DNA of 64,000 bases from Acidovorax sp. T1 (GTDB taxonomy: Bacteria > Pseudomonadota > Gammaproteobacteria > Burkholderiales > Burkholderiaceae_C): the NCBI RefSeq assembly GCF_002176815.1, contig NZ_CP021648.1:1496001-1560000 (forward strand), read 5' to 3'. Positions 1 through 64,000 of this stretch are shown here, piece after piece. The notes under the pieces are model-generated. The model did not search any database. It was given only the letters and a program-made list of their open reading frames with translations, and had not been told where the DNA came from. Each line of letters begins with the position of its first letter. Positions within the stretch are counted from its first letter, which is position 1. Both the position numbers and the translations under genes were made by a program.

Positions 1-525
1 GCCACCAACGTGCTGCGCTCGGGTAGCAAGGCCGCCGCGATTGTCACGCTGCTGCTCGATGCGGTGAAGGGATGGCTGCCCGTGGTGCTGGTGCGCTGGT
101 TTGGCAAGCCCTATGGCCTGGAAGACGGCACCATCGCGCTGGTGGGTCTGGCGGCGTTTCTGGGCCACCTGTGGCCGGTGTTCTTTCGCTTTGAGGGCGG
201 CAAGGGCGTGGCCACCGCTTTAGGGGTGCTGCTGGGCATCAGCGGCTGGCTGGGGCTGGCCACGGCGGCCACCTGGCTCATCGTGGCATTTTTCTTTCGC
301 TATTCGTCGCTGGCCTCGCTGGTGGCGGCGGTGTTTGCGCCGGTGTATTACCTGCTGGTCAGCGGCGTGGCATGGTATGCCGAAGCCAGCATTGCCGTGG
401 CCATTGCCATCATGTCCGCGCTGCTGGCCTGGCGCCACAAGGACAACATCCGGCGCCTGATCGAAGGCAAGGAATCGCGCCTGGGCCGGTCCAAGGCGGC
501 CCCTGCGCCCAAGCACAAGCCGTAG
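1..525 (+). CDS. plsY: Glycerol-3-phosphate acyltransferase PlsY, 5'-truncated
   Basis: This is the C-terminal 174 residues of the inner-membrane enzyme that transfers an acyl group from acyl-phosphate to glycerol-3-phosphate, the first step of phospholipid synthesis. The frame is open from base 1, so the start lies outside the window. The first visible residues, ATNVLRSG, are the tail of the first conserved PlsY loop. The second and third signatures follow as [15 protein letters not shown] and [10 protein letters not shown], with several hydrophobic membrane segments between them. The C terminus ends in a short basic tail. It is convergent with the next gene. Confidence 0.93.
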
Positions 526-596
526 CGCGCGTCGCCTGGCATTTTTCGGGCACCTTTGGTGCGTGCCCCGACGGGCGTCTCAGAGCGGTTGGCGGC

Positions 597-1622
597 TCAG
601 AGCGCCCCGGACGCGGTCACCAGTCCCATCAAGCCCGAGTTGTGCTTTGACGCCGCATACAAGCCCAGCCGCACCATCGTGCGGTGGTTGAGCTCCACCG
701 TCACGGCGGAGCGGGCCAGTGCCGACTGGATGCGCGGCTTGCCCGTGGTGCCCGTGTGGTAGATGCCCGGCCGCGCGTGGTGCGCTCCCGCACGGTCGAG
801 CAGGCTTGCCACGAGGGGCTGGTTGGCCTTTTCGCCCCGGCGCAGCACGATGGCTGTGTCGCCGTTGTCCAAGCGCACAAAGGTGCCGGGCGGGCACAGG
901 CCCACGGAGCGCACCAGCGTGTAGCTCACCTCGTCGCGCTGATCGACTTCGTTGCCCACGATGGCGCGCACCGAGTCGGTGGCGCTGCGGCCGGGGCGCG
1001 ACTTGCGGGGGCTGATCATGGCGGCATAGCGGTCGATGGTGCCCAGGATGCGGGTCAGCCGGTCTTGCGGCTCCTGGTTGGCCAGCGGCACGCGGTCGGA
1101 GATGCTGGCATGGTGCTGGCCTACCACGTCCAGCCAGAGGCTGTCGGTGATGAACAGGCGTTCCAGCAAGGCCTGGCTTTCCTGGGGGTGGTTGCGAATC
1201 GCATCTTGCTGTGTGGCACTGGGCTTTTCGCGCTGCTCGGACAGCAGGTCCTGCAGCGCCGTCATGCCGATGTTCATGGTGAGGGCGGCGCGCACCAGGC
1301 TGTCGCGCTCTTGCGTGGGCAGTTGCAACGCTTGCGCCATGATGTGGCACAGGGTGCCACACACCACGGCGTGCGAGGCGCTGTAGCCCACCGTGGAGGT
1401 CGAGGCCAGCTGGAACATCAAGTACAGCGCGGCGTCGATATCGTGGGCCACCAGGTCTTGCAGCCAGTGGTCGAGCTGGCGCACCTTGGCCGGAAAATCC
1501 TGCACCCGCAGCGGCGCAGAAAGCACGATCGACAATGCTGACTCCAGATCGGACCACAGGCTCAGCAGGTCTTCGTACTCGTCATCGTGGCGCTGGTTGC
1601 CAGGGGAATGTCGGACGGACAT
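597..1622 (-). CDS. Degenerate HD-GYP/HD-domain signalling protein
   Basis: This 341-residue soluble protein is laid out like an HD-GYP c-di-GMP phosphodiesterase: a short helical N-terminal part, a central all-helical HD core, and a C-terminal extension of about 100 residues. The core keeps recognisable helices (SASHAVVCGTL, ALTMNIGMTAL, IRNHPQESQALLE, DRYAAMISPRKSRPGR). The catalytic HD pair appears as NIG and no GYP triplet is seen, so it may bind rather than hydrolyse its ligand. It lies 10 bp downstream of the retropepsin-like gene on the same strand, probably in one transcript. The enzymatic status is inferred from missing residues. Confidence 0.6.
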   Translation of the reverse strand: MSVRHSPGNQRHDDEYEDLLSLWSDLESALSIVLSAPLRVQDFPAKVRQLDHWLQDLVAHDIDAALYLMFQLASTSTVGYSASHAVVCGTLCHIMAQALQLPTQERDSLVRAALTMNIGMTALQDLLSEQREKPSATQQDAIRNHPQESQALLERLFITDSLWLDVVGQHHASISDRVPLANQEPQDRLTRILGTIDRYAAMISPRKSRPGRSATDSVRAIVGNEVDQRDEVSYTLVRSVGLCPPGTFVRLDNGDTAIVLRRGEKANQPLVASLLDRAGAHHARPGIYHTGTTGKPRIQSALARSAVTVELNHRTMVRLGLYAASKHNSGLMGLVTASGAL

Positions 1623-1632
1623 GGGCAGTGGG

Positions 1633-2283
1633 TCAGTGGCGCTTTTCCAGCACCATCTGGTCGTTCGTGCGGGTCATCTGGAACTCGGTCAGAAAGCTGT
1701 TGCCCAGCAGCACAAAGGGCATGGGTTGTGGCGTGACGATGGCGTCAACGCCAAACACTTCAACGTCGCCGATGCGCACCGAATCGAGTTTCATGCGCCA
1801 GCCCTGGGCCACGCCGTTGGCGGTGTTCATGCGCACGGGCTGGCCGCTCATGTAATTAAGGCCCATGCGCTCCGCATCGGGGCGGCCAATGGCCACGGTG
1901 GAGGCGCCCGTGTCCACCATGTATTGCATCGTGCTGCCGTTGATGGTGCCGCTGTTGACAAAATGCCCCCGGCTGTCGGCCGTCAGCACAACGCGCCGGC
2001 TCCCGCTCTTGCTGCCCACGCTTACTGGTGCTTCGCCCAGGTGCAGGGTGCGCCGGGCGCCCGCGATTTCCACCACGGCCTGGTCCTTGCCGACGGCAAC
2101 CACTTTCACGTCCTGATGGGATTCGCCAGCCGCAACACCCCGGGGCGCGCTGTTGTTCACGATCAGCAGGGCCTTGGTGCCCAGAATGCCGCCCAACGCC
2201 ACCGTTTGTGCGTGCGCCAACAGGGGCACCAGCAGTGCGGCGGCCAGCAGCGCAGCGGCGGGGCGAAACAGGTGCTTTTTCAT
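1633..2283 (-). CDS. Retropepsin-like aspartic protease, exported
   Basis: This 216-residue protein belongs to the bacterial clan AA aspartic protease family (TIGR02281-like). It begins with a cleavable signal peptide (MKKHLFRPAA followed by a hydrophobic stretch, cut near AHA-QT). A middle region follows, then a retroviral-type protease fold with the active-site triad D124-T-G in MVDTGAST. The second conserved block is LLGNSFLTEF near residue 195. The start was chosen at the MKKH methionine because it begins a clean signal peptide; the frame extends further upstream. Substrates are unknown. It is probably periplasmic and dimeric, like other single-domain retropepsins. Confidence 0.8.
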   Translation of the reverse strand: MKKHLFRPAAALLAAALLVPLLAHAQTVALGGILGTKALLIVNNSAPRGVAAGESHQDVKVVAVGKDQAVVEIAGARRTLHLGEAPVSVGSKSGSRRVVLTADSRGHFVNSGTINGSTMQYMVDTGASTVAIGRPDAERMGLNYMSGQPVRMNTANGVAQGWRMKLDSVRIGDVEVFGVDAIVTPQPMPFVLLGNSFLTEFQMTRTNDQMVLEKRH

Positions 2284-2356
2284 GGTGAGCGGCTGGTGCG
2301 CGATGGTGCAATGCGTGGGGCGGCAAGGGGGCGGTGATATCGGCCAGACCCGCAGG

Positions 2357-2842
2357 TCAGTCGCGGAAGTTGTCAAACGACAGCGGCACGTCGTTGATCT
2401 CCTTGCGGATCAGCGCCATGGCCGCCTGCAGGTCGTCGCGCTTGGCGCCGGTGACACGCACCTTGTCCTCCTGGATGGCGGCCTGCACCTTGAGCTTGCT
2501 TTCCTTCATGAGCTTTTGCAGCTTCTTGGCCAGCTCGCTCTCGATGCCGTTGCGCACCTTGATGACCTGCTTGACCTTGTCGCCACCCATTTTCTGCACA
2601 TCGCCCATGTCCAGAAAGCGCACATCCACGTTGCGCTTGGTGAGCTTGTTGCGCAGCACGTCCTCGATCTGGGTGAGCTGGAACTCGGCATCGCCCACCA
2701 TGGTGATTTCCTTGTCCTTGATTTCAATGCTGGCCGAGGTGCCCTTGAAATCAAAGCGGGTCGTGATCTCTTTCACGGTGTTTTCCACCGCATTCTTCAC
2801 TTCAACGAGGTTGGCTTCACAGATGGTGTCAAAAGAGGGCAT
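2357..2842 (-). CDS. yajQ: YajQ family nucleotide-binding protein
   Basis: This 161-residue cytoplasmic protein of the UPF0234/YajQ family starts [19 protein letters not shown] and ends PLSFDNFRD, both hallmark segments, and has the usual family length. The family has two ferredoxin-like halves and binds nucleotides; in Xanthomonas a homologue binds c-di-GMP and acts as a transcriptional co-effector. The start is the methionine that matches the family N terminus, although the frame stays open far upstream. It is divergent from murB, with 73 bp between start codons. Confidence 0.95.
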
Positions 2843-2915
2843 GGCGGTTCGTAGTCTCTGGAAAAACGGGGTGGGCCGGACAGGCGCGCAGGCCCCCGGT
2901 GCGACAATCGGACCA

Positions 2916-3989
2916 ATGGTAGTCGAGAAAAACGTCCCTTTGCAGCCCTGCAACACCTTTGGCATCGCCGCACGCGCCCACACCCTGGTTCGGGTGCGTT
3001 CCGTGGCAGATTTGCACGCCGTCCTGGCAGATCCCCAACGGGCCCCTTTGCCGAAATTTGTGCTGGGCGGGGGCAGCAACATCATCCTGACGGGCGATGT
3101 CAAACCCGTGGTGCTGAAGATGGAGATCAAGGGCCTGCGCCTGGTGCAAGAAACCGACCGCGCCTGGATCGTCGAGGCGGGCGCGGGCGAGGTGTGGCAC
3201 GACACCGTGGCCTGGACGCTGGCGCAGGGATTTGCGGGGCTCGAAAACCTGGCGCTGATTCCTGGCACGGTGGGTGCCTCGCCGGTGCAGAACATCGGTG
3301 CCTATGGCGTGGAGCTACAAGACCGTTTTGAGTCGCTGGATGCGGTGGACCTGGCCACCGGCCAAAGTTTCACGCTCGATGCGGCCCAATGCGCCTTTGG
3401 CTACCGCGACTCCGTTTTCAAGCACGCACCTTCCGAATCGACGGACGGCAGCGGCCTGCCGCGCGGCATGGGCCTGGCGGGCCGCGCCGTGATCACCCAT
3501 GTGCGCTTTCGGCTGCCCAAGCCGTGGAAACCGGTGCTCGGGTATCTCGATCTGGAGCGGCGCCGGGCCGAGGCCGGTGTCGACCAGCCCACGGCGCAGC
3601 AGATCTTCGACTGGGTGTGCGACATCCGCCGTGCCAAGCTGCCCGACCCGGCCGTGCTGGGCAACGCCGGCAGCTTCTTCAAGAACCCCACCGTGACGCC
3701 TGAGCAGTGCGCCGACATCATCGCGCGCGACCCGAAAATCGTGCACTACCCCATGCCCGATGGCAGCATCAAGTTGGCCGCCGGCTGGCTGATCGACGCC
3801 TGTGGCTGGAAGGGCAAGTCCATCGGCAAGGCCGGCGTGTACGAAAAGCAGGCGCTGGTGCTGGTCAACCGCGGCACACCGGACGACAGCGTGACCGGCG
3901 GCGAGGTGATGACGCTGGCGCGCGCCATCCAGACCAGCGTGTACGAGCGCTTCGGCATCCGGCTGGAGCCCGAGCCGGTGGTGTGGTGA
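2916..3989 (+). CDS. murB: UDP-N-acetylmuramate dehydrogenase MurB
   Basis: This 357-residue flavoenzyme makes UDP-N-acetylmuramic acid by NADPH-dependent reduction of UDP-GlcNAc-enolpyruvate in peptidoglycan synthesis. Visible signatures are the FAD-binding GGGSN (51-55), the substrate-binding YRDS with Arg164, the proton-donor serine in [10 protein letters not shown] (Ser253), and the terminal EPEPVVW carrying the catalytic glutamate. The layout matches type I (E. coli-like) MurB. ATG 2916 was chosen because the family begins just before the PLQPCNTFG segment; the open frame runs further upstream through the yajQ antisense. A bidirectional terminator follows. Confidence 0.96.
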
Positions 3990-4010
3990 TTGACACCTTT
4001 CGTGCTTCAA

Positions 4011-4056
4011 TATTTATAGCTGCTTGCGCTTGATCTGTAAGCGCTGCAGGCCAATA
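4011..4056 (+). repeat. Dispersed AGCGCTT-type repeat, copy 1
   Basis: Copy of a roughly 45-bp dispersed repeat found throughout this window. It reads ATAGCTGCTTGCGCTT, a short loop, then AAGCGCTGCAGGCCAA. The core is an imperfect palindrome. It lies between murB and the shared terminator. Confidence 0.75.
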
Positions 4057-4062
4057 AGACCA

Positions 4063-4088
4063 AAAAAACCGCCCGAAGGCGGTTTTTT
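4063..4088. terminator. Bidirectional terminator between murB and argG
   Basis: A perfect hairpin with A-run, ACCGCC, CGAA loop, GGCGGT and T-run. The flanking A and T tracts make it function on both strands. It sits between convergent murB and argG. Confidence 0.85.
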
Positions 4089-4114
4089 GTTGGCTGAGCG
4101 GCAAGGCAGCTCGT

Positions 4115-5458
<1,344 letters not shown>

Positions 5459-5460
5459 TC

Positions 5461-5512
5461 AAAAATGATAGCTGCTTGCGCTTGCTGCATAAGCGCTAGA
5501 GGCCAAAAATGC
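5461..5512 (+). repeat. Dispersed AGCGCTT-type repeat, copy 2
   Basis: Matches the family pattern: GATAGCTGCTTGCGCTT, a loop, AAGCGCTAGAGGCCAAAAATG. It lies in the 70-bp gap between ppnP and argG, both read on the minus strand. Confidence 0.8.
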
Positions 5513-5520
5513 TCTGAATT

Positions 5521-5838
5521 TCAGCCGAAATGGCAGATGTAGTGATAGGCCTCGGTCACGCGGATGTCGAACTTCGAGTTGCCCGGCACGCTGAATTGCT
5601 CGCCCGCGCCAGACTTCACCCAGATGTCGGAGCCGTCGAGCTTGTATTCGCACGAACCGCCCACGCCTTCCATGATCTCGGGCGCGCCGGTGTTGAACGT
5701 CAGCGTGGCGGGCAGGATCACGCCCACCGACTTCTTCGTGCCGTCGGGGAAGGTGATGCCGTGGCTCACGCACTTGCCGTCGAAATACACACTGGCCTTG
5801 GTCGTGACGGACACGCCGTCGATTTTTTCGGTGGTCAT
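5521..5838 (-). CDS. ppnP: Pyrimidine/purine nucleoside phosphorylase PpnP
   Basis: This 105-residue small cupin-fold enzyme (DUF1255, formerly YaiE) phosphorolyses several nucleosides to the base and ribose-1-phosphate. Family signatures are the central FDGKCVSHGITFPDGTKKSVGV and the terminal region ending YHYICHFG, each as in the family. The start MTTEKIDGVSV was chosen for family length; an open frame of 41 residues upstream lacks resemblance. Only a repeat separates it from argG. Confidence 0.9.
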   Translation of the reverse strand: MTTEKIDGVSVTTKASVYFDGKCVSHGITFPDGTKKSVGVILPATLTFNTGAPEIMEGVGGSCEYKLDGSDIWVKSGAGEQFSVPGNSKFDIRVTEAYHYICHFG

Positions 5839-5943
5839 GGTTGCGCGGGTAGATAGATTGTGGGAAACCCAAGATTTTAGGGCAGGGGGCGTGGCCGCAG
5901 GGCGGCGTCGTCCGCGCTGGCTGGGGTTTGCTGGCGTGGCGGG

Positions 5944-5972
5944 CAAAAAAAAGAGCCCCATGCAGGGGCTCG
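5944..5972 (-). terminator. Intrinsic terminator of the glycine-zipper gene
   Basis: The hairpin GAGCCCC/GGGGCTC with a 5-nt loop is followed, on the minus strand, by a run of eight T residues. It lies just downstream of the gene ending at 5998. Confidence 0.85.
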
Positions 5973-5997
5973 GGTGCCGCTGGGCGCTGGATGCTGT

Positions 5998-6666
5998 TCA
6001 GCGCCAGTAAGGGTTGCGGTGGGCCGGGTAGTAGGGGCGGCCATAGCCGTATTCGATCACCGTGACTGGCGGGCTCGCGTAGGTAGGTTGCGCCGGATAG
6101 GCGGGCTGGGCCGTGTAAGTGGACGTGACCACCCCGGGCTGCGAATACACACCCTGTGGTCCATAAGAATTGGGCTGGGTGGAATAGTTTTGTCCCGGGT
6201 TGCCGTTCAGCGGCTGGACGCTGACGGGGATCCAGCCACCCGGATCGGTTGGGGTGCGGGTGCTGTACTGGCGTCCGGCATATTCATACACCACGTCGTA
6301 ACCCATGGTGCGGTTCTCGTAATACGTCTCGGTGGTGCAGCGCTGCACGTTCTGGTATTGGGGCTGGCCGCTGCCTTCAATCTGGTTGCCCAGCACGGCG
6401 CCGCCGATGAGGCCTATGGCGGTGGCTGCCGCGCGCCCGCCGCCATGGCCCACCGCGTTGCCGGCCGCGCCACCGGCAATGGCACCCAGCAAAGCGCCAG
6501 CGCCCGAGTTGCGCGAGCCGCTGTAAACGGTTTCGTTTCCGCACACCTGCTGCGGAATGCCCACTTGCTGCACCACGGGCGTGGCCGACAGCACGCGGCC
6601 TTGTTCCTGTGCGGCTGCGAAAGTGGCCACGGCGGCCAGAACGGAAAATAGGGCGATCTTTTTCAT
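5998..6666 (-). CDS. Glycine-zipper 2TM domain envelope protein
   Basis: This 222-residue exported protein has an N-terminal signal peptide (MKKIALFSVLAAVATFAAA-Q). A glycine-zipper segment around residues 50-90 (GALLGAIAGGAAGNAVG ... GLIGGAVLGNQ) is typical of the Rickettsia 17-kDa antigen/SlyB-like family. The C terminus is rich in Tyr, Pro, Gln and Thr with several YxxQP-like units and is low complexity. There is no lipobox cysteine, so it is probably not acylated. The family inserts in or associates with the outer membrane; the function here is unknown. It has its own terminator and is probably monocistronic. Confidence 0.8.
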   Translation of the reverse strand: MKKIALFSVLAAVATFAAAQEQGRVLSATPVVQQVGIPQQVCGNETVYSGSRNSGAGALLGAIAGGAAGNAVGHGGGRAAATAIGLIGGAVLGNQIEGSGQPQYQNVQRCTTETYYENRTMGYDVVYEYAGRQYSTRTPTDPGGWIPVSVQPLNGNPGQNYSTQPNSYGPQGVYSQPGVVTSTYTAQPAYPAQPTYASPPVTVIEYGYGRPYYPAHRNPYWR

Positions 6667-6807
6667 GGGAAAACTCCTGACGGTTCGGTGCATAACGCAC
6701 CAGACCGAGAAAAAGTTGAGGCGCACCGCGTCAATCCCCCTGCACGGGCCGGTAAAACTGCGTAAAGATCAGCGCGGCAATTCGCCGGTTTGGCCGGTTC
6801 AGCCGGT

Positions 6808-7194
6808 TCATTCGCTGGACAGCGTTTTCTGCAATTCTTGCCACTGCGCTGCATCAAAGCCGACCGTGATGGTGCGGCGCTCGCCCCGGTTCCACTCGAC
6901 CACCGGGCGCTTGATGGTGCTGGGCTGCGCCTGCATCAGTGCGCTGGCGCTGGCGTCGTCCTGCACGGCCGCCTGGGTGCCTGGGTCGAGCTTGCGCCAG
7001 GTGGTGCCCTGCCGGTTCACCAGCTTTTGCCAGCCTGCGGCGGCCAGCCAGTCGGGCAGGCGTTCGGCGGGAACGCCCTGTTTCTTGAAGTCGTGGAAGG
7101 CATATTCCAGCCCCTGGTCGGTGAGCCAGGCGCGCGCCTTTTTGACCGTGTCGCAGTTGGGGATTCCGTACAGAGTGATGTGAGGTGTCTTCAT
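6808..7194 (-). CDS. Spx/MgsR/ArsC-family reductase-like protein
   Basis: This 128-residue thioredoxin-fold protein of the ArsC/Spx family (YffB-like) has the N-terminal GIPNCDTVKKA with a single cysteine at position 14 and a conserved STIKRPVVEW block. The missing second cysteine of the CxxC type fits YffB-like members, which use glutathione or whose role is unclear. The start was set at MKTPHITLYG; four extra in-frame residues upstream are possible. It is divergent from folC with 47 bp between starts, so the promoters overlap. Confidence 0.85.
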   Translation of the reverse strand: MKTPHITLYGIPNCDTVKKARAWLTDQGLEYAFHDFKKQGVPAERLPDWLAAAGWQKLVNRQGTTWRKLDPGTQAAVQDDASASALMQAQPSTIKRPVVEWNRGERRTITVGFDAAQWQELQKTLSSE

Positions 7195-7241
7195 GGCCGC
7201 CATCATGCGCGAAGGTGTGCCTCGGCGACAATTGCCAGGGT

Positions 7242-8567
7242 ATGCACACCAAAATCCACACCCTGGAAGGCTGGCTCCGCCATTGCGAGCAGCTGCACCC
7301 TCAGAACATCGACATGGGCCTGGACCGGGTTCGTGAAGTGGCCACCCGCATGGGCCTGCGTTTTGACTGCCCGGTGATCACCGTGGCCGGCACCAATGGC
7401 AAGGGCTCCACCTGCGCCATGCTGGAGGCCGTGGCCCAGCAGGCGGGTTTTCGCACCGGGGTGTACACATCGCCGCACCTGGTGCATTTTGAAGAGCGCT
7501 GCCGGGTGCATGGCGAGGCCGTGAATGCTTCTGATCTGATAGCGCACTTTGAAGCCGTGGAAAGCGCCAGAACGCAAAATGGCAATGATGTTTCGCTCAC
7601 GTACTTCGAGTTCACCACGCTGGCCATCCTGCGGCTGATGAGCCACGCCCTGCTGGATGTGGCCATCCTGGAGGTGGGGCTGGGCGGCCGGCTCGATGCC
7701 ACCAACATCATCGATGCCGATTGCGCCATCATCACCAGCATCGACATCGACCACACCGAATACCTGGGGCCGGACCGCGAAAGCATCGGTCGCGAAAAGG
7801 CCGGCATCATGCGCACGGGCCGCCCGGTGGTCGTGAGCGATCCCATGGCGCCGCAAAGCGTGATCGACCATGCGCGTGAAATGGGGGCCGACCTCTGGCG
7901 TTTTGGCCACGATTTCAATTTTTCGGGCGACAAGCAGCAGTGGAGCTGGGCCGGGCGGGGCCGGCGCTATGCCGGGCTGGCCTACCCGGCGCTGCGCGGG
8001 GCCAACCAGCTGGTGAATGCGTCGGGGGTGTTGGCGGCGTTTGAAGCGCTGCGCACGCGCCTGCCCGTGACGGCGCAGGCCGTGCGCAATGGTCTGGCGC
8101 TGGTGGAATTGCCGGGTCGTTTCCAGATCGTGCCCGGGCAGCCCACGCTGGTGCTGGACGTGGCACACAACCCCCATTCCGTGGCGGCGCTGACGGCCAA
8201 CCTGGATGCCATGGGCTATTTTCCGGCCACGCACGCCGTGTTTGGCGCCATGGCCGACAAGGACCTCGCGCCCATGCTGGCCAAGGTGGGGCCGCTGGTG
8301 GACCACTGGTATTTCACCGATCTGCCCACGCCACGGGCCGAAACAGGTGCGGTGTTGCAGCAGAAATGGAACGCGCTGCAGATGGTGTCGGGTGGCCGGC
8401 GCCAGGTGACCACCAGTGTCCACGCCGACCCGCTGCAGGCCTTGCAGGCGGCGGTGGTCGCGGCAGACCCCGCTGATAGAATCGTGGTCTTTGGCTCGTT
8501 TTACACGGTGGGTGGTGTGCTGATCAATGGAATCCCCCGCCTGCACGCCAAGCATCTGGGCGCATAA
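7242..8567 (+). CDS. folC: Bifunctional tetrahydrofolate/dihydrofolate synthase FolC
   Basis: This 441-residue Mur-ligase-fold enzyme adds glutamate to dihydropteroate and to folates. Signatures are the P-loop VAGTNGKGST at about residues 50-59, the magnesium/ATP region LEVGLGGRLDATN, and the C-terminal ligase domain with LDVAHNPHS. A stretch around residue 100-115 (IAHFEAVESARTQNGN) is encoded by DNA resembling a decayed copy of the dispersed repeat. It is followed 22 bp later by a SPOR protein, then cvpA and purF, an arrangement also seen around folC in other proteobacteria. Confidence 0.95.
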   Translation: MHTKIHTLEGWLRHCEQLHPQNIDMGLDRVREVATRMGLRFDCPVITVAGTNGKGSTCAMLEAVAQQAGFRTGVYTSPHLVHFEERCRVHGEAVNASDLIAHFEAVESARTQNGNDVSLTYFEFTTLAILRLMSHALLDVAILEVGLGGRLDATNIIDADCAIITSIDIDHTEYLGPDRESIGREKAGIMRTGRPVVVSDPMAPQSVIDHAREMGADLWRFGHDFNFSGDKQQWSWAGRGRRYAGLAYPALRGANQLVNASGVLAAFEALRTRLPVTAQAVRNGLALVELPGRFQIVPGQPTLVLDVAHNPHSVAALTANLDAMGYFPATHAVFGAMADKDLAPMLAKVGPLVDHWYFTDLPTPRAETGAVLQQKWNALQMVSGGRRQVTTSVHADPLQALQAAVVAADPADRIVVFGSFYTVGGVLINGIPRLHAKHLGA

Positions 8568-8589
8568 GCTCCGCACAAGTCCCTATTCC

Positions 8590-9450
8590 ATGGCATTTTT
8601 CAAGTTTCGGTGGCCGGGTCAGAGTGAACAGGCTGACAAGCCGGGCAAGCGCTCCCGTTCGCCCCAGGCAGAGAGCATTGAGGCTATGCGCCGGCGCGCA
8701 AGGCATCGGCTCATTGGCGCTGCGGTGCTGGTCTTGCTCGGTGTGGTGGGTTTCCCGCTGCTGTTTGATACCCAACCGCGGCCCATTCCGGTGGATATTC
8801 CCATCGAGATCCCCGACCGCAACAAGGTGGCGCCGCTGGTTGTGCCCGCCGGCACGCCTGATTCTGCGTCATCGCGGCCCGCTGTGCCGCCGCTCAAGGC
8901 GCCCGCGGCAGCCGCGCCAGCGCCTGAGCGCAGCGCTGCTGCGGCCGGCCTGGGGGATGGCGAAGAGCTGGTGGCAAGCAGCCGCAGTGCTGTCAAGGAG
9001 TCGGCCGGCGAATCCGCCACTGCAAAGGCCATCGCCAAACCCGAAGTCAAGCCCAAGGCCGTGGCGGTTCCCGAACCAAAGCCGGAACCCAAACCCAAGC
9101 CTGATGCCAAATCACCATCGGCCCCCGAACCCAAGCCGGCAGTGGCCGAAGACGCCGCCCGCGCCCGTGCCTTGCTGGAAGGGCGCGCGGTGCAGCCCGC
9201 TGCCGGTGCACAGGCCGAGGATGGGCGCTTCATCGTCCAGGTGGGCGCTTTTGCCGATGCCGACAAGGCCCGCGAGGCGCGCACCAGGCTGGAGCGGGCC
9301 GGGCTCAAAACTTATACCCAGGTGGTGGATACCAAGGATGGCAAGCGTGTGCGGGTGCGTGTGGGGCCGCTGGCCAGCCGGGCCGAGGCCGACAAGGCTG
9401 CCAGTCGCATCAAGGGACTGGGGTTGACGGCCTCGGTGTTGACGCTGTAG
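8590..9450 (+). CDS. SPOR domain cell-division-type protein (DedD-like)
   Basis: This 286-residue bitopic membrane protein has a basic cytoplasmic N terminus and one membrane span at about residues 40-58 (LIGAAVLVLLGVVGFPLLF). A long Pro/Lys/Ala-rich linker with repeated KPEPKPKP-like units follows, and then a C-terminal SPOR domain (about 212-284, starting FIVQVGAFADADKA). SPOR domains bind denuded septal glycan strands. Position between folC and cvpA and the domain order fit DedD. ATG 8590 fits the family's short N terminus. Confidence 0.87.
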   Translation: MAFFKFRWPGQSEQADKPGKRSRSPQAESIEAMRRRARHRLIGAAVLVLLGVVGFPLLFDTQPRPIPVDIPIEIPDRNKVAPLVVPAGTPDSASSRPAVPPLKAPAAAAPAPERSAAAAGLGDGEELVASSRSAVKESAGESATAKAIAKPEVKPKAVAVPEPKPEPKPKPDAKSPSAPEPKPAVAEDAARARALLEGRAVQPAAGAQAEDGRFIVQVGAFADADKAREARTRLERAGLKTYTQVVDTKDGKRVRVRVGPLASRAEADKAASRIKGLGLTASVLTL

Positions 9451-9493
9451 CCGCAGTCGGCTGCAGGGTTGCTTGCATACCAAATCGCACACC

Positions 9494-9982
9494 GTGGCAT
9501 CGCTGGACTGGATTTTTGCGGCAATTTTGCTGGCATCGATGGCCATTGGCGCCTGGCGCGGCCTGGTGTTTGAGGTGTTGTCGGTGGCAGGTTGGGTGGC
9601 GTCGTTTTTTGTGGCCCAGTGGTTTGCCTCCGACATGGCGGCGTTACTGCCTTTGGGGGGGAGCGAAGGGGCACTGCGCTATGCGGCGGGCTTTATCGTG
9701 GTTTTTGTCGGCGCTGTGTTTGCCTGCGGTTTTCTGGCCTGGCTGGCCAAGAAACTGGTGGACGCCATGGGGTTGCGTCCGGCGGACCGAACGCTGGGGG
9801 CCTTGTTTGGCGTGGTGCGGGGCCTGGTGTTGCTGCTGGCAGTGGCCGTGGTGGTGGGCTTGACGCCCCTGCACGAGGCTGCGTGGTGGCAGGCGTCGTA
9901 CAGCGCACCGGTGCTGGGTGGCTTGCTCAAGAGCCTGAGGCCGGCATTGCCCGAAGAATTTGCAAGGCATTTGCCTTCATGA
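9494..9982 (+). CDS. cvpA: CvpA family membrane protein
   Basis: This 162-residue inner-membrane protein has about four hydrophobic helices and begins VASLDWIFAAILLASMAIGAWRG in pieces typical of CvpA, a protein required for colicin V production and for envelope homeostasis. I chose GTG 9494 because family members start right before the (A/S)LDWIF motif; an alternative TTG lies at 9473. It precedes purF by 72 bp, the classical cvpA-purF pair. Confidence 0.87.
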   Translation: MASLDWIFAAILLASMAIGAWRGLVFEVLSVAGWVASFFVAQWFASDMAALLPLGGSEGALRYAAGFIVVFVGAVFACGFLAWLAKKLVDAMGLRPADRTLGALFGVVRGLVLLLAVAVVVGLTPLHEAAWWQASYSAPVLGGLLKSLRPALPEEFARHLPS

Positions 9983-10054
9983 CAGGGTGGCGGCCACAAG
10001 CTGCTGCCGAGAAAATTGGCGCGGGATGTTCCCGCAAATGGATGGAATCGAACT

Positions 10055-11560
10055 ATGTGTGGAATCGTCGGCGTCGTCAGCGCAGCGCCCGTCAACCAGC
10101 TGATTTATGACGCCTTGCTGCTGCTGCAGCACCGGGGCCAGGATGCCGCAGGCATCGTGACCCAGCAGGGCCGCAAATTCTTCATGCACAAGGCCAAGGG
10201 CATGGTGCGCGATGTGTTTCGCACGCGCAATATGCGGGCCTTGCCAGGCAATGTGGGGCTGGGCCAGGTGCGCTACCCCACGGCCGGCAACGCCTTCAGC
10301 GAAGAAGAGGCGCAACCGTTTTATGTGAACGCGCCGTTTGGCATCGTGCTGGTGCACAACGGCAACCTGACCAATGCGCTGTCCCTGCGCAACGAGCTCT
10401 TTCAGACCGACCATCGGCACACCAATACCGACAGCGATTCGGAAGTGTTGCTCAACGTGTTTGCCCACGAACTTGAACGCGCCACCCGGGGTGTGCCGCT
10501 GCAGCCCGAGGACGTTTTTACGGCGGTGCGTGCCGTGCACAAGCGCATCAAGGGCTCGTATGCCGTCATCGCCCTGATCGCTGGGCATGGTCTGCTGGCT
10601 TTCCGCGACCCCCACGGTATCCGCCCGCTGGCCATGGGGCGCAGCCAGGATGGCACCGTGATGGTGGGTAGCGAATCGGTGGCGCTGGAAGGCACCTCGC
10701 ATGTTTTCGAACGCAACATCGATCCGGGCGAGGCCATCTTCATCACGCTCGACGGCACGGTGCATGCGCGCCAGTGCGCGGAAAATCCGCAGCTGAACCC
10801 CTGCATTTTCGAGTTTGTCTATCTGGCGCGGCCGGATTCGGTGCTTGACGGTATTTCGGTTTACCAGGCGCGGCTGAATCTTGGCGAGGCGCTGGCCAAA
10901 CGGGTGGTGTCCACCGTGCCACCGAACGAGATCGATGTGATCATTCCCATCCCAGAGTCGAGCCGCCCCAGCGCAACCCAGCTGGCGCATCTGCTGGGCA
11001 TTCCGTACCGCGAGGGCTTCGTCAAGAACCGCTACGTGGGCCGCACCTTCATCATGCCCGGCCAGGGCGTGCGCAAGAAGTCTGTGCGCCAGAAACTCAA
11101 TGTGATCGGCAGCGAATTCAAGGGCCGCAACGTGCTGCTGGTGGATGACTCCATCGTGCGTGGCACGACCTCGCGCGAGATCGTGCAGATGGCGCGCGAC
11201 GCCGGTGCCCGCAAGGTGTATCTGGCCAGCGCTGCGCCCCCAGTGCGCTACCCCAATGTGTACGGGATTGACATGCCCACCAGCAGCGAACTGGTGGCCC
11301 ATGGCCGCACGGTGGAAGAGGTGCGCCAGGCCATTGGCTGTGATGCGCTGATCTACCAGGACGTGGATGGCATGAAGCGGGCCGTCGGTGCCCTCAATTC
11401 CGCCATTGCGGGGTTTGATGCCTCGTGTTTCGACGGTGTCTATGTCACCGGAGACATCACGGCGGACGATATTGCGCGCCTCAACGAAGGCCGCGTGGGT
11501 GGGGAGGAGGGCGAAGAAGACACTTCCCGCCTGGCGCTGCCCAACGCGCAGGTTGCCTGA
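10055..11560 (+). CDS. purF: Amidophosphoribosyltransferase PurF
   Basis: This 501-residue enzyme makes phosphoribosylamine from PRPP and glutamine, the committed step of purine synthesis. Cys2 (MCGIVGVV) is the N-terminal nucleophile of the class II glutaminase domain after methionine removal. The PRPP-binding motif VLLVDDSIVRGTT lies around residues 363-375. Length matches the E. coli type, and the acidic C-terminal tail (GGEEGEED) is short. ATG 10055 is fixed by the essential Cys2. Confidence 0.97.
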   Translation: MCGIVGVVSAAPVNQLIYDALLLLQHRGQDAAGIVTQQGRKFFMHKAKGMVRDVFRTRNMRALPGNVGLGQVRYPTAGNAFSEEEAQPFYVNAPFGIVLVHNGNLTNALSLRNELFQTDHRHTNTDSDSEVLLNVFAHELERATRGVPLQPEDVFTAVRAVHKRIKGSYAVIALIAGHGLLAFRDPHGIRPLAMGRSQDGTVMVGSESVALEGTSHVFERNIDPGEAIFITLDGTVHARQCAENPQLNPCIFEFVYLARPDSVLDGISVYQARLNLGEALAKRVVSTVPPNEIDVIIPIPESSRPSATQLAHLLGIPYREGFVKNRYVGRTFIMPGQGVRKKSVRQKLNVIGSEFKGRNVLLVDDSIVRGTTSREIVQMARDAGARKVYLASAAPPVRYPNVYGIDMPTSSELVAHGRTVEEVRQAIGCDALIYQDVDGMKRAVGALNSAIAGFDASCFDGVYVTGDITADDIARLNEGRVGGEEGEEDTSRLALPNAQVA

Positions 11561-11660
11561 CACGACGATTGCAGGCCGGGCTTCCTCATGAGCCTGTGCA
11601 TGCTGCCCCTATTGCAGACCAAGACCACCAAGCCGGGGCGATGCGCCCGGCCTACCTGCC

Positions 11661-13076
11661 ATGACTGAACAGAGTTTCCCCGTGCATGTGCGCACCCGTT
11701 TCGCACCATCGCCTACTGGCTTCATTCACCTGGGCAATATCCGCTCGGCGCTCTATCCGTGGGCGTTTGCGCGCGCCACGGGCGGGGATTTCATCTTGCG
11801 CATTGAAGATACCGACCTGGAGCGCTCCAGCCAGGCGGCAGTGGATGTGATCATTGAAGGCATGGCCTGGCTGGGGCTGGACCATGATGAAGGTCCGTTC
11901 TACCAGATGCAACGCATGGACCGGTACAAGGAAGTGCTGGCTCAGTTGCAGGCCACAGGCCATGTGTACCCCTGCTACATGAGCGTGGCCGAGCTCGATG
12001 CCTTGCGCGAAAAGCAGATGGCCGCCAAGGAAAAGCCCCGCTATGACGGCACCTGGCGCCCAGAGGCGAGCAAGACCCTGCCGCCCGTGCCCGAGGGTGT
12101 CCAGCCCGTGCTGCGCTTCAAGAACCCGCAAGGCGGCGTGGTGGCATGGGACGACAAGGTCAAGGGCCGTATCGAGATCAGCAACGACGAACTGGACGAC
12201 CTGGTGATTGCGCGCCCTGACGGCACGCCCACCTACAACTTCTGCGTAGTGGTGGACGATATCGACATGGCCATCACCCATGTGATCCGCGGGGATGACC
12301 ATGTGAACAACACGCCGCGCCAGATCAACATCTTCCGCGCCCTGGGCAAGGAACCGCCGGTGTATGCCCACCTGCCCACCGTGCTCAACGAGCAGGGCGA
12401 GAAGATGAGCAAGCGCAACGGCGCCAAGCCCGTCACGCAATACCGCGACGAGGGTTACTTGCCAGACGCCATGGTGAACTACCTGGCGCGCCTGGGCTGG
12501 AGCCATGGGGACGACGAAATTTTCAGCCGCGGGCAGTTTCTGCAGTGGTTCAACCTGGACCATCTGGGGCGCAGCGCCGCGCAGTTTGATGAAGCCAAGC
12601 TGCGCTGGGTGAATGCCCAACACCTCAAGGCCATGGCCGATGATGCGCTGGCGGCACTGGTCGCCCCCCAGCTGGAAAAGCGCGGCATTGCTGCGGCAGA
12701 CCTGGCCGATGGCCGTCTGCCACGTATCTGTGCACTGTTCAAAGACCGGTGCGATACCACGGTGGCCCTCGCGGACTGGGCCTTTGTGTTCTATGGGCCC
12801 GTTTCGGTCCTGGAGGCAGAGCGCGCACAGCATGTGACCGATGCCATCGCTCCTGCTCTGGATGCGCTGGCCGATGCGTTGTCCGCATCCGAATGGGACA
12901 AAGCGTCTATCAGTGCGGCCTTCAAGCAGGTGTTGACGGCGCAGGGGCTGAAGATGCCGCAGCTGGCCATGCCGGTGCGGGTTCTGACCGTCGGATCGGC
13001 CCACACGCCATCGGTCGATGCGGTGCTGGAACTGGTCGGACGCGAAAAAGTTGTAGCGCGTTTGCGAAACCGCTAA
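11661..13076 (+). CDS. gltX: Glutamyl-tRNA synthetase
   Basis: This 471-residue class I aminoacyl-tRNA synthetase charges tRNA-Glu. The HIGH-type motif is [12 protein letters not shown] near residue 14 and the KMSKS-type motif is KMSKRNG near residue 249; length is standard for the discriminating bacterial type. The promoter of the downstream tRNA cluster overlaps its last codons, and that cluster encodes tRNA-Glu, its own substrate. Confidence 0.97.
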
Positions 13077-13091
13077 AAATCTGTCTATAAT
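13062..13091 (+). promoter_or_regulatory. Sigma70-type promoter of the tRNA cluster
   Basis: A -35 element TTGCGA at 13062 and a perfect -10 element TATAAT at 13086-13091 are separated by 18 bp. The -35 lies inside the end of gltX. The first tRNA starts 50 bp after the -10. Confidence 0.7.
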
Positions 13092-13141
13092 TCAAGGCTC
13101 AGATGATGACAACGGTTGCAGTGTGATCGAGGTTGTCAAGT

Positions 13142-13217
<76 letters not shown>

Positions 13218-13253
13218 AAGTTTGTTGATAGATACGGTTAGTTCCAAGGTTTT

Positions 13254-13329
13254 GACCCCATCGTCTAGAGGCCTAGGACATCACCCTTTCACGGTGAGTA
13301 CCGGGGTTCGAATCCCCGTGGGGTCGCCA
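13254..13329 (+). tRNA. tRNA-Glu (TTC), copy 1
   Basis: A 76-nt gene with encoded CCA. The acceptor stem GACCCCA pairs with TGGGGTC, and the anticodon stem-loop TCACC-CTTTCAC-GGTGA gives TTC. Confidence 0.97.
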
Positions 13330-13379
13330 AGTTGTAGCGCTTGGCTTGTGTGAAGAATGCAAGCAAAAGCTGCCTGCCA

Positions 13380-13456
13380 GGAGTGGTAGTTCAGTTGGTT
13401 AGAATACCGGCCTGTCACGCCGGGGGTCGCGGGTTCGAGTCCCGTCCACTCCGCCA
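13380..13456 (+). tRNA. tRNA-Asp (GTC), copy 1
   Basis: A 77-nt gene with encoded CCA. The acceptor stem GGAGTGG pairs with CCACTCC, and the anticodon arm CGGCCTGTCACGCCG gives GTC. Confidence 0.97.
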
Positions 13457-13462
13457 GTCAAA

Positions 13463-13496
13463 AGCCCTTGCAGGTCTTTGATGTGCAAGGGTTTTT
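13463..13496 (+). terminator. Hairpin between the two tRNA units
   Basis: CCCTTGCA (13465-13472) pairs with TGCAAGGG (13484-13491), followed by TTTTT. It looks like an intrinsic terminator after the first Ala-Glu-Asp unit, only 26 bp before the second unit begins. Confidence 0.65.
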
Positions 13497-13521
13497 CTTT
13501 GGTGAGAACCAGAGAAATTTT

Positions 13522-13597
<76 letters not shown>

Positions 13598-13633
13598 AAG
13601 TTTGTTGATAGATACGGTTAGTTCCAAGGTTTT

Positions 13634-13709
13634 GACCCCATCGTCTAGAGGCCTAGGACATCACCCTTTCACGGTGAGTACCGGGGTTCGAATCCCCGTG
13701 GGGTCGCCA
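13634..13709 (+). tRNA. tRNA-Glu (TTC), copy 2
   Basis: Identical to the first tRNA-Glu; the Ala-Glu spacer is also identical in both units. Confidence 0.97.
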
Positions 13710-13761
13710 AGTTGTAGCGCTTGGCTTGTGTTGAAAAGATGCAAGCAAAAGCTGCCTGCCA

Positions 13762-13838
13762 GGAGTGGTAGTTCAGTTGGTTAGAATACCGGCCTGTCAC
13801 GCCGGGGGTCGCGGGTTCGAGTCCCGTCCACTCCGCCA
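13762..13838 (+). tRNA. tRNA-Asp (GTC), copy 2
   Basis: Identical to the first tRNA-Asp. The Glu-Asp spacer is 52 nt here against 50 nt in unit 1, with a few differences around its middle. Confidence 0.97.
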
Positions 13839-13842
13839 GATC

Positions 13843-13879
13843 AAAACCGCTGCAGTCGCAAGGCTGCAGCGGTTTTTTT
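13843..13879 (+). terminator. Terminator of the tRNA cluster
   Basis: CCGCTGCAG (13847-13855) pairs with CTGCAGCGG (13864-13872), flanked by an A-run and a T-run of seven. Confidence 0.85.
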
Positions 13880-13930
13880 ATGGGCAATTTGTTCAATAAA
13901 GATCCCGCAGCCTTTGCAGCTCCAGGATTT

Positions 13931-13984
13931 GAGCCAAATACGCTTGCAGCGCTTTATGGGTAAGCGCTGGGAGCTATAAATACA
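13931..13984 (-). repeat. Dispersed AGCGCTT-type repeat, copy 3
   Basis: Reverse-oriented copy: GCCAAATACGCTTGCAGCGCTT, loop, AAGCGCTGGGAGCTAT in its halves. It lies between the tRNA terminator and the end of the SDR gene. Confidence 0.65.
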
Positions 13985-13997
13985 GTAGCATTTGTGT

Positions 13998-14756
13998 TCA
14001 GCGAGGAGCCAGACGAATGGCACCATCCAGACGAATTACCTCGCCGTTGAGCATGTCGTTTTCAAAGATGTGCTGCACCAGCTTGGCATAGTCCTGCGGC
14101 GTGCCCAGGCGGCTGGGGAAGGGCACGCCAGCGGCCAGCGCGTCCTGCACTTCCTGCGGCATGCCAAACAGCATGGGCGTGCCGAAGATGCCGGGGGCGA
14201 TGGTCATGTTGCGGATGCCGCTCCTGGCCAAGTCGCGGGCGATGGGCAGTGTCATGCCCACCACGCCGCCCTTGGAGGCGGAATAAGCGGCCTGGCCAAT
14301 CTGGCCGTCGTAGGCTGCCACGCTGGCGGTGGAAATCAACACACCGCGCTCGCCGGTGGCCTCGGGTTCGTTCTTGCACATGGCCTCAGCGGCCAGGCGG
14401 ATCATGTTGAAGCTGCCAATCAGGTTGACCGTGATGGTCTTGCTGAACACGGCCAGCGCATGCGCGCCGTTCTTGCCAACGGTTTTCTCGGCGGGGGCGA
14501 TGCCAGCGCAGTTCACCAGGCCCATCAGCTTGCCCAGCGATACCGCCTTGGCTACCACGGCCTGGCCGTCGGCCTCGTTGCTCACATCGCACTTCACGAA
14601 GGCGCCGCCAATTTCCTGGGCCACGGCCTCGCCTTTTTCTGCCTGCATGTCGGCAATGACCACAGTGCCGCCCTGCGCGGCCAGCATGCGCGCCGTGCCT
14701 TCGCCCAAGCCCGACGCGCCGCCGGTCACGATGAATACTTTGCCCTTGATTTCCAT
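13998..14756 (-). CDS. SDR dehydrogenase, 3-hydroxyacyl-CoA dehydrogenase (HSD10-like)
   Basis: This 252-residue NAD-dependent short-chain dehydrogenase has the cofactor motif GGASGLGEG near residue 14, the NCAG motif, and the catalytic YSASK. The extended sequence ([40 protein letters not shown]) resembles type II 3-hydroxyacyl-CoA dehydrogenases. These act in beta-oxidation and in isoleucine degradation. A palindromic operator candidate 23 bp upstream of the start supports control with branched-chain amino acid or fatty-acid breakdown. The exact substrate is inferred. Confidence 0.85.
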
Positions 14757-14778
14757 GTTCTGTCTCCAGTGAGTGACG

Positions 14779-14794
14779 TTGACGTTTACGTCAA
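14779..14794. promoter_or_regulatory. Candidate LiuR-type operator
   Basis: TTGACGTTTACGTCAA is a perfect 7-2-7 inverted repeat 23 bp upstream of the SDR start. It resembles the operator I remember for LiuR, a MerR-family regulator of leucine/fatty-acid degradation in proteobacteria. The palindrome is direct observation; the regulator is inferred. Confidence 0.55.
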
Positions 14795-14825
14795 TTATCA
14801 CCGAAGGATTCACGCCCCGACGGGC

Positions 14826-14852
14826 AAAAAAATGCCCGGGCAGTGCCGGGCA
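14826..14852 (-). terminator. Terminator of the iron-binding protein gene
   Basis: GCCCGG pairs with CCGGGC across a 6-nt loop, followed on the minus strand by seven T residues. It lies 44 bp downstream of the gene ending at 14896. Confidence 0.75.
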
Positions 14853-14895
14853 GGATTCGAATGCCCCTCAAAAGGGGGTGTTCGCAGGGGCTGGT

Positions 14896-15948
14896 TTATT
14901 GAAAACCCACGCGGTCCAGCATTTGCTGCACCTTGGTGATGTTGGCACCCACCGCGCTGATCGGAATGGTTTCGCTCTTGAAAGGCTGGCCCTGCGTCAT
15001 GGCCTTGAGCGCCGGATTTTCGATGTTCAGCCCTTTGGCTGCAGGCCATTCGTTGTTGCCATTGGCAAAATAATTCTGCGCATCGGCGCTGGCCAGGTAT
15101 TCGAGAAACTTCACGGCGTTGGCCTGGTTCTTGGCATGGCGGGCCACGGCGCCGCCGGCAATGTTCATGTGCGTGCCCCAGGACTGCTGGTTAGGAAACA
15201 CCACGCCCACCTTGTTGACCACGGCCACATCTTCGGGCTTGTTGGAGCGCATCATGCGCGCCAGGTAATAGCTGTTGGTGACGGCAATGTCGCACTCACC
15301 AGAAGCCACGGCCTTGATCTGGTCGGTGTCGCCGCCCTTGGGCGCGCGGGCCAGGTTGGCCACCATGCCCTTGAGCCAGGCCTCGGCCTTCTGTTCGCCA
15401 AGGTGTTCTGTCACGGCGCCAAACAGGCTCAGGTTGTAAGGGTGCGAACCCGATCGAATGCACAGCTTGCCCTTGTTCTTGGGATCGGCCAGTTCTTCAT
15501 AGGTATCCACATCGCTTTTTTGAACCCTGACCTTGTTGAACACAATCAGTCGCGCACGGGTGGACAGGCCAAACCACGAGATGCCGCCATCGGCGGCCGG
15601 CAGGCTGCGCAAGTTGGCGGGAATGGCGTCTTCGAGCACCTTGGAGCGGATTGGTTGGAACAGGCCGTCCATTTCTCCCCGGTAAAGCCGGGCTGCATCC
15701 ACCAGCAGGATCACATCTGCGGGCGATGCCGAGCCTTCTGCTTTCAGCCGCGCCAGAATGCCCGCATCGTCCGCGTCCACCCGGTTGATCTTGATGCCGG
15801 TGGCCTTGGTAAAGCCGGTGTACAGGGCTTCATCGGTGGAATAGTGGCGCGCCGAGTAAAGGTTGACCACCTGTTCCTGGGCGATGGCGGCACCCGCTGC
15901 AGCAGCCAGGGCACAGGCGGTGAGCAGGGCTTTGACGGTCTTCGACAT
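14896..15948 (-). CDS. Fe(3+) ABC transporter periplasmic binding protein
   Basis: This 350-residue protein has a signal peptide (MSKTVKALLTACALAAAAGAAIA-Q in two parts) and a type II periplasmic-binding fold of the FutA1/FbpA family. Family marks are VVNLYSARHY, the hinge GISWFGLSTRARLIVFNK, and the paired tyrosines in TNSYYLARMM that coordinate ferric iron. The length is standard. No permease or ATPase gene is adjacent, so it must work with components encoded elsewhere or with a divergent partner outside this window. A second in-frame ATG lies three codons upstream at 15957. A Fur-like box lies upstream. Confidence 0.9.
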   Translation of the reverse strand: MSKTVKALLTACALAAAAGAAIAQEQVVNLYSARHYSTDEALYTGFTKATGIKINRVDADDAGILARLKAEGSASPADVILLVDAARLYRGEMDGLFQPIRSKVLEDAIPANLRSLPAADGGISWFGLSTRARLIVFNKVRVQKSDVDTYEELADPKNKGKLCIRSGSHPYNLSLFGAVTEHLGEQKAEAWLKGMVANLARAPKGGDTDQIKAVASGECDIAVTNSYYLARMMRSNKPEDVAVVNKVGVVFPNQQSWGTHMNIAGGAVARHAKNQANAVKFLEYLASADAQNYFANGNNEWPAAKGLNIENPALKAMTQGQPFKSETIPISAVGANITKVQQMLDRVGFQ

Positions 15949-15990
15949 GGAATACATCTCTGGAGGTTGGAAACGATGGATGTTAAGGCA

Positions 15991-16012
15991 AACGCGAATT
16001 ATTCGCAATAAT
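15991..16012. promoter_or_regulatory. Candidate Fur box
   Basis: AT-rich dyad GCGAAT-T-ATTCGC followed by AATAAT, about 45 bp upstream of the ferric-binding protein start. It resembles Fur sites in spacing and AT pattern and fits the gene's function. It is a visual match only. Confidence 0.4.
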
Positions 16013-16164
16013 CCATGCTCCGAGTCAGTGCATACCTAGCCGGAGCAGGCCTGGCCCCCGTGGATGCGCAGGCTACGGGTCTTCGGGTTGCCACGCGGTG
16101 GCGGTAGTATCCGGTAACAACTCAACGCCTTCCTTGCTTGCCCGAGGTGAGTGCGCACTGCCGA

Positions 16165-18624
16165 ATGGACAAGACAAACCTCTCCGAAAGCGACATCTGC
16201 GACAAATTCATCCGGCCCGCCATGGTGGACGCGGGATGGAGCGGTCAGGACCAGATCTTCCGTGAATACCCCTTGCGCGCCGGGCGTGTCGTGGTGCGCG
16301 GCAGCAAGGCCTATCGCGACAAGAGCACGGTGCTGCGCGCCGACTACGCGCTGTTCTACAAGGCCAACATTCCGCTGGCTGTCGTTGAAGCCAAAGACAA
16401 CAAGCACGCCATTGGTGCCGGCATGGGGCAGGCCCTGCAATACGCCCAGTTGCTGGATGTGCCATTCAGCTTTGCCAGCAACGGCGACGGCTTTGTGTTC
16501 CGCGATGCCACCCTGGCCACCGGCGTGCTGGAGCAAAACCTCAGCCTCGAAGAATTCCCCTCGCCGCAAGAGCTGTGGCGCCGCTACTGCGCCTGGAAAG
16601 GCTGGACTGCCGAGCAAAGCCGCGTCGCCGGTTTTGACTACGCCCCCAACAAAACCCCGCGCTACTACCAGCTCAACGCCGTCAACCGCGCGGTCGAAGC
16701 CATTGCCGCCGGGCAAAACCGCGTGTTGCTGGTCATGGCCACCGGCACGGGCAAAACTTACACCGCCTTCCAGATCATCTGGCGCCTGTGGAAGAGCGGC
16801 GCCAAAAAGCGCATCCTGTTCCTGGCCGACCGCAACATCCTCATCGACCAGACCATGGTCAACGACTTTCGCCCCTTCAAGGGCGCCATGGCCAAGCTCA
16901 GCCCCAACGCCAAAGGGGTGGAACGCGTCGATGCGCAGGGCACCGTGTCGGTTGAAGACGTTCAGCTCGCCGTCAACAAAACCACCAAACTGGTGGACAA
17001 AAGCTACGAGATTTACCTCTCGCTCTACCAGGCCGTCACCGGCACCGAGGAAGAGCGCAACATCTACAAGCAGTTCAGTCCCGACTTTTTCGACCTCATC
17101 GTGGTGGACGAATGCCACCGAGGCAGCGCCGCCGAAGACTCTGCCTGGCGCGACATCCTCACCTACTTTGCCAGCGCCACGCAAATCGGCCTGACCGCCA
17201 CGCCCAAGGAAACCAAGGACGTTTCCAATACTGATTACTTTGGTGAACCCGTCTATACCTACAGCTTGAAGCAAGGCATTGAAGACGGCTACCTGGCCCC
17301 CTACAAGGTCATCCGCGTCGATCTGGACAAAGACACCTTCGGCTGGCGCCCCACGGCGGGCATGACCGACAAACACGGCCACGCCATCGAAGACCGCATC
17401 TACACCGGCGCCGACATGAACCGCAAGCTCGTGCTGGAGCAGCGCGACATGGCCGTGGCCGCCAAGATCACCGAATATTTGAAGGCCACCGACCGCTACG
17501 CCAAGACCATCGTGTTTTGCGAAGACATCGACCATGCCGCCCGCATGCGCCAGGCCCTGAGCAACGCCAACGCCGACCTGTGCGCCACCCAGCCCAAATA
17601 CGTGGTGCAAATCACCGGCGACAACACCGAAGGCAAGCTGGAGCTCGACAACTTCATCGACCCCGAAAAAACCTACCCCGTCATCGCCACCACCTCCAAG
17701 CTCATGAGCACCGGGGTCGATGCGCAAACCTGCAAGCTCATCGTGCTCGACCAGGGCATCAAGTCGATGACCTTGTTCAAGCAGATCATTGGCCGTGGCA
17801 CCCGCCTGCGCGAAGACCTGGGCAAAACCTGGTTCACCATCCTCGACTTCAAGCGCGCCACCGAGCTGTTTGCCGACAAAGACTTTGACGGCGAGCCCGT
17901 GCAAATCTACGAACCCGGCAGCGGCGAGCCCGTGGCCCCGCCCGATGCGCCCGCGATCTCCGATCCATCCCAACCCGTTCAGCCTGTCGAAGGCCCGGCG
18001 CACGACCCGCTGGGCCCCTTCGCGGGCGGCAGCGGCGCAGCGGACGGCCCCAAAAAATACATCCTCGGCAACAACGTCACCGTGATGATTGCCCGCGAGC
18101 GCGTGCAATACCTCAACGCCCAGGGCCAGCTCATCACCGAAAGCCTGCGCGACTACACCCGCATCAACCTGAAGAAGCGCTTTGACTCGCTCGACCAGTT
18201 CCTGCAAGCCTGGCAGCAGGCCGACCGCAAGGCCGCCTTGCTGCAAGAACTGGAAGGGCAGGGCGTGCTGCTCGAAGCCCTGGCCGACGAGGTGGGCAAA
18301 GACTTGGACCCCTTCGATTTGCTGCTGCACGTCGCCTACGACCAGCCCCCGCTCACCCGCCGCGAACGCGCACGCCGCGTGCAAAAGCGCAACGTCTTCA
18401 CCCACTACGGCCCCGTGGCCCGCAAGGTGCTGGAGGCCCTGCTCGACAAATACGCCGACGAAGGCATCGCCACCATCGAGAGCAACGACGTCTTCAAGAT
18501 CCAGCCCTTCTCCGACCTGGGCAGCCCCTCGGAACTGGTGCGCAGCTTTGGCGGCCGCCCGCAATATCTGAGTGCGCTACAAAACCTGGAGCGCGAGCTG
18601 TACGCTACACCCCCGGCTGCTTGA
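16165..18624 (+). CDS. hsdR: Type I restriction enzyme subunit HsdR
   Basis: This 819-residue translocase/endonuclease subunit cuts DNA when the complex stalls on unmethylated sites. The N-terminal PD-(D/E)xK nuclease shows D60 and E75-A-K77 (VVEAKD). The helicase core has Walker A ATGTGKT near residue 192, a DECH box near 314, and TATPKE. Further helicase motifs follow (STGVDAQTCK, QIIGRGTRL). A C-terminal helical part ends at NLERELYATPPAA. ATG 16165 is preferred over a TTG nine codons upstream. It reads in the same direction as hsdM, 89 bp apart, with a dispersed repeat between. Confidence 0.95.
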   Translation: MDKTNLSESDICDKFIRPAMVDAGWSGQDQIFREYPLRAGRVVVRGSKAYRDKSTVLRADYALFYKANIPLAVVEAKDNKHAIGAGMGQALQYAQLLDVPFSFASNGDGFVFRDATLATGVLEQNLSLEEFPSPQELWRRYCAWKGWTAEQSRVAGFDYAPNKTPRYYQLNAVNRAVEAIAAGQNRVLLVMATGTGKTYTAFQIIWRLWKSGAKKRILFLADRNILIDQTMVNDFRPFKGAMAKLSPNAKGVERVDAQGTVSVEDVQLAVNKTTKLVDKSYEIYLSLYQAVTGTEEERNIYKQFSPDFFDLIVVDECHRGSAAEDSAWRDILTYFASATQIGLTATPKETKDVSNTDYFGEPVYTYSLKQGIEDGYLAPYKVIRVDLDKDTFGWRPTAGMTDKHGHAIEDRIYTGADMNRKLVLEQRDMAVAAKITEYLKATDRYAKTIVFCEDIDHAARMRQALSNANADLCATQPKYVVQITGDNTEGKLELDNFIDPEKTYPVIATTSKLMSTGVDAQTCKLIVLDQGIKSMTLFKQIIGRGTRLREDLGKTWFTILDFKRATELFADKDFDGEPVQIYEPGSGEPVAPPDAPAISDPSQPVQPVEGPAHDPLGPFAGGSGAADGPKKYILGNNVTVMIARERVQYLNAQGQLITESLRDYTRINLKKRFDSLDQFLQAWQQADRKAALLQELEGQGVLLEALADEVGKDLDPFDLLLHVAYDQPPLTRRERARRVQKRNVFTHYGPVARKVLEALLDKYADEGIATIESNDVFKIQPFSDLGSPSELVRSFGGRPQYLSALQNLERELYATPPAA

Positions 18625-18646
18625 CCGTGGCAGCCTAATCACTCTG

Positions 18647-18701
18647 TTTTTGATAGCTGCTAGCGCTTATCCCATAAGCGCTAGAGCCCATTTTTGCTCA
18701 A
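18647..18701 (+). repeat. Dispersed AGCGCTT-type repeat, copy 4
   Basis: The cleanest copy: TTTTTGATAGCTGCT, then the palindromic core AGCGCTTATCCCATAAGCGCT, read as AGCGCTT-N7-AAGCGCT, then AGAGCCCATTTTTGCTC. It lies between hsdR and hsdM. Confidence 0.85.
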
Positions 18702-18713
18702 AGTCTGCAACCC

Positions 18714-20174
18714 ATGTCCAACCTCACCCCCGTCATCAAATCCATCCAGGACATCATGCGCCAGGACAGCGGCGTCGATGGCGACGCCCAGCGCATCAGC
18801 CAACTCACCTGGCTGCTGTTTTTGAAAGTATTTGACGCGCTCGAAGAAGAGCTCGAACTCACGCGCGACCACTACCAAAGCCCCATCCCCGAGGCCATGC
18901 GCTGGCGTGCCTGGGCCGCCAACCCCGAAGGCATCACCGGCGATGCACTGCTCGATTTTGTCGATAACCAGCTCTTTGCCACCCTCAAAAGCCTCAGCGC
19001 CGACCCCGCGCGCAACCCGCGCGGCTACGTCGTGCGCGGCGTGTTTGAAGACGCCTACAACTACATGAAAAGCGGCCACCTGCTGCGCCAGGTGGTCAAC
19101 AAACTGGGCGCCATCGACTTCAACCGCCAGTCTGAACGCCACCAGTTCAACGACCTCTACGAAAAAATCCTCAAAGACTTGCAAAGCGCCGGCAACGCGG
19201 GCGAGTTCTACACCCCCCGCGCCGTCACCCAGTTCATGGTGGACATGGTCAACCCCCAGCTCGGCGAGGTGGTGCTCGACCCGGCCACGGGCACCGGCGG
19301 CTTCCTGGTGTGCGCCATCGAGCACCTGCGCAAACAGGTGCACAACACCGAACAAGAAACCGTGCTGCAAAACAGCATTCGCGGCGTCGAGAAAAAGCAG
19401 ATGCCCCACATGCTCTGCGTCACCAACCTGCTGCTGCACGGCATCGAGGTGCCCAGCCACATCCGCCACGACAACACCCTGGTGCGCCCCCTGCGCGACT
19501 ACACCGCCGCCGACCGCGTGGACGTGGTGCTCACCAACCCGCCCTTTGGCGGCGTGGAAGAGCCCGGCATCGAACAAGGCTACCCCGCCGACGTGCGCAC
19601 CAAAGAGACCGCCGACCTCTTCCTCGTGCTCATCAAGCACATCCTCAAAACCAACGGCCGCGCCGCCCTGGTGCTGCCCGACGGCACCCTGTTTGGCGAG
19701 GGCGTCAAAAGCCGCATCAAAGAGCAACTGCTGGCGGAATGCAACCTGCACACCATCGTGCGCCTGCCCAACGGCGTGTTTGCGCCCTACACCGGCATCA
19801 AAACCAACCTGCTGTTCTTCACCAAGGGCCAGCCCACGCAGCACGTTTGGTACTACGAACACCCCTACCCGCCGGGCGTCAAAAACTACAACAAGACCAA
19901 ACCCATCCGCATCGAAGAATTCGACGCCGAAAAAGCCTGGTGGGGCACCGAGGCCGATGGCTTTGCCGCCCGCGTAGAAAACGAGCGCGCCTGGCGGGTC
20001 AATCTGGAGCAAATCAAGGCCGCCAACTGGAACCTCGACCAGAAGAACCCCCACGTCGGCGAACAAACCAGCCACGACCCCGACGAACTGCTGGCCCAGC
20101 ACGCCCGCCTGCAGGCCGAGGCCCAGGCGCTGCGCGACGAACTCAAGGGCATCCTGGCGCAGTCGCTGGGTTGA
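18714..20174 (+). CDS. hsdM: Type I restriction-modification methyltransferase HsdM
   Basis: This 486-residue N6-adenine methyltransferase has an N-terminal helical HsdM_N domain (MSNLTPVIKSIQDIMRQDSG onward), the SAM-binding DPATGTGGFL near residue 190, and the catalytic NPPFGG near residue 276. HsdM needs an HsdS partner for target recognition; here hsdS is disrupted, so methylation by this complex is probably lost. The gene ends five bases before the mqsR operator candidate. Confidence 0.96.
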   Translation: MSNLTPVIKSIQDIMRQDSGVDGDAQRISQLTWLLFLKVFDALEEELELTRDHYQSPIPEAMRWRAWAANPEGITGDALLDFVDNQLFATLKSLSADPARNPRGYVVRGVFEDAYNYMKSGHLLRQVVNKLGAIDFNRQSERHQFNDLYEKILKDLQSAGNAGEFYTPRAVTQFMVDMVNPQLGEVVLDPATGTGGFLVCAIEHLRKQVHNTEQETVLQNSIRGVEKKQMPHMLCVTNLLLHGIEVPSHIRHDNTLVRPLRDYTAADRVDVVLTNPPFGGVEEPGIEQGYPADVRTKETADLFLVLIKHILKTNGRAALVLPDGTLFGEGVKSRIKEQLLAECNLHTIVRLPNGVFAPYTGIKTNLLFFTKGQPTQHVWYYEHPYPPGVKNYNKTKPIRIEEFDAEKAWWGTEADGFAARVENERAWRVNLEQIKAANWNLDQKNPHVGEQTSHDPDELLAQHARLQAEAQALRDELKGILAQSLG

Positions 20175-20178
20175 AAAT

Positions 20179-20191
20179 AACCAAGTAGGTT
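20179..20191. promoter_or_regulatory. Candidate MqsA operator
   Basis: AACC-AAGTA-GGTT is an inverted repeat 7 bp upstream of the mqsR start. E. coli MqsA binds AACCT-N-AGGTT-type palindromes, so it fits the antitoxin's known site. It overlaps the likely ribosome-binding region. Confidence 0.6.
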
Positions 20192-20198
20192 AAAATTC

Positions 20199-20501
20199 AT
20201 GGGAAAGAGCACACCGCATTGCAAGCTAACCGTCGTTCAGGGTTTGGTTCAGGCCGGTGCCGTGCGTGCCACGGGTAGCGCATTTGTCGGTGCGCGTGAA
20301 CTGGGCATCAACGACCTTGCGGGCATGTGCGCCGTGGTCATGTCGCTGACCAGTGCCGACTTTTACAAAAGCATGACGACCCATGCAGACCACCGAATCT
20401 GGCAAGACGTGTACCGCGCACGCACGGCCTGGGGCCAGGCGGTGTATCTGAAACTGACCGTCATTGACGATGTATTGATTGTTTGCTTCAAGGAGCTCTG
20501 A
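20199..20501 (+). CDS. mqsR: MqsR family mRNA interferase toxin
   Basis: This 100-residue RelE-fold toxin cleaves mRNA at GC-containing sites in the E. coli homologue. Colinear similarity runs the full length: MGKSTPHCKL, LAGMCAVVMSL, SADFYKSMTTHADHRIWQDV, and YLKLTVIDDVLIVCFKEL, which is nearly the E. coli ending. The stop is one base ahead of the antitoxin ATG, and the antitoxin Shine-Dalgarno lies inside the toxin's last codons, so the two are translationally coupled with toxin first, as in E. coli. Confidence 0.94.
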   Translation: MGKSTPHCKLTVVQGLVQAGAVRATGSAFVGARELGINDLAGMCAVVMSLTSADFYKSMTTHADHRIWQDVYRARTAWGQAVYLKLTVIDDVLIVCFKEL

Positions 20502-20502
20502 C

Positions 20503-20901
20503 ATGAAATGTCCCGTGTGCGGCGCCGCCGAACTGATTCATGACACCCGTGACGAAACCTATACCTACAAAGGCGAAACCACGGTGATTCCTGCCGTCAC
20601 CGGTGATTACTGCCCCGCGTGCAGCGAGGTTTTGCTAGACCGCGAGCAGGGCGACCGCTACAGCGAACTGGTGGGCGCTTTCCAGCGCCAGGTCAACGCG
20701 GCCTTCGTCGCCCCCGGCTACATCACCGAGGTGCGCAAAAAACTCGCCCTCGACCAACGCGAAGCCGCCGAAATATTTGGCGGCGGCGTCAACGCTTTCT
20801 CGCGCTATGAAACCGGCAAAACCAAGCCCCCGCTGGCGCTGGTCAAGCTGCTGAAAGTGCTGGACCGCCACCCGGAACTGCTCGCCGAAGTGCGGTCTTG
20901 A
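20503..20901 (+). CDS. mqsA: MqsA family antitoxin
   Basis: This 132-residue antitoxin and repressor has an N-terminal zinc domain with C3, C6, C37 and C40 at the same positions as E. coli MqsA, and a C-terminal XRE helix-turn-helix (about 68-125, LALDQREAAEIFGGGVNAFS). The N-terminal part neutralises MqsR and the C-terminal part binds the palindrome upstream of the operon. Start ATG 20503 is preceded by AAGGAG. It sits between hsdM and hsdS, in the same direction. Confidence 0.94.
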   Translation: MKCPVCGAAELIHDTRDETYTYKGETTVIPAVTGDYCPACSEVLLDREQGDRYSELVGAFQRQVNAAFVAPGYITEVRKKLALDQREAAEIFGGGVNAFSRYETGKTKPPLALVKLLKVLDRHPELLAEVRS

Positions 20902-21030
20902 AGCAGTGGGGGGCCACAACACGTTTCCAATGAAAAACAGTCGTTTCTCATTTGAAAACATCCCCGTCGCTTTCCGAGCTGCTGCTCCCCCAGCAATAGC
21001 GGCGCAAGGTGCTGGCGTTTGTTTTTATGC

Positions 21031-21080
21031 AAAATCGGGCTCTAGCCCATACAGATCAAGCGCATGCTGCTATCAAATTT
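21031..21080 (-). repeat. Dispersed AGCGCTT-type repeat, copy 5, overlapping the hsdS start
   Basis: Reverse-oriented copy with a partly decayed left arm: GGGCTCTAGCCCAT, loop, CAAGCGCATGCTGCTATCAAATTT in two parts. The hsdS ATG (21064) and its first codons (MLLSNL) lie in the right arm. Confidence 0.65.
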
Positions 21081-21422
21081 AGATTTACTGGCCACCGCCC
21101 CCGGCGGCGTGGCGCGTCTGCGTGAACTCATCCTGACCCTGGCCGTGCAAGGCAAGCTGGTGCCGCAAGACCCGGCCGATGAACCGGCGGGTGTGCTGCT
21201 GCAGAAGATTCGGGCGGAGAAGGATCGGCTGATTGCCGAGGGGAAATCCAAGCGGGACAAGCCGCTGGCGGAGATTGCGGAGGAGGAAAAGCCGTTTGAA
21301 TTGCCGCAGACATGGGAGTGGGCACCGCTCGGCGAGGTAGTGGAAATAGTTCGAGGAATTACTTTTCCGGCCAATGAAAAGACCAAAGAAGAAGCGCCTG
21401 GTCGAATTGCCTGCTTGCGAAC
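21064..21422 (+). pseudogene. hsdS: Type I specificity subunit HsdS, 5' part, interrupted by IS21
   Basis: Encodes the first 119 residues of HsdS: an N-terminal conserved helix region (LARLRELILTLAVQGKLV-like, seen as RLRELILTLAVQGKLVPQ), then the start of target-recognition domain 1 (LPQTWEWAPLGEVVEIVRG). The frame breaks at 21423, where an IS21-family element begins, and would read into insertion-sequence DNA before stopping near 21543. The 7 bases TGCGAAC at 21416-21422 are the left target-site copy. Joining base 21422 to base 24035 restores one frame. Confidence 0.92.
21416..21422. repeat. Left target-site duplication of the IS21 element
   Basis: TGCGAAC, repeated at 24028-24034 directly after the right end of the element. 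Confidence 0.88.
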
Positions 21423-21488
21423 CCCGATGGCCAGGTCAAATTCCCCCACCCTTGGCCACCCCAAATTCCCCCAGGCAGGACGGTCGGA

Positions 21489-22253
21489 TTATGACGACTC
21501 GGGTGTGATGGCGATGCGTGCAGCGGCCTCCTTGAGGCGGTAGCTCTTGCCCTCGAACTCCAGCATCGCGCAGCGGTGCATGAGGCGATCCAGGATGGTG
21601 CTGGCCATGGTGGCGTCGCCGAGGTATTTGCCCCAGTCCTGCACCACGCGGTTGGACGTGATGAGAACAGCGCGGCGCAGCTTGTAGCGCTGGTGCACGA
21701 TGGCCTGTAGGACTTCAGCGGCATGCTCGCTGATGCGTCTGGCCAGGAACAGGTCATCGAGGACGAGCAGGTCCGGCGCGACCCAGTCCTTGAGCAGCTC
21801 GGTGCGCTCTGCCGTAGTGGCCAGCGCGTAACGGGCGAACTCGGTGTCGGCTTCCAGGTAACGCACGTCATAGCCCTGCAGCGTGGCCTGGTAGGCCACG
21901 GCCTTGGCCACATGGCTCTTGCCGGTGCCCGGCTTGCCGATGATCAGCGCGTTGGCCCCCTCGCCGATGAACTTCAGGGTGTGCAACTCGAAGCAGGCGC
22001 TGCGCGGCAGCTTCGGGTTGAAACGCCAGTCGAAGTCAGCCAGCGAGGGGCGCTCATCCAGACCCGAGCGCTTGAAGCGGCGCTCGGTCAGGCGAGAGCG
22101 CCGGCGGTCCAGCTCGTCTTGCAGCATGGCGGCGAAGGTCTCCAGGAAAGGCTGCTGGGCGGCCTGGGCCTGCATCACGCGGGTGGACAGGGTCTCGGCG
22201 ATGCCGGACAGGCGCAGCTCGCGCAGCGCGCGTTCGATCTCGATCATGTTCAT
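21489..22253 (-). CDS. istB: IS21 helper ATPase IstB
   Basis: This 254-residue AAA+ ATPase partners the IstA transposase and selects target DNA. It starts MNMIEIERALRELRLSG, has the Walker A motif GKPGTGKSHVA near residue 107, Walker B LLVLDDLFLA, and an arginine-rich sensor region near SNRVVQDWGKYL. Length matches the family. ATG 22253 was chosen by homology; the open frame upstream runs through a GGT microsatellite and codes only proline/threonine repeats. Confidence 0.95.
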   Translation of the reverse strand: MNMIEIERALRELRLSGIAETLSTRVMQAQAAQQPFLETFAAMLQDELDRRRSRLTERRFKRSGLDERPSLADFDWRFNPKLPRSACFELHTLKFIGEGANALIIGKPGTGKSHVAKAVAYQATLQGYDVRYLEADTEFARYALATTAERTELLKDWVAPDLLVLDDLFLARRISEHAAEVLQAIVHQRYKLRRAVLITSNRVVQDWGKYLGDATMASTILDRLMHRCAMLEFEGKSYRLKEAAARIAITPESS

Positions 22254-23883
22254 GGGCTGAACTCCCGGGTGCGTTGGTGGTGTTGTTGTTGGTGGTGGTG
22301 GTGGTGGTGGTGGTGGTGTTTGCCGTGGCGGCGGCGAGCGCGAAGAGATCGCTGTACTCCTCAGCGTCTCGGATGAGCTCATGCTGCTGCGTCAGCGCGT
22401 GGGCACCGGCGGCGGGTGCTTCGCCGCAGGTAGCCTCGATGGCCGCCATCGCCTGGGCAAAGAGGGCTTCGGTCAGCGCCAGCACGCGCTTGTAGCTGTA
22501 GACCCCTTGCTCCAGGGCCTGGGCGCAGGCGGCATTGATGCAGTGCGCCGGGTAACGGCGCATGAGTCCCACAATGCCCCAGAGCTTGCGCTGCCCGACA
22601 CGACCCTCGATGGCAAAGAGCAGCTCACACAGCCGGCTGGCGTGCTCACCAATCTCGCCGGCCTGACGCAGGATCAGGCGGGTCTCGCGAGACGGATTGA
22701 ACACCCGCTCCTCCATGGGCAGAATCACCGTGCCGGGACGCTCGGCCTTGGCGTGGGTGCGCAGCAAGGCACGGGTGTGCATGTCACGAATCTCGATGCG
22801 CTGGGCGTAGATGCGCACCAACACCTTGGAGCCGATGTTCGCCGGGCGAGCGGCGTAGCTGCTGTGATCCACCCGCACACAGCTGTCGTCGCAGACGGTG
22901 CGCACCGCCTCGTCGAAATACTGCATTCCCAGCACTGGCAGGGGTTTGAGGTGGCTGCGCTCTTCCTCGAACATGGCCTGCACCTGGCGTCGCTCGGTGC
23001 CGTGGATGCGCTTGGATGCCCAGCTCTTCTCCCAGTGCGCCAGGAACTCGTTCTGGGCCTCGATGGACTCAAAGCGCCGGCCCTTCAAGGCCGTGGCCTG
23101 GGTATGGCCGATGGCATGCTCCACCGTGCCCTTGCGGTTGGGGTCTCGCACCCGCGCCGGGTCGGCCACCACGCCGTAGTGCGCCAGGGCGGCGGCGTAC
23201 ACCGGGTTGAGATCGGGCTCGTACAGGTCGGGCTTGAGGACGCCTTCCTTCAGATTGTCCAGCACCACGTACTGGGGGCAGCCCCCGAAGTACCGCAGGG
23301 CCCGCTCGTGCAGCTCGGCCCAGATCTGCTGGCTGGACTTCCAGACCACGCACCGGAAACTGGCACGGGAATACCGCAAGGTGGCCACGAACAGGCGGGG
23401 CTTGCGGTACCGGTCGCTGCCGGGCACGCGGGTGGGCGCGCCCTCGCCGTAGTCCACCTGCATCTCCTCGCCGGGCAGGAAGGACAGGCGATCGAACTGC
23501 TCGGGCTCCTTGTGCCGCAACTTTGCACAGAAGCGTTTGACCGAGTTGTACTGGCCATCAAAGCCGTGCTGGTCGACCAGGTCCTGGTAGATGGCCGTGG
23601 CGTTTCGCTTCAGCCGCAGCTGGGCTTCGATGAACTCGCGCCAGGGTTCGCACAGGGAGGTGGCCACCGGCCCAGGAGCCGGTGGCCAGGGTGGGGGAAT
23701 TTGACCTGCCGAGCCGGTGGCCACCCCGGGGGAATTTGACTGCAGTTGCTCCAGCCAGCGCTGGTGGTAGCTCCTGACCGTCTTGCGGTCGATGCCCGTG
23801 ATGCGGGCGATCTCGCGTTGCGATGTGTTGCGCTCCAGCAGTGTCTCTATGGTGGCGCGTTGGTTGGACTTCAAGACATTCAC
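22054..23883 (-). CDS. istA: IS21 transposase IstA, with read-through into istB
   Basis: This 609-residue DDE transposase has an N-terminal helix-turn-helix (TSQREIARITGIDRKTVRSY) and a catalytic core whose acidic residues lie in EEMQVDYGEGAP, YVVLDNLKEG and KGTVEHAIG. A C-terminal domain follows. The family usually stops near the istB start, but here the frame continues 200 bp into istB in another register, after a Thr9-Asn3 run encoded by a GGT microsatellite. GTG 23883 is close to AAGGAG; TTG 23874 has better spacing. About 25 residues after the helix-turn-helix are encoded by copies of the element's terminal repeat. Confidence 0.85.
   Translation of the reverse strand: MNVLKSNQRATIETLLERNTSQREIARITGIDRKTVRSYHQRWLEQLQSNSPGVATGSAGQIPPPWPPAPGPVATSLCEPWREFIEAQLRLKRNATAIYQDLVDQHGFDGQYNSVKRFCAKLRHKEPEQFDRLSFLPGEEMQVDYGEGAPTRVPGSDRYRKPRLFVATLRYSRASFRCVVWKSSQQIWAELHERALRYFGGCPQYVVLDNLKEGVLKPDLYEPDLNPVYAAALAHYGVVADPARVRDPNRKGTVEHAIGHTQATALKGRRFESIEAQNEFLAHWEKSWASKRIHGTERRQVQAMFEEERSHLKPLPVLGMQYFDEAVRTVCDDSCVRVDHSSYAARPANIGSKVLVRIYAQRIEIRDMHTRALLRTHAKAERPGTVILPMEERVFNPSRETRLILRQAGEIGEHASRLCELLFAIEGRVGQRKLWGIVGLMRRYPAHCINAACAQALEQGVYSYKRVLALTEALFAQAMAAIEATCGEAPAAGAHALTQQHELIRDAEEYSDLFALAAATANTTTTTTTTTNNNTTNAPGSSAHEHDRDRTRAARAAPVRHRRDPVHPRDAGPGRPAAFPGDLRRHAARRAGPPALSPDRAPLQALGSG
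22275..22317. repeat. GGT trinucleotide microsatellite in the IS21 element
   Basis: Nine uninterrupted GGT units at 22291-22317, preceded by mixed TGG/GTT units. They encode threonine and asparagine runs at the istA end. Changes in copy number would not shift the frame. Confidence 0.9.
23681..23740. repeat. Two internal copies of the IS21 terminal unit inside istA
   Basis: Units at 23681-23705 and 23716-23740 both start GGTGGCCA and end GGGGGAATTTGAC, as do the units at the two IS ends. They encode the low-complexity segment SNSPGVATGSAGQIPPPWPP of IstA. Confidence 0.8.
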
Positions 23884-24027
23884 TCCTTGGCCTTCCCTCG
23901 GGGAAGACTGGATCAATGTCCTGCCAACAGGTGCCGACGACGCCGGCGTTAAACCCCTATCCCCGATCAGTTCAGGTGGGGGAGTTTGAGGTGGCCATAG
24001 ACGGGGGAATTTGGGTGGCCATCAGGG

Positions 24028-24034
24028 TGCGAAC
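24028..24034. repeat. Right target-site duplication of the IS21 element
   Basis: TGCGAAC, identical to 21416-21422. Confidence 0.88.
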
Positions 24035-25391
24035 AGCGAACGTTCAAGAGCAGATTGAATGGGATGACCTGTTGTTCATCGCTGAATCGTTTGTTGGCCG
24101 AGAAGACCAAAAGCTTCAATTGCATGACATCGTTATGTCGATGGCGAACAGTCGTGAGTTGGTCGGCAAAGTGGCATTGGTGAAGCAAATTCCGCATTCC
24201 CAGGCAACTTTCGGCGGTTTTCTTGGGGTGTTGCGCCCATGGCAGCTGGAGCCACGTTTTGTCATGGCCTTATTGCGCACACCGTATGCGCGTTCGACGT
24301 TAATCGACAGTGCAAGCCAAACAACCAACATTGCCAACGTTTCGCTTGGTAAGTTGCGGCCTCTCGCTTTTCCAGTCCCACCCCTCGCCGAACAATCCCG
24401 CATCGTCACCCGCGTCGAAGAACTCATGCGCCTGTGCGATGCGTTACAGGCCAAGGGCCAGCTGCAGGCCACGCAACACGCCCAACTGGTCAGCACCCTG
24501 CTGGGCACGCTCACCGCCAGCGCCACGCCCGAAGAGCTGGCCGAAAACTGGCAGCGCGTGGCCCAGCACTTTGACCTGCTGCTGGACCGCCCAGAAGCCA
24601 TCGACGCCCTGGAGCAAACCCTGCTGCAACTGGCCGTGCGCGGCCTGCTCGTGCCCCAAGACCCCACCGACGAACCCGCCAGCATCCTGCTGGCCCGCAT
24701 GTGCACCGAAAAAGACCGCCTCATCGCCATCGGCCAGATCAAACGCGACAAACCCCTGCCGCCCATCACCGACGAGGAAAAGCCGTTTGAGTTGCCGGTG
24801 GGGTGGGAGTGGGTGAGGTGGGCCAACATTGCAATGAAGATTGGTGACATCGATCACAAGATGCCGTCTGAAGCTAAAGACGGGGTGCCCTACGTTTCGC
24901 CTCGAGATTTTTATGGCACGAATGACATTGACTTTGACGGCGCAAAGAGAATCGCATACAGCGACTACGTTGAGCTGGCTTCAAAAATTCGGCCAGAGGT
25001 TGGTGACCTGATTTACCCCCGATACGGAACTATCGGCGTTGTCCGGAAGGTAACTACTGATCGTGAATTTCTTGCCTCTTACTCTTGTGCGGTCATCAAA
25101 GTCCTACGCGGTTTTATAGAGCCTGACTACCAGTACCTGTTCTCTGTCTCCGGATGCGCAAAGGCGCAGGCGGCTAGCGCGACAAATAAGACTACGCAGC
25201 CAAATGTGGGCTTAAAGAGCATCCAAGAATATTTGGTGCCCCTCCCACCCCTCGCCGAACAATCCCGCATCGTCACCCGCGTCACCGCCCTGCGCCGCCT
25301 GTGCGCCGACCTGCGCCAGCGTCTGGCCGAGCGCGAGGCAGTGCAGGCCCGTCTGGCCGAGGCACTGGTGCACGAGGTGTCTTCGGTGTAA
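24035..25391 (+). pseudogene. hsdS: Type I specificity subunit HsdS, 3' part
   Basis: Encodes residues 120-571 of the interrupted HsdS: the rest of recognition domain 1 (ANVQEQIEWDDLLFIAESFV...), the central conserved helices (PPLAEQSRIVTRVEELMRL), domain 2, and the C-terminal conserved helices, where PPLAEQSRIVTRV recurs. The two halves, QGKLVPQDPADEPA and RGLLVPQDPTDEPA, also repeat, as expected of a two-domain HsdS. An open frame enters this part from inside the IS end (from 23823), so a truncated product is possible but would lack domain 1. A terminator follows. Confidence 0.9.
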
Positions 25392-25400
25392 GGCAGCAAG

Positions 25401-25435
25401 AAAAAACCCGCCACGCCACCAGGCGTGCGGGTTTT
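25401..25435. terminator. Terminator downstream of hsdS
   Basis: A-run, CCCGC-C-ACGCC, ACCA loop, GGCGTGCGGG, TTTT: a stem with one bulged C. A- and T-rich flanks allow use on both strands, so it may also serve the tRNA-Arg gene read leftward. Confidence 0.8.
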
Positions 25436-25471
25436 GCGGTGTGTGGAGGCTGGCTGAAGCGCCGATTTTTT

Positions 25472-25548
25472 TGGCCTGCCCGGAGGGACTCGAACCCCCG
25501 ACCTATAGCTTAGAAGGCTATTGCTCTATCCAGTTGAGCTACGGGCAG
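25472..25548 (-). tRNA. tRNA-Arg (TCT)
   Basis: A 77-nt gene with encoded CCA. The acceptor CTGCCCG pairs with CGGGCAG, the anticodon loop CTTCTAA gives TCT, and the T arm is GGGGG-TTCGAGT-CCCTC. Confidence 0.96.
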
Positions 25549-25708
25549 ATGGATGTGGTGCTGGGCGCCTGGGCAGCGCTCTGAGGGGGTGAATCATACC
25601 CGGCGCGGCGCCTGCTTTAAGCGCGGGGCCGCGCACATGGCCGGAGGGCGGTGATTGCAGTTATAACGATGCATCCATCCACCGCTGGCGACTTTCGCCC
25701 CATCAGCC

Positions 25709-27442
25709 ATGCCGCACAGCCTTAACCTGATCAACACCATCGCGGCCGCGCTGGGCCTGGCGCTGGTGTTGGGTTTTCTGGCCACGCGTGTGCGGTTGCC
25801 GGCGCTGGTGGGCTACCTGTTGGCGGGTGTGGTGATTGGCCCGTATACCCCCGGTTTTGTGGCCGATGCCGCCATGGCCAGCCAGCTGGCCGAAATCGGC
25901 GTGATGCTGCTGATGTTTGGGGTGGGGCTGCATTTCTCGCTGGGCGACCTGCTGGCGGTGCGCAAGATTGCCGTGCCTGGCGCGGTGGTGCAGATCATGG
26001 TGGCAACCGCCTTGGGCATGGCGGTGGCTTGGGGGTGGGGTTGGAACCTGGGCGGCGCGCTGGTGTTTGGCATTTCGCTGTCGGTGGCCAGCACGGTGGT
26101 GCTGCTGCGCGCGCTGGAAACCCTGGGCATTCTCGACACCTACACCGGGCGCATCGCGGTGGGCTGGCTGGTGGTGGAAGACCTGGCCATGGTGCTGGTG
26201 CTGGTGTTGCTGCCGCCGCTGTCGGGTGTGCTGGGCGGCAATGCTGCCGCAGCCACGTCGGCCAGCATCTGGCAAACGCTGGGGTGGACGCTGCTGCAGG
26301 TGGGCGGGTTTGTGGCGCTGATGCTGGTGGTGGGGCGGCGGGTGTTTCCGTGGGTGCTGTGGCAGGTGGCGCGCACGGGTTCGCGTGAGTTGTTCACGCT
26401 GTGCGTGGTGGCGGCGGCGGTGGGCATTGCGTTTGGCTCGGCCGCGCTGTTTGGGGTGTCGTTTGCGCTGGGGGCCTTTTTTGCGGGCATGGTGATGCGC
26501 GAGTCCGAGTTCAGCCACCGCGCAGCGCAAGAGTCTTTGCCGCTGCGCGATGCGTTTGCCGTGCTGTTTTTTGTGTCGGTGGGCATGCTGTTCAACCCTT
26601 CGGTGATGTGGGAGCGGCCGCTACAGGTGCTGGCGGTGGTGGCCATCATCATCGTGGGCAAGTCGCTGGCGGCGGCTGCGCTGGTGCTGGTGTTTCGGTA
26701 TCCGCTGCACACGGCGCTGACGGTGTCGGCCAGCCTGGCGCAGATTGGGGAGTTTTCTTTCATCCTGGTGGGGCTGGGTGCCTCACTGGGCTTGTTGCCG
26801 CCCGAGGGCGCCAGCCTGGTGCTGGCCGGTGCGCTGATTTCGATTGCGCTCAATCCGCTGGTTTTTCGGGCCATAGCGCCCTTGCAGAAATGGCTGCTGG
26901 CGCGCTCGGCCTTGGCGCGGCGGCTGGAGCAGCGCGACGACCCGCTGGCCGAGTTGCCCACCAGCACGGACGAGCGCTATCTGGCGCGCCAGGTGGTGCT
27001 GGTGGGCTATGGCCGCGTGGGGCGGCGCGTGGCCAGCGCGCTGGCCGCGCACGATATTCCGCTGGTGGTGGCCGAGCAAAACCGTGAACTGGTGGAAAAG
27101 CTGCGCGCACAGGGCATGGCGGCCGTGTTTGGCGACGCGGTAGACCCTGCGGTGTTGATCCAGGCCCACATCGCTCGCGCCTACATGCTGGTGATTGCCA
27201 CGCCCGACACGCTGAATGTGCAGCAGATCATTGCCACGGCGCGCGCGCTCAACCCGACCATCGAGACCGTGGTGCGCAGCCACGGCGAAGAAGAGGCGCA
27301 CCGGCTCGAAAAAGAATGCGGCAGCACGGTGTTTCTGGGCGACGAAGCCCTGGCCCAGGCCATGGCAGGCCATGTACTGGCCCGCGCGGTTGCCCGGGGA
27401 TTCAGTGCAACGGCGCCGGGGGCGCTGCATGAATCGGCTTGA
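25709..27442 (+). CDS. CPA2 cation/proton antiporter with RCK domain, YbaL/KefB-like
   Basis: This 577-residue inner-membrane protein has about 12 hydrophobic helices in the first 390 residues (Na_H_Exchanger fold). A cytosolic TrkA-N/RCK domain follows from about residue 425, opening QVVLVGYGRVGRRVASALAAH, the NAD-binding GxGxxG motif. The family exchanges K+ or Na+ for protons or effluxes K+ under electrophile stress. No TrkA-C domain follows, which matches YbaL rather than KefC. It appears to be monocistronic. Confidence 0.9.
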   Translation: MPHSLNLINTIAAALGLALVLGFLATRVRLPALVGYLLAGVVIGPYTPGFVADAAMASQLAEIGVMLLMFGVGLHFSLGDLLAVRKIAVPGAVVQIMVATALGMAVAWGWGWNLGGALVFGISLSVASTVVLLRALETLGILDTYTGRIAVGWLVVEDLAMVLVLVLLPPLSGVLGGNAAAATSASIWQTLGWTLLQVGGFVALMLVVGRRVFPWVLWQVARTGSRELFTLCVVAAAVGIAFGSAALFGVSFALGAFFAGMVMRESEFSHRAAQESLPLRDAFAVLFFVSVGMLFNPSVMWERPLQVLAVVAIIIVGKSLAAAALVLVFRYPLHTALTVSASLAQIGEFSFILVGLGASLGLLPPEGASLVLAGALISIALNPLVFRAIAPLQKWLLARSALARRLEQRDDPLAELPTSTDERYLARQVVLVGYGRVGRRVASALAAHDIPLVVAEQNRELVEKLRAQGMAAVFGDAVDPAVLIQAHIARAYMLVIATPDTLNVQQIIATARALNPTIETVVRSHGEEEAHRLEKECGSTVFLGDEALAQAMAGHVLARAVARGFSATAPGALHESA

Positions 27443-27450
27443 CTTGGCTG

Positions 27451-27510
27451 GATTTATAGCAAAATTGGCCTGTAGCGCTTGTGTATTAAGCGCTAGATGC
27501 TATCTTTTTT
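27451..27510 (-). repeat. Dispersed AGCGCTT-type repeat, copy 6
   Basis: Reverse-oriented: AAATTGGCCTGTAGCGCTT, loop, TTAAGCGCTAGATGCTATC in its arms. It lies between the convergent antiporter and carboxypeptidase genes. Confidence 0.75.
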
Positions 27511-27551
27511 GATGTGGTTGCTGTCTGCCAGAGCGCGGCGTTTCAACACCC

Positions 27552-29420
27552 TTATTCGTCGCTGTCTTCAAAAACCAGTGAAGGCACCGTCATGACGCGG
27601 GCCGTGCTGGCCAGGTCGTCGATCAGGCGGTTGGCGAAGAAGCTGCTTTGGGTGTCGGGCTCCAGGGCCGCCACGGCCAGGTTGGCCAGGCCCTGGTTCA
27701 GCGGCACATAGAAGCTGCCGGCGGGCACGTCGATGGCGCGGCGCACGGGGGTTACCTGGATGCGAATGGTGCCGTCGCTGCCCGCGACGGTGCCGCGCAC
27801 ATCGGCGCGTTCGGTGGTTTCGCGGGCGGTTTCGCTGTAGGTGTCGGCCAGCACACCACCGGGTTCGGCGATGCGCAGCACCTGCACACCCAGCAGTTGC
27901 AGCCGCTCGACCGCCATGGTGGCGCTGGCCGCCAGCCAGTAGCCGCAAGGCCGGGCGCGTGTTTTCACGGGCTGCAGGGTGAGCGATGAATTCCAGTCCA
28001 CCTTCAGGGTGCGGTCGGCGCCGGTTTCGGGGTCGAGCATGGTCAGCTCGCGCTGCGTGGGCGTGGCCTGCGCTTCCACCACCACCTGGCCTTTGCAGGC
28101 CTTGGAGGCGGTGTCGCGCACCACGAATGATCGCACTTGTTCCAGGTTGGCGGCACGCTCTGCGGTGCTGCGCAGGGCGCTGGTGATGGCGGTGACCTGG
28201 GTGTGCACGCGGCGCTGGATGTGCATGCGCCCCAGGCCCACGCCCCGGGTTTCAACCAGCAGGCTGACGCTGTTTTTCAGGCCATTGACGTTGCGCCCAG
28301 TGTCGGGCTGCGCGCCGCCCATGGAGATGCGCCTGTCGTCCGGCTGGGTGGAGGTGGTGTAGTACCAGTCGCTCGACAGGCCCTGGGACTGCAGCGCACC
28401 GAGCATGGGCTGGTGAAACCACTCCAGCGAGGCTTTGGTCAAAAATTCGGGGTAGTTGGCCGTGGTGGTGTATTGCAGCAGGGCGTCGTAGCGCTGGATA
28501 GCGTTGAACTTTTGCAGGTAGCGCCCGACCACGGTGAATTCGTGCGCATCCAGGACCACGATGGGGCGGTAATCGCGCACCACGCGCGCCAGTGCCTGGG
28601 CTTCGGGTGTTTGCAGCAGCAGGTGGTCGCGGTTCATGTCCACGCCGCTGGCCGTGGTGCGATTGCCGCTGGCTGCGCCATCGGGGTTGGCCCGGGGGAT
28701 CACCACCACGTTGATGCGGTCGAGCAGGGGCTCCAGCAGGCCCTGTGCGAGTTCCCGGGCAATCACCAGCAGGGCCTCGCTGCTGGCGGGCTCGTCGCCG
28801 TGCTGCTGGCCGATGAGCACGACGGTGGAGCGGCCATTGGCCTCCAGGCTGGCGACATCGGTGCCTTTGGCGTGGGTCAGGAGCAGGCCCAGAATGGGCT
28901 CGCCGTGCTGCGACGTGCCAAGACTGAGAACGCTGGCCGTTGTTGACCCCCGTGGCGTGGCGCTGGCCACTTCGCGCAGCCACTGCCCCACTTCGGCGTT
29001 GGTGGTGAAGCTGCGCCGCTCGGGGGCAAGCCCGGGCGTGCTGTATTGGGTGGCAGGTTCGGCAAACCGCGCGGCCACGGCAGGGCCATAGGGCGCGGCC
29101 GACGCAGCGTCTGCGGCAGCCAGCGCGGGCGCGCTGGGCTGCAATGGCGTGACCACCACGTTCTCGCGCGGCTGCCCCAGCGGCGGCGGCACCACGGTGC
29201 CACGCTGCACACGCGGCACGGAATCCGGCGCACGGGCGCGTGTCGTGGCGGGCGTGCCGGGCCAGGGCGGCAGTGGCGTGCTGGCACAGGCGGACAGCAG
29301 CACGGCCAAAAGGGCCAAAGAACTGCGCCATGGCGTGCGGCGTGCAATCAACGGCGTGGACCGCGCGGCGTGGGCGGTGGCTGAAATGGATAGAGCGGGG
29401 CGCTGGGTCATGGTGTGCAT
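27552..29420 (-). CDS. M14-family zinc carboxypeptidase, predicted lipoprotein
   Basis: This 622-residue envelope protein has a basic N terminus, a hydrophobic core and a lipobox LLSAC with Cys45, so it is probably acylated. A Pro/Ala-rich linker runs to about residue 130. The M14 domain follows, with zinc ligands H207 and E210 in GQQHGDE, the later histidine in VLDAHEF, and the catalytic glutamate in LVETRGVGLG. The C-terminal 200 residues look like a beta-rich accessory domain. An alternative ATG lies three codons in (29411). Substrate is unknown; the family trims peptides or peptidoglycan stems. Confidence 0.85.
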   Translation of the reverse strand: MHTMTQRPALSISATAHAARSTPLIARRTPWRSSLALLAVLLSACASTPLPPWPGTPATTRARAPDSVPRVQRGTVVPPPLGQPRENVVVTPLQPSAPALAAADAASAAPYGPAVAARFAEPATQYSTPGLAPERRSFTTNAEVGQWLREVASATPRGSTTASVLSLGTSQHGEPILGLLLTHAKGTDVASLEANGRSTVVLIGQQHGDEPASSEALLVIARELAQGLLEPLLDRINVVVIPRANPDGAASGNRTTASGVDMNRDHLLLQTPEAQALARVVRDYRPIVVLDAHEFTVVGRYLQKFNAIQRYDALLQYTTTANYPEFLTKASLEWFHQPMLGALQSQGLSSDWYYTTSTQPDDRRISMGGAQPDTGRNVNGLKNSVSLLVETRGVGLGRMHIQRRVHTQVTAITSALRSTAERAANLEQVRSFVVRDTASKACKGQVVVEAQATPTQRELTMLDPETGADRTLKVDWNSSLTLQPVKTRARPCGYWLAASATMAVERLQLLGVQVLRIAEPGGVLADTYSETARETTERADVRGTVAGSDGTIRIQVTPVRRAIDVPAGSFYVPLNQGLANLAVAALEPDTQSSFFANRLIDDLASTARVMTVPSLVFEDSDE

Positions 29421-29697
29421 TGCCTGAGAGCCGGTAGGACTGGCGCGATGTTAACTGCGAGTCTTACAGCGGGTGTGTCAGCGTACACCGCGCCACCCTG
29501 GCTGGGGGGCTCTCAGCGAATTTGCAACGCCACGCGCCCAAAAGCGCGGTTTTGTGTGCCGCATAGCGTCAGATACTGCACCAGGATCGTGGGCACGGAT
29601 CGGACAGCGCCTGCACACCGGTCGTCCTTGCTGCATGGCAGCAGGCGCGTGGCGCCCCGCTGCATGCAGGCTATGGCTGGGCGTGACGGGAGCGCGC

Positions 29698-31470
29698 TCA
29701 GCGGCCGAAAGAGCCGCGATTGCCACCGGGCCCGCGAGACCCGCCGCCCCGGCCGCCAGCGCCACCCGTGCCACCGCCATAGCCGCCACCGCCGCCCGAG
29801 TTGCCCCGGTAACCACCACCGCCACGGCGGCCGCTGCCGGCCATGCTGTCCACGCTGGTGCGCATCGGGTCAGGCTGGCCGCCGGCCGAATGGCCCGCGT
29901 TGCGCTGTCCCGGGTTGCTGTGGCCCGACTGCGTGCCCAGGTGGGCATTGGGGCGGGGGGGTTGTGCGTCGTCGTAGCGGTTGCCGCCACCGCCGCCTTC
30001 ATAGCCGCCGCCACCGGCGGGGCGAGCGCGGCCGCGTGCCGGTGCCTGGGCACCCCCACGCGCGCCGCCGCCCTGGCCACCACCGCCGCCGCCACCGCGG
30101 CCGGAGCGGGGGGCATTGCCGCCACCGTTACCACCACCCGCACCCTGGCGTGGGCCGCGGTCGCCGCCGCCACCACCCTGGCCGGCCTTGTTGGTGCGGA
30201 TGCGTTCCATCATCTCGCTGCGCGCCGCCTTGGCCGCTGCCTGCATGACATCGCGGCTTGGGGGCTTGCCTGCGCCGCCCCAGATGGTCTGGCGGCCCAT
30301 GGCAATGGGCTCGGCCTTTTCGCCGGCGTCGGGGCCGAAGCCTTCGATGACCTGCACGGGAATCTGCTGCTTGGTGAAGCGCTCGATGTCCATCATGAAG
30401 CCTTCCTCGTCCATGCAGACCAGGCTGACGGCTTCACCGCTGTTGCCGGCACGGCCCGTGCGGCCGATGCGGTGCACGTAGTCTTCCGACACGTTCGGGA
30501 TTTCGTAGTTGACGACGTGTGGCAGCTCGTCGATGTCGATGCCGCGCGCCGCGATGTCGGTGGCAACCAGGGCGCGGATGTCACCGCTCTTGAAGCCGGC
30601 CAGGGCCTGCGTGCGGGCGCTCTGGCTCTTGTTGCCATGCAGGGCCATGGCGTTGACGCCGTTCTTGGTCAGGAATTCGGCCACGTTGTTGGCGCCGAAC
30701 TTGGTGCGCGTGAACACCAGCACCTGGCTCCAGTTGTGCTGCTGGATGATGTGCAGCAGCACCTGCTTTTTCTTGCCGCGGCCCACGGGGTGGATGACCT
30801 GCGTGATGCGCTGCACCGTGGTGTTGCTGGGCGTGACCTGGATGCTTTGCGGGCTCTTGAGCAGGGTGTTGGCCAGCTCGCGGATTTCGTCGCTGAAGGT
30901 GGCCGAGAACAGCAGGCTTTGCTTGTCCTTGGGCACCAGGGCCAGCACCTTCTTCACGTCGTGGATGAAGCCCATGTCCAGCATGCGGTCGGCTTCGTCG
31001 AGCACCAGCACCTGCACGGTGGACAGGTCCAGGAAACCCTGTTGCTGCAGGTCGAGCAGGCGGCCGGGGGTGGCCACCAGGATGTCCACGCCGCGCTTGA
31101 TGCGGTCGATCTGGGGGTTCATGCCCACACCGCCGAAGACGACGGTGGAGTTGATATCAAGGTATTTGCCGTATTCGCGCACCGACTCTTCCACCTGGGC
31201 CGCGAGTTCGCGGGTGGGGGTCAGCACCAGGGCGCGGATGCCCTTGCCGCCAAACTTGTTCTTGGGTGCAGCGCTTTGCGACAGGCGGTGCAGCATGGGC
31301 AGGGTGAATGCGGCGGTCTTGCCGGTGCCGGTCTGTGCGCCGGCAAGAAGGTCATGGCCCGCCAGTACGGCCGGAATGGCCTGTGCCTGGATGGGCGTGG
31401 GCGTCTCGTAGCCTTGTTCGAGCACGGCCTTCAAAATGGCAGGAGCCAGATTCAGTTCTTCAAATTTCAT
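29698..31470 (-). CDS. rhlE: DEAD-box RNA helicase, RhlE-like, with long RGG tail
   Basis: This 590-residue ATP-dependent RNA helicase has the Q motif ([12 protein letters not shown]), Walker A AQTGTGKT near residue 44, DEAD in [11 protein letters not shown], and motif [12 protein letters not shown]. After about residue 400 the protein turns into a 190-residue Gly/Arg/Asn-rich low-complexity tail with many RGG and GGG units. RGG tails bind RNA and can promote condensates. RhlE proteins act in ribosome maturation and mRNA turnover. It is divergent from ettA, another ribosome-linked factor. The 277-bp gap downstream (29421-29697) shows no gene. Confidence 0.93.
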
Positions 31471-31713
31471 GTCAATGGATGCACCCGTCCGGGGCGCTGG
31501 GTATCGGCCTGTCGTGGCAACCGGTGGGTTGCCGAGCCAGTCTTAGGCAGATGAGGTTCAAGGGTGGGAGCCCGGAAGATGCGCTTCCTTCGTCCCCAGC
31601 AGACTGCTGATGTGGCGGGCAACTGGAGCCCGCAACGCCGCGTATTGTCGCATGGGCCGATAATCGCGGTTTGTACGCAGAATTTCTGCCCACTTTTGCA
31701 GGTTAGAGAACGA

Positions 31714-33375
<1,662 letters not shown>

Positions 33376-33382
33376 GTCTGAG

Positions 33383-33422
33383 GGTTTCCGGTCAACTTGC
33401 TTTGCCACCGGAAACCTTTCTT
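33383..33422 (+). terminator. Terminator of ettA
   Basis: A perfect 10-bp stem GGTTTCCGGT/ACCGGAAACC (33383-33392 and 33407-33416) is followed by TTTCTTT. It ends just before the next gene. Confidence 0.85.
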
Positions 33423-33435
33423 TCCTCCTTCCTGC

Positions 33436-35625
33436 ATGTCTGTCACTGCGCACCAATCGAGAACGGTCTTCCGTGCCTGCGTTGTCCACGCGGTGCGCGG
33501 GGGCGAAGCCCTGATGGGGCAGCTGGTGCAGGTCGCCAAGGGCGCGTTGGAGAGGGAGGAGTCTTTCACCCGCGACATTCAACAGCGCGCTCTGGTCGGC
33601 GACGCCTGGCGGTTGCTCAAGCAGCACGAGCCATCGCTGGTCAAGGCTTACCCCATGGCCTTGCTGGAAATTTTTGCCCAAGGGCCGTCCAAATCGGGCG
33701 CTCGCACGGTGACTGACACGGGCATGGATTTCGGCGAGCTTTCGCTCATGGACGAAACCGAGATGCAGGACCAGGTGGAACTGTCGCGGGCCCAGCAATT
33801 GGCAGCCCATGCCACCGACGCGGTGCTGGCGGAACTCAACACCCTGGTCAGCTCCGCCCAGGGATTGCGCAGTGTTCAGCCCGAACGCAACCCCTTGCGC
33901 CCGGAAAACTACATCCGCGCCTTGCTGAGGGTGGTGGCCGAGACCGGGGTGGAGCCACCCGTGCGGCAACTTTGGATGGAGCACATGCGCGAAGTGCTGG
34001 GCCAGTTGCTGGTCACCGAATACAAAAGTGCTGCCGCCAATCTTCGCGAGCATGGCATCGAACCGGTGGGGTATGCCGTGCTTGGCATGCCCTCCGGCGG
34101 TCGCAGCGGCTCCGGTGCGCTCAATCCGAGCAACGGCTATAGCGGGGGCTACTCGACCGGTTACGGCGGGCACTCCTTGGGTGCACCCGTCAGCGCGCAC
34201 GGCGCCCCGGCAGCCTATGGCGGCCGGGGTGTGGACGGTTTTGCAGGTTGGCAAGGCGATTCGCTGCAGGCGCCCATTTCCTCGGCGGCCGAGGAAGCCT
34301 TGTTGACCGTGGGTATCCTGCGCCAGATGCTGGCCGGCGGTTCAGGCTGGCACGACCCCGGCGTGGCGCCGGTCGTGTATGCGGCTCCCTATGTGGGGCC
34401 GGTGGATGACCCGGCGTATTCGCCGGTGGTCGCCATGGAAGTGGTGGGCCGCATGATGGACAACATTGCGCAGGACCGGCGCCTGCTTGCTCCGGTTCAG
34501 CGCGCGGTGCAAAACCTGGAGCCGGCAATCAAGCAGCTGGTGCGGCATGACGGGCGCTTTTTCACCGATGAGGCGCATCCGGCCAGGAAGCTGCTGGACG
34601 AACTGACCCAGCGCAGTCTCGCGTTCAAGACGGAGAGTGCAGAGGGCTTTGACCAGTTCATGCGGTTGCTGAACGAGGCGGTTGGGCATCTGGCTGCCAC
34701 GAATATTCACGATGCCGGGCCTTTTGACACGGTGCTCAAGGCGCTGCAGGCGGCCTGGGACTCGCAGGAGCAAAGGACCAAGTCGCAACACGATGGCAAG
34801 GCAAAAATTCTGCTGCAGACCGAGCAGCGTGAAATGCTGGCCGATAAGATCGCGGCCGACATTCGCAAGTTGCCGGATCTGGAACAGGTGCCCGCAGACA
34901 TCCTGGACTTCGTTACCGGCCCGTGGGCCGATGTGGTGGCGCTGGCCCAGGTGACGCAGCCCGAGGGCCTGAACGGTAGCGAGGGCGACCCTGGCGGGTA
35001 TCTGGCACTCGTGCCCCTGCTGCTGTGGAGCGCGCAGCCCGTATTGACGCGCGCCGAACCAGACCGCCTCACCAAGGCCATCCCCGGCATTTTGGCCAAG
35101 GTGCGCGCAGGGCTCAAGACGATCCAGCACCCACCCACCCAGGCCAGCAGCTTCATGCAGCGGCTCGTGGGCCTGCACCAGGCAGCTTTCGAAAAGCCGG
35201 CCCAGGCCCCGGTGGTTGTGCAACCAGAACCACCATCCGAGATCGAGCCCGAGCCCGCATCTCACGAAGCCCCACCCACGGACGAACTGCCGGTAGCGGC
35301 GGTGGCTGCAACCGAGCCCCCCGATAGCGCGCTTGCAGCGCCTGTGGACGACAGCCTTTATGCCGAATTTGTGGTGGGTGTCTGGGTGGAGCTGATCACC
35401 AACCGCCGTGCAGTGCGCACCCAGCTGACCTGGGCCAGCCCGCGCGGAACCCTGTTTTTGTTCACCGCGGCCGACGGCAGCACCCAGTCCATGACGCGGC
35501 GCATGCGCGACAAGCTGGCATCCGAGGGCTCTCTGCGTGTTCTACCCGGTGCACCACAGGCGGCCCGCACCCCGGATGCAAAGGTGGCAACGCTGCAGGC
35601 AAAAAAGCCTGGCCAAACCCGCTGA
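33436..35625 (+). CDS. DUF1631 family protein
   Basis: This 729-residue predicted cytoplasmic protein of the DUF1631 family is common in beta- and gammaproteobacteria. The N-terminal third contains EESFTRDIQQRALVGDAWRL and SLMDETEMQDQVELSRA. A Gly/Ser/Tyr-rich low-complexity stretch lies at about 220-270. A helical middle follows, and a C-terminal PilZ-like block (about 645-710, GVWVELITNRRAVRTQLTWA). The PilZ-like end hints at c-di-GMP signalling, but the binding motif is not obvious. The function is not known. Confidence 0.82.
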   Translation: MSVTAHQSRTVFRACVVHAVRGGEALMGQLVQVAKGALEREESFTRDIQQRALVGDAWRLLKQHEPSLVKAYPMALLEIFAQGPSKSGARTVTDTGMDFGELSLMDETEMQDQVELSRAQQLAAHATDAVLAELNTLVSSAQGLRSVQPERNPLRPENYIRALLRVVAETGVEPPVRQLWMEHMREVLGQLLVTEYKSAAANLREHGIEPVGYAVLGMPSGGRSGSGALNPSNGYSGGYSTGYGGHSLGAPVSAHGAPAAYGGRGVDGFAGWQGDSLQAPISSAAEEALLTVGILRQMLAGGSGWHDPGVAPVVYAAPYVGPVDDPAYSPVVAMEVVGRMMDNIAQDRRLLAPVQRAVQNLEPAIKQLVRHDGRFFTDEAHPARKLLDELTQRSLAFKTESAEGFDQFMRLLNEAVGHLAATNIHDAGPFDTVLKALQAAWDSQEQRTKSQHDGKAKILLQTEQREMLADKIAADIRKLPDLEQVPADILDFVTGPWADVVALAQVTQPEGLNGSEGDPGGYLALVPLLLWSAQPVLTRAEPDRLTKAIPGILAKVRAGLKTIQHPPTQASSFMQRLVGLHQAAFEKPAQAPVVVQPEPPSEIEPEPASHEAPPTDELPVAAVAATEPPDSALAAPVDDSLYAEFVVGVWVELITNRRAVRTQLTWASPRGTLFLFTAADGSTQSMTRRMRDKLASEGSLRVLPGAPQAARTPDAKVATLQAKKPGQTR

Positions 35626-35696
35626 ACAGATCAGCCCAGGCCAAGTCCAGGTCAAGTCCAGGCAGGAATGCAGCCTGCCTTGCGGCAGGTGCTCCC

Positions 35697-37019
35697 TCAG
35701 GTGCGCAAGAGTTTTCGGCGCACCAGATGGATGTGGTTGCGCAGCGCATACAACTCGTCGGCATACGACAGCGGCACGCTCACTTTTTCGACATGGGCCT
35801 CCAGCGTGTCGAGCGCCACCAGCAGGTCTTGCGGCAGGGCCTTGCCCGATTCGAGATCGTTTTCGATTTCGCGCAGACGCCCGTACCAGCGGAACACGCG
35901 TGAGCGCACCCTGAACTGGTAGATCGGTGGCACCACCCGCGACAGCGGCAGCATCACCGCCAGCAAGATACCCAGCACCAGCCACATGCGCTCGATCAGG
36001 TTGGCAATCCAGAACGGCAGGTAGCGCTGCAGCAGCGGCACCGGTTCGTTGATGGCGCGCTCGCCCTCCTTGGCCATGGGTAGTTCGCTGTGCCGGGTGC
36101 TGGGAAACTCGCGCGCCCGGTTGAACCAGCCCGCGCCACCATGCAGCGTTTGCGCATTCTGGGCAAACAGCGTCAGCAGCGCGGGGTGCGTGCCCTCGCG
36201 GGCCAGCAGCGACGTAGTGGATGCCACCAGCCGCACATCGTGCGCGGGCACATTGCCCGCCAGATCCACCACCCCACGGGGCAGTGTCACGGGGGTGAGA
36301 AACGGAAACTTGCGGCCATAGGCCTCGTGCTGGGCAAAGTCCATGAGGTGCACGCCGGGCGTCTGCAGCAGCATCTGCACCATGAGCGATTCGGGCGCCG
36401 ACGCAAACACCAGCGCATCGAGCTTGCCCGCCAGAAAAGCCATGGTGGCGGGCGTTTGCTCCAGCCGCGACAGTTTCACCTGCCCCTTTTCCACGCGGTT
36501 CGCATCGAGCAATCGGTCCATCAGGGTGGGCACGCCACTGCCTTCCGAGCCCACGTTCACGCGCAGGCCGCGCAGCTGGCGCAGGCTGTCGAGCCGCCCG
36601 CTGCGGTGGATCTTCAGGGCGGAATCGGCGCGATAGAACAGCCACACCGGTTCGACAAACAGGCTGCCCAGCGACACCAGCTGCTCGCGGTCGTCTGGCT
36701 GCAACTCAGCCGTTCCGCCCTGCACAAAGGCCAGGTCGGCCTTGCCATCGCGCAGCAGCTGCAGGTTGGCCGACGAGCCCTCGCTGGGCAGCAGCACCAC
36801 CTCGATGCCGTCGGCGGCCAGGGCTTTCTGGTAGCGCTTGCCAAACTCTTCGTAGGCGCTTTGCGCGGGGCCGGTGGCCAGCGTCACCTGGTTGGGCGGG
36901 TTGGGGTTCAGCCACCAGTAGGCGGCCACCACCAGAGCCAGGGCCAGAAAGGCCAGCGGGCCGGCAGAGACGATGAGGTCGCGCAGGGTGAGCAGGGTGT
37001 TGCGAAAAGCCTGGGGCAT
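35697..37019 (-). CDS. TAXI-family solute-binding protein, membrane-anchored
   Basis: This 440-residue protein has an N-terminal membrane anchor (SAGPLAFLALALVVAAYWWL) and a TAXI-type TRAP substrate-binding domain (ATGPAQSAYEEFGKRYQKAL; DLAFVQGGTAE; NVGSEGSGVPTL). A second membrane segment near residue 350 (MWLVLGILLAVMLPL) leads to a cytoplasmic helical tail. The tail and second span are not found in classical periplasmic TAXI receptors, so a sensory role is possible. No TRAP permease is adjacent. ATG 37019 is preferred over TTG 37034. Confidence 0.8.
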   Translation of the reverse strand: MPQAFRNTLLTLRDLIVSAGPLAFLALALVVAAYWWLNPNPPNQVTLATGPAQSAYEEFGKRYQKALAADGIEVVLLPSEGSSANLQLLRDGKADLAFVQGGTAELQPDDREQLVSLGSLFVEPVWLFYRADSALKIHRSGRLDSLRQLRGLRVNVGSEGSGVPTLMDRLLDANRVEKGQVKLSRLEQTPATMAFLAGKLDALVFASAPESLMVQMLLQTPGVHLMDFAQHEAYGRKFPFLTPVTLPRGVVDLAGNVPAHDVRLVASTTSLLAREGTHPALLTLFAQNAQTLHGGAGWFNRAREFPSTRHSELPMAKEGERAINEPVPLLQRYLPFWIANLIERMWLVLGILLAVMLPLSRVVPPIYQFRVRSRVFRWYGRLREIENDLESGKALPQDLLVALDTLEAHVEKVSVPLSYADELYALRNHIHLVRRKLLRT

Positions 37020-37064
37020 GGGTCTTGTGGTCAATTGGACCGAGGGTGCGAGTCAGTCAGCCTC

Positions 37065-38069
37065 TCAGGCCATATCAGCTGCGCAGGGCAGGTGCATGCC
37101 GTCGGAGGTGGTCAGGGCCTGTGCGGCGCGCACGGCGCGGGCCGTGGCGATGGCCGTGGCTTCGGCCGCCATGGTGGCCAGCACCAGCATGCCAAGGTGT
37201 TGGCCCGAAACGCCGGTGCCCAGGGTGAACAGTGTGTCGCCATCGGACAGGGTGTGCACCGGGTTGATGCTGCGCGCCAGCCCGTCATGGGCGGCCACGG
37301 CCAGCCGATGGGCCTGCACCTTGGTGATGACCGCATCGGTGGCCACCACGCCGATGGTGGTGTTGGTGCCGGCCAGCAAGGGTTGTGGAAGCTCGCCGCG
37401 CAGCAGGGCGCGGCGGGTGTCGAGCAGATGCAGGCCGTCTGTGGTGCGGGCGCCGGCAATCAGCTGGGCGGTGTCGGGGTCGAGCACATCGCCCAGGGCG
37501 TTGCAGGCGATGAGGGCACCCATGGTGACGCCACCCACGGTGATCGACGCGGTGCCCACGCCGCCCTTCATGGCCCGCTGCATGCCAAAAACCTTGCCGA
37601 CGGCGGCACCGGTGCCGGCGCCCACATTGCCCTCGGCCGGGTCTGCGGTGGATGCGGCAGCGCAAGCGGTATAGCCCGCAGCGGCGTCGGGGCGGATGCG
37701 CATGTCGCCCACCAGCAGGTCAAACAGCACGGCGGCGGGCACGATGGGCAGGCGGCCCACCGCCACGTCAAAACCCACGCCGCGTTCCTCCAGCCAGCGC
37801 ACGGCGCCGGTGGCGGCGTCCAGCCCCCAGGCGCTGCCGCCGGCCAGCATGATGGCGTGCACCTTTTCGACCAGATTGCACGGGTCGAGCAGATCTGTCT
37901 CGCGCGTTCCGGGCGCTGCGCCGCGCACATCGACGCCGCCCACGGCACCTTCGCGCGCCATGACCACGGTGCAGCCCGTGGGGCGGCGCGTGTCGGTGAA
38001 GTGGCCTACCTCGATGCCGGCCACGCGGGTGATGCTGCCAGCGTCGCTGGCGGGAAGGCGTGCGTTCAT
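37065..38069 (-). CDS. P1-family peptidase (DmpA/BapA-like aminopeptidase)
   Basis: This 334-residue Ntn-like hydrolase of family S58 self-cleaves to expose an N-terminal Thr/Ser nucleophile and then hydrolyses N-terminal or beta-amino acyl peptides. Family signatures are VGHFTDTRRPTGCTVV near the start, LAGGSAWGLDAATGAVRWLE, and the likely cleavage site in LAGTNTTIGVVATDA. Length is typical of the subgroup. It precedes the TAXI gene by about 45 bp on the same strand. Confidence 0.88.
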   Translation of the reverse strand: MNARLPASDAGSITRVAGIEVGHFTDTRRPTGCTVVMAREGAVGGVDVRGAAPGTRETDLLDPCNLVEKVHAIMLAGGSAWGLDAATGAVRWLEERGVGFDVAVGRLPIVPAAVLFDLLVGDMRIRPDAAAGYTACAAASTADPAEGNVGAGTGAAVGKVFGMQRAMKGGVGTASITVGGVTMGALIACNALGDVLDPDTAQLIAGARTTDGLHLLDTRRALLRGELPQPLLAGTNTTIGVVATDAVITKVQAHRLAVAAHDGLARSINPVHTLSDGDTLFTLGTGVSGQHLGMLVLATMAAEATAIATARAVRAAQALTTSDGMHLPCAADMA

Positions 38070-38113
38070 GGCCGGTGATTATGGTGCCCGGCGCGGCACC
38101 CTCCGTTGTGGGA

Positions 38114-40315
<2,202 letters not shown>

Positions 40316-40376
40316 GCGGGCCTTTCTGGCGGGATGCACGGGTAAGAACGTGAACACATTCTAAAGGTGTCGTGGC

Positions 40377-40769
40377 TCAGCGCGCGGCTTCCATGCGGGT
40401 GACGAAGTACCCTGCACTTTGCTGTTCCGCCCGGAAGCGCACCTTGTCGCCCGGCTGGAAGGGGGCGAGCATGCTCGCGTCGTTCACGCGGAACACCATG
40501 GTCATGGGCGGCATACCCAGGTTCTTGATCTCGCCATGGCGCAGCGTGACCTTGAGCGTGCGCGGGTCCCAGCGGGTGATTTCGCCTTCGCTCAGCTCAC
40601 TATGGTCTGCTGGCGCGATGCCAGGGGATTCTTGTGCGGCCGGTGAGGCAGGGGCCGTGGCGGGGTGGTGGCTGCCATGGTCGTCAGCCGCGGCGGGGGC
40701 CTGCGCCAGGGCCTGGGCCAGCGCGCTGGCCAGCAACAGTGCGGCGGTGGAGTGGGCGAGTGGTTTCAT
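40377..40769 (-). CDS. CusF-like periplasmic copper-binding protein
   Basis: This 130-residue exported protein has a signal peptide (MKPLAHSTAALLLASALAQA), a His-rich linker, and a C-terminal small beta-barrel with the CusF-type motif M86-P-P-M89-T-M91. In CusF a tryptophan caps the copper; here the equivalent position is methionine. It would carry Cu(I) in the periplasm to an exporter or to the oxidase. Its ATG overlaps the stop of the DUF411 gene by 4 bp (ATGA), so translation is coupled. Confidence 0.87.
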   Translation of the reverse strand: MKPLAHSTAALLLASALAQALAQAPAAADDHGSHHPATAPASPAAQESPGIAPADHSELSEGEITRWDPRTLKVTLRHGEIKNLGMPPMTMVFRVNDASMLAPFQPGDKVRFRAEQQSAGYFVTRMEAAR

Positions 40770-41296
40770 GACGATGCCTTCTGGTTGTAGCTCTTGAAGA
40801 TGCGGGTGCTGCCATCGCGCGCCACCAGCAGCACGTCGTAGGGGTCGCGGCGGTTGCCGTAAACCGCGCCGTCCATGCCGGGCGAGCCCACCGGCATGCC
40901 TGGCACCGTGAGGCCCAGCGCCTTGGGTTTTTGCTGCAGCAGCGCGCGCACATCGCTGGCGGGTACATGGCCCTCGATCAGGTAGCCGCCCACGAGTGCG
41001 GTGTGGCACGAGCCCAGCTTTTGCGGCAGGCCCAGGCGGGAGCGCACCGCGTTGTTGCCGGTGTCGTGGATGGTGAAGCTGAAACCGTTGGCTTCCATGT
41101 GGGCGATCCAGTCATGGCAGCAGCCGCAGCTGGGGTCTTTCCAGACCTCGATGGCGGTGCCGGTGGCGGCGCGCACGAGGCGCGGCGCCATGAGGGCTGC
41201 GCCGGTCAGGGGTAACGCGGCCAGCAGCAGATGGCGGCGACTCAGGCCGCTGTGGGGGGTGGTGGGGGCGGCAGAAAAAACCGGGGTTTTGAACAT
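40766..41296 (-). CDS. DUF411 metal-binding protein, Tat-exported
   Basis: This 176-residue protein starts with a twin-arginine signal (LSRRHLLLAALPLTGAAL) followed by a DUF411 domain carrying the cysteine cluster DPSCGCCHDW (C57, C59, C60) and later LGSCHTALVGGYLIEGHVP. DUF411 proteins recur in copper and silver operons; their precise chemistry is not known. It lies 54 bp downstream of the cupredoxin and is coupled to the CusF-like gene. Confidence 0.9.
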   Translation of the reverse strand: MFKTPVFSAAPTTPHSGLSRRHLLLAALPLTGAALMAPRLVRAATGTAIEVWKDPSCGCCHDWIAHMEANGFSFTIHDTGNNAVRSRLGLPQKLGSCHTALVGGYLIEGHVPASDVRALLQQKPKALGLTVPGMPVGSPGMDGAVYGNRRDPYDVLLVARDGSTRIFKSYNQKASS

Positions 41297-41350
41297 GGTG
41301 GAGGCTTTCGATGTGAATGGAGAAACTTGTGAGCAACTTGTTTTGGCAAG

Positions 41351-41848
41351 TCAACGGCTGCGCGGCCGCACGGTGATGGTTCCGGTCATGCCGGCCGCGT
41401 AGTGGCCGGGGATCAGGCAGGCAAAGTCAAAGGTGCCGGGCCGGTTGAAGTGCCAGACGATGTCGCCGCGCTGGCCCGCGCGCACATGGGCCATGTAGGG
41501 CGCGTCGTGTTCCATGTCGGGAAACTTCTGCATCATCTGCGCATGCTGGTCGAGTTCGGCTTGGGTGCCCAGCACGATCTCGTGCAGCACCTTGCCCTTG
41601 TTCTGGGCGCGCAGGCGCACGGTGTCGCCTTCCTGCACTTCGATATGGCTCGGGGAAAAGCGCATGTCGTCGCCCATGCGGATGGTGATGGTGCGGCCCA
41701 CGGCAGCGGCATCGCCGGCAATGCCCCAGTCCTTTTGCTCTTTGACCACGGCGGCGCTGGCGGCATGGTGCGGCATGGTTTCATGGCCAAAAGAGGCGTT
41801 AGCGCTTATGAATAAAGCGCAAGCAGCTATGAATTTGATAGTTTTCAT
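41351..41848 (-). CDS. Cupredoxin (plastocyanin/azurin-like), exported
   Basis: This 165-residue periplasmic blue-copper protein has type 1 copper ligands H89, C144, H149 and M154 in LHEIVLG and FACLIPGHYAAGM. It would shuttle electrons or copper for the oxidase encoded just upstream. The signal peptide MKTIKFIAACALFISANA is encoded by a copy of the dispersed repeat, which supplies its hydrophobic core. It is 25 bp downstream of the multicopper oxidase. Confidence 0.9.
   Translation of the reverse strand: MKTIKFIAACALFISANASFGHETMPHHAASAAVVKEQKDWGIAGDAAAVGRTITIRMGDDMRFSPSHIEVQEGDTVRLRAQNKGKVLHEIVLGTQAELDQHAQMMQKFPDMEHDAPYMAHVRAGQRGDIVWHFNRPGTFDFACLIPGHYAAGMTGTITVRPRSR
41797..41842 (-). repeat. 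Dispersed AGCGCTT-type repeat, copy 7, inside a coding region
   Basis: Reading the gene strand: ATAGCTGCTTGCGCTT, loop, ATAAGCGCTAACGCC. It lies wholly within codons 5-18 of the cupredoxin gene and encodes the signal-peptide core. Confidence 0.8.
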
Positions 41849-41873
41849 GGTGAAGTCCTCGTTGGGTGCGGGT

Positions 41874-43268
41874 TCAATGTGGGTGGCCGCTGGCGGCGGG
41901 CTTGCGTGCGTTGGCGGCGCCGGGGGCGGTGCCAGGGGTGTCGGTGCGTGCGGGGCGTGGCGTGCTGGCGGGTGCGCCCGTCCATTCATAGGCCTGCGTG
42001 CCCGGCGGCTGCTTGAAGTCGCCGGGGTCGCGGTAGTCGCCCGCTCTCTGGTCGGCGCGCACTTTCAGCGTGGTGAACATGCCGCCCATCTCCAGTGGGC
42101 CAAACGGCCCGGTGCCGGTCATCATGGGGAAGGTGTTGTCGGGCAGCGGCATCTCCATGGCGCCCATGTCGGCCATGCCGCGCTCGCCCATCACCATGTA
42201 GTCGGGCACGATCTTCTGGATCTTGCCGACCAGGCCCCGATGATCGACGCCAATCATGGTCGGCACGCTGTGGCCCATGGCGCCCATGGTGTGGTGGCTT
42301 TTGTGGCAGTGCAGCGCCCAGTCGCCGGGCTCGTCGGCAATGAAATCGACCTGCCGCATCTGGCCCACGGCCACGTCGGTGGTTACCTCGGGCCAGCGCG
42401 CGCTTTTGGGCACGGGGCCGCCGTCGGTGCCGGTCACTTCAAATTCGTGGCCGTGCAGGTGGATGGGGTGGTTGGTCATGGTGAGGTTGCCCACGCGGAT
42501 GCGCACGCGCTCGCCCTGACGTGCCACCAGCGGACTGATGGCGGGGAAGACGCGGCTGTTGAAGCACCAGATGTTGTGGTCTAGCATGGTGTTGACTTTG
42601 GGGGTCAGGCTGCCGGGCTCCACGTCAAACGCGTTGAGTAAAAAAGCGTAGTCGCGCTGCACCTTGGCGATGTGCGGGTGCGCGGCCCCCTTGCCCACAT
42701 TCGGGTGGGTGATCCACAGGCCCATCATGCCCATGGCCATTTGCACCATCTCGTCGGCATGCGGGTGGTACATGAAGGTGCCGGGGCGGCGCGCCTCGAA
42801 CTCGTAGACAAAGGTCTTGCCTGGCTGGATGCCCGGCTGGTTGAGCCCGCCCACGCCGTCCATGCCGTTGGGCAGGCGCTGGCCGTGCCAGTGGATGGTG
42901 GTGTGCTCGGGCAGGCGGTTGGTGACGAAGATGCGCACGCGGTCGCCCTCGACCACCTCGATGGTGGGACCGGGGCTTTGGCCGTTGTAGCCCCACATAT
43001 TCACCACGAAGCCGGGCGCCACCTCGCGCACCACGGGCTCGGCCACCAGGTGGAATTCCTTGACACCAGCGTTCATGCGCCAGGGGGCGGTCCAGCCGTT
43101 CAGGGTGACCACCGGGTTGTAGGGGCGGCCCGTGGGCGGGTGCAGCGGCGGCGCGGTGTCGGCGCTGGTCTGCAGGGCGGGCTCGGGCAGCGCGGCCAGG
43201 GCCACGCGGCTGACGGAGGCAGCGGCCACGGCGGTGGCGGCGCCAGAGAAGAAATTGCGACGGTTCAT
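41874..43268 (-). CDS. Multicopper oxidase, Tat-exported
   Basis: This 464-residue oxidase is exported folded by the Tat path (MNRRNFFSGAATAVAAASVS). Four copper-binding blocks are in order: HWHGQRLPNG, MYHPHADEM, NHPIHLHGHEFEV and ALHCHKSHHTMG. The C-terminal 100 residues are Met-, Pro- and His-rich. It likely oxidises Cu(I) in the periplasm. The gene starts one base after the TolC-like stop, so it is tightly coupled to it. Confidence 0.92.
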   Translation of the reverse strand: MNRRNFFSGAATAVAAASVSRVALAALPEPALQTSADTAPPLHPPTGRPYNPVVTLNGWTAPWRMNAGVKEFHLVAEPVVREVAPGFVVNMWGYNGQSPGPTIEVVEGDRVRIFVTNRLPEHTTIHWHGQRLPNGMDGVGGLNQPGIQPGKTFVYEFEARRPGTFMYHPHADEMVQMAMGMMGLWITHPNVGKGAAHPHIAKVQRDYAFLLNAFDVEPGSLTPKVNTMLDHNIWCFNSRVFPAISPLVARQGERVRIRVGNLTMTNHPIHLHGHEFEVTGTDGGPVPKSARWPEVTTDVAVGQMRQVDFIADEPGDWALHCHKSHHTMGAMGHSVPTMIGVDHRGLVGKIQKIVPDYMVMGERGMADMGAMEMPLPDNTFPMMTGTGPFGPLEMGGMFTTLKVRADQRAGDYRDPGDFKQPPGTQAYEWTGAPASTPRPARTDTPGTAPGAANARKPAASGHPH

Positions 43269-43269
43269 G

Positions 43270-44694
43270 TCAGTGGCCTTGTGGGGTGGTGGTGGCTGCG
43301 GCGCCGGAGGTGAGGCCCTGCAATGCGCCTGGCGACGTGCCAGTGAGTGCCAGTTGCAGATCCGTCTCGGCCAGCCAGAAGTCGCGTTGCGCTTCGATGG
43401 CGTTGGCCACGGCCTGGGTGCTGGCGCGGGCCTCGGCCAGCAGCTCCCACACGCTGGCCAGCATGCCGTTGTAGCGCAACGTGGTCTCGTCGCTGATGAA
43501 CTGGCGCAGGGGCACGACCTCGCCTTGCTGCTGGCGTGCCAGATCGAGCGCGGTGCGGTAGGTGCGCCAGGCGCTGCGCACCTCGCTGCGGGCGCGCACG
43601 GCGGTGTCTTGCAGCTGGGCGGCGCTTTGCTCTACCTCGGCCTGGGCGCGGGTGCGGGCGGCTCCGCCCCAGTCAAACAGGGGCAGGGGCAGGTCCAGCT
43701 CCCAGCCGCGCTTTACGTCGCGCTCGCCCGTCGCTCTTTCGGTCGTGGTGTTGCGGGTGTAAGCCAGGCCGATATCGCCAAACACGGCCCCCACACGGCT
43801 CCAGCCTTGTCGGATGGCCTGGGTGTCGAGCTGGCGGCGGGCAGCCTGCACATCGAGGCGCTCGCGCAGCGCGGTGGCTTCGATGCCGTCCGCAGGCAAT
43901 GCAGTGGCGGGCAGGGCGGGTAATTGATCTGCCAGGCGGTACTGCGCCTGCAGGCCCCAAACGCCCAGACGGCGGCTGAGCTGCTCGCGCTCTGTGGCGG
44001 CGGCCAGGCGAGCGCGGGCCAGCTGGGCGCGGGTTTCGTGCAGCACGGCCTGTTCGCGCGCCAGTTGCAGGCGGCTCCAGTTGCCCACGCGCGCCATGCG
44101 GCGGGCCAGCTCGGCACCGGTTTCGGCGGCCTCGGCCATGCGCTCGTGCGCGGCGGCCACCTGCTCGGCAGCCACGGCACGCAGCCAGGCGCGGCGCGTG
44201 TCGGAGGCCAGCGTGACCACTTCTTGTGCGGTTTGCAGCGTGGCAACCTGCATGCGCTCGGCCTGCCGGGCGGTGCGCCAGGGAAGGGTGACGAGGTCCA
44301 GCAGGCTGAAGCTCAGGGTGCGCTCGATTTCGCGCTCCTGGCTGTTGGTGAATCGCCCCAGCGCCAGGTGCGGGTTGGGTAGCGTGATGGCCTGCACGCG
44401 CTCGGCATCGGCCACGCCCAGTGCGGCCAGCCTGGCGTGCAGGCCGGGGTTGTTGAGCAGCGCAATGCGCACGGCAGCGTCTTGCGTGAGGGGCTGGGCC
44501 AGCCAACCCTGGATGGATTGCTGCGCCTGGGCGCGGGCGGCTGGGTCGGCAGCGGGCAGGGCGGCTTGTACACCACCGGTGCGGCCCGCCGTGAGCGCAG
44601 CCACGTCGCCGCGCAGGCCGTCGGGCGAAACGCTGGCACAGCCGGCCAGGAAGGCGACAGCGCCCAGCAGGGACAGGCGATGGATGGCGCTCAT
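43270..44694 (-). CDS. TolC-family outer-membrane channel lipoprotein
   Basis: This 474-residue protein has a lipobox FLAGC (Cys19) and two repeats of the outer-membrane efflux fold: long helices (ARRLAAATEREQLSRRLG-like segments) and beta parts, with the second repeat ending near 455. TolC homologues of the CusC type form outer-membrane exits for RND metal pumps. No CusA/CusB-like partner is in this operon. Its ATG overlaps the stop of the upstream Met/His-rich gene (ATGA). Confidence 0.9.
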   Translation of the reverse strand: MSAIHRLSLLGAVAFLAGCASVSPDGLRGDVAALTAGRTGGVQAALPAADPAARAQAQQSIQGWLAQPLTQDAAVRIALLNNPGLHARLAALGVADAERVQAITLPNPHLALGRFTNSQEREIERTLSFSLLDLVTLPWRTARQAERMQVATLQTAQEVVTLASDTRRAWLRAVAAEQVAAAHERMAEAAETGAELARRMARVGNWSRLQLAREQAVLHETRAQLARARLAAATEREQLSRRLGVWGLQAQYRLADQLPALPATALPADGIEATALRERLDVQAARRQLDTQAIRQGWSRVGAVFGDIGLAYTRNTTTERATGERDVKRGWELDLPLPLFDWGGAARTRAQAEVEQSAAQLQDTAVRARSEVRSAWRTYRTALDLARQQQGEVVPLRQFISDETTLRYNGMLASVWELLAEARASTQAVANAIEAQRDFWLAETDLQLALTGTSPGALQGLTSGAAATTTPQGH

Positions 44695-45086
44695 GGCTTG
44701 CTCCCCTGCATGGGCATGTGCTGGTGCGGTTGCATGGGCTGGGCGCCATGGCCTGAATGCGGCGGGCTGCCAGTAGATGGCGGCGCACTGGTCGGGGCCA
44801 AGGGTGGCTTGGCTGCCGATTGCTGCTCCCACGCCAGGATGTCGGCGTGGCCGCGCGGGAAGGCGGCGACCGCGTCATGGGCCTCGCGCCAGGCGTTGGG
44901 GCTGGGTGCGTCGTTCCCCAGCGGCATGGGCGTCATCCCGAGGTGAACCAGCGGGGCGCCAGGGGCATCGGGGTTGGCCGCATCCCGCATGGAATCGGGG
45001 GCCTGGGCTAGCGCGATCAGCGGCGTCAGCAGCGCCAGACATGCCGCATGTCGGGGCGAAAAAATCAGTGAATCAGGGGCGCGCAT
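44691..45086 (-). CDS. Met/His/Pro-rich exported protein of the copper operon
   Basis: This 131-residue unrecognised protein has a predicted signal peptide (AACLALLTPLIALA) and a C-terminal tail dense in His, Met, Pro and Gln (HSGHGAQPMQPHQHMPMQG), which looks like a copper-binding tail. Start ATG 45086 is preceded by TGGAGA at good spacing. It ends overlapping the TolC-like gene. A metal-binding role is inferred from composition and position. Confidence 0.7.
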   Translation of the reverse strand: MRAPDSLIFSPRHAACLALLTPLIALAQAPDSMRDAANPDAPGAPLVHLGMTPMPLGNDAPSPNAWREAHDAVAAFPRGHADILAWEQQSAAKPPLAPTSAPPSTGSPPHSGHGAQPMQPHQHMPMQGSKP

Positions 45087-45174
45087 GGCGATCTCCAGAC
45101 AACGAACAAAACGTTGCGCTACCGCCCGATGCGTACGCATCAGGCCATGGCAGACGCACTTCGGGCGTCGGAGA

Positions 45175-45591
45175 TCAGGCGATGGGTGGTTTGATGGTGC
45201 GCGCCGCTTGCACACTGGCAAACGGGACGCTATTGGCAGACCGCACCGCACCACGCAGGTGCAGGGGCTGCGCTGGCAGCGTGGGTGGCGCCAGCATGGC
45301 CGAATGGCAGATGTCGCAGTCAGCGCAGGCTGGGCTGTGCTCGTGCGGGTTGCATCCGTTGGCGGGCGTGTCGTGGCAGCTGGCCGGGGCTGCTGCCTGA
45401 TGGGCATCGCCATGCTCTGCGTGCAATGTGTGTTCCGCGTGGCTCTCGGCTGAGCTCGCTTGCATCTGCAGCATGGCACCCTGCACGGCTTGCACCGGCA
45501 GTGTGGGCATCACCCCGGCGGCCATGGCAGTGCCCATGAGACCCCGAAGGACCAGCATGACCACCAAAGCCAGGGACAGGATGCGACGCAT
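45175..45591 (-). CDS. Cys/His-rich exported protein, CopL/DUF2946-like
   Basis: This 138-residue protein has an N-terminal signal or anchor (MRRILSLALVVMLVLRGLMG). A His-rich middle (SHAEHTLHAEHGDAH) follows, and a cysteine cluster CxxCxxC in SPACADCDICHSA. These features resemble small DUF2946/CopL-like proteins that often head copper operons and may bind metal. It is the first gene of the minus-strand copper run, 88 bp before the next gene. Family assignment is tentative. Confidence 0.65.
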   Translation of the reverse strand: MRRILSLALVVMLVLRGLMGTAMAAGVMPTLPVQAVQGAMLQMQASSAESHAEHTLHAEHGDAHQAAAPASCHDTPANGCNPHEHSPACADCDICHSAMLAPPTLPAQPLHLRGAVRSANSVPFASVQAARTIKPPIA

Positions 45592-45678
45592 GGGTGAATG
45601 ATAGGCGCAAGCGCGAAAAGGTTCCGTGGTGCTGGGGGGCAGCCCTTGTTGCGTTGGGCTGGTGCCGCAATCCAGCGG

Positions 45679-46269
45679 CTACACCGCCATGTAGCGCCCG
45701 GGCCGGTGGTTCATGGCCAGCACCAGGTTCAGCGCCACGGCGCCGGCAATGGACCAGAGCACGCGCACGGGCTCCACCGACCACAGCGCCAGCAGCACGA
45801 TGCAGCAGTCCACGGCCATTTGCACCTTGCCAGCGCGCCAGCCGTAGCGGTCCTGCAGATACAGGGCCGCAATGCCCACACCGCCCAGGCTGCAGCGGTG
45901 GCGAAACAGCACCAGAAAGCCCGTGCCCGTGATCAACCCGCCAGCGATGGCGGCATACAGGGGTTGCAGCTGCGAGAACTGCAGCAACTGCGCCTGCAGC
46001 TCGGTCAGTACCGACAGCAGCAGCACGGCGGCAAAGGTCTTGAGCGTGAACTCACGCCCCAGCTTGCGCAGGGCCAGCCAGTAAAACGGCAGGTTGAGCA
46101 CGAAGAAAATCTTGCCAAAGCCGACGCCCGTGGCGTAGTGCAGCAAAAAAGCCAGCCCGGCCGTGCCACCCGTCAGCAGCCCGGCACTGGTGAAAAACGC
46201 CACGCCCACCGAGATCAGCAGCACGCCGGTGAACATCGCCACCGCGTCTTCGGTGGCGGTGTGCGGCAC
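45679..46269 (-). CDS. YitT family membrane protein
   Basis: This 196-residue protein has about five or six hydrophobic helices of the YitT/DUF161-like family (GLLTGGTAGLAFLLHYATG; RHRCSLGGVGIAALYLQ). Function is unknown; members often sit near sulfur or amino-acid genes. GTG 46269 is the only obvious start in frame. A C-rich run just upstream puts an ATG-initiated leader (MTRPTTAPRPHHDTARRQ) in another frame, so a frameshift or sequence error near 46270-46330 could hide the true start. Confidence 0.75.
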   Translation of the reverse strand: MPHTATEDAVAMFTGVLLISVGVAFFTSAGLLTGGTAGLAFLLHYATGVGFGKIFFVLNLPFYWLALRKLGREFTLKTFAAVLLLSVLTELQAQLLQFSQLQPLYAAIAGGLITGTGFLVLFRHRCSLGGVGIAALYLQDRYGWRAGKVQMAVDCCIVLLALWSVEPVRVLWSIAGAVALNLVLAMNHRPGRYMAV

Positions 46270-46421
46270 GCTGGCGGCGGGCGGTGTCGTGGTGGGGGCG
46301 GGGGGCAGTGGTCGGGCGGGTCATGGCAGTCGGGCGGGGCGGGAGTGGATTGGAGCATGCAAGGGCGGTGCCCGGCTTGCTTTGCGTCAACCCTGGGCGT
46401 GTCGGGTGGGCTGAGTTTGCA

Positions 46422-46470
46422 ATGAAACTGATAGCTGCTAGCGATTATGTAGTAAGCGCTTGGGCGTGTT
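46422..46470 (+). repeat. Dispersed AGCGCTT-type repeat, copy 8
   Basis: AAACTGATAGCTGCTAGCGATT, loop, TAAGCGCTTGGGCGTG in its arms; the first arm has one changed base. Confidence 0.7.
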
Positions 46471-46540
46471 TTGTGCAGTGGAAAGGTCTTTCTGGTGACG
46501 CAGGCCGGGGCCATCTGGCAAAACCCTGAAACGCTACTGA

Positions 46541-46592
46541 AGTGATAGCTGCTTGCGCTTTGCAGTCAAGCGCTGGATCGGTATTTTGTTTC
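46541..46592 (+). repeat. Dispersed AGCGCTT-type repeat, copy 9
   Basis: GTGATAGCTGCTTGCGCTTT, loop, CAAGCGCTGGATCGG. It lies 119 bp after copy 8, in the same orientation. Confidence 0.75.
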
Positions 46593-46627
46593 AAATGCCG
46601 CGGTGGCGCGGACGCTATGATCCGCCC

Positions 46628-47428
46628 ATGCTCTCCCACCTGCCCGGTTATTCGTTGCCCGAGCGCCTGTGGCGCACCGCACGGCGCTGGGCGCTGGCCT
46701 GGGGGCGCATCGTGTACCTGGGTGCCGTGGTTCTGGTGTTGGTGCTGTCGCCATCCAGTTACACCCGGGCGGCCCGCCGCACGCTGGCGCGCCATATCTA
46801 CCTTGATACAGCGCCCATCCTGATGGGGTTCACGGTGCTGGCAGCATTGCTGGCCCTGGTCATCACCCGCATCGTGGTGGTGACGGCGCTGAGTTATGGC
46901 TTGTCGCGCTATGCGCTCGAAATGGTGATCCGGGTGCTGGTGCTTGAACTCATTCCGCTCACGGCCACGCTGTTCGTTGCGATGCGCTGCACCATTCCCC
47001 AAGGCACGCAACTGGCGCTGCTGCGCCAGTCGGGCCACTTTGACGCGCTGCGGGCCCAAGGTGGCGACCCGGTGCGCATGGAGCTGCTGCCGCGCGTGGT
47101 GGCCGGCGTGTTTGCCAGCATCACGCTGGCGGCGTTGTCGTGTGTGGTGGCGCTGGTCATGGCCTACCTTAGCGTGTATGGCTTCAACCTGGCGGGCCTG
47201 CCCAGCTACACGCGCATGTTCGGCCATGTGTTCTCGCCGGCGGTGACGCTGGTGTTTGTGCTCAAGACGCTGTTTTCCAGCCTGGCCGTGGCCTTGATTC
47301 CCACCACGGCCGGCATGTACGACGCGGGCGACGGCGCCGCGCCCGACTCCGAGCTGGGCGGCCTCGCGCGCATGTTTGCCGTGCTGCTGCTGATCGAGGT
47401 GGGCTCGCTCGTCGGCAACTACTATTGA
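46628..47428 (+). CDS. MlaE-family ABC transporter permease
   Basis: This 266-residue inner-membrane permease has about five hydrophobic helices. The MlaE-type core has LELIPLTATLFVAMRC and a GTQLALLRQSGHFDALRAQG loop, and the C terminus ends VGSLVGNYY. It matches permeases of MCE systems that move phospholipids between membranes. It is followed by an MCE protein and an auxiliary lipoprotein, but no ATP-binding gene is adjacent. ATG 46628 was chosen because the open frame upstream overlaps a repeat. Confidence 0.82.
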   Translation: MLSHLPGYSLPERLWRTARRWALAWGRIVYLGAVVLVLVLSPSSYTRAARRTLARHIYLDTAPILMGFTVLAALLALVITRIVVVTALSYGLSRYALEMVIRVLVLELIPLTATLFVAMRCTIPQGTQLALLRQSGHFDALRAQGGDPVRMELLPRVVAGVFASITLAALSCVVALVMAYLSVYGFNLAGLPSYTRMFGHVFSPAVTLVFVLKTLFSSLAVALIPTTAGMYDAGDGAAPDSELGGLARMFAVLLLIEVGSLVGNYY

Positions 47429-47462
47429 TACCGATGGCCTTACCGAACCCTGGCAGCGCTCC

Positions 47463-48464
47463 ATGACAGAACCAACCCCTTCTTCACCGCCGCCGCAGCA
47501 GCCACCGCTGGTGGAGCCGCTGCGCCCGGTGGCCCATTTGCAGATCAAGGCCGCGGCGTTGCTGTTGTTCACGCTGGCGCTCATCGTGGGCTCGGGCCTG
47601 TACCTGCTGTATGCGCGCGGCGCCTTCGAGCCCACGCAAACGCTGGTGCTCACGGCCGACGACTCCGAAGGCGTGGTGGTGGGCATGGACATGACGTTCT
47701 CGGGCTTTCCGATTGGCCGCGTGCGGCGCATCGAACTGTCGGACGACGGCAATGCCCGCATCGTCGTGGACGTGCCGCGCAAGGACGCGCACTGGCTGCG
47801 CCAGTCGAGCGTTTTCACGCTGGTGCGCGGCATCGTGGGCGGCACCAACATCCGCGCCTACACCGGCATGCTCAACGACCCGCTGTTGCCCGATGGCGCC
47901 GTGCGGCCCGTGTTGCGCGGCGACGCCACGGCCGAAATCCCCCAGCTCATGGCAGCGGCACGCGAGCTGCTGGGCAACCTCAACACCCTCACGGCCCAGG
48001 ACGCCGCACTGGGCAGCAGCCTGGGCCAGCTGCAACAACTGGCCGCGCGGCTCAATGGGCCGGGCGGCGCGCTGGGCGTGCTGATGGGCAACGAAGCCGA
48101 CGCCAAAAAAATCGTGGCCACACTGGACCGCACCAATGCCTTGCTCGCCCGCCTCGACGGCATGGTGGCGCGCGCCGACCGCCAGGTCTTTGGCCAGGAT
48201 GGCAAGGACGCCCTGGTGCCCGAGGTGCGGGCCACCGTGGTGCAGCTCAATGGCCTGCTGGCAGAAACCCGCGCCAGCCTCAAGAAGGTGGACGCGGTGC
48301 TGGTCGAGGCGCAGGCCATTGGCGCCAACGCCCGCGAAGCCACCACCGACCTGGGCGCCTTGCGCGCCGAGGTGGAAAGCAGTCTGCGCAAAGTGGAAAG
48401 CCTGGTCAACGAAATCAACCGCAAATGGCCCTTTGCGCGCAACACGGAGCTGCAACTGCCATGA
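47463..48464 (+). CDS. MCE/MlaD family lipid-binding protein
   Basis: This 333-residue periplasm-facing protein has one N-terminal membrane anchor (AAALLLFTLALIVGSGLYLLY) and one MCE domain (about 50-140, with GVVVGMDMTFSGFPIGRV). The C-terminal region is long and helical. MCE proteins form hexameric lipid shuttles. Its stop overlaps the next start by 4 bp (ATGA). Confidence 0.88.
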   Translation: MTEPTPSSPPPQQPPLVEPLRPVAHLQIKAAALLLFTLALIVGSGLYLLYARGAFEPTQTLVLTADDSEGVVVGMDMTFSGFPIGRVRRIELSDDGNARIVVDVPRKDAHWLRQSSVFTLVRGIVGGTNIRAYTGMLNDPLLPDGAVRPVLRGDATAEIPQLMAAARELLGNLNTLTAQDAALGSSLGQLQQLAARLNGPGGALGVLMGNEADAKKIVATLDRTNALLARLDGMVARADRQVFGQDGKDALVPEVRATVVQLNGLLAETRASLKKVDAVLVEAQAIGANAREATTDLGALRAEVESSLRKVESLVNEINRKWPFARNTELQLP

Positions 48465-49153
48465 CCATTGCCGCCGCATGGACGAAGGGCGCTTTCCGCT
48501 GGGGCGTGCTGTGCCTGGGCCTGGCCCTGGCGGCCTGTGCCAGCGGCCCGCCCACCCCCGAATGGCAGATGAACGCCCATGGGGCAGCGCAAAAGGCCCA
48601 GGACGCCTACCTGGCCGGCGACAACCGGGTCGAGCAGCTGGAATGGAACCGCGCCCGCGAAGCCTTGGCCCGCACCGGTCGCCTGGACCTGCTGGCGCGG
48701 CTGGAGCTGCTGCGCTGCGCCGGGCGCGTGGCCAGCCTGGTGTTTGAGCCGTGCGCAGGGTTTGAAGCGTTGCGCCAGGATGCCGCTGCGCCCGAAAAGG
48801 CCTACGCCGATTACCTGGCCGGCCAGCTGGCCGCGCTGGACGCGGCGCAATTGCCCGCCGCCCAGCGCAGCGTGGCCCAGGCCGTGCAAACAGATGCTGG
48901 GGCTCCGCTTTCCGGCATCGAGGACCCCCTGTCGCGCCTGGTGGCAGCGGGCGTCTTGCTCAAAACAGGCCGCGCCACGCCGGCCACCCTGTCGATCGCG
49001 GTGGAAGCGGCGTCGGCACAGGGCTGGCGCAGGCCCTTGCTGGCCTGGCTGATGGTGCAGGCGCAGCGCGCGCAGGCCGCCGGTGATACCGAGGCCGTCG
49101 CCAGATTGCAGCGGCGCATCGCCATCGTGGAGCGCGGTGGCAGGCCGGATTGA
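48461..49153 (+). CDS. Predicted lipoprotein of the Mla-like operon
   Basis: This 230-residue protein has a lipobox LALAAC near residue 25 and a helical, Ala-rich body ending RIAIVERGGRPD. It is translationally coupled to the MCE gene and is a plausible outer-membrane partner, although its sequence does not match the common ABC auxiliary lipoprotein motif by eye. Confidence 0.7.
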   Translation: MTIAAAWTKGAFRWGVLCLGLALAACASGPPTPEWQMNAHGAAQKAQDAYLAGDNRVEQLEWNRAREALARTGRLDLLARLELLRCAGRVASLVFEPCAGFEALRQDAAAPEKAYADYLAGQLAALDAAQLPAAQRSVAQAVQTDAGAPLSGIEDPLSRLVAAGVLLKTGRATPATLSIAVEAASAQGWRRPLLAWLMVQAQRAQAAGDTEAVARLQRRIAIVERGGRPD

Positions 49154-49240
49154 CGGGGGTGCTGCTGGCGGCGGATGCCGTCGCCAACGGGGTTGCTTCA
49201 ATACGTCTGGTCAAGTCCGCCACAGCGGGAGTGGTATGGC

Positions 49241-49423
49241 TTATTCGAACACCCCGGTCAGCAACAACTGGTCCAGTTGGCTGGGCAAGTGCGTCGTGGA
49301 GTCGGCCGATTGCACTACAAAGTCGGGCAACAGGCCCAGCACAGCAGCCAGCACAGCCAACACCACCGTGAGGGTGAATGCCACGATGGCGCGGGTACCT
49401 GGTTGAAAGTGGCGGCGGTTCAT
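49241..49423 (-). CDS. Small single-span membrane protein (hypothetical)
   Basis: This 60-residue product has a basic start (MNRRHFQPGTR) and one clear hydrophobic helix (AIVAFTLTVVLAVLAAVLGLL), then a short polar tail. It has no recognised family. It faces the end of the Mla-like operon. A short frame with only a membrane helix can arise by chance, so confidence is limited. Confidence 0.35.
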   Translation of the reverse strand: MNRRHFQPGTRAIVAFTLTVVLAVLAAVLGLLPDFVVQSADSTTHLPSQLDQLLLTGVFE

Positions 49424-49495
49424 GGCGCGAATCCTCAACAAAAGAAAAGGATGCCGTTCATGCACCCGCCGGGCTGATCTACATGCACCGACCGA

Positions 49496-49519
49496 AGCCC
49501 CCGCCGTGGGGCTTTTTTG
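49496..49519 (+). terminator. Intrinsic terminator-like hairpin
   Basis: AAGCCCC pairs with GGGGCTT across six bases, followed by TTTTTT. It could end transcripts of the Mla-like operon or of an unseen small RNA. Confidence 0.6.
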
Positions 49520-49673
49520 TTGGACGCGCAGTAGGTTATGTCGCTTTTGAAGGTTTGCCCCGGCGCAACGCTGGGAAGTGTCGGCGCGAAAAAAACGACG
49601 GTGCTGTTTGTTCATGACCGCATGAATCGCAATCTGCTGCGGGGGACACTGCGGGGGATGATCGGCCAGAAAA

Positions 49674-49705
49674 GAAAAAACCCTAAGTGAATCAATCACT
49701 TAGGG
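49674..49705 (-). terminator. Terminator of tRNA-Ser
   Basis: CCCTAAGTGA pairs perfectly with TCACTTAGGG across a 5-nt loop, followed on the minus strand by six T residues. It lies immediately after the tRNA-Ser gene read leftward. Confidence 0.85.
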
Positions 49706-49712
49706 CATGTTC

Positions 49713-49802
<90 letters not shown>

Positions 49803-49876
49803 GAAGCCCTCGATTATAGCCATAGGTCAATGGGTGTTTGCGCCTGTTGCCGTGCTGGCGCCAAAAAAGGCCGGTT

Positions 49877-50791
49877 TCAGCTGGCTTTCTGGACCTGGGC
49901 CATCTTCATGGCTGATCCGATCAGCGCCGACACCTCGGTCATGTTGCTGGGCACGATGAGGGTGGTGGTGGCATCCTGCGCCACCTTGCCATAGGCTTCG
50001 ACGGCTTTTTCTGCCACCTTGAGTTGCACGGCCTGCTCGCCGCCGGGCTGGCGGATGGCGGCGGCCACGCGCTCGATGGCTTCGGCGTTGGCTTCGGCCA
50101 CGGCCTTGATCGAGGCGGCTTCGCCCGCTGCCTTGTTGATGACGGCCTGTTTTTCGCCTTCGGAGCGGGCGATGAAGGCCTCGCGCTCGCCGGTGGCGAT
50201 GTTGATCTGTTCCTGGCGGCGGCCTTCGGAGGCAGCGATCAGGGCGCGCTTTTCACGTTCGGCCGTGATCTGGGCCTGCATGGCGTGCAGGATTTCTTTG
50301 GGCGGCGTGAGGTCCTTGATTTCGTAGCGCAGCACCTTCACGCCCCAGTTGAGGGCCGCCTCGTCGATGGCCTGGACCACCTGGGCGTTGATGATGTCGC
50401 GCTCTTCAAAGGTCTTGTCCAGTTCGAGCTTGCCGATCACGCTGCGCAGCGAGGTCTGGGCCAGTTGCGTGACGGCCATGATGTAGTTGCTGGAGCCGTA
50501 GCTGGCGCGCATCGGGTCGGTCACCTGAAAGTACAGGATGCCGTCCACCTGCAGCTGCGTGTTGTCGCGGGTGATGCAGACCTGGCTGGGCACGTCGAGC
50601 GGGATTTCTTTCAGGCTGTGCTTGTAGGCCACCTTGTCCACAAATGGCACCAGAAAGTTCAGGCCCGGCGTGAGCGTGCCGGCGTATTTGCCCAGCCGCT
50701 CTTTTACCCAGGCGTTTTGTTGCGGCACGACCTTGACGGAACGCGCGATAAAGATGACGGCGATGACAAAGATGACGATGGCGATTTCCAT
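49877..50791 (-). CDS. SPFH/Band 7 stomatin-like protein (QmcA-like)
   Basis: This 304-residue membrane-anchored scaffold protein has an N-terminal hairpin anchor (MEIAIVIFVIAVIFIARSV), a Band 7 domain (about 20-190), and a helical coiled region with AEREKRALIAASEGRRQEQIN. The C-terminal oligomerisation segment ends VSALIGSAMKMAQVQ. The family organises membrane microdomains and restrains proteases. It is paired with an NfeD gene 33 bp upstream on the same strand, the usual two-gene arrangement. Confidence 0.93.
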   Translation of the reverse strand: MEIAIVIFVIAVIFIARSVKVVPQQNAWVKERLGKYAGTLTPGLNFLVPFVDKVAYKHSLKEIPLDVPSQVCITRDNTQLQVDGILYFQVTDPMRASYGSSNYIMAVTQLAQTSLRSVIGKLELDKTFEERDIINAQVVQAIDEAALNWGVKVLRYEIKDLTPPKEILHAMQAQITAEREKRALIAASEGRRQEQINIATGEREAFIARSEGEKQAVINKAAGEAASIKAVAEANAEAIERVAAAIRQPGGEQAVQLKVAEKAVEAYGKVAQDATTTLIVPSNMTEVSALIGSAMKMAQVQKAS

Positions 50792-50824
50792 GGGAGCCTT
50801 TCCGGGAGTAAGTGAGAAGTGACT

Positions 50825-51250
50825 TCAGAGCGGGTCTACCAGCAGGCGGCTGCCCACCAGTTCGGCCACGCGGTGCATGCCGGAGGAAGGCGTGACGCCG
50901 GGGCGATGGATCGCGGTCCATTGCGTGCCGCGGTATTTGACGCTGGCGGTGCCGTCGGCATTCCAGCTGTCGATCATGACGGTTTCGCCCACATCCAGAT
51001 TCACGCTGCGGTCAGCACGGGCAGACGGGTCGCCAGGGCGTTTCTTTTTGAATTGGTGCCATGCCACCACCGCACCGCCGCCAACCACAGCGGCTGTGAT
51101 GATCTGCACGGTTATCGCCAGACCCAGGTGGGCAGCCACTGCCGCGGCTGCGAGCCCCACTGCCAGCATCAGCAGATAGAACGTGCCCGTGAGCAACTCG
51201 GTCACCACCGCCACGCCTGCCAGCAGCCACCAGATAGTGGATTCCTCCAT
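50825..51250 (-). CDS. NfeD family membrane protein
   Basis: This 141-residue protein has two or three N-terminal hydrophobic helices (STIWWLLAGVAVVTELLTG onward). A C-terminal OB-fold domain follows (about 80-140, VNLDVGETVMIDSWNADGTASVKYRG). It partners the Band 7 protein. ATG 51250 is preceded by AAGGAGT. It is divergent from the decarboxylase gene with 143 bp between starts. Confidence 0.9.
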   Translation of the reverse strand: MEESTIWWLLAGVAVVTELLTGTFYLLMLAVGLAAAAVAAHLGLAITVQIITAAVVGGGAVVAWHQFKKKRPGDPSARADRSVNLDVGETVMIDSWNADGTASVKYRGTQWTAIHRPGVTPSSGMHRVAELVGSRLLVDPL

Positions 51251-51393
51251 GCCGACTCCTTTTTTGTTCGTCTTTAGTGCACCACATTCTGGGTCAAAAG
51301 AATGGCACTTCAAAGGCGTGTCGCGGTTATTCCTTACACTTCGCGCCTGTTTCGTTTTTTGGCCGGCATGGCACGGTTGCACGGAGGCTGCGC

Positions 51394-53760
51394 ATGAAGT
51401 TTCGCTTTCCCATCATCATCATCGATGAAGACTATCGTTCCGAGAACACCTCGGGGCTTGGCATTCGTGCGCTCGCGCAAGCCATCGAGGCCGAGGGCTT
51501 CGAGGTGGTGGGGGTTACCAGCTATGGCGACCTGAGCCAGTTTGCCCAGCAGCAAAGCCGCGCCAGTGCCTTCATCCTGTCGATTGACGATGAGGAGTTC
51601 ACCGCGGACGAGGGGCTTGACCCCATCGTGCTGAGCCTGCGCAACTTCATTGGCGAAGTGCGGCGCAAGAACACCGAGGTGCCGATCTATGTGCACGGCG
51701 AGACCAAGACCAGCCGCCACCTGCCCAACGACATCCTGCGCGAGCTGCATGGCTTCATCCACATGTTCGAGGACACGCCCGAGTTTGTGGCCAAGCACAT
51801 CATCCGTGAGGCCAAGAGCTATCTGGAAAGCGTGCAGCCGCCGTTCTTCAAGGCGCTGCTTGACTATGCCGAAGACGGCTCGTACAGCTGGCACTGCCCT
51901 GGCCACTCGGGCGGCGTGGCGTTTTTGAAGAGTCCCGTGGGCCAGATGTACCACCAGTTCTATGGCGAAAACATGCTGCGCGCCGACGTGTGCAATGCCG
52001 TGGAAGAACTGGGCCAGCTGCTGGACCACAACGGCGCCATCGGCGAATCTGAGCGCAACGCCGCGCGCATCTTCAATGCCGACCACTGCTTCTTCGTGAC
52101 TAATGGCACCAGCACCTCCAACAAGATGGTGTGGCACCACACCGTCGCACCCGATGACGTGGTGGTGGTGGACCGCAACTGCCACAAGTCCATCCTGCAC
52201 AGCATCATCATGACCGGGGCCGTGCCGGTGTTCATGAAGCCCACGCGCAACCACTTCGGCATCATCGGCCCGATCCCGCAAAGCGAGTTCGAGCCCGAGG
52301 CCATTCAGGCCAAGATCCGCGCCAACCCGCTGCTCAAGGGCGTGGACGCCACAAAGGTCAAGCCGCGCGTGCTCACGCTCACGCAATCCACCTACGACGG
52401 CGTGCTTTACAACACCGAGACCATCAAGGCCATGCTCGATGGCTACGTGGACAACCTGCACTTTGACGAAGCCTGGCTGCCGCACGCGGCCTTCCATCCG
52501 TTTTATGGCAGCTACCACGCCATGGGCAAGAAGCGCGTGCGCCCCAAGCATTCGGTGACCTACGCCACGCAGTCCATCCACAAGCTGCTGGCCGGCATCA
52601 GCCAGGCCAGCCATGTGCTGGTGCAGGATTCGCAGACCACCAAGCTCGACCGCCACCTGTTCAACGAGGCCTACCTGATGCACACCAGCACCAGCCCTCA
52701 GTACAGCATCATCGCCAGCTGCGATGTGGCGGCCGCCATGATGGAGCCGCCCGGCGGCACCGCGCTGGTGGAAGAGAGCATTCTCGAAGCGCTGGACTTC
52801 CGCCGCGCCATGCGCCAGATTGAAGAGGAGTTTGGCAAGGACGATTGGTGGTTCAAGGTCTGGGGACCGGACAAGCTGGTCGAGGAGGGCATTGGCCGCG
52901 CCGAAGACTGGATCATCCGCAGCGACGGCAAAGGCAAGAAGCACAGCGCCAGCAAGTGGCACGGGTTTGGTTCGCTGGCCGATGGCTTCAACATGCTCGA
53001 CCCGATCAAATCGACCATCGTCACACCGGGGCTGAATCTCAATGGCGAGTTCGACAAGACCGGCATTCCGGCCTCCATCGTCACCAAGTATCTGGCCGAG
53101 CACGGTGTGGTGGTTGAAAAAACCGGTCTCTACAGCTTCTTCATCATGTTCACCATCGGCATCACCAAGGGCCGCTGGAACACCATGCTGACGGCCTTGC
53201 AGCAGTTCAAGGACGACTACGAGAAGAACCAGCCCATGTGGCGCATCCTTCCGGAGTTCTGCCAGCAGCACAAGCGCTACGAGCGCATGGGCCTGCAGGA
53301 CCTGTGCCAGCATGTGCACGAGATGTACGCCAAGTACGACATTGCGCGCCTGACAACCGAGATGTATCTGTCGGACCTCACGCCGGCCATGAAGCCCTCG
53401 GATGCCTATGCCCACATCGCCCACCGCACCACCGAGCGCGTGGAGATCGACCACCTCGAAGGCCGCATCACCGTGGGCCTGGTCACGCCGTATCCGCCGG
53501 GCATTCCGCTGCTGATTCCGGGTGAAGTGTTCAACAAGAAGATCGTGGACTACCTCAAGTTCGCCCGCGAATTCGCCAAGCTGTGCCCTGGTTTTGAAAC
53601 CGATATCCACGGCCTGGTCGAGGTGGAAGACGAAAACGGGCAAGTGCGTTACTACGCCGACTGCGTGGCCGACAAGTTCGCCAAGCAGCCCAAGCCGCTC
53701 GCCACCACCGCGAACATGGTGCAGATGGGCGACGACAGCCCCTACGGCCGCAACGTATGA
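51394..53760 (+). CDS. Orn/Lys/Arg decarboxylase (fold III-type, PLP)
   Basis: This 788-residue decarboxylase has an N-terminal response-regulator-like wing domain (1-130), a PLP core with the Schiff-base lysine in YATQSIHKLLAGISQAS, and a C-terminal domain containing GRITVGLVTPYPPGIPLLIPG in two parts. The PLP-binding HxSxH-like HCPGHSGG motif is near residue 168. The family decarboxylates lysine, ornithine or arginine to a polyamine for acid resistance or polyamine synthesis; the exact substrate cannot be read by eye. Confidence 0.93.
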   Translation: MKFRFPIIIIDEDYRSENTSGLGIRALAQAIEAEGFEVVGVTSYGDLSQFAQQQSRASAFILSIDDEEFTADEGLDPIVLSLRNFIGEVRRKNTEVPIYVHGETKTSRHLPNDILRELHGFIHMFEDTPEFVAKHIIREAKSYLESVQPPFFKALLDYAEDGSYSWHCPGHSGGVAFLKSPVGQMYHQFYGENMLRADVCNAVEELGQLLDHNGAIGESERNAARIFNADHCFFVTNGTSTSNKMVWHHTVAPDDVVVVDRNCHKSILHSIIMTGAVPVFMKPTRNHFGIIGPIPQSEFEPEAIQAKIRANPLLKGVDATKVKPRVLTLTQSTYDGVLYNTETIKAMLDGYVDNLHFDEAWLPHAAFHPFYGSYHAMGKKRVRPKHSVTYATQSIHKLLAGISQASHVLVQDSQTTKLDRHLFNEAYLMHTSTSPQYSIIASCDVAAAMMEPPGGTALVEESILEALDFRRAMRQIEEEFGKDDWWFKVWGPDKLVEEGIGRAEDWIIRSDGKGKKHSASKWHGFGSLADGFNMLDPIKSTIVTPGLNLNGEFDKTGIPASIVTKYLAEHGVVVEKTGLYSFFIMFTIGITKGRWNTMLTALQQFKDDYEKNQPMWRILPEFCQQHKRYERMGLQDLCQHVHEMYAKYDIARLTTEMYLSDLTPAMKPSDAYAHIAHRTTERVEIDHLEGRITVGLVTPYPPGIPLLIPGEVFNKKIVDYLKFAREFAKLCPGFETDIHGLVEVEDENGQVRYYADCVADKFAKQPKPLATTANMVQMGDDSPYGRNV

Positions 53761-53795
53761 CGGCTCCGGCGGCCCTGGCGGTCGCCGGAATATGG

Positions 53796-53846
53796 GTCAA
53801 ATAGGCTGCTAGCGCTTGATGGATAAGCGCTGGTAGCTCATTGTTT
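53796..53846. repeat. Dispersed AGCGCTT-type repeat, copy 10
   Basis: ATAGGCTGCTAGCGCTTG, loop, GATAAGCGCTGGTAGCTC. Both arms resemble family ends, so orientation is ambiguous. It lies between the decarboxylase and the DNA ligase gene. Confidence 0.8.
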
Positions 53847-53926
53847 TGTAGCGAGTTGGCGCCTTGTTGCCATCAACCCGTGGCCTGGCGCTGCGGCGCG
53901 AAAGCCGCCCGCTCACCGTGCGGGTT

Positions 53927-54778
53927 TTACCTGGCCGGCATGTCCTCACGCACCCGCACAAAACTCGCAAAGCGCGGCAGGCCGCCGTCGTGGGTGCCGC
54001 GAAAGCGGTAGGTCACCCAGCTGCCCACGGGCGGCGGGCGGTCGCGGTCGGCATCGCTGAAACCCGCACCCAGCCGAAAGCGCTGGCCCGAGGGCATTTC
54101 CACCAGCAGCGCGCCCATGCGCCCCGCATGGCGGCCCTTGCCGGGCAGGTGGGCGACCACGCGGGCCTCGGTGTCCTCGTGCGTCTTGACCTTGATGAGA
54201 TCGTCGCTGCGGCCCGCGCGGTACAGCGATGCGCCCCGGTGCAGCATCAGCCCTTCGCCACCAGCGCGCACGGTGCGCTGCAGCAGGGCCTGCAACGCTG
54301 CGTCGTTGGCCACGCGCTTTTGCGGCACGGCCTGCACCCAGGGCTGGTGCAGCCCTTCGACGAGGACGTTCAGGGCGGGCAGGCGCTGGTCGAATGTGCC
54401 GCCATGCGCGGGCAGGTCAAACACCATGAAGCGCATCTGGCGCCAGGCCGCGTCATCGGGCTGCTGTTGGCGCGCGGTGGACTGGGCGTGGCTGAAGCGC
54501 CCGCGCCCGGCCCACAGCTCGCCGTCCATCGGCACCTCGGGCCAGCCGGCGGTGAACCAGGCGGGCGCCGCCACCGTCTCGCCGCCCCGGGTGCGCAGCG
54601 TGTGGCCGTCCCAGAAGCCCCGCACGCCATCGTATTTCTCGCTGACCCAGTAATCGGCCAGCGGCAGGCCTGGGCGATAGACCTGCGCCAGCAGCAGGGC
54701 TGGGGCGTCTGCGGCCAACGCGGGCAGTGCAGGAAATGCGGTCAGTGCCAGCCAGGCGAGGCAATTTCTGCGGTGCAT
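53927..54778 (-). CDS. ligE: Exported ATP-dependent DNA ligase (LigE-like)
   Basis: This 283-residue minimal ligase has a predicted signal peptide (MHRRNCLAWLALTAFPALPA-LAAD), a nucleotidyltransferase domain with the adenylated lysine K48 in SEKYDGVRG, and the OB domain from about residue 195. The motifs GEGLMLHRG and DLIKVK are present. LigE-type ligases are periplasmic and are thought to help DNA uptake or extracellular DNA handling. It is read away from fabI with a repeat between. Confidence 0.87.
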   Translation of the reverse strand: MHRRNCLAWLALTAFPALPALAADAPALLLAQVYRPGLPLADYWVSEKYDGVRGFWDGHTLRTRGGETVAAPAWFTAGWPEVPMDGELWAGRGRFSHAQSTARQQQPDDAAWRQMRFMVFDLPAHGGTFDQRLPALNVLVEGLHQPWVQAVPQKRVANDAALQALLQRTVRAGGEGLMLHRGASLYRAGRSDDLIKVKTHEDTEARVVAHLPGKGRHAGRMGALLVEMPSGQRFRLGAGFSDADRDRPPPVGSWVTYRFRGTHDGGLPRFASFVRVREDMPAR

Positions 54779-54781
54779 GGT

Positions 54782-54845
54782 GCTATTGATTGTGTAGCTT
54801 CTAACGCTTTATCCGTAAGCGCTAGCAGCCGATTTGATCAAAAAT
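54782..54845. repeat. Dispersed AGCGCTT-type repeat, copy 11
   Basis: GTGTAGCTTCTAACGCTTTAT, loop, TAAGCGCTAGCAGCCGAT in its arms, followed by TTTGATCAAAAAT. The first arm is slightly diverged. Confidence 0.75.
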
Positions 54846-54861
54846 ACCCGGAAGGCGGTGC

Positions 54862-55662
54862 TCAGACCTGATCGGCGGAGAGGCCCGCCGTCTGGCTGAA
54901 GCCGCCGTCCACGTAAGTGATTTCCGCGGTGACGCCGCTGGCCAGGTCGGACAGCAGGAAGGCGGCCACATTGCCCACGTCTTCGATCGTCACGTTGCGG
55001 CGCAGGGGCGCGGCATCGGCCACGCGGCCCAGCAGCTTGCCAAAGTCCTTGATGCCGCTGGCGGCCAGCGTCTTGATGGGGCCGGCGCTGATGCCGTTGG
55101 CGCGGATGGCACGGCCGTCTTCGGTGCGGCCCACGGCTTCGGCCAGGTAGCGCACGCTGGCTTCCAGGCTGGCCTTGGCCAGGCCCATGGTGTTGTAGTT
55201 GGGAATGCTGCGCAGCGCGCCCAGGTACGACAGCGTCAGCAGCGACGATTTGTCGTTCAGATAGGGCAGGGCGGCCTTGGCCATGGCCGGGAAGCTGTAG
55301 GCGCTGATGTCGTGTGCGATGCGGAAACCTTCGCGCGACAGGCCTTCCAAAAAGTTGCCAGCAATCGCTTCACGCGGCGCAAAGCCAATGGCGTGCACAA
55401 AGCCGTCAAACTTGGGCCACACCTGGGCCAGGTCGGTAAACATGCGGTTGATCTGCTCGTCGCTGCCCACGTCGCAATCAAAGACCAGCTTCGAGTCGAA
55501 CTCGGCGGCAAAGTCGGTGATGCGGTCCTTGAAGCGCTCGCCCACGTAGCTGAAAGCCAGCTCGGCGCCCTGTTGATGGCAGGCCTTGGCAATGCCGTAA
55601 GCGATGGAGCGGTTGGACAGCACGCCCGTGATGAGCAGCTTTTTGCCGGTCAGAAAACCCAT
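54862..55662 (-). CDS. fabI: Enoyl-[acyl-carrier-protein] reductase FabI
   Basis: This 266-residue SDR-fold enzyme reduces enoyl-ACP in the last step of each fatty-acid elongation cycle. Family marks are [23 protein letters not shown] in pieces, the catalytic Tyr-x6-Lys in [11 protein letters not shown], and [15 protein letters not shown]. FabI binds NADH. The true start is inside a much longer open frame; ATG 55662 fits the family N terminus. It is divergent from yejA. Confidence 0.96.
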
Positions 55663-55776
55663 GGTTGTTCTCCTGTGGAATGCGGGGTAAGGGGAGTGCG
55701 GCGTGGACGGCCCGGCTGCGGAGGGCATCTCCGCAGTCTGCGCAAAGGCCCCGCCGACGTAGTGCAGAATTGTCGC

Positions 55777-57573
55777 ATGCGGTTTTGGCTGATTTTTTCG
55801 CTGTGGATGTGCGCTGTGCCAGCCTGGGCCGCGCATGCGTATGCGCTGTGGGGCGCGCCGCGCTATCCCGCCGGGTTCACGCATTTCAGCTACGTGAACC
55901 CCGATGCCCCCAAAGGCGGCGAGCTGCGGCTGGTGAGCAACCTGCGCACTTCCACGTTTGACAAATACAACCCGTTCACCATCAAGGGCAACGCGCCGGC
56001 GTATTTGTCGGCGCTGATGTTCGACTCGCTGCTGGTGGGCTCCATGGACGAAACCGCCACCGGCTACGGCCTGCTGGCCGAGGATGTGGAGGTGGCGGGC
56101 GACGGCCTGTCGGCCACCTTCCGCCTGCGGCCCGAAGCGCGCTTTCACAACGGCAAGCCGGTGCTGGCGCAGGATGTGAAGCACAGCTACGACACGTTGG
56201 TGGGCCCTTTCACATCGCCGGCCTACAAAACCACGCTGATCGATGTGGCGGGGGTGGATGTGCTGAACGACCGCACCGTGCGCTTTCGCTTCAAGCAGCC
56301 CAACCGCGAGCTGCCGATCACCGTGGGCGGCCTGCCGGTGTTCAGCCGCGACTGGGGCATGGAAGGCGGCCAACCCAAGCCTTTTGACCAGGTGGTGATG
56401 GACATTCCCATCGGCAGCGGGCCTTACAAAATCGGCCCGGTGCGCTTTGGCAAGGACATCACCTACGTGCGCGACCCGCAGTATTGGGCGCGCGACCTGA
56501 ACGTGCGCAAGGGCACGGCCAACTTCGATCGCATCACCGTCAAGATCTACAAGGACGCCACCGCCCGGCTCGAAGCCCTCAAGGCCGGCGAGTTTGATTT
56601 GATGCGCTTTTTCAGCGCGGGCGACTGGGCGCGGCGTGTCAACGGCAAGAAGTTCAACACCGGCGAACTGGTCAAGGGCGAATTCGCGCACAAGCTGCCC
56701 TCGGGCTTTCAGAGCTATGTGCTCAACACGCGCCGCCCCCTGCTGCAGGACCTGCGCGTGCGCGAGGCCCTGGGGCTGGCCATCGACTACGAGTGGATGA
56801 ACCGCCAGATGTTCTATGGCGCCTACCAGCGGGTGAACGGCCTGTTTGGCAACACCGCCTGCGAGACACGCGGCACGCCTTCGCCTGAAGAACTGGCACT
56901 GATGGAGCCGTTTCGCCAAGACATCCCCGCTGCCGCCTTTGGCCCCATGACCGTGCCACCGCGCACCGATGGCGAATCGTCCCTGCGCGCCAACCTGCGC
57001 CGCGCGCAGCAGCTCTTGAAGGACGCCGGCTGGGAAGTGCGCGATGGCGCCCTGCGCAACGCCCAGGGGCAGGCCATGGTGCTCGAATACATGGACAGCA
57101 ACGAAGGCGGCGTGCGCACCATCACGCCGTGGATGCGCAGCCTCGAAAAGCTGGGCATCACGCTGCGCTTTCGCTCGGTGGACTTTGCGCTGTACCAGCA
57201 GCGCCTGCAGAAGTTTGACTTCGACATCACCTCCATGGCCTTCCAGGGCACGCACAACCCGGGCCAGGAGTTTGCCGACCTGTTTGGCAGCAAGGCGGCC
57301 GACACCGAGGATTCGGGCAACTTTGCTGGCGTGAAGAACCCGGCCGTCGATGCGCTGATCACCGCCATGACCTCCGCCAAGACCGAGGCCCAACTGCTGC
57401 CAGCCTGCCATGCGCTGGAGCGCATCATTGCGCACAGCCACTACCTGCTCCCCCAGTGGACGGCCGGCACCCACCGGATGGCCTACAACGCCTGGCGGCT
57501 GGCCAAGCCAGCCACCGTGCCACCGTATTCGAGTGGCGAAGGCTGGGTGATCGACACCTGGTGGGCCCGGTAA
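55777..57573 (+). CDS. yejA: Peptide ABC transporter substrate-binding protein YejA
   Basis: This 598-residue periplasmic binding protein of the SBP family 5 has a signal peptide ([18 protein letters not shown]). It has family blocks [28 protein letters not shown] and [14 protein letters not shown] near the middle. It matches YejA, the receptor of the YejABEF oligopeptide/microcin importer. It leads the operon; yejB starts 119 bp later. The start is the ATG before the signal peptide. Confidence 0.93.
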
Positions 57574-57577
57574 TGTG

Positions 57578-57660
57578 GCCCCCACGCTCCACCGTTGCAC
57601 GGGTCGCTGCCCCCCGAGGGGGCTGGCCTTGCTTGGGGCGGCCCGGCCCTGCGGCCGCCA
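57578..57660. repeat. Second Comamonadaceae-type intergenic element
   Basis: GC-rich hairpin element between yejA and yejB containing GTCGCTGCCCCCCGAGGGGG and then GGGGCGGCCCGGCC. I remember this type of element as common between genes in this family. Only one copy was seen in this window. Confidence 0.5.
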
Positions 57661-57692
57661 TCATCGCTACAGAAAGCAAGGGTTGATCAAAG

Positions 57693-58724
57693 ATGCTCGC
57701 CTACATCCTCAAACGCATCCTGCTCATGCTGCCCACCCTGCTGGGCGTGCTGCTGCTGACTTTCGTGGTGATCCAGTTCGTGCCCGGCGGCCCGGTGGAG
57801 CAGTACATGGCCGAGGCCAAGGCCGGCGCGGGTGGTGGCGGTGCCGAAGGTGGTGGCCTGGCCTATCGGGGCGCGCAGGGCGTGGACCCGAAACGGCTGG
57901 AGCAGATCAAGGCGCTGTATGGCTTCGACAAGCCTGCGCACGAGCGCTTCTTCCAGATGCTGGGCCAGTTCGCGCGGTTTGACCTGGGCAAGAGCTTCTT
58001 CCAGAACAAGGATGTGTGGCAGCTGGTGGTCGAGAAGCTGCCCGTCTCCATCAGCCTGGGGTTGTGGACGTTTTTCATCAGCTACCTGGTGGCCGTGCCG
58101 CTGGGCGTGGCCAAGGCGGTGCGCGCGGGCTCGCGGTTTGACCTGGTGACCACGCTGCTCATTTTGGTGGGCTATGCCATTCCGGGTTTTGTGCTGGGCG
58201 TGGCGCTGCTGGTCATCTTTGGCGGGCAGCTGCAGTGGTTTCCGCTGCGCGGGCTCACCTCGGCCAACTGGGATGAACTGGGCTGGGGCGCGCGCATTGT
58301 GGATTACCTCTGGCACATCACCTTGCCTATCATCGCCATGGTGCTGGGCAGCTTTGCCGTCACAGCCATGCTGACCAAGAACGCCTTTCTCGAAGAGATC
58401 CGCAAGCAATATGTGCTGACGGCACGCGCCAAAGGGCTGAGCGAGCGCCAGGTGCTGTGGAAGCATGTGTTCCGCAACGCGCTGATTCCCATCATCACGG
58501 GCTTTCCGGCGGCGTTCATCGGCGCATTCTTTGCGGGCTCGCTGCTGATCGAGACGCTGTTCTCGCTCGATGGCCTGGGCCTGCTGAGTTACGAAAGCGT
58601 GATCCGCCGCGACTACCCGGTGGTGCTGGGCACGCTCTACCTGTTCACGCTGATCGGGCTGGTGACCAAGCTGGTCAGCGACCTTTGTTATGTGTGGGTA
58701 GACCCGCGGGTCAAGTTTGATTGA
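57693..58724 (+). CDS. yejB: Peptide ABC transporter permease YejB
   Basis: This 343-residue permease starts MLAYILKRILLMLPTLLGVL and has about six membrane helices with a large periplasmic loop after the first. The EAA-like motif lies in RAKGLSERQVLWKHVFRNAL, and a C-terminal PRVKFD end matches YejB. Its usual partner yejE lies 1656 bp downstream, beyond an inserted pair of toxin-antitoxin modules. Confidence 0.95.
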   Translation: MLAYILKRILLMLPTLLGVLLLTFVVIQFVPGGPVEQYMAEAKAGAGGGGAEGGGLAYRGAQGVDPKRLEQIKALYGFDKPAHERFFQMLGQFARFDLGKSFFQNKDVWQLVVEKLPVSISLGLWTFFISYLVAVPLGVAKAVRAGSRFDLVTTLLILVGYAIPGFVLGVALLVIFGGQLQWFPLRGLTSANWDELGWGARIVDYLWHITLPIIAMVLGSFAVTAMLTKNAFLEEIRKQYVLTARAKGLSERQVLWKHVFRNALIPIITGFPAAFIGAFFAGSLLIETLFSLDGLGLLSYESVIRRDYPVVLGTLYLFTLIGLVTKLVSDLCYVWVDPRVKFD

Positions 58725-58728
58725 AGTT

Positions 58729-58769
58729 GGACATTGTTTGTAGGTAATATGTCCATATTGGATATCCAA
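58729..58769. promoter_or_regulatory. Inverted repeats before the Phd/PIN module
   Basis: GGACAT (58729-58734) and ATGTCC (58749-58754) form one dyad, and TTGGATATCCAA (58758-58769) is a perfect palindrome. Such repeats are typical antitoxin operators and lie 16-56 bp upstream of the antitoxin start. Confidence 0.5.
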
Positions 58770-58784
58770 CCGCAGGAGGCCACC

Positions 58785-59102
58785 ATGACATGGAACATCG
58801 CCAGCGCCAAACAGCAGTTTTCTGAAGTGGTGCGGCTCACCGCCGAGGAGCCGCAAGCCATTTACAACCGCGACAAGCCCGTGGCTGTGCTGATTTCGGC
58901 GCAGGACTATGCGCAATTCAAACAATGGCAGGCGCAGCACAAGCGGCCAACGCTCAGTGCTTTGTTCGAAGAGATCCGCGCCATCCTGGCTGCCGAGGGC
59001 GCGGACGGGATCGAGCTGCCACCGCGCACCACGCGTTACAACCCCATGGTGGACGATCCCCATTACTGGGATGACCCTGCAAAGCAACCGGCCCACCCTT
59101 GA
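58785..59102 (+). CDS. Phd/YefM-type antitoxin
   Basis: This 105-residue protein begins MTWNIASAKQQFSEVVRLTA, the Phd/YefM DNA-binding fold that also represses its operon. It continues with RDKPVAVLISAQDYAQF and a C-terminal acidic segment that likely wraps the toxin. ATG 58785 follows a strong AGGAGG. The PIN gene follows 6 bp later. Confidence 0.9.
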   Translation: MTWNIASAKQQFSEVVRLTAEEPQAIYNRDKPVAVLISAQDYAQFKQWQAQHKRPTLSALFEEIRAILAAEGADGIELPPRTTRYNPMVDDPHYWDDPAKQPAHP

Positions 59103-59108
59103 GCCACC

Positions 59109-59513
59109 ATGTATCTGGCCGATACCCACACCGTCAGTGAACTGATGCGCCCCCGCCCCGATGCGGGAGTGCTGCAGTGGATGCAACGCCTGGAGCAGGA
59201 TGACCTGCCCGTGGTCGTCAGTGCCATCACGGTCGATGAAATCGTTTTTGGCCTGCATTGGCGACCCCATGCCGCCAAGATGCGCTGGTTTGACCTTTTC
59301 TTGCAGCGCGTCAGCGTGCTCTCGGTGGGTGGCGACATCGCCCGACGCGCCGGGGAATTGCGCGCGATATTCGCCCGCCAGGGGCGCGTGTGCGAACAGG
59401 CCGACATGCTGATCGCCGCCACCGCCCAGGTGCACGCGCTCACACTCGTCACCCGCAACGTGCGCGACTTTGACGGCTGCGGCATTGCGGTGCTCAATCC
59501 TTTTTCGGAATAA
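59109..59513 (+). CDS. VapC-like PIN-domain ribonuclease toxin
   Basis: This 134-residue PIN nuclease has acidic metal-binding residues D5 (YLADTHTVSE), E44 (TVDEIVFG), D99 (QADMLIAATA) and the RNVRDFDG motif with D120/D122. VapC-type toxins cut tRNA or rRNA. Its partner is the Phd/YefM antitoxin immediately upstream; PIN toxins with Phd-type partners are well known. Confidence 0.92.
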   Translation: MYLADTHTVSELMRPRPDAGVLQWMQRLEQDDLPVVVSAITVDEIVFGLHWRPHAAKMRWFDLFLQRVSVLSVGGDIARRAGELRAIFARQGRVCEQADMLIAATAQVHALTLVTRNVRDFDGCGIAVLNPFSE

Positions 59514-59521
59514 AGGTTTCC

Positions 59522-59965
59522 ATGAACTTGCCACCGCGCTTGCCCCGAACCTTTCAGTCCACCAGCGACGAGGGCACCAAGGAAATTATCCAGGCCCTGC
59601 AGGCCTGTGTTCCTGATCTCCTGGCCATCTACGGCTTTGGCAGCCGCGTGCAGGGCGTGGCCGGGCCGCACAGTGACCTGGATGTGGCGGTGCTGGTGGC
59701 CGGCTATGCCGACCCGCTCAGCCTGTGGCGCTGGGCCGCAGATTTGAGCGATGTGGCCGGGTGCCCCGTGGATCTGCTGGATTTGCGCGCCGCGTCCACG
59801 GTGATGCAGTACCAGATCATCACCACCGGCATGCGCTGGTGGGCACGGGATGCGCAGGCTGCCTTGTTTGAAAGCGCCATCCTGAGCGAAAAAACCGCGC
59901 TGGACACTGCGCGCGCCGGTCTGCTGGCCGACATTGCGCAGCGGGGGAGCGTGTATGGCAGATGA
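59522..59965 (+). CDS. mntA: MntA-type nucleotidyltransferase antitoxin
   Basis: This 147-residue MNT-fold protein has the GS motif (YGFGSRVQG, G40-S41) followed by D52 and D54 in HSDLDVAVL, and a third acidic residue near D84/D87. MntA antitoxins inactivate HEPN toxins by transferring AMP groups to a tyrosine. It overlaps the HepT gene by 11 bp. Confidence 0.92.
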   Translation: MNLPPRLPRTFQSTSDEGTKEIIQALQACVPDLLAIYGFGSRVQGVAGPHSDLDVAVLVAGYADPLSLWRWAADLSDVAGCPVDLLDLRAASTVMQYQIITTGMRWWARDAQAALFESAILSEKTALDTARAGLLADIAQRGSVYGR

Positions 59966-60371
59966 CGTGCTGTTGAACAAGGCCGCCACGATCGAGCGCT
60001 GCGTGGCGCGCGCACGCGAAGAATATTTCAGCGAGCCTGGCACCTTTGCCACCAACTTCACGCGCCAGGATGCCGCCATCCTGAATATCCAGCGCGCCTG
60101 CGAGGCCGCGCTGGACATGGGCCAGCACCTGATCCGGCGCGAACGGCTTGGCGTTCCGCAAAGCGCACGGGACGTTTTTTCGTTACTGGCGCAAGGCGGT
60201 TGGATACAAGCGCACCTGGCCGAAGGCCTGCAGCGCATGGTGGGGTTTCGCAATATCGCTGTGCATGATTACAAGGTGCTGCAATTACCCATCACGGTGG
60301 CCATCATCGAAAAGCATCTGGATGATTTTTTGCAATACAGCAAGGCCGTGCTGCAGCGTGATGGCGCCTGA
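59955..60371 (+). CDS. hepT: HepT-type HEPN ribonuclease toxin
   Basis: This 138-residue all-helical HEPN protein carries R99-x4-H104-x-Y106 in RNIAVHDY, which is the RX4HXY motif of HepT toxins. The arginine and histidine form the ribonuclease site and the tyrosine is the residue AMPylated by MntA. It overlaps mntA and ends 9 bp before yejE. Confidence 0.93.
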   Translation: MADDVLLNKAATIERCVARAREEYFSEPGTFATNFTRQDAAILNIQRACEAALDMGQHLIRRERLGVPQSARDVFSLLAQGGWIQAHLAEGLQRMVGFRNIAVHDYKVLQLPITVAIIEKHLDDFLQYSKAVLQRDGA

Positions 60372-60380
60372 AAATTTGGC

Positions 60381-61424
60381 ATGACGATGGTTGCACCTGT
60401 CTCGCTCTCCCCCTCCCGCCGTGCCTGGCTGCGCTTCAAGCGCAACCGCCTGGGCTACTGGAGCCTGCTGATTTTTTGCGTGCTGGTGGCGCTGAGCCTG
60501 TGTGCCGAGCTGGTCAGCAACGATCGGCCGCTCATCGTGCGCTACGAGGGGCAGACTTATTTCCCCATGCTCAAGGACTACCCCGAGAAAACCTTTGGCG
60601 GAGATTTTGAAACCCCTGCCGACTACCTCGACCCCTTCATTCGCGAGCGCATCACGCAGGGCAGCAACTGGGCGCTGTACACGCTTAACCCCTACGGCCC
60701 CAACACGCTCAACTATTTCGCCAAATCGCCCAACCCCTCGGCACCCACCGCCGACAACTGGCTGGGCACCGACGACAGAGGACGCGACCTGCTGGCGCAG
60801 CTGATTTACGGCTTTCGCGTGAGCGTGCTGTTCGCGCTGGCGCTCACCGTCACGGGCGTGGCGCTGGGCGTGGTCACGGGCGCCATCCAGGGCTTTTTTG
60901 GCGGCAAGACCGATTTGGCGTTTCAGCGCTTCATCGAAATCTGGGGCTCCATGCCCGAGCTGTATTTGCTCATCATCTTCAGCGCCGTGTTCGCGCCCAG
61001 CATCTCGCTGCTGCTGATTTTGCTCAGCCTGTTCGGCTGGATGGGGCTGAGCGACTACGTGCGCGCCGAATTTTTGCGCAACCGCCAGCTCGACTACGTG
61101 AAGGCTGCGCGCGCCCTGGGCGTGGGCAATGGGCAGATCATCTGGCGCCACATCCTGCCCAACAGCCTCACGCCGGTGGTCACGTTTTTGCCGTTCCGCA
61201 TGAGCGCGGCCATCCTGGCGCTGACCTCGCTCGACTTCCTGGGCCTGGGTGTGCCGCCCGGCACGCCCAGCCTGGGCGAGCTGCTCTCGCAGGGCAAGAA
61301 CAGCATCGACGCCTGGTGGATATCGCTCAGCACTTTTGGCGTGCTGGTGGTCACGCTGCTGCTGCTGACCTTCATGGGCGACGCGTTGCGGGATGCGCTC
61401 GATCCGCGAAAGGCCGAAAAATGA
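60381..61424 (+). CDS. yejE: Peptide ABC transporter permease YejE
   Basis: This 347-residue permease has an N-terminal cytosolic leader, a first helix (YWSLLIFCVLVALSLCAELV), a long periplasmic region, and a five-helix transport domain with the EAA-like loop ARALGVGNGQIIWRHILPNS. Its end overlaps the yejF start by 4 bp (ATGA). It follows the HepT gene by 9 bp. Confidence 0.95.
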   Translation: MTMVAPVSLSPSRRAWLRFKRNRLGYWSLLIFCVLVALSLCAELVSNDRPLIVRYEGQTYFPMLKDYPEKTFGGDFETPADYLDPFIRERITQGSNWALYTLNPYGPNTLNYFAKSPNPSAPTADNWLGTDDRGRDLLAQLIYGFRVSVLFALALTVTGVALGVVTGAIQGFFGGKTDLAFQRFIEIWGSMPELYLLIIFSAVFAPSISLLLILLSLFGWMGLSDYVRAEFLRNRQLDYVKAARALGVGNGQIIWRHILPNSLTPVVTFLPFRMSAAILALTSLDFLGLGVPPGTPSLGELLSQGKNSIDAWWISLSTFGVLVVTLLLLTFMGDALRDALDPRKAEK

Positions 61425-63061
61425 CGGGCGAAGCCATCAACCCGCTGCTCCAGGTGCGCGACCTCTCCGTGCGCTTTGGCGCCAAAGAGGTGGTGCGCAG
61501 CGCCAGCTTCAGCATCGCGCCCGGCGAAAAGCTGGCCCTGGTGGGTGAATCGGGCTCGGGCAAAACCATCACGGCACTCAGCCTGCTGCGCCTGGCGGGT
61601 GATGCCAAAATCAGCGGCAAGGCCTTGCTGCGCGGGCGCGACCTGCTCTCATTGTCAGAGCGCGAGATGCGCGGCATTCGCGGCGGCGACATCGCCATGG
61701 TGTTCCAGGAGCCCATGACGGCGCTCAACCCGCTGATGACCATCGGCCAGCAGATTGCCGAGGTTTTAGCGCTCAAAAAGGCATTGAGCCCCGCCCAGTG
61801 TGCGCAAGCAGCTATTGAACTGCTAGCAAAAACCGGCATCCCCGAGCCCGGGCGCCGCGCGGGCAGCTTTCCGCACCAGTTGAGCGGCGGCCAGCGCCAG
61901 CGCGCCATGATCGCCATGGCCCTGGCCAGCGAGCCCGCGCTGCTGCTGGCCGACGAGCCCACCACGGCGCTCGACGTCACGCTGCGCGGTCAGATTCTCG
62001 ACCTGCTGTCCGACCTGCAGCGCAAAAGCGGCATGGCCGTGCTGCTCATCACGCATGACCTGAACCTGGTGCGCCGCTTTGCCGACCGCGTGGCCGTGAT
62101 GGAGCAGGGCGTGCTGGTGGAACAGGGCCGCGTGGCCGATGTGTTTGGCGCCCCGCAACACGATTACACCCGCCGCCTGATCGCCAGCCTGCCCCGGCGC
62201 GATGTGGTCGAGGGCCATGCGCCCGCAGGCACCGCCCCGGTGATGAAGACGCAGGATTTGCGCGTGGCTTACCCCACCCCCTTGCCCGGTGTGCGCGGCT
62301 GGTTCAAAAAAGGCGAATTCGTGGCCGTGCAGGGCGCCACGCTGCAACTGTTGCCCGGCCGCACGCTGGGCGTGGTGGGCGAATCGGGCTCGGGCAAGTC
62401 CACGCTGGCGCTGGCCATATTGGGGTTGCTGCCGCATGGCGGCGCGCTGGCCGTGGCGGGGCAGGGGTGGCAGCAGCCCGCCACGCGCAACACGCCCGCC
62501 AACCAGCAGCTGCGCCGCAAGGTGCAGGTGGTGTTCCAGGACCCGTTTTCGTCGCTCTCGCCGCGCCTCACCGTTGAAGAGATCGTGGGCGAAGGCCTCA
62601 AGGTGCACGAGGCGGCGCTGAGTGTGGCTGCCCGCCGCACCCGCGTGGAGGCCGCGCTGAACGAGGTGGGCCTGACCGAAGCGCAATACCCCGGCCTGCT
62701 GGCGCGCTACCCGCACGAGTTTTCGGGTGGCCAGCGCCAGCGCCTGGCCATTGCGCGCGCGCTCATCGTGCAGCCGCAGGTGCTGGTGCTCGACGAGCCC
62801 ACCAGCGCGCTCGACGTCACCATTCAGCAGCAGGTGCTGGGCCTGCTGCAGCGCCTGCAGCGCGACAAGGGCCTGAGCTACCTGCTCATCACGCACGACG
62901 TGGATGTGATCCGCGCCATGGCGCACGACGTGCTGGTGATGAAAGACGGCGCCGTTGTCGAGCACGGCACCGTGGCCCAGGTGCTGGATGCGCCGCAGCA
63001 CCCCTACACGCAGCGGCTGGTGGCGGCGGCCACGGTGCCAGAGGTTGCGACTGAATTTTAA
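61421..63061 (+). CDS. yejF: Peptide ABC transporter dual ATP-binding protein YejF
   Basis: This 546-residue protein has two fused ABC ATPase domains: Walker A GESGSGKT and GESGSGKS, signatures LSGGQRQR and FSGGQRQR, and Walker B LLLADEP and LVLDEP. Two domains in one chain are the YejF hallmark. It powers uptake through YejB and YejE. Bases 61761-61833 resemble the dispersed repeat and encode a helix-rich loop in domain 1. Confidence 0.95.
   Translation: MTGEAINPLLQVRDLSVRFGAKEVVRSASFSIAPGEKLALVGESGSGKTITALSLLRLAGDAKISGKALLRGRDLLSLSEREMRGIRGGDIAMVFQEPMTALNPLMTIGQQIAEVLALKKALSPAQCAQAAIELLAKTGIPEPGRRAGSFPHQLSGGQRQRAMIAMALASEPALLLADEPTTALDVTLRGQILDLLSDLQRKSGMAVLLITHDLNLVRRFADRVAVMEQGVLVEQGRVADVFGAPQHDYTRRLIASLPRRDVVEGHAPAGTAPVMKTQDLRVAYPTPLPGVRGWFKKGEFVAVQGATLQLLPGRTLGVVGESGSGKSTLALAILGLLPHGGALAVAGQGWQQPATRNTPANQQLRRKVQVVFQDPFSSLSPRLTVEEIVGEGLKVHEAALSVAARRTRVEAALNEVGLTEAQYPGLLARYPHEFSGGQRQRLAIARALIVQPQVLVLDEPTSALDVTIQQQVLGLLQRLQRDKGLSYLLITHDVDVIRAMAHDVLVMKDGAVVEHGTVAQVLDAPQHPYTQRLVAAATVPEVATEF
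61761..61833 (-). repeat. Repeat-like segment inside yejF, copy 12
   Basis: GGTTTTAGCGCTC on the left and GTGCGCAAGCAGCTATTG on the right match the reverse orientation of the repeat, with a longer middle. It is in frame, encoding a VLALKKAL...QAAIELLA helix. Confidence 0.5.
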
Positions 63062-63063
63062 GG

Positions 63064-63118
63064 GCAAAAAATGGCTCTGGCGCTTACTGGTAAAGAGCTG
63101 GTAGCTATTAAAAAATGA
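63064..63118 (-). repeat. Dispersed AGCGCTT-type repeat, copy 13
   Basis: GGCTCTGGCGCTTACTGG and AAAGAGCTGGTAGCTATT form the two arms. It lies between yejF and the convergent regulator gene. Confidence 0.65.
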
Positions 63119-63127
63119 GTTCCTGAT

Positions 63128-63568
63128 TCAGCGCGGCGCCGGTTTGCTGAGCGGGTCTGCGCCCGCATCGGTGCCGCTGGCATGCACCTTGGCAAAGGTC
63201 AGGATGACCTCGCGGATCAGCTTGCGCTGGGGAATGGGCAGTTTCAGGAACGCCTCAAAAATATCCCTGTCCTGGTAGCCAATGCCGCTGTCCCAACGAG
63301 AGCGGCGCTGCTCCACCTTGCGCTGGATTTCATCGCCAAAGTTGAGCTGCTGCGGTGGCACGCCCAGCCACTCGGCCAGCACCAGCAGTTTTTCGTGCGT
63401 GGGCAGCGTTTCGCCGCGCAGCCAGCGGCGCACGCCGTGCAGCGTCATGGGCTTGCCCCAGTAGCGCGTATTGAACTCCCGTTCCAGCACCGCAGGCTTG
63501 GGCTCATAGCCCGCAGCCTTCATGGCGTCACGTAACCGGTTCGCAAACATGTTCTTTGCGTTTTCCAT
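63128..63568 (-). CDS. HTH (XRE-like) transcriptional regulator
   Basis: This 146-residue protein has an N-terminal helix-turn-helix region (about 1-75, FANRLRDAMKAAGYEPK and RRWLRGETLPTHEKLLVLAEWLG in parts). A short helical C terminus follows (DRDIFEAFLKLPIPQRKLI). It is divergent from a methyltransferase gene with 119 bp between starts, and the gap holds inverted repeats. It probably controls that methyltransferase locus and itself. Confidence 0.82.
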   Translation of the reverse strand: MENAKNMFANRLRDAMKAAGYEPKPAVLEREFNTRYWGKPMTLHGVRRWLRGETLPTHEKLLVLAEWLGVPPQQLNFGDEIQRKVEQRRSRWDSGIGYQDRDIFEAFLKLPIPQRKLIREVILTFAKVHASGTDAGADPLSKPAPR

Positions 63569-63613
63569 GCGGTTACGCTATTCGCGGCTTTGTGCACAGA
63601 GGGAACAGGCCTG

Positions 63614-63619
63614 TATAGT
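63614..63619 (+). promoter_or_regulatory. Candidate -10 element of the methyltransferase promoter
   Basis: TATAGT preceded by TG, with TTGTGC at 63590-63595 as a possible -35 at 18-bp spacing. The inverted repeat overlaps its 3' side. Confidence 0.4.
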
Positions 63620-63639
63620 TACCAAAATAGCGTAACTAT
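63615..63639. promoter_or_regulatory. Perfect inverted repeat between regulator and methyltransferase
   Basis: ATAGTTAC, nine bases, GTAACTAT. Related half-sites GTTACGCTATT (63572-63582) and AATAGCGTAAC (63626-63636) face each other across the gap. These are strong candidate sites for the adjacent HTH regulator. Confidence 0.65.
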
Positions 63640-63687
63640 CAGTCACGTTGACGAGTCTGGCGGGCCAGAGGATGTCAGCGCCTCTCC

Positions 63688-64000
63688 ATGCCCAAGTCCC
63701 TGCTCGAACAACTCCCCGAAATCGTCGCCAACGGGCGCAAGCAAGCCGAAAAAATCCTCGAAAGCCTGGAAAGCCGCCAGCGCGTGCGCCTGCAAACGCG
63801 CGAGGTGGTGCTGCCCGCCAAAGACAGCGCCGCGCAGGACTGGGTGACGCAGCAGCGGCGCAGCGCGCAGCAAGAGGTGTTTGCGCCGGGCCAAGCCAGC
63901 CTGCTGTCCAGCGCGCAGGCCATGCTGGGCGCCGCGCCCGATGCACCGGCCCCCGCACCCTGGGCCAACCGCCTGATCTACGGCGACAACCTGCTGGCCA
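63688..64000 (+). CDS. DNA methyltransferase, N-terminal part (truncated by window)
   Basis: The first 104 residues visible (MPKSLLEQLPEIVANGRK ... ANRLIYGDNLLA) match the start of large site-specific DNA methyltransferases of restriction or phage-defence loci, where NRLIYGDNL opens the methylase domain. The frame is open to the window end. ATG 63688 is used because the MPKSLLEQLP start is family-typical. The rest lies outside the window. Confidence 0.75.
   Translation, partial: MPKSLLEQLPEIVANGRKQAEKILESLESRQRVRLQTREVVLPAKDSAAQDWVTQQRRSAQQEVFAPGQASLLSSAQAMLGAAPDAPAPAPWANRLIYGDNLLA

Follow-up and report, generated by a model that had tools for sequence, protein, structure and literature searches.

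How could the presumed export signal of a copper protein come to be written in the letters of a repeat that otherwise lies scattered between genes? The question is raised by a cupredoxin gene in a 64,000-nt stretch of the Acidovorax sp. T1 genome (the window). The initial annotation of this stretch proposed that a full copy of a repeat of about 45 bp lies in codons 5-18 of the gene and supplies the core of its signal peptide, an intergenic element having become protein-coding. The features of the gene start are as follows.

41351-41848, reverse strand: cupredoxin gene (plastocyanin/azurin family), 165 aa, with presumed signal peptide MKTIKFIAACALFISANASFG; Pfam Copper-bind, PF00127, 2.1e-10
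41786-41848, reverse strand: presumed signal-peptide coding region, 21 codons, from the sequence and its orthologues, with cleavage before HETM read by eye
41856-41860, reverse strand: GAGGA, likely ribosome-binding site, by inspection of the sequence
41783-41842, reverse strand: gene-embedded repeat copy in extended alignment (repeat coordinates -12 to +47), matching 34/41 consensus positions
41800-41830, reverse strand: 31-nt repeat core ATAGCTGCTTGCGCTTTATTCATAAGCGCTA, 0 mismatches to the core pattern
41821-41815 and 41807-41801, reverse strand: palindrome arms TGCGCTT and AAGCGCT, read from the sequence

The start position of the gene is common to 28 aligned orthologues (L009-L036, the window gene included), with ATG in 27 and TTG in L030, and the gene adjoins those for a multicopper oxidase, a DUF411 protein, and a CusF-type protein. 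Its product is 90% identical to the ortholog in Acidovorax defluvii DSM 12644 and 82% identical to that in A. soli. Residues 1-40, used as a protein-search query, retrieved 12 proteins, ten with cupredoxin Pfam domains and two with none, and a plasmid search returned no plasmid carrying the cupredoxin gene at high identity. The window's own genome (G000, 4.4 Mb) encodes a second cupredoxin on another contig (G000:C2:34204-34632), 47% identical, for which the match starts only at query residue 14. The annotated placement of the repeat proved essentially right, with FIAACALFISANA corresponding to codons 6-18. A repeat copy is indeed present in the gene, but the length of 45 bp was too short: similarity extends from about codon 3 (ACT) to codon 20 (TTT), and the element as a whole measures about 60-70 nt.

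This element is a dispersed, AT-rich, partly palindromic repeat found in Acidovorax and relatives, with a GC content of 40.8% in the copies examined. Its consensus in the window genome, about T.GCT....A..T.ATAGCTGCT.GCGCTT.....ATAAGCGCTAGAGGCCAATTT, was derived from 25 copies of that genome, the cupredoxin copy left out, in seven 14-kb stretches chosen around known copies. A 37-nt form (up to three mismatches) matches the 4.4 Mb window genome 185 times, and the reversed control pattern 0 times. The 31-nt core matches 447 times there and 0 to 678 times across 47 genomes of the genus, with 0-2 matches in six (repeat-poor genomes), counts in which a near-palindromic copy may register on both strands and incomplete genomes score low; its reversed control gave 0 matches in 46 of the 47 genomes and one in G027. 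Within the window 12 of 127,880 positions on both strands score at least 28/41, and the core (up to four mismatches) occurs 12 times, once inside a gene, the cupredoxin gene, and eleven times at places not contained in an ORF:

4016-4046, forward strand: intergenic core copy, 0 mismatches
5468-5498, forward strand: intergenic core copy, 0 mismatches
13947-13977, reverse strand: intergenic core copy, 2 mismatches
18653-18683, forward strand: intergenic core copy with a strong hairpin, 0 mismatches
21043-21073, reverse strand: weak core copy overlapping a predicted ORF start by about 10 nt, 4 mismatches
27473-27503, reverse strand: intergenic core copy, 2 mismatches
46431-46461, forward strand: intergenic core copy, first of a direct pair 114 nt apart, 2 mismatches
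46545-46575, forward strand: intergenic core copy, second of the direct pair, 1 mismatch
53802-53832, forward strand: intergenic core copy, 3 mismatches
54794-54824, forward strand: intergenic core copy, 2 mismatches
63078-63108, reverse strand: intergenic core copy, 3 mismatches

Read on its forward strand, the repeat offers only one frame free of built-in stops. The encoded peptide, TIKxIAA(S/C/R)ALx(I/V)SAxAxF, is laid out like a Sec signal peptide, with lysine in the n-region, a core that is hydrophobic, and small residues. The intergenic copies do not look coding; a stop is present in the coding frame of 9 of 25. These copies keep 92% of stem pairs as against 39% in shuffles, a difference inflated by the two-armed search pattern. 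One of them (18640-18700) folds into a strong hairpin (-19.3 kcal/mol, z -3.6) and another (5455-5515) folds no better than shuffles (z 0.1). An RNA hairpin was rejected as the cause of conservation in the cupredoxin gene, the start of which folds no better than shuffles (z -0.9). Membership in an Rfam family was likewise rejected: at the gathering score the only matches in the window are tRNAs (8). The window also holds, at 13141-13855, an exact 211-nt and a 95%-identical 117-nt duplication involving two sets of three tRNA genes. Outside whole copies (162 kb), the sub-words TAAGCGCT and ATAAGCGC each occur 0 times against 0.2 expected, and AGCGCTT occurs 41 times against 24 expected, a mild excess. 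An ordinary uptake word is thus unlikely, because the sub-words are not clearly enriched outside whole copies.

Resemblance between a gene start and the repeat could in principle follow from the encoded peptide. The match was accordingly compared with synonymous draws, in which the peptide is held fixed and codons are taken from the usage of 34 window ORFs, this window usage being applied to other genomes too. The cupredoxin gene matches the consensus at 34/41 positions where synonymous draws expect 23.8 +- 1.7, and no draw reached 34 either in 20,000 (maximum 30) or in 50,000 (maximum 31). The copy uses codons that are locally rare, namely ATA (0.93 per 1000), TTA (0.37), and ACT (2.0) among 16,169 codons. 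Ten signal-peptide cases, five from the window genome (cupredoxin, DUF1775, M16, SIMPL, and LivK-like) and five from others (G007 M16, DUF1775, and Chalcone_3; G034 SCO1; G061 SIMPL), each gave 0 of 20,000 draws, and the observed matches of GspD, SCO1, and ABC_trans_aux in the window genome were reached by 0 of 50,000. Over 20 tests, with cupredoxin entered twice, no draw reached the observed match except 1 in 50,000 for MiaA of the window genome and 1 in 50,000 for a short-chain dehydrogenase gene. Two other secreted proteins of the window, serving as controls, gave best placements of 16-17/41, reached by 18 and 43 of 2,000 draws. Neither chance nor the choice of amino acids explains the resemblance.

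Besides cupredoxin, seven further unrelated families have this repeat, read in the same frame, as their presumed signal-peptide core. These are M16 peptidase (PF05193), DUF1775/YcnI (PF07987), Chalcone_3 (PF16036), SCO1/SenC (PF02630), SIMPL (PF04402), a periplasmic binding protein of the LivK type (PF13458), and the type II secretin GspD (PF00263; L296:10177, G000:C1:3265176), in which the repeat-coded presumed signal peptide is eroded. At least one member of each family was tested against Pfam, and other members were assigned by reading beside these. We take SCO1 and DUF1775/YcnI to be copper-related by family, which together with cupredoxin would make three copper-related recipients. In an ABC_trans_aux lipoprotein (PF03886) the repeat encodes the n-region, ahead of a separate hydrophobic stretch and lipobox. 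The start codon lies outside the repeat in cupredoxin and inside it in several other genes, ACTATTAAA being changed to ACTATGAAA. By reading of the N-termini, these proteins have the features of Sec signal peptides, that is, a positive n-region, a hydrophobic core, and small residues before the cleavage site or a lipobox. A second repeat copy lies just past the 3' end of the SIMPL gene (L243, about 395-455; G000:C1:2434900).

Recipients in the genus were sought in two ways, first through start codons lying a short distance ahead of the repeat and later through a profile made of 11 rows of such peptides. Among 40 stretches picked by eye from the matches listed, 13 encode recognisable exported proteins and 27 do not; many candidates consisting of ATG plus repeat were chance. 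Of 40 profile matches fetched, 36 were read, and these comprised 24 recognisable secreted proteins and 12 others. A further scan of 49 stretches passed 15 rows, 9 of them not signal-peptide genes; as read, these 9 include two upstream regions, one of serC and one of an acyl-CoA dehydrogenase gene, and one MiaA. The loop of 18 typed signal peptides has a mean Kyte-Doolittle value of 3.1 as against 0.5 in stop-free intergenic copies. Both the predominance of signal peptides and the hydrophobicity of their loops are partly built in, because the searches favored signal-peptide-like cases: one pattern asked for Leu at a loop codon, and peptides of this kind were the basis of profile A1.

Most recipient loci are occupied in several congeners; GspD with the repeat was seen in one genome, and SIMPL and the LivK-like protein in two each. 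The cupredoxin start scores at least 26/41 in 27 of 30 repeat-bearing congeners, and the ABC_trans_aux start does so in 23 of 33. Orthologues encoding the same signal peptide with unrelated codons, which would speak against the annotated origin, were looked for. The four repeat-poor congeners compared at this locus (G002, G005, G031, and G032, with 0-2 matches) all encode other peptides with unrelated codons, scoring 16-18/41, and orthologues from many other genera likewise have different peptides and unrelated codons. Partial exceptions are the eroded cupredoxin starts of G001, G018, and G030 (23-24/41), which keep a similar peptide start. The ABC_trans_aux start is unrelated (14-19/41) in all six repeat-poor congeners (G002, G005, G031, G032, G063, and G068). 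Sequence is indeed unrelated to the repeat at the three loci compared in congeners with 0-2 matches, with the exception of MiaA in G002. Occupation of the same loci is not confined to the genus for most families. A peptide profile (E <= 1e-5) matched in 43 of 299 family genomes and 25 of 141 genera, the genus itself included; in other genera, 14 M16-type loci in nine genera were read, and SCO1, DUF1775, Chalcone_3, and LivK-like cases occur as well. In a tree of 109 cupredoxin orthologues, midpoint-rooted and based on few columns, the repeat label is clustered, requiring 10 changes against a shuffled mean of 36, and the starred branches force at least three. The main repeat clade includes seven repeat-less orthologues, of which four belong to genomes with 0-2 matches, and a few repeat-bearing orthologues fall outside it, including those of Polaromonas and Rhodoferax metagenome-assembled genomes.

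The claim that an intergenic element became a signal-peptide core is borne out at the DNA level and extends to further gene families. We consider recurrent exaptation of the dispersed palindrome as a Sec signal peptide to be the probable reading, and for the eight families in which the repeat appears to form the hydrophobic core it is the best-supported one. Under this reading a palindromic repeat of non-autonomous appearance would disperse through the genome, carrying on one strand a stop-free frame that amounts to a ready-made signal peptide. Where the 5' end of a gene for an exported protein acquired a copy in this frame, that copy would take over as the signal-peptide core, the direction running from repeat to gene by some form of insertion. 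The start codon would be supplied either from outside the repeat, as in cupredoxin, or from inside it by one change of ACTATTAAA or ACTATCAAA to ACTATGAAA. Copies so embedded would then be inherited with the gene across species, with selection presumably maintaining their hydrophobicity.

The repeat is also found where export is not at issue. In MiaA, the cytosolic tRNA-modifying tRNA dimethylallyltransferase (PF01715), it lies in the same frame within an internal variable loop (L398, G000:C1:1197953-1198942; also L412, L405, and L342). Scores of the loop reach 35/41 (G035), with a borderline 28/41 in the window genome and 31/41 in another genus (G189), and at least 26/41 is found in 24 of 33 repeat-bearing congeners; four of the 41 MiaA stretches, unread in the first comparison, later scored 27-29. 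Repeat-poor G005, G032, G063, and G068 have a GC-rich loop that is shorter by one residue and scores 15-16/41. G031 gave no MiaA and does not enter this comparison, and G002 is an exception, with no repeat match elsewhere and a loop scoring 23/41. The length of this loop varies anyway, because solved MiaA chains are four residues shorter (2zm5_A) or seven longer (3crm_A) than the loop described here. Since MiaA is by family a non-exported protein, the repeat is not specific to secretion signals and can, it appears, sit in tolerant protein segments generally. Together with ABC_trans_aux, where the repeat seems to provide an n-region and not the hydrophobic core, MiaA argues against a role in secretion only. 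A short-chain dehydrogenase gene (L395, G000:C1:3456000-3457600) contains an in-frame repeat-like stretch of 31/41, borderline by the synonymous draws given above.

Such observations lend weight to the strongest alternative, which we regard as unlikely. It holds that a force acting on DNA or RNA (ectopic gene conversion, an uptake-sequence-like drive, or a protein-binding hairpin) keeps the motif genome-wide, so that signal peptides, lipoprotein n-regions, and the MiaA loop are tolerated landing places for TIKxIAASALxxSA and no exaptation took place. The in-frame MiaA copy, present in repeat-bearing congeners and in one other genus, speaks for this alternative, as does the rise of the in-gene match with the number of copies in the genome, seen at three unrelated loci (rho 0.79, n=34; 0.76, n=38; 0.73, n=39; phylogeny not controlled). 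Phylogenetically independent pairs point almost wholly in the same direction, with only 3-5 pairs and a sign test that is not significant. The replacement is also nearly length-neutral: signal peptides are about equally long whether or not the repeat encodes them, and MiaA loops of the two kinds are one residue apart. Against such a force, the repeat's words show no clear enrichment apart from whole copies, in contrast to short uptake words, and from high- to lower-scoring cupredoxin copies the stem pairs fall from 0.86 to 0.73 while 10-mer hydropathy falls from 2.16 to 2.07, so that the stem is less kept than hydropathy, a trend partly circular since the copies were grouped by score.

Some of this evidence bears on exaptation as well. 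Near-neutral length counts against plain insertion, because about 20 inserted codons would lengthen the gene, and the copy-number correlation counts against exaptation alone, because selection on the signal peptide does not by itself predict it. No case of a recent insertion paired with an empty site turned up. The near-constant length and the correlation would both be accounted for if all copies were being homogenised. It is also possible, and we offer it tentatively, that a dispersed non-coding palindrome has been a portable signal-peptide donor in the course of Comamonadaceae history, repeatedly furnishing the export signals of at least eight unrelated protein families (among them copper proteins, a protease, a lipoprotein copper chaperone, and the type II secretin), that embedded and intergenic copies make up one homogenising population, and that the same nucleotides are subject both to DNA-level concerted evolution and to selection for secretion.

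A reversal of direction appears improbable. In that case the repeat would derive from a signal-peptide-coding segment, for example of an M16 peptidase gene, and would have been amplified later as a non-coding element; the M16-type signal peptide is common to at least nine other genera, which makes the embedded form an old one. In the dispersed copies, however, it is the palindrome that is best conserved, a feature that signal peptides do not require, and the stops in frame in 9 of the 25 copies, together with variable positions that show, by eye, no third-codon-position pattern, speak further against an origin in a gene. Rare, AT-rich codons are common near bacterial gene starts, and the peptide is like ordinary signal peptides; convergence of this kind is nonetheless scarcely credible and is refuted for the tested genes by the ten cases with 0 of 20,000 synonymous draws, by the two control proteins at only 16-17/41, by the recurrence of the same codons across unrelated families, and by the absence of the repeat at the cupredoxin and ABC_trans_aux starts of repeat-poor congeners.

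Recurrent exaptation may be set beside several known systems. The closest published case found is that of Yersinia, in which the 168-bp element RU-2 codes for residues 1-30 of YPO1552, part of a predicted signal peptide of residues 1-41, relatives of YPO1552 having unrelated signal peptides (Delihas, 2007; PMC2759123). Like the repeat described here, RU-2/YPAL and ERIC/RU-1 are dispersed, have an open frame, and are fused in frame to ORFs (PMC2759123). Yersinia differs in lineage, in the length of the element, and in offering one predicted example among predicted exported proteins of little-known function; here the element has 60-70 nt and recurs in eight protein families that are otherwise known, the majority seen in several species. 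Rickettsia palindromic elements (RPE) of 105-146 bp lie in frame in protein genes (Ogata, 2000, as described in PMC2229807), and resemble the MiaA case in being palindromic elements inside conserved proteins. The present repeat is shorter, nearly length-neutral, and mostly at signal peptides, which the searches favored. The longer protein expected of an RPE-type insertion is not seen in MiaA, whose loop is within one residue of that of four repeat-poor congeners.

BRE elements, of about 90 bp, averaging 69% GC in Bordetella, and often tandem, are similarly dispersed in Bordetella and several Comamonadaceae, with some copies wholly inside coding sequences (PMC3110155). Identity with BRE was rejected on the published description, given the length and the GC content of 40.8% here. 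The repeat resembles REP/REPIN sequences associated with RAYT transposases in being a short palindrome with hundreds of copies, those in the window lying mostly between genes. Here there is no convincing linkage to a Y1 transposase: of the 47 genomes searched in the genus, 44 carry PF01797 (RAYT subfamilies pooled), the six repeat-poor ones all among them, and a repeat copy lies near one of ten Y1_Tnp stretches examined, a few hundred nt away. An article on REP/REPIN and RAYT (PMC3733652), searched for six Burkholderiales names, gave none of them. One genome, G070, has 37 Y1_Tnp matches, most with the same score, the other 46 having at most three each. DNA uptake sequences of Pasteurellaceae and Neisseriaceae (PMC2346458) likewise occur in hundreds of copies, with one orientation commoner in reading frames; the unit here is much longer and palindromic, and its sub-words are not clearly enriched alone. 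The open-access literature, covered by titles and abstract starts and with most subscription papers outside it, gave no description of the repeat or of its signal peptides. To judge by that literature, what is new is that the element recurs, that it is conserved, and that its recipients are a set of known proteins.

For annotation, the lesson is that a repeat match at a gene start can be genuine coding sequence. The origin of new export signals is an open question, and here one element is found as the presumed signal peptide of many proteins, which suggests that repeat DNA may repeatedly have been turned into protein-export signals. Repeat-less orthologues allow comparison, so that the birth, fixation, and erosion of a signal peptide may be traced codon by codon. 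The Acidovorax repeat may thus constitute a bacterial system in which the same element is both a DNA-level element and a protein segment, and in which its upkeep by selfish copying or by secretion becomes testable.
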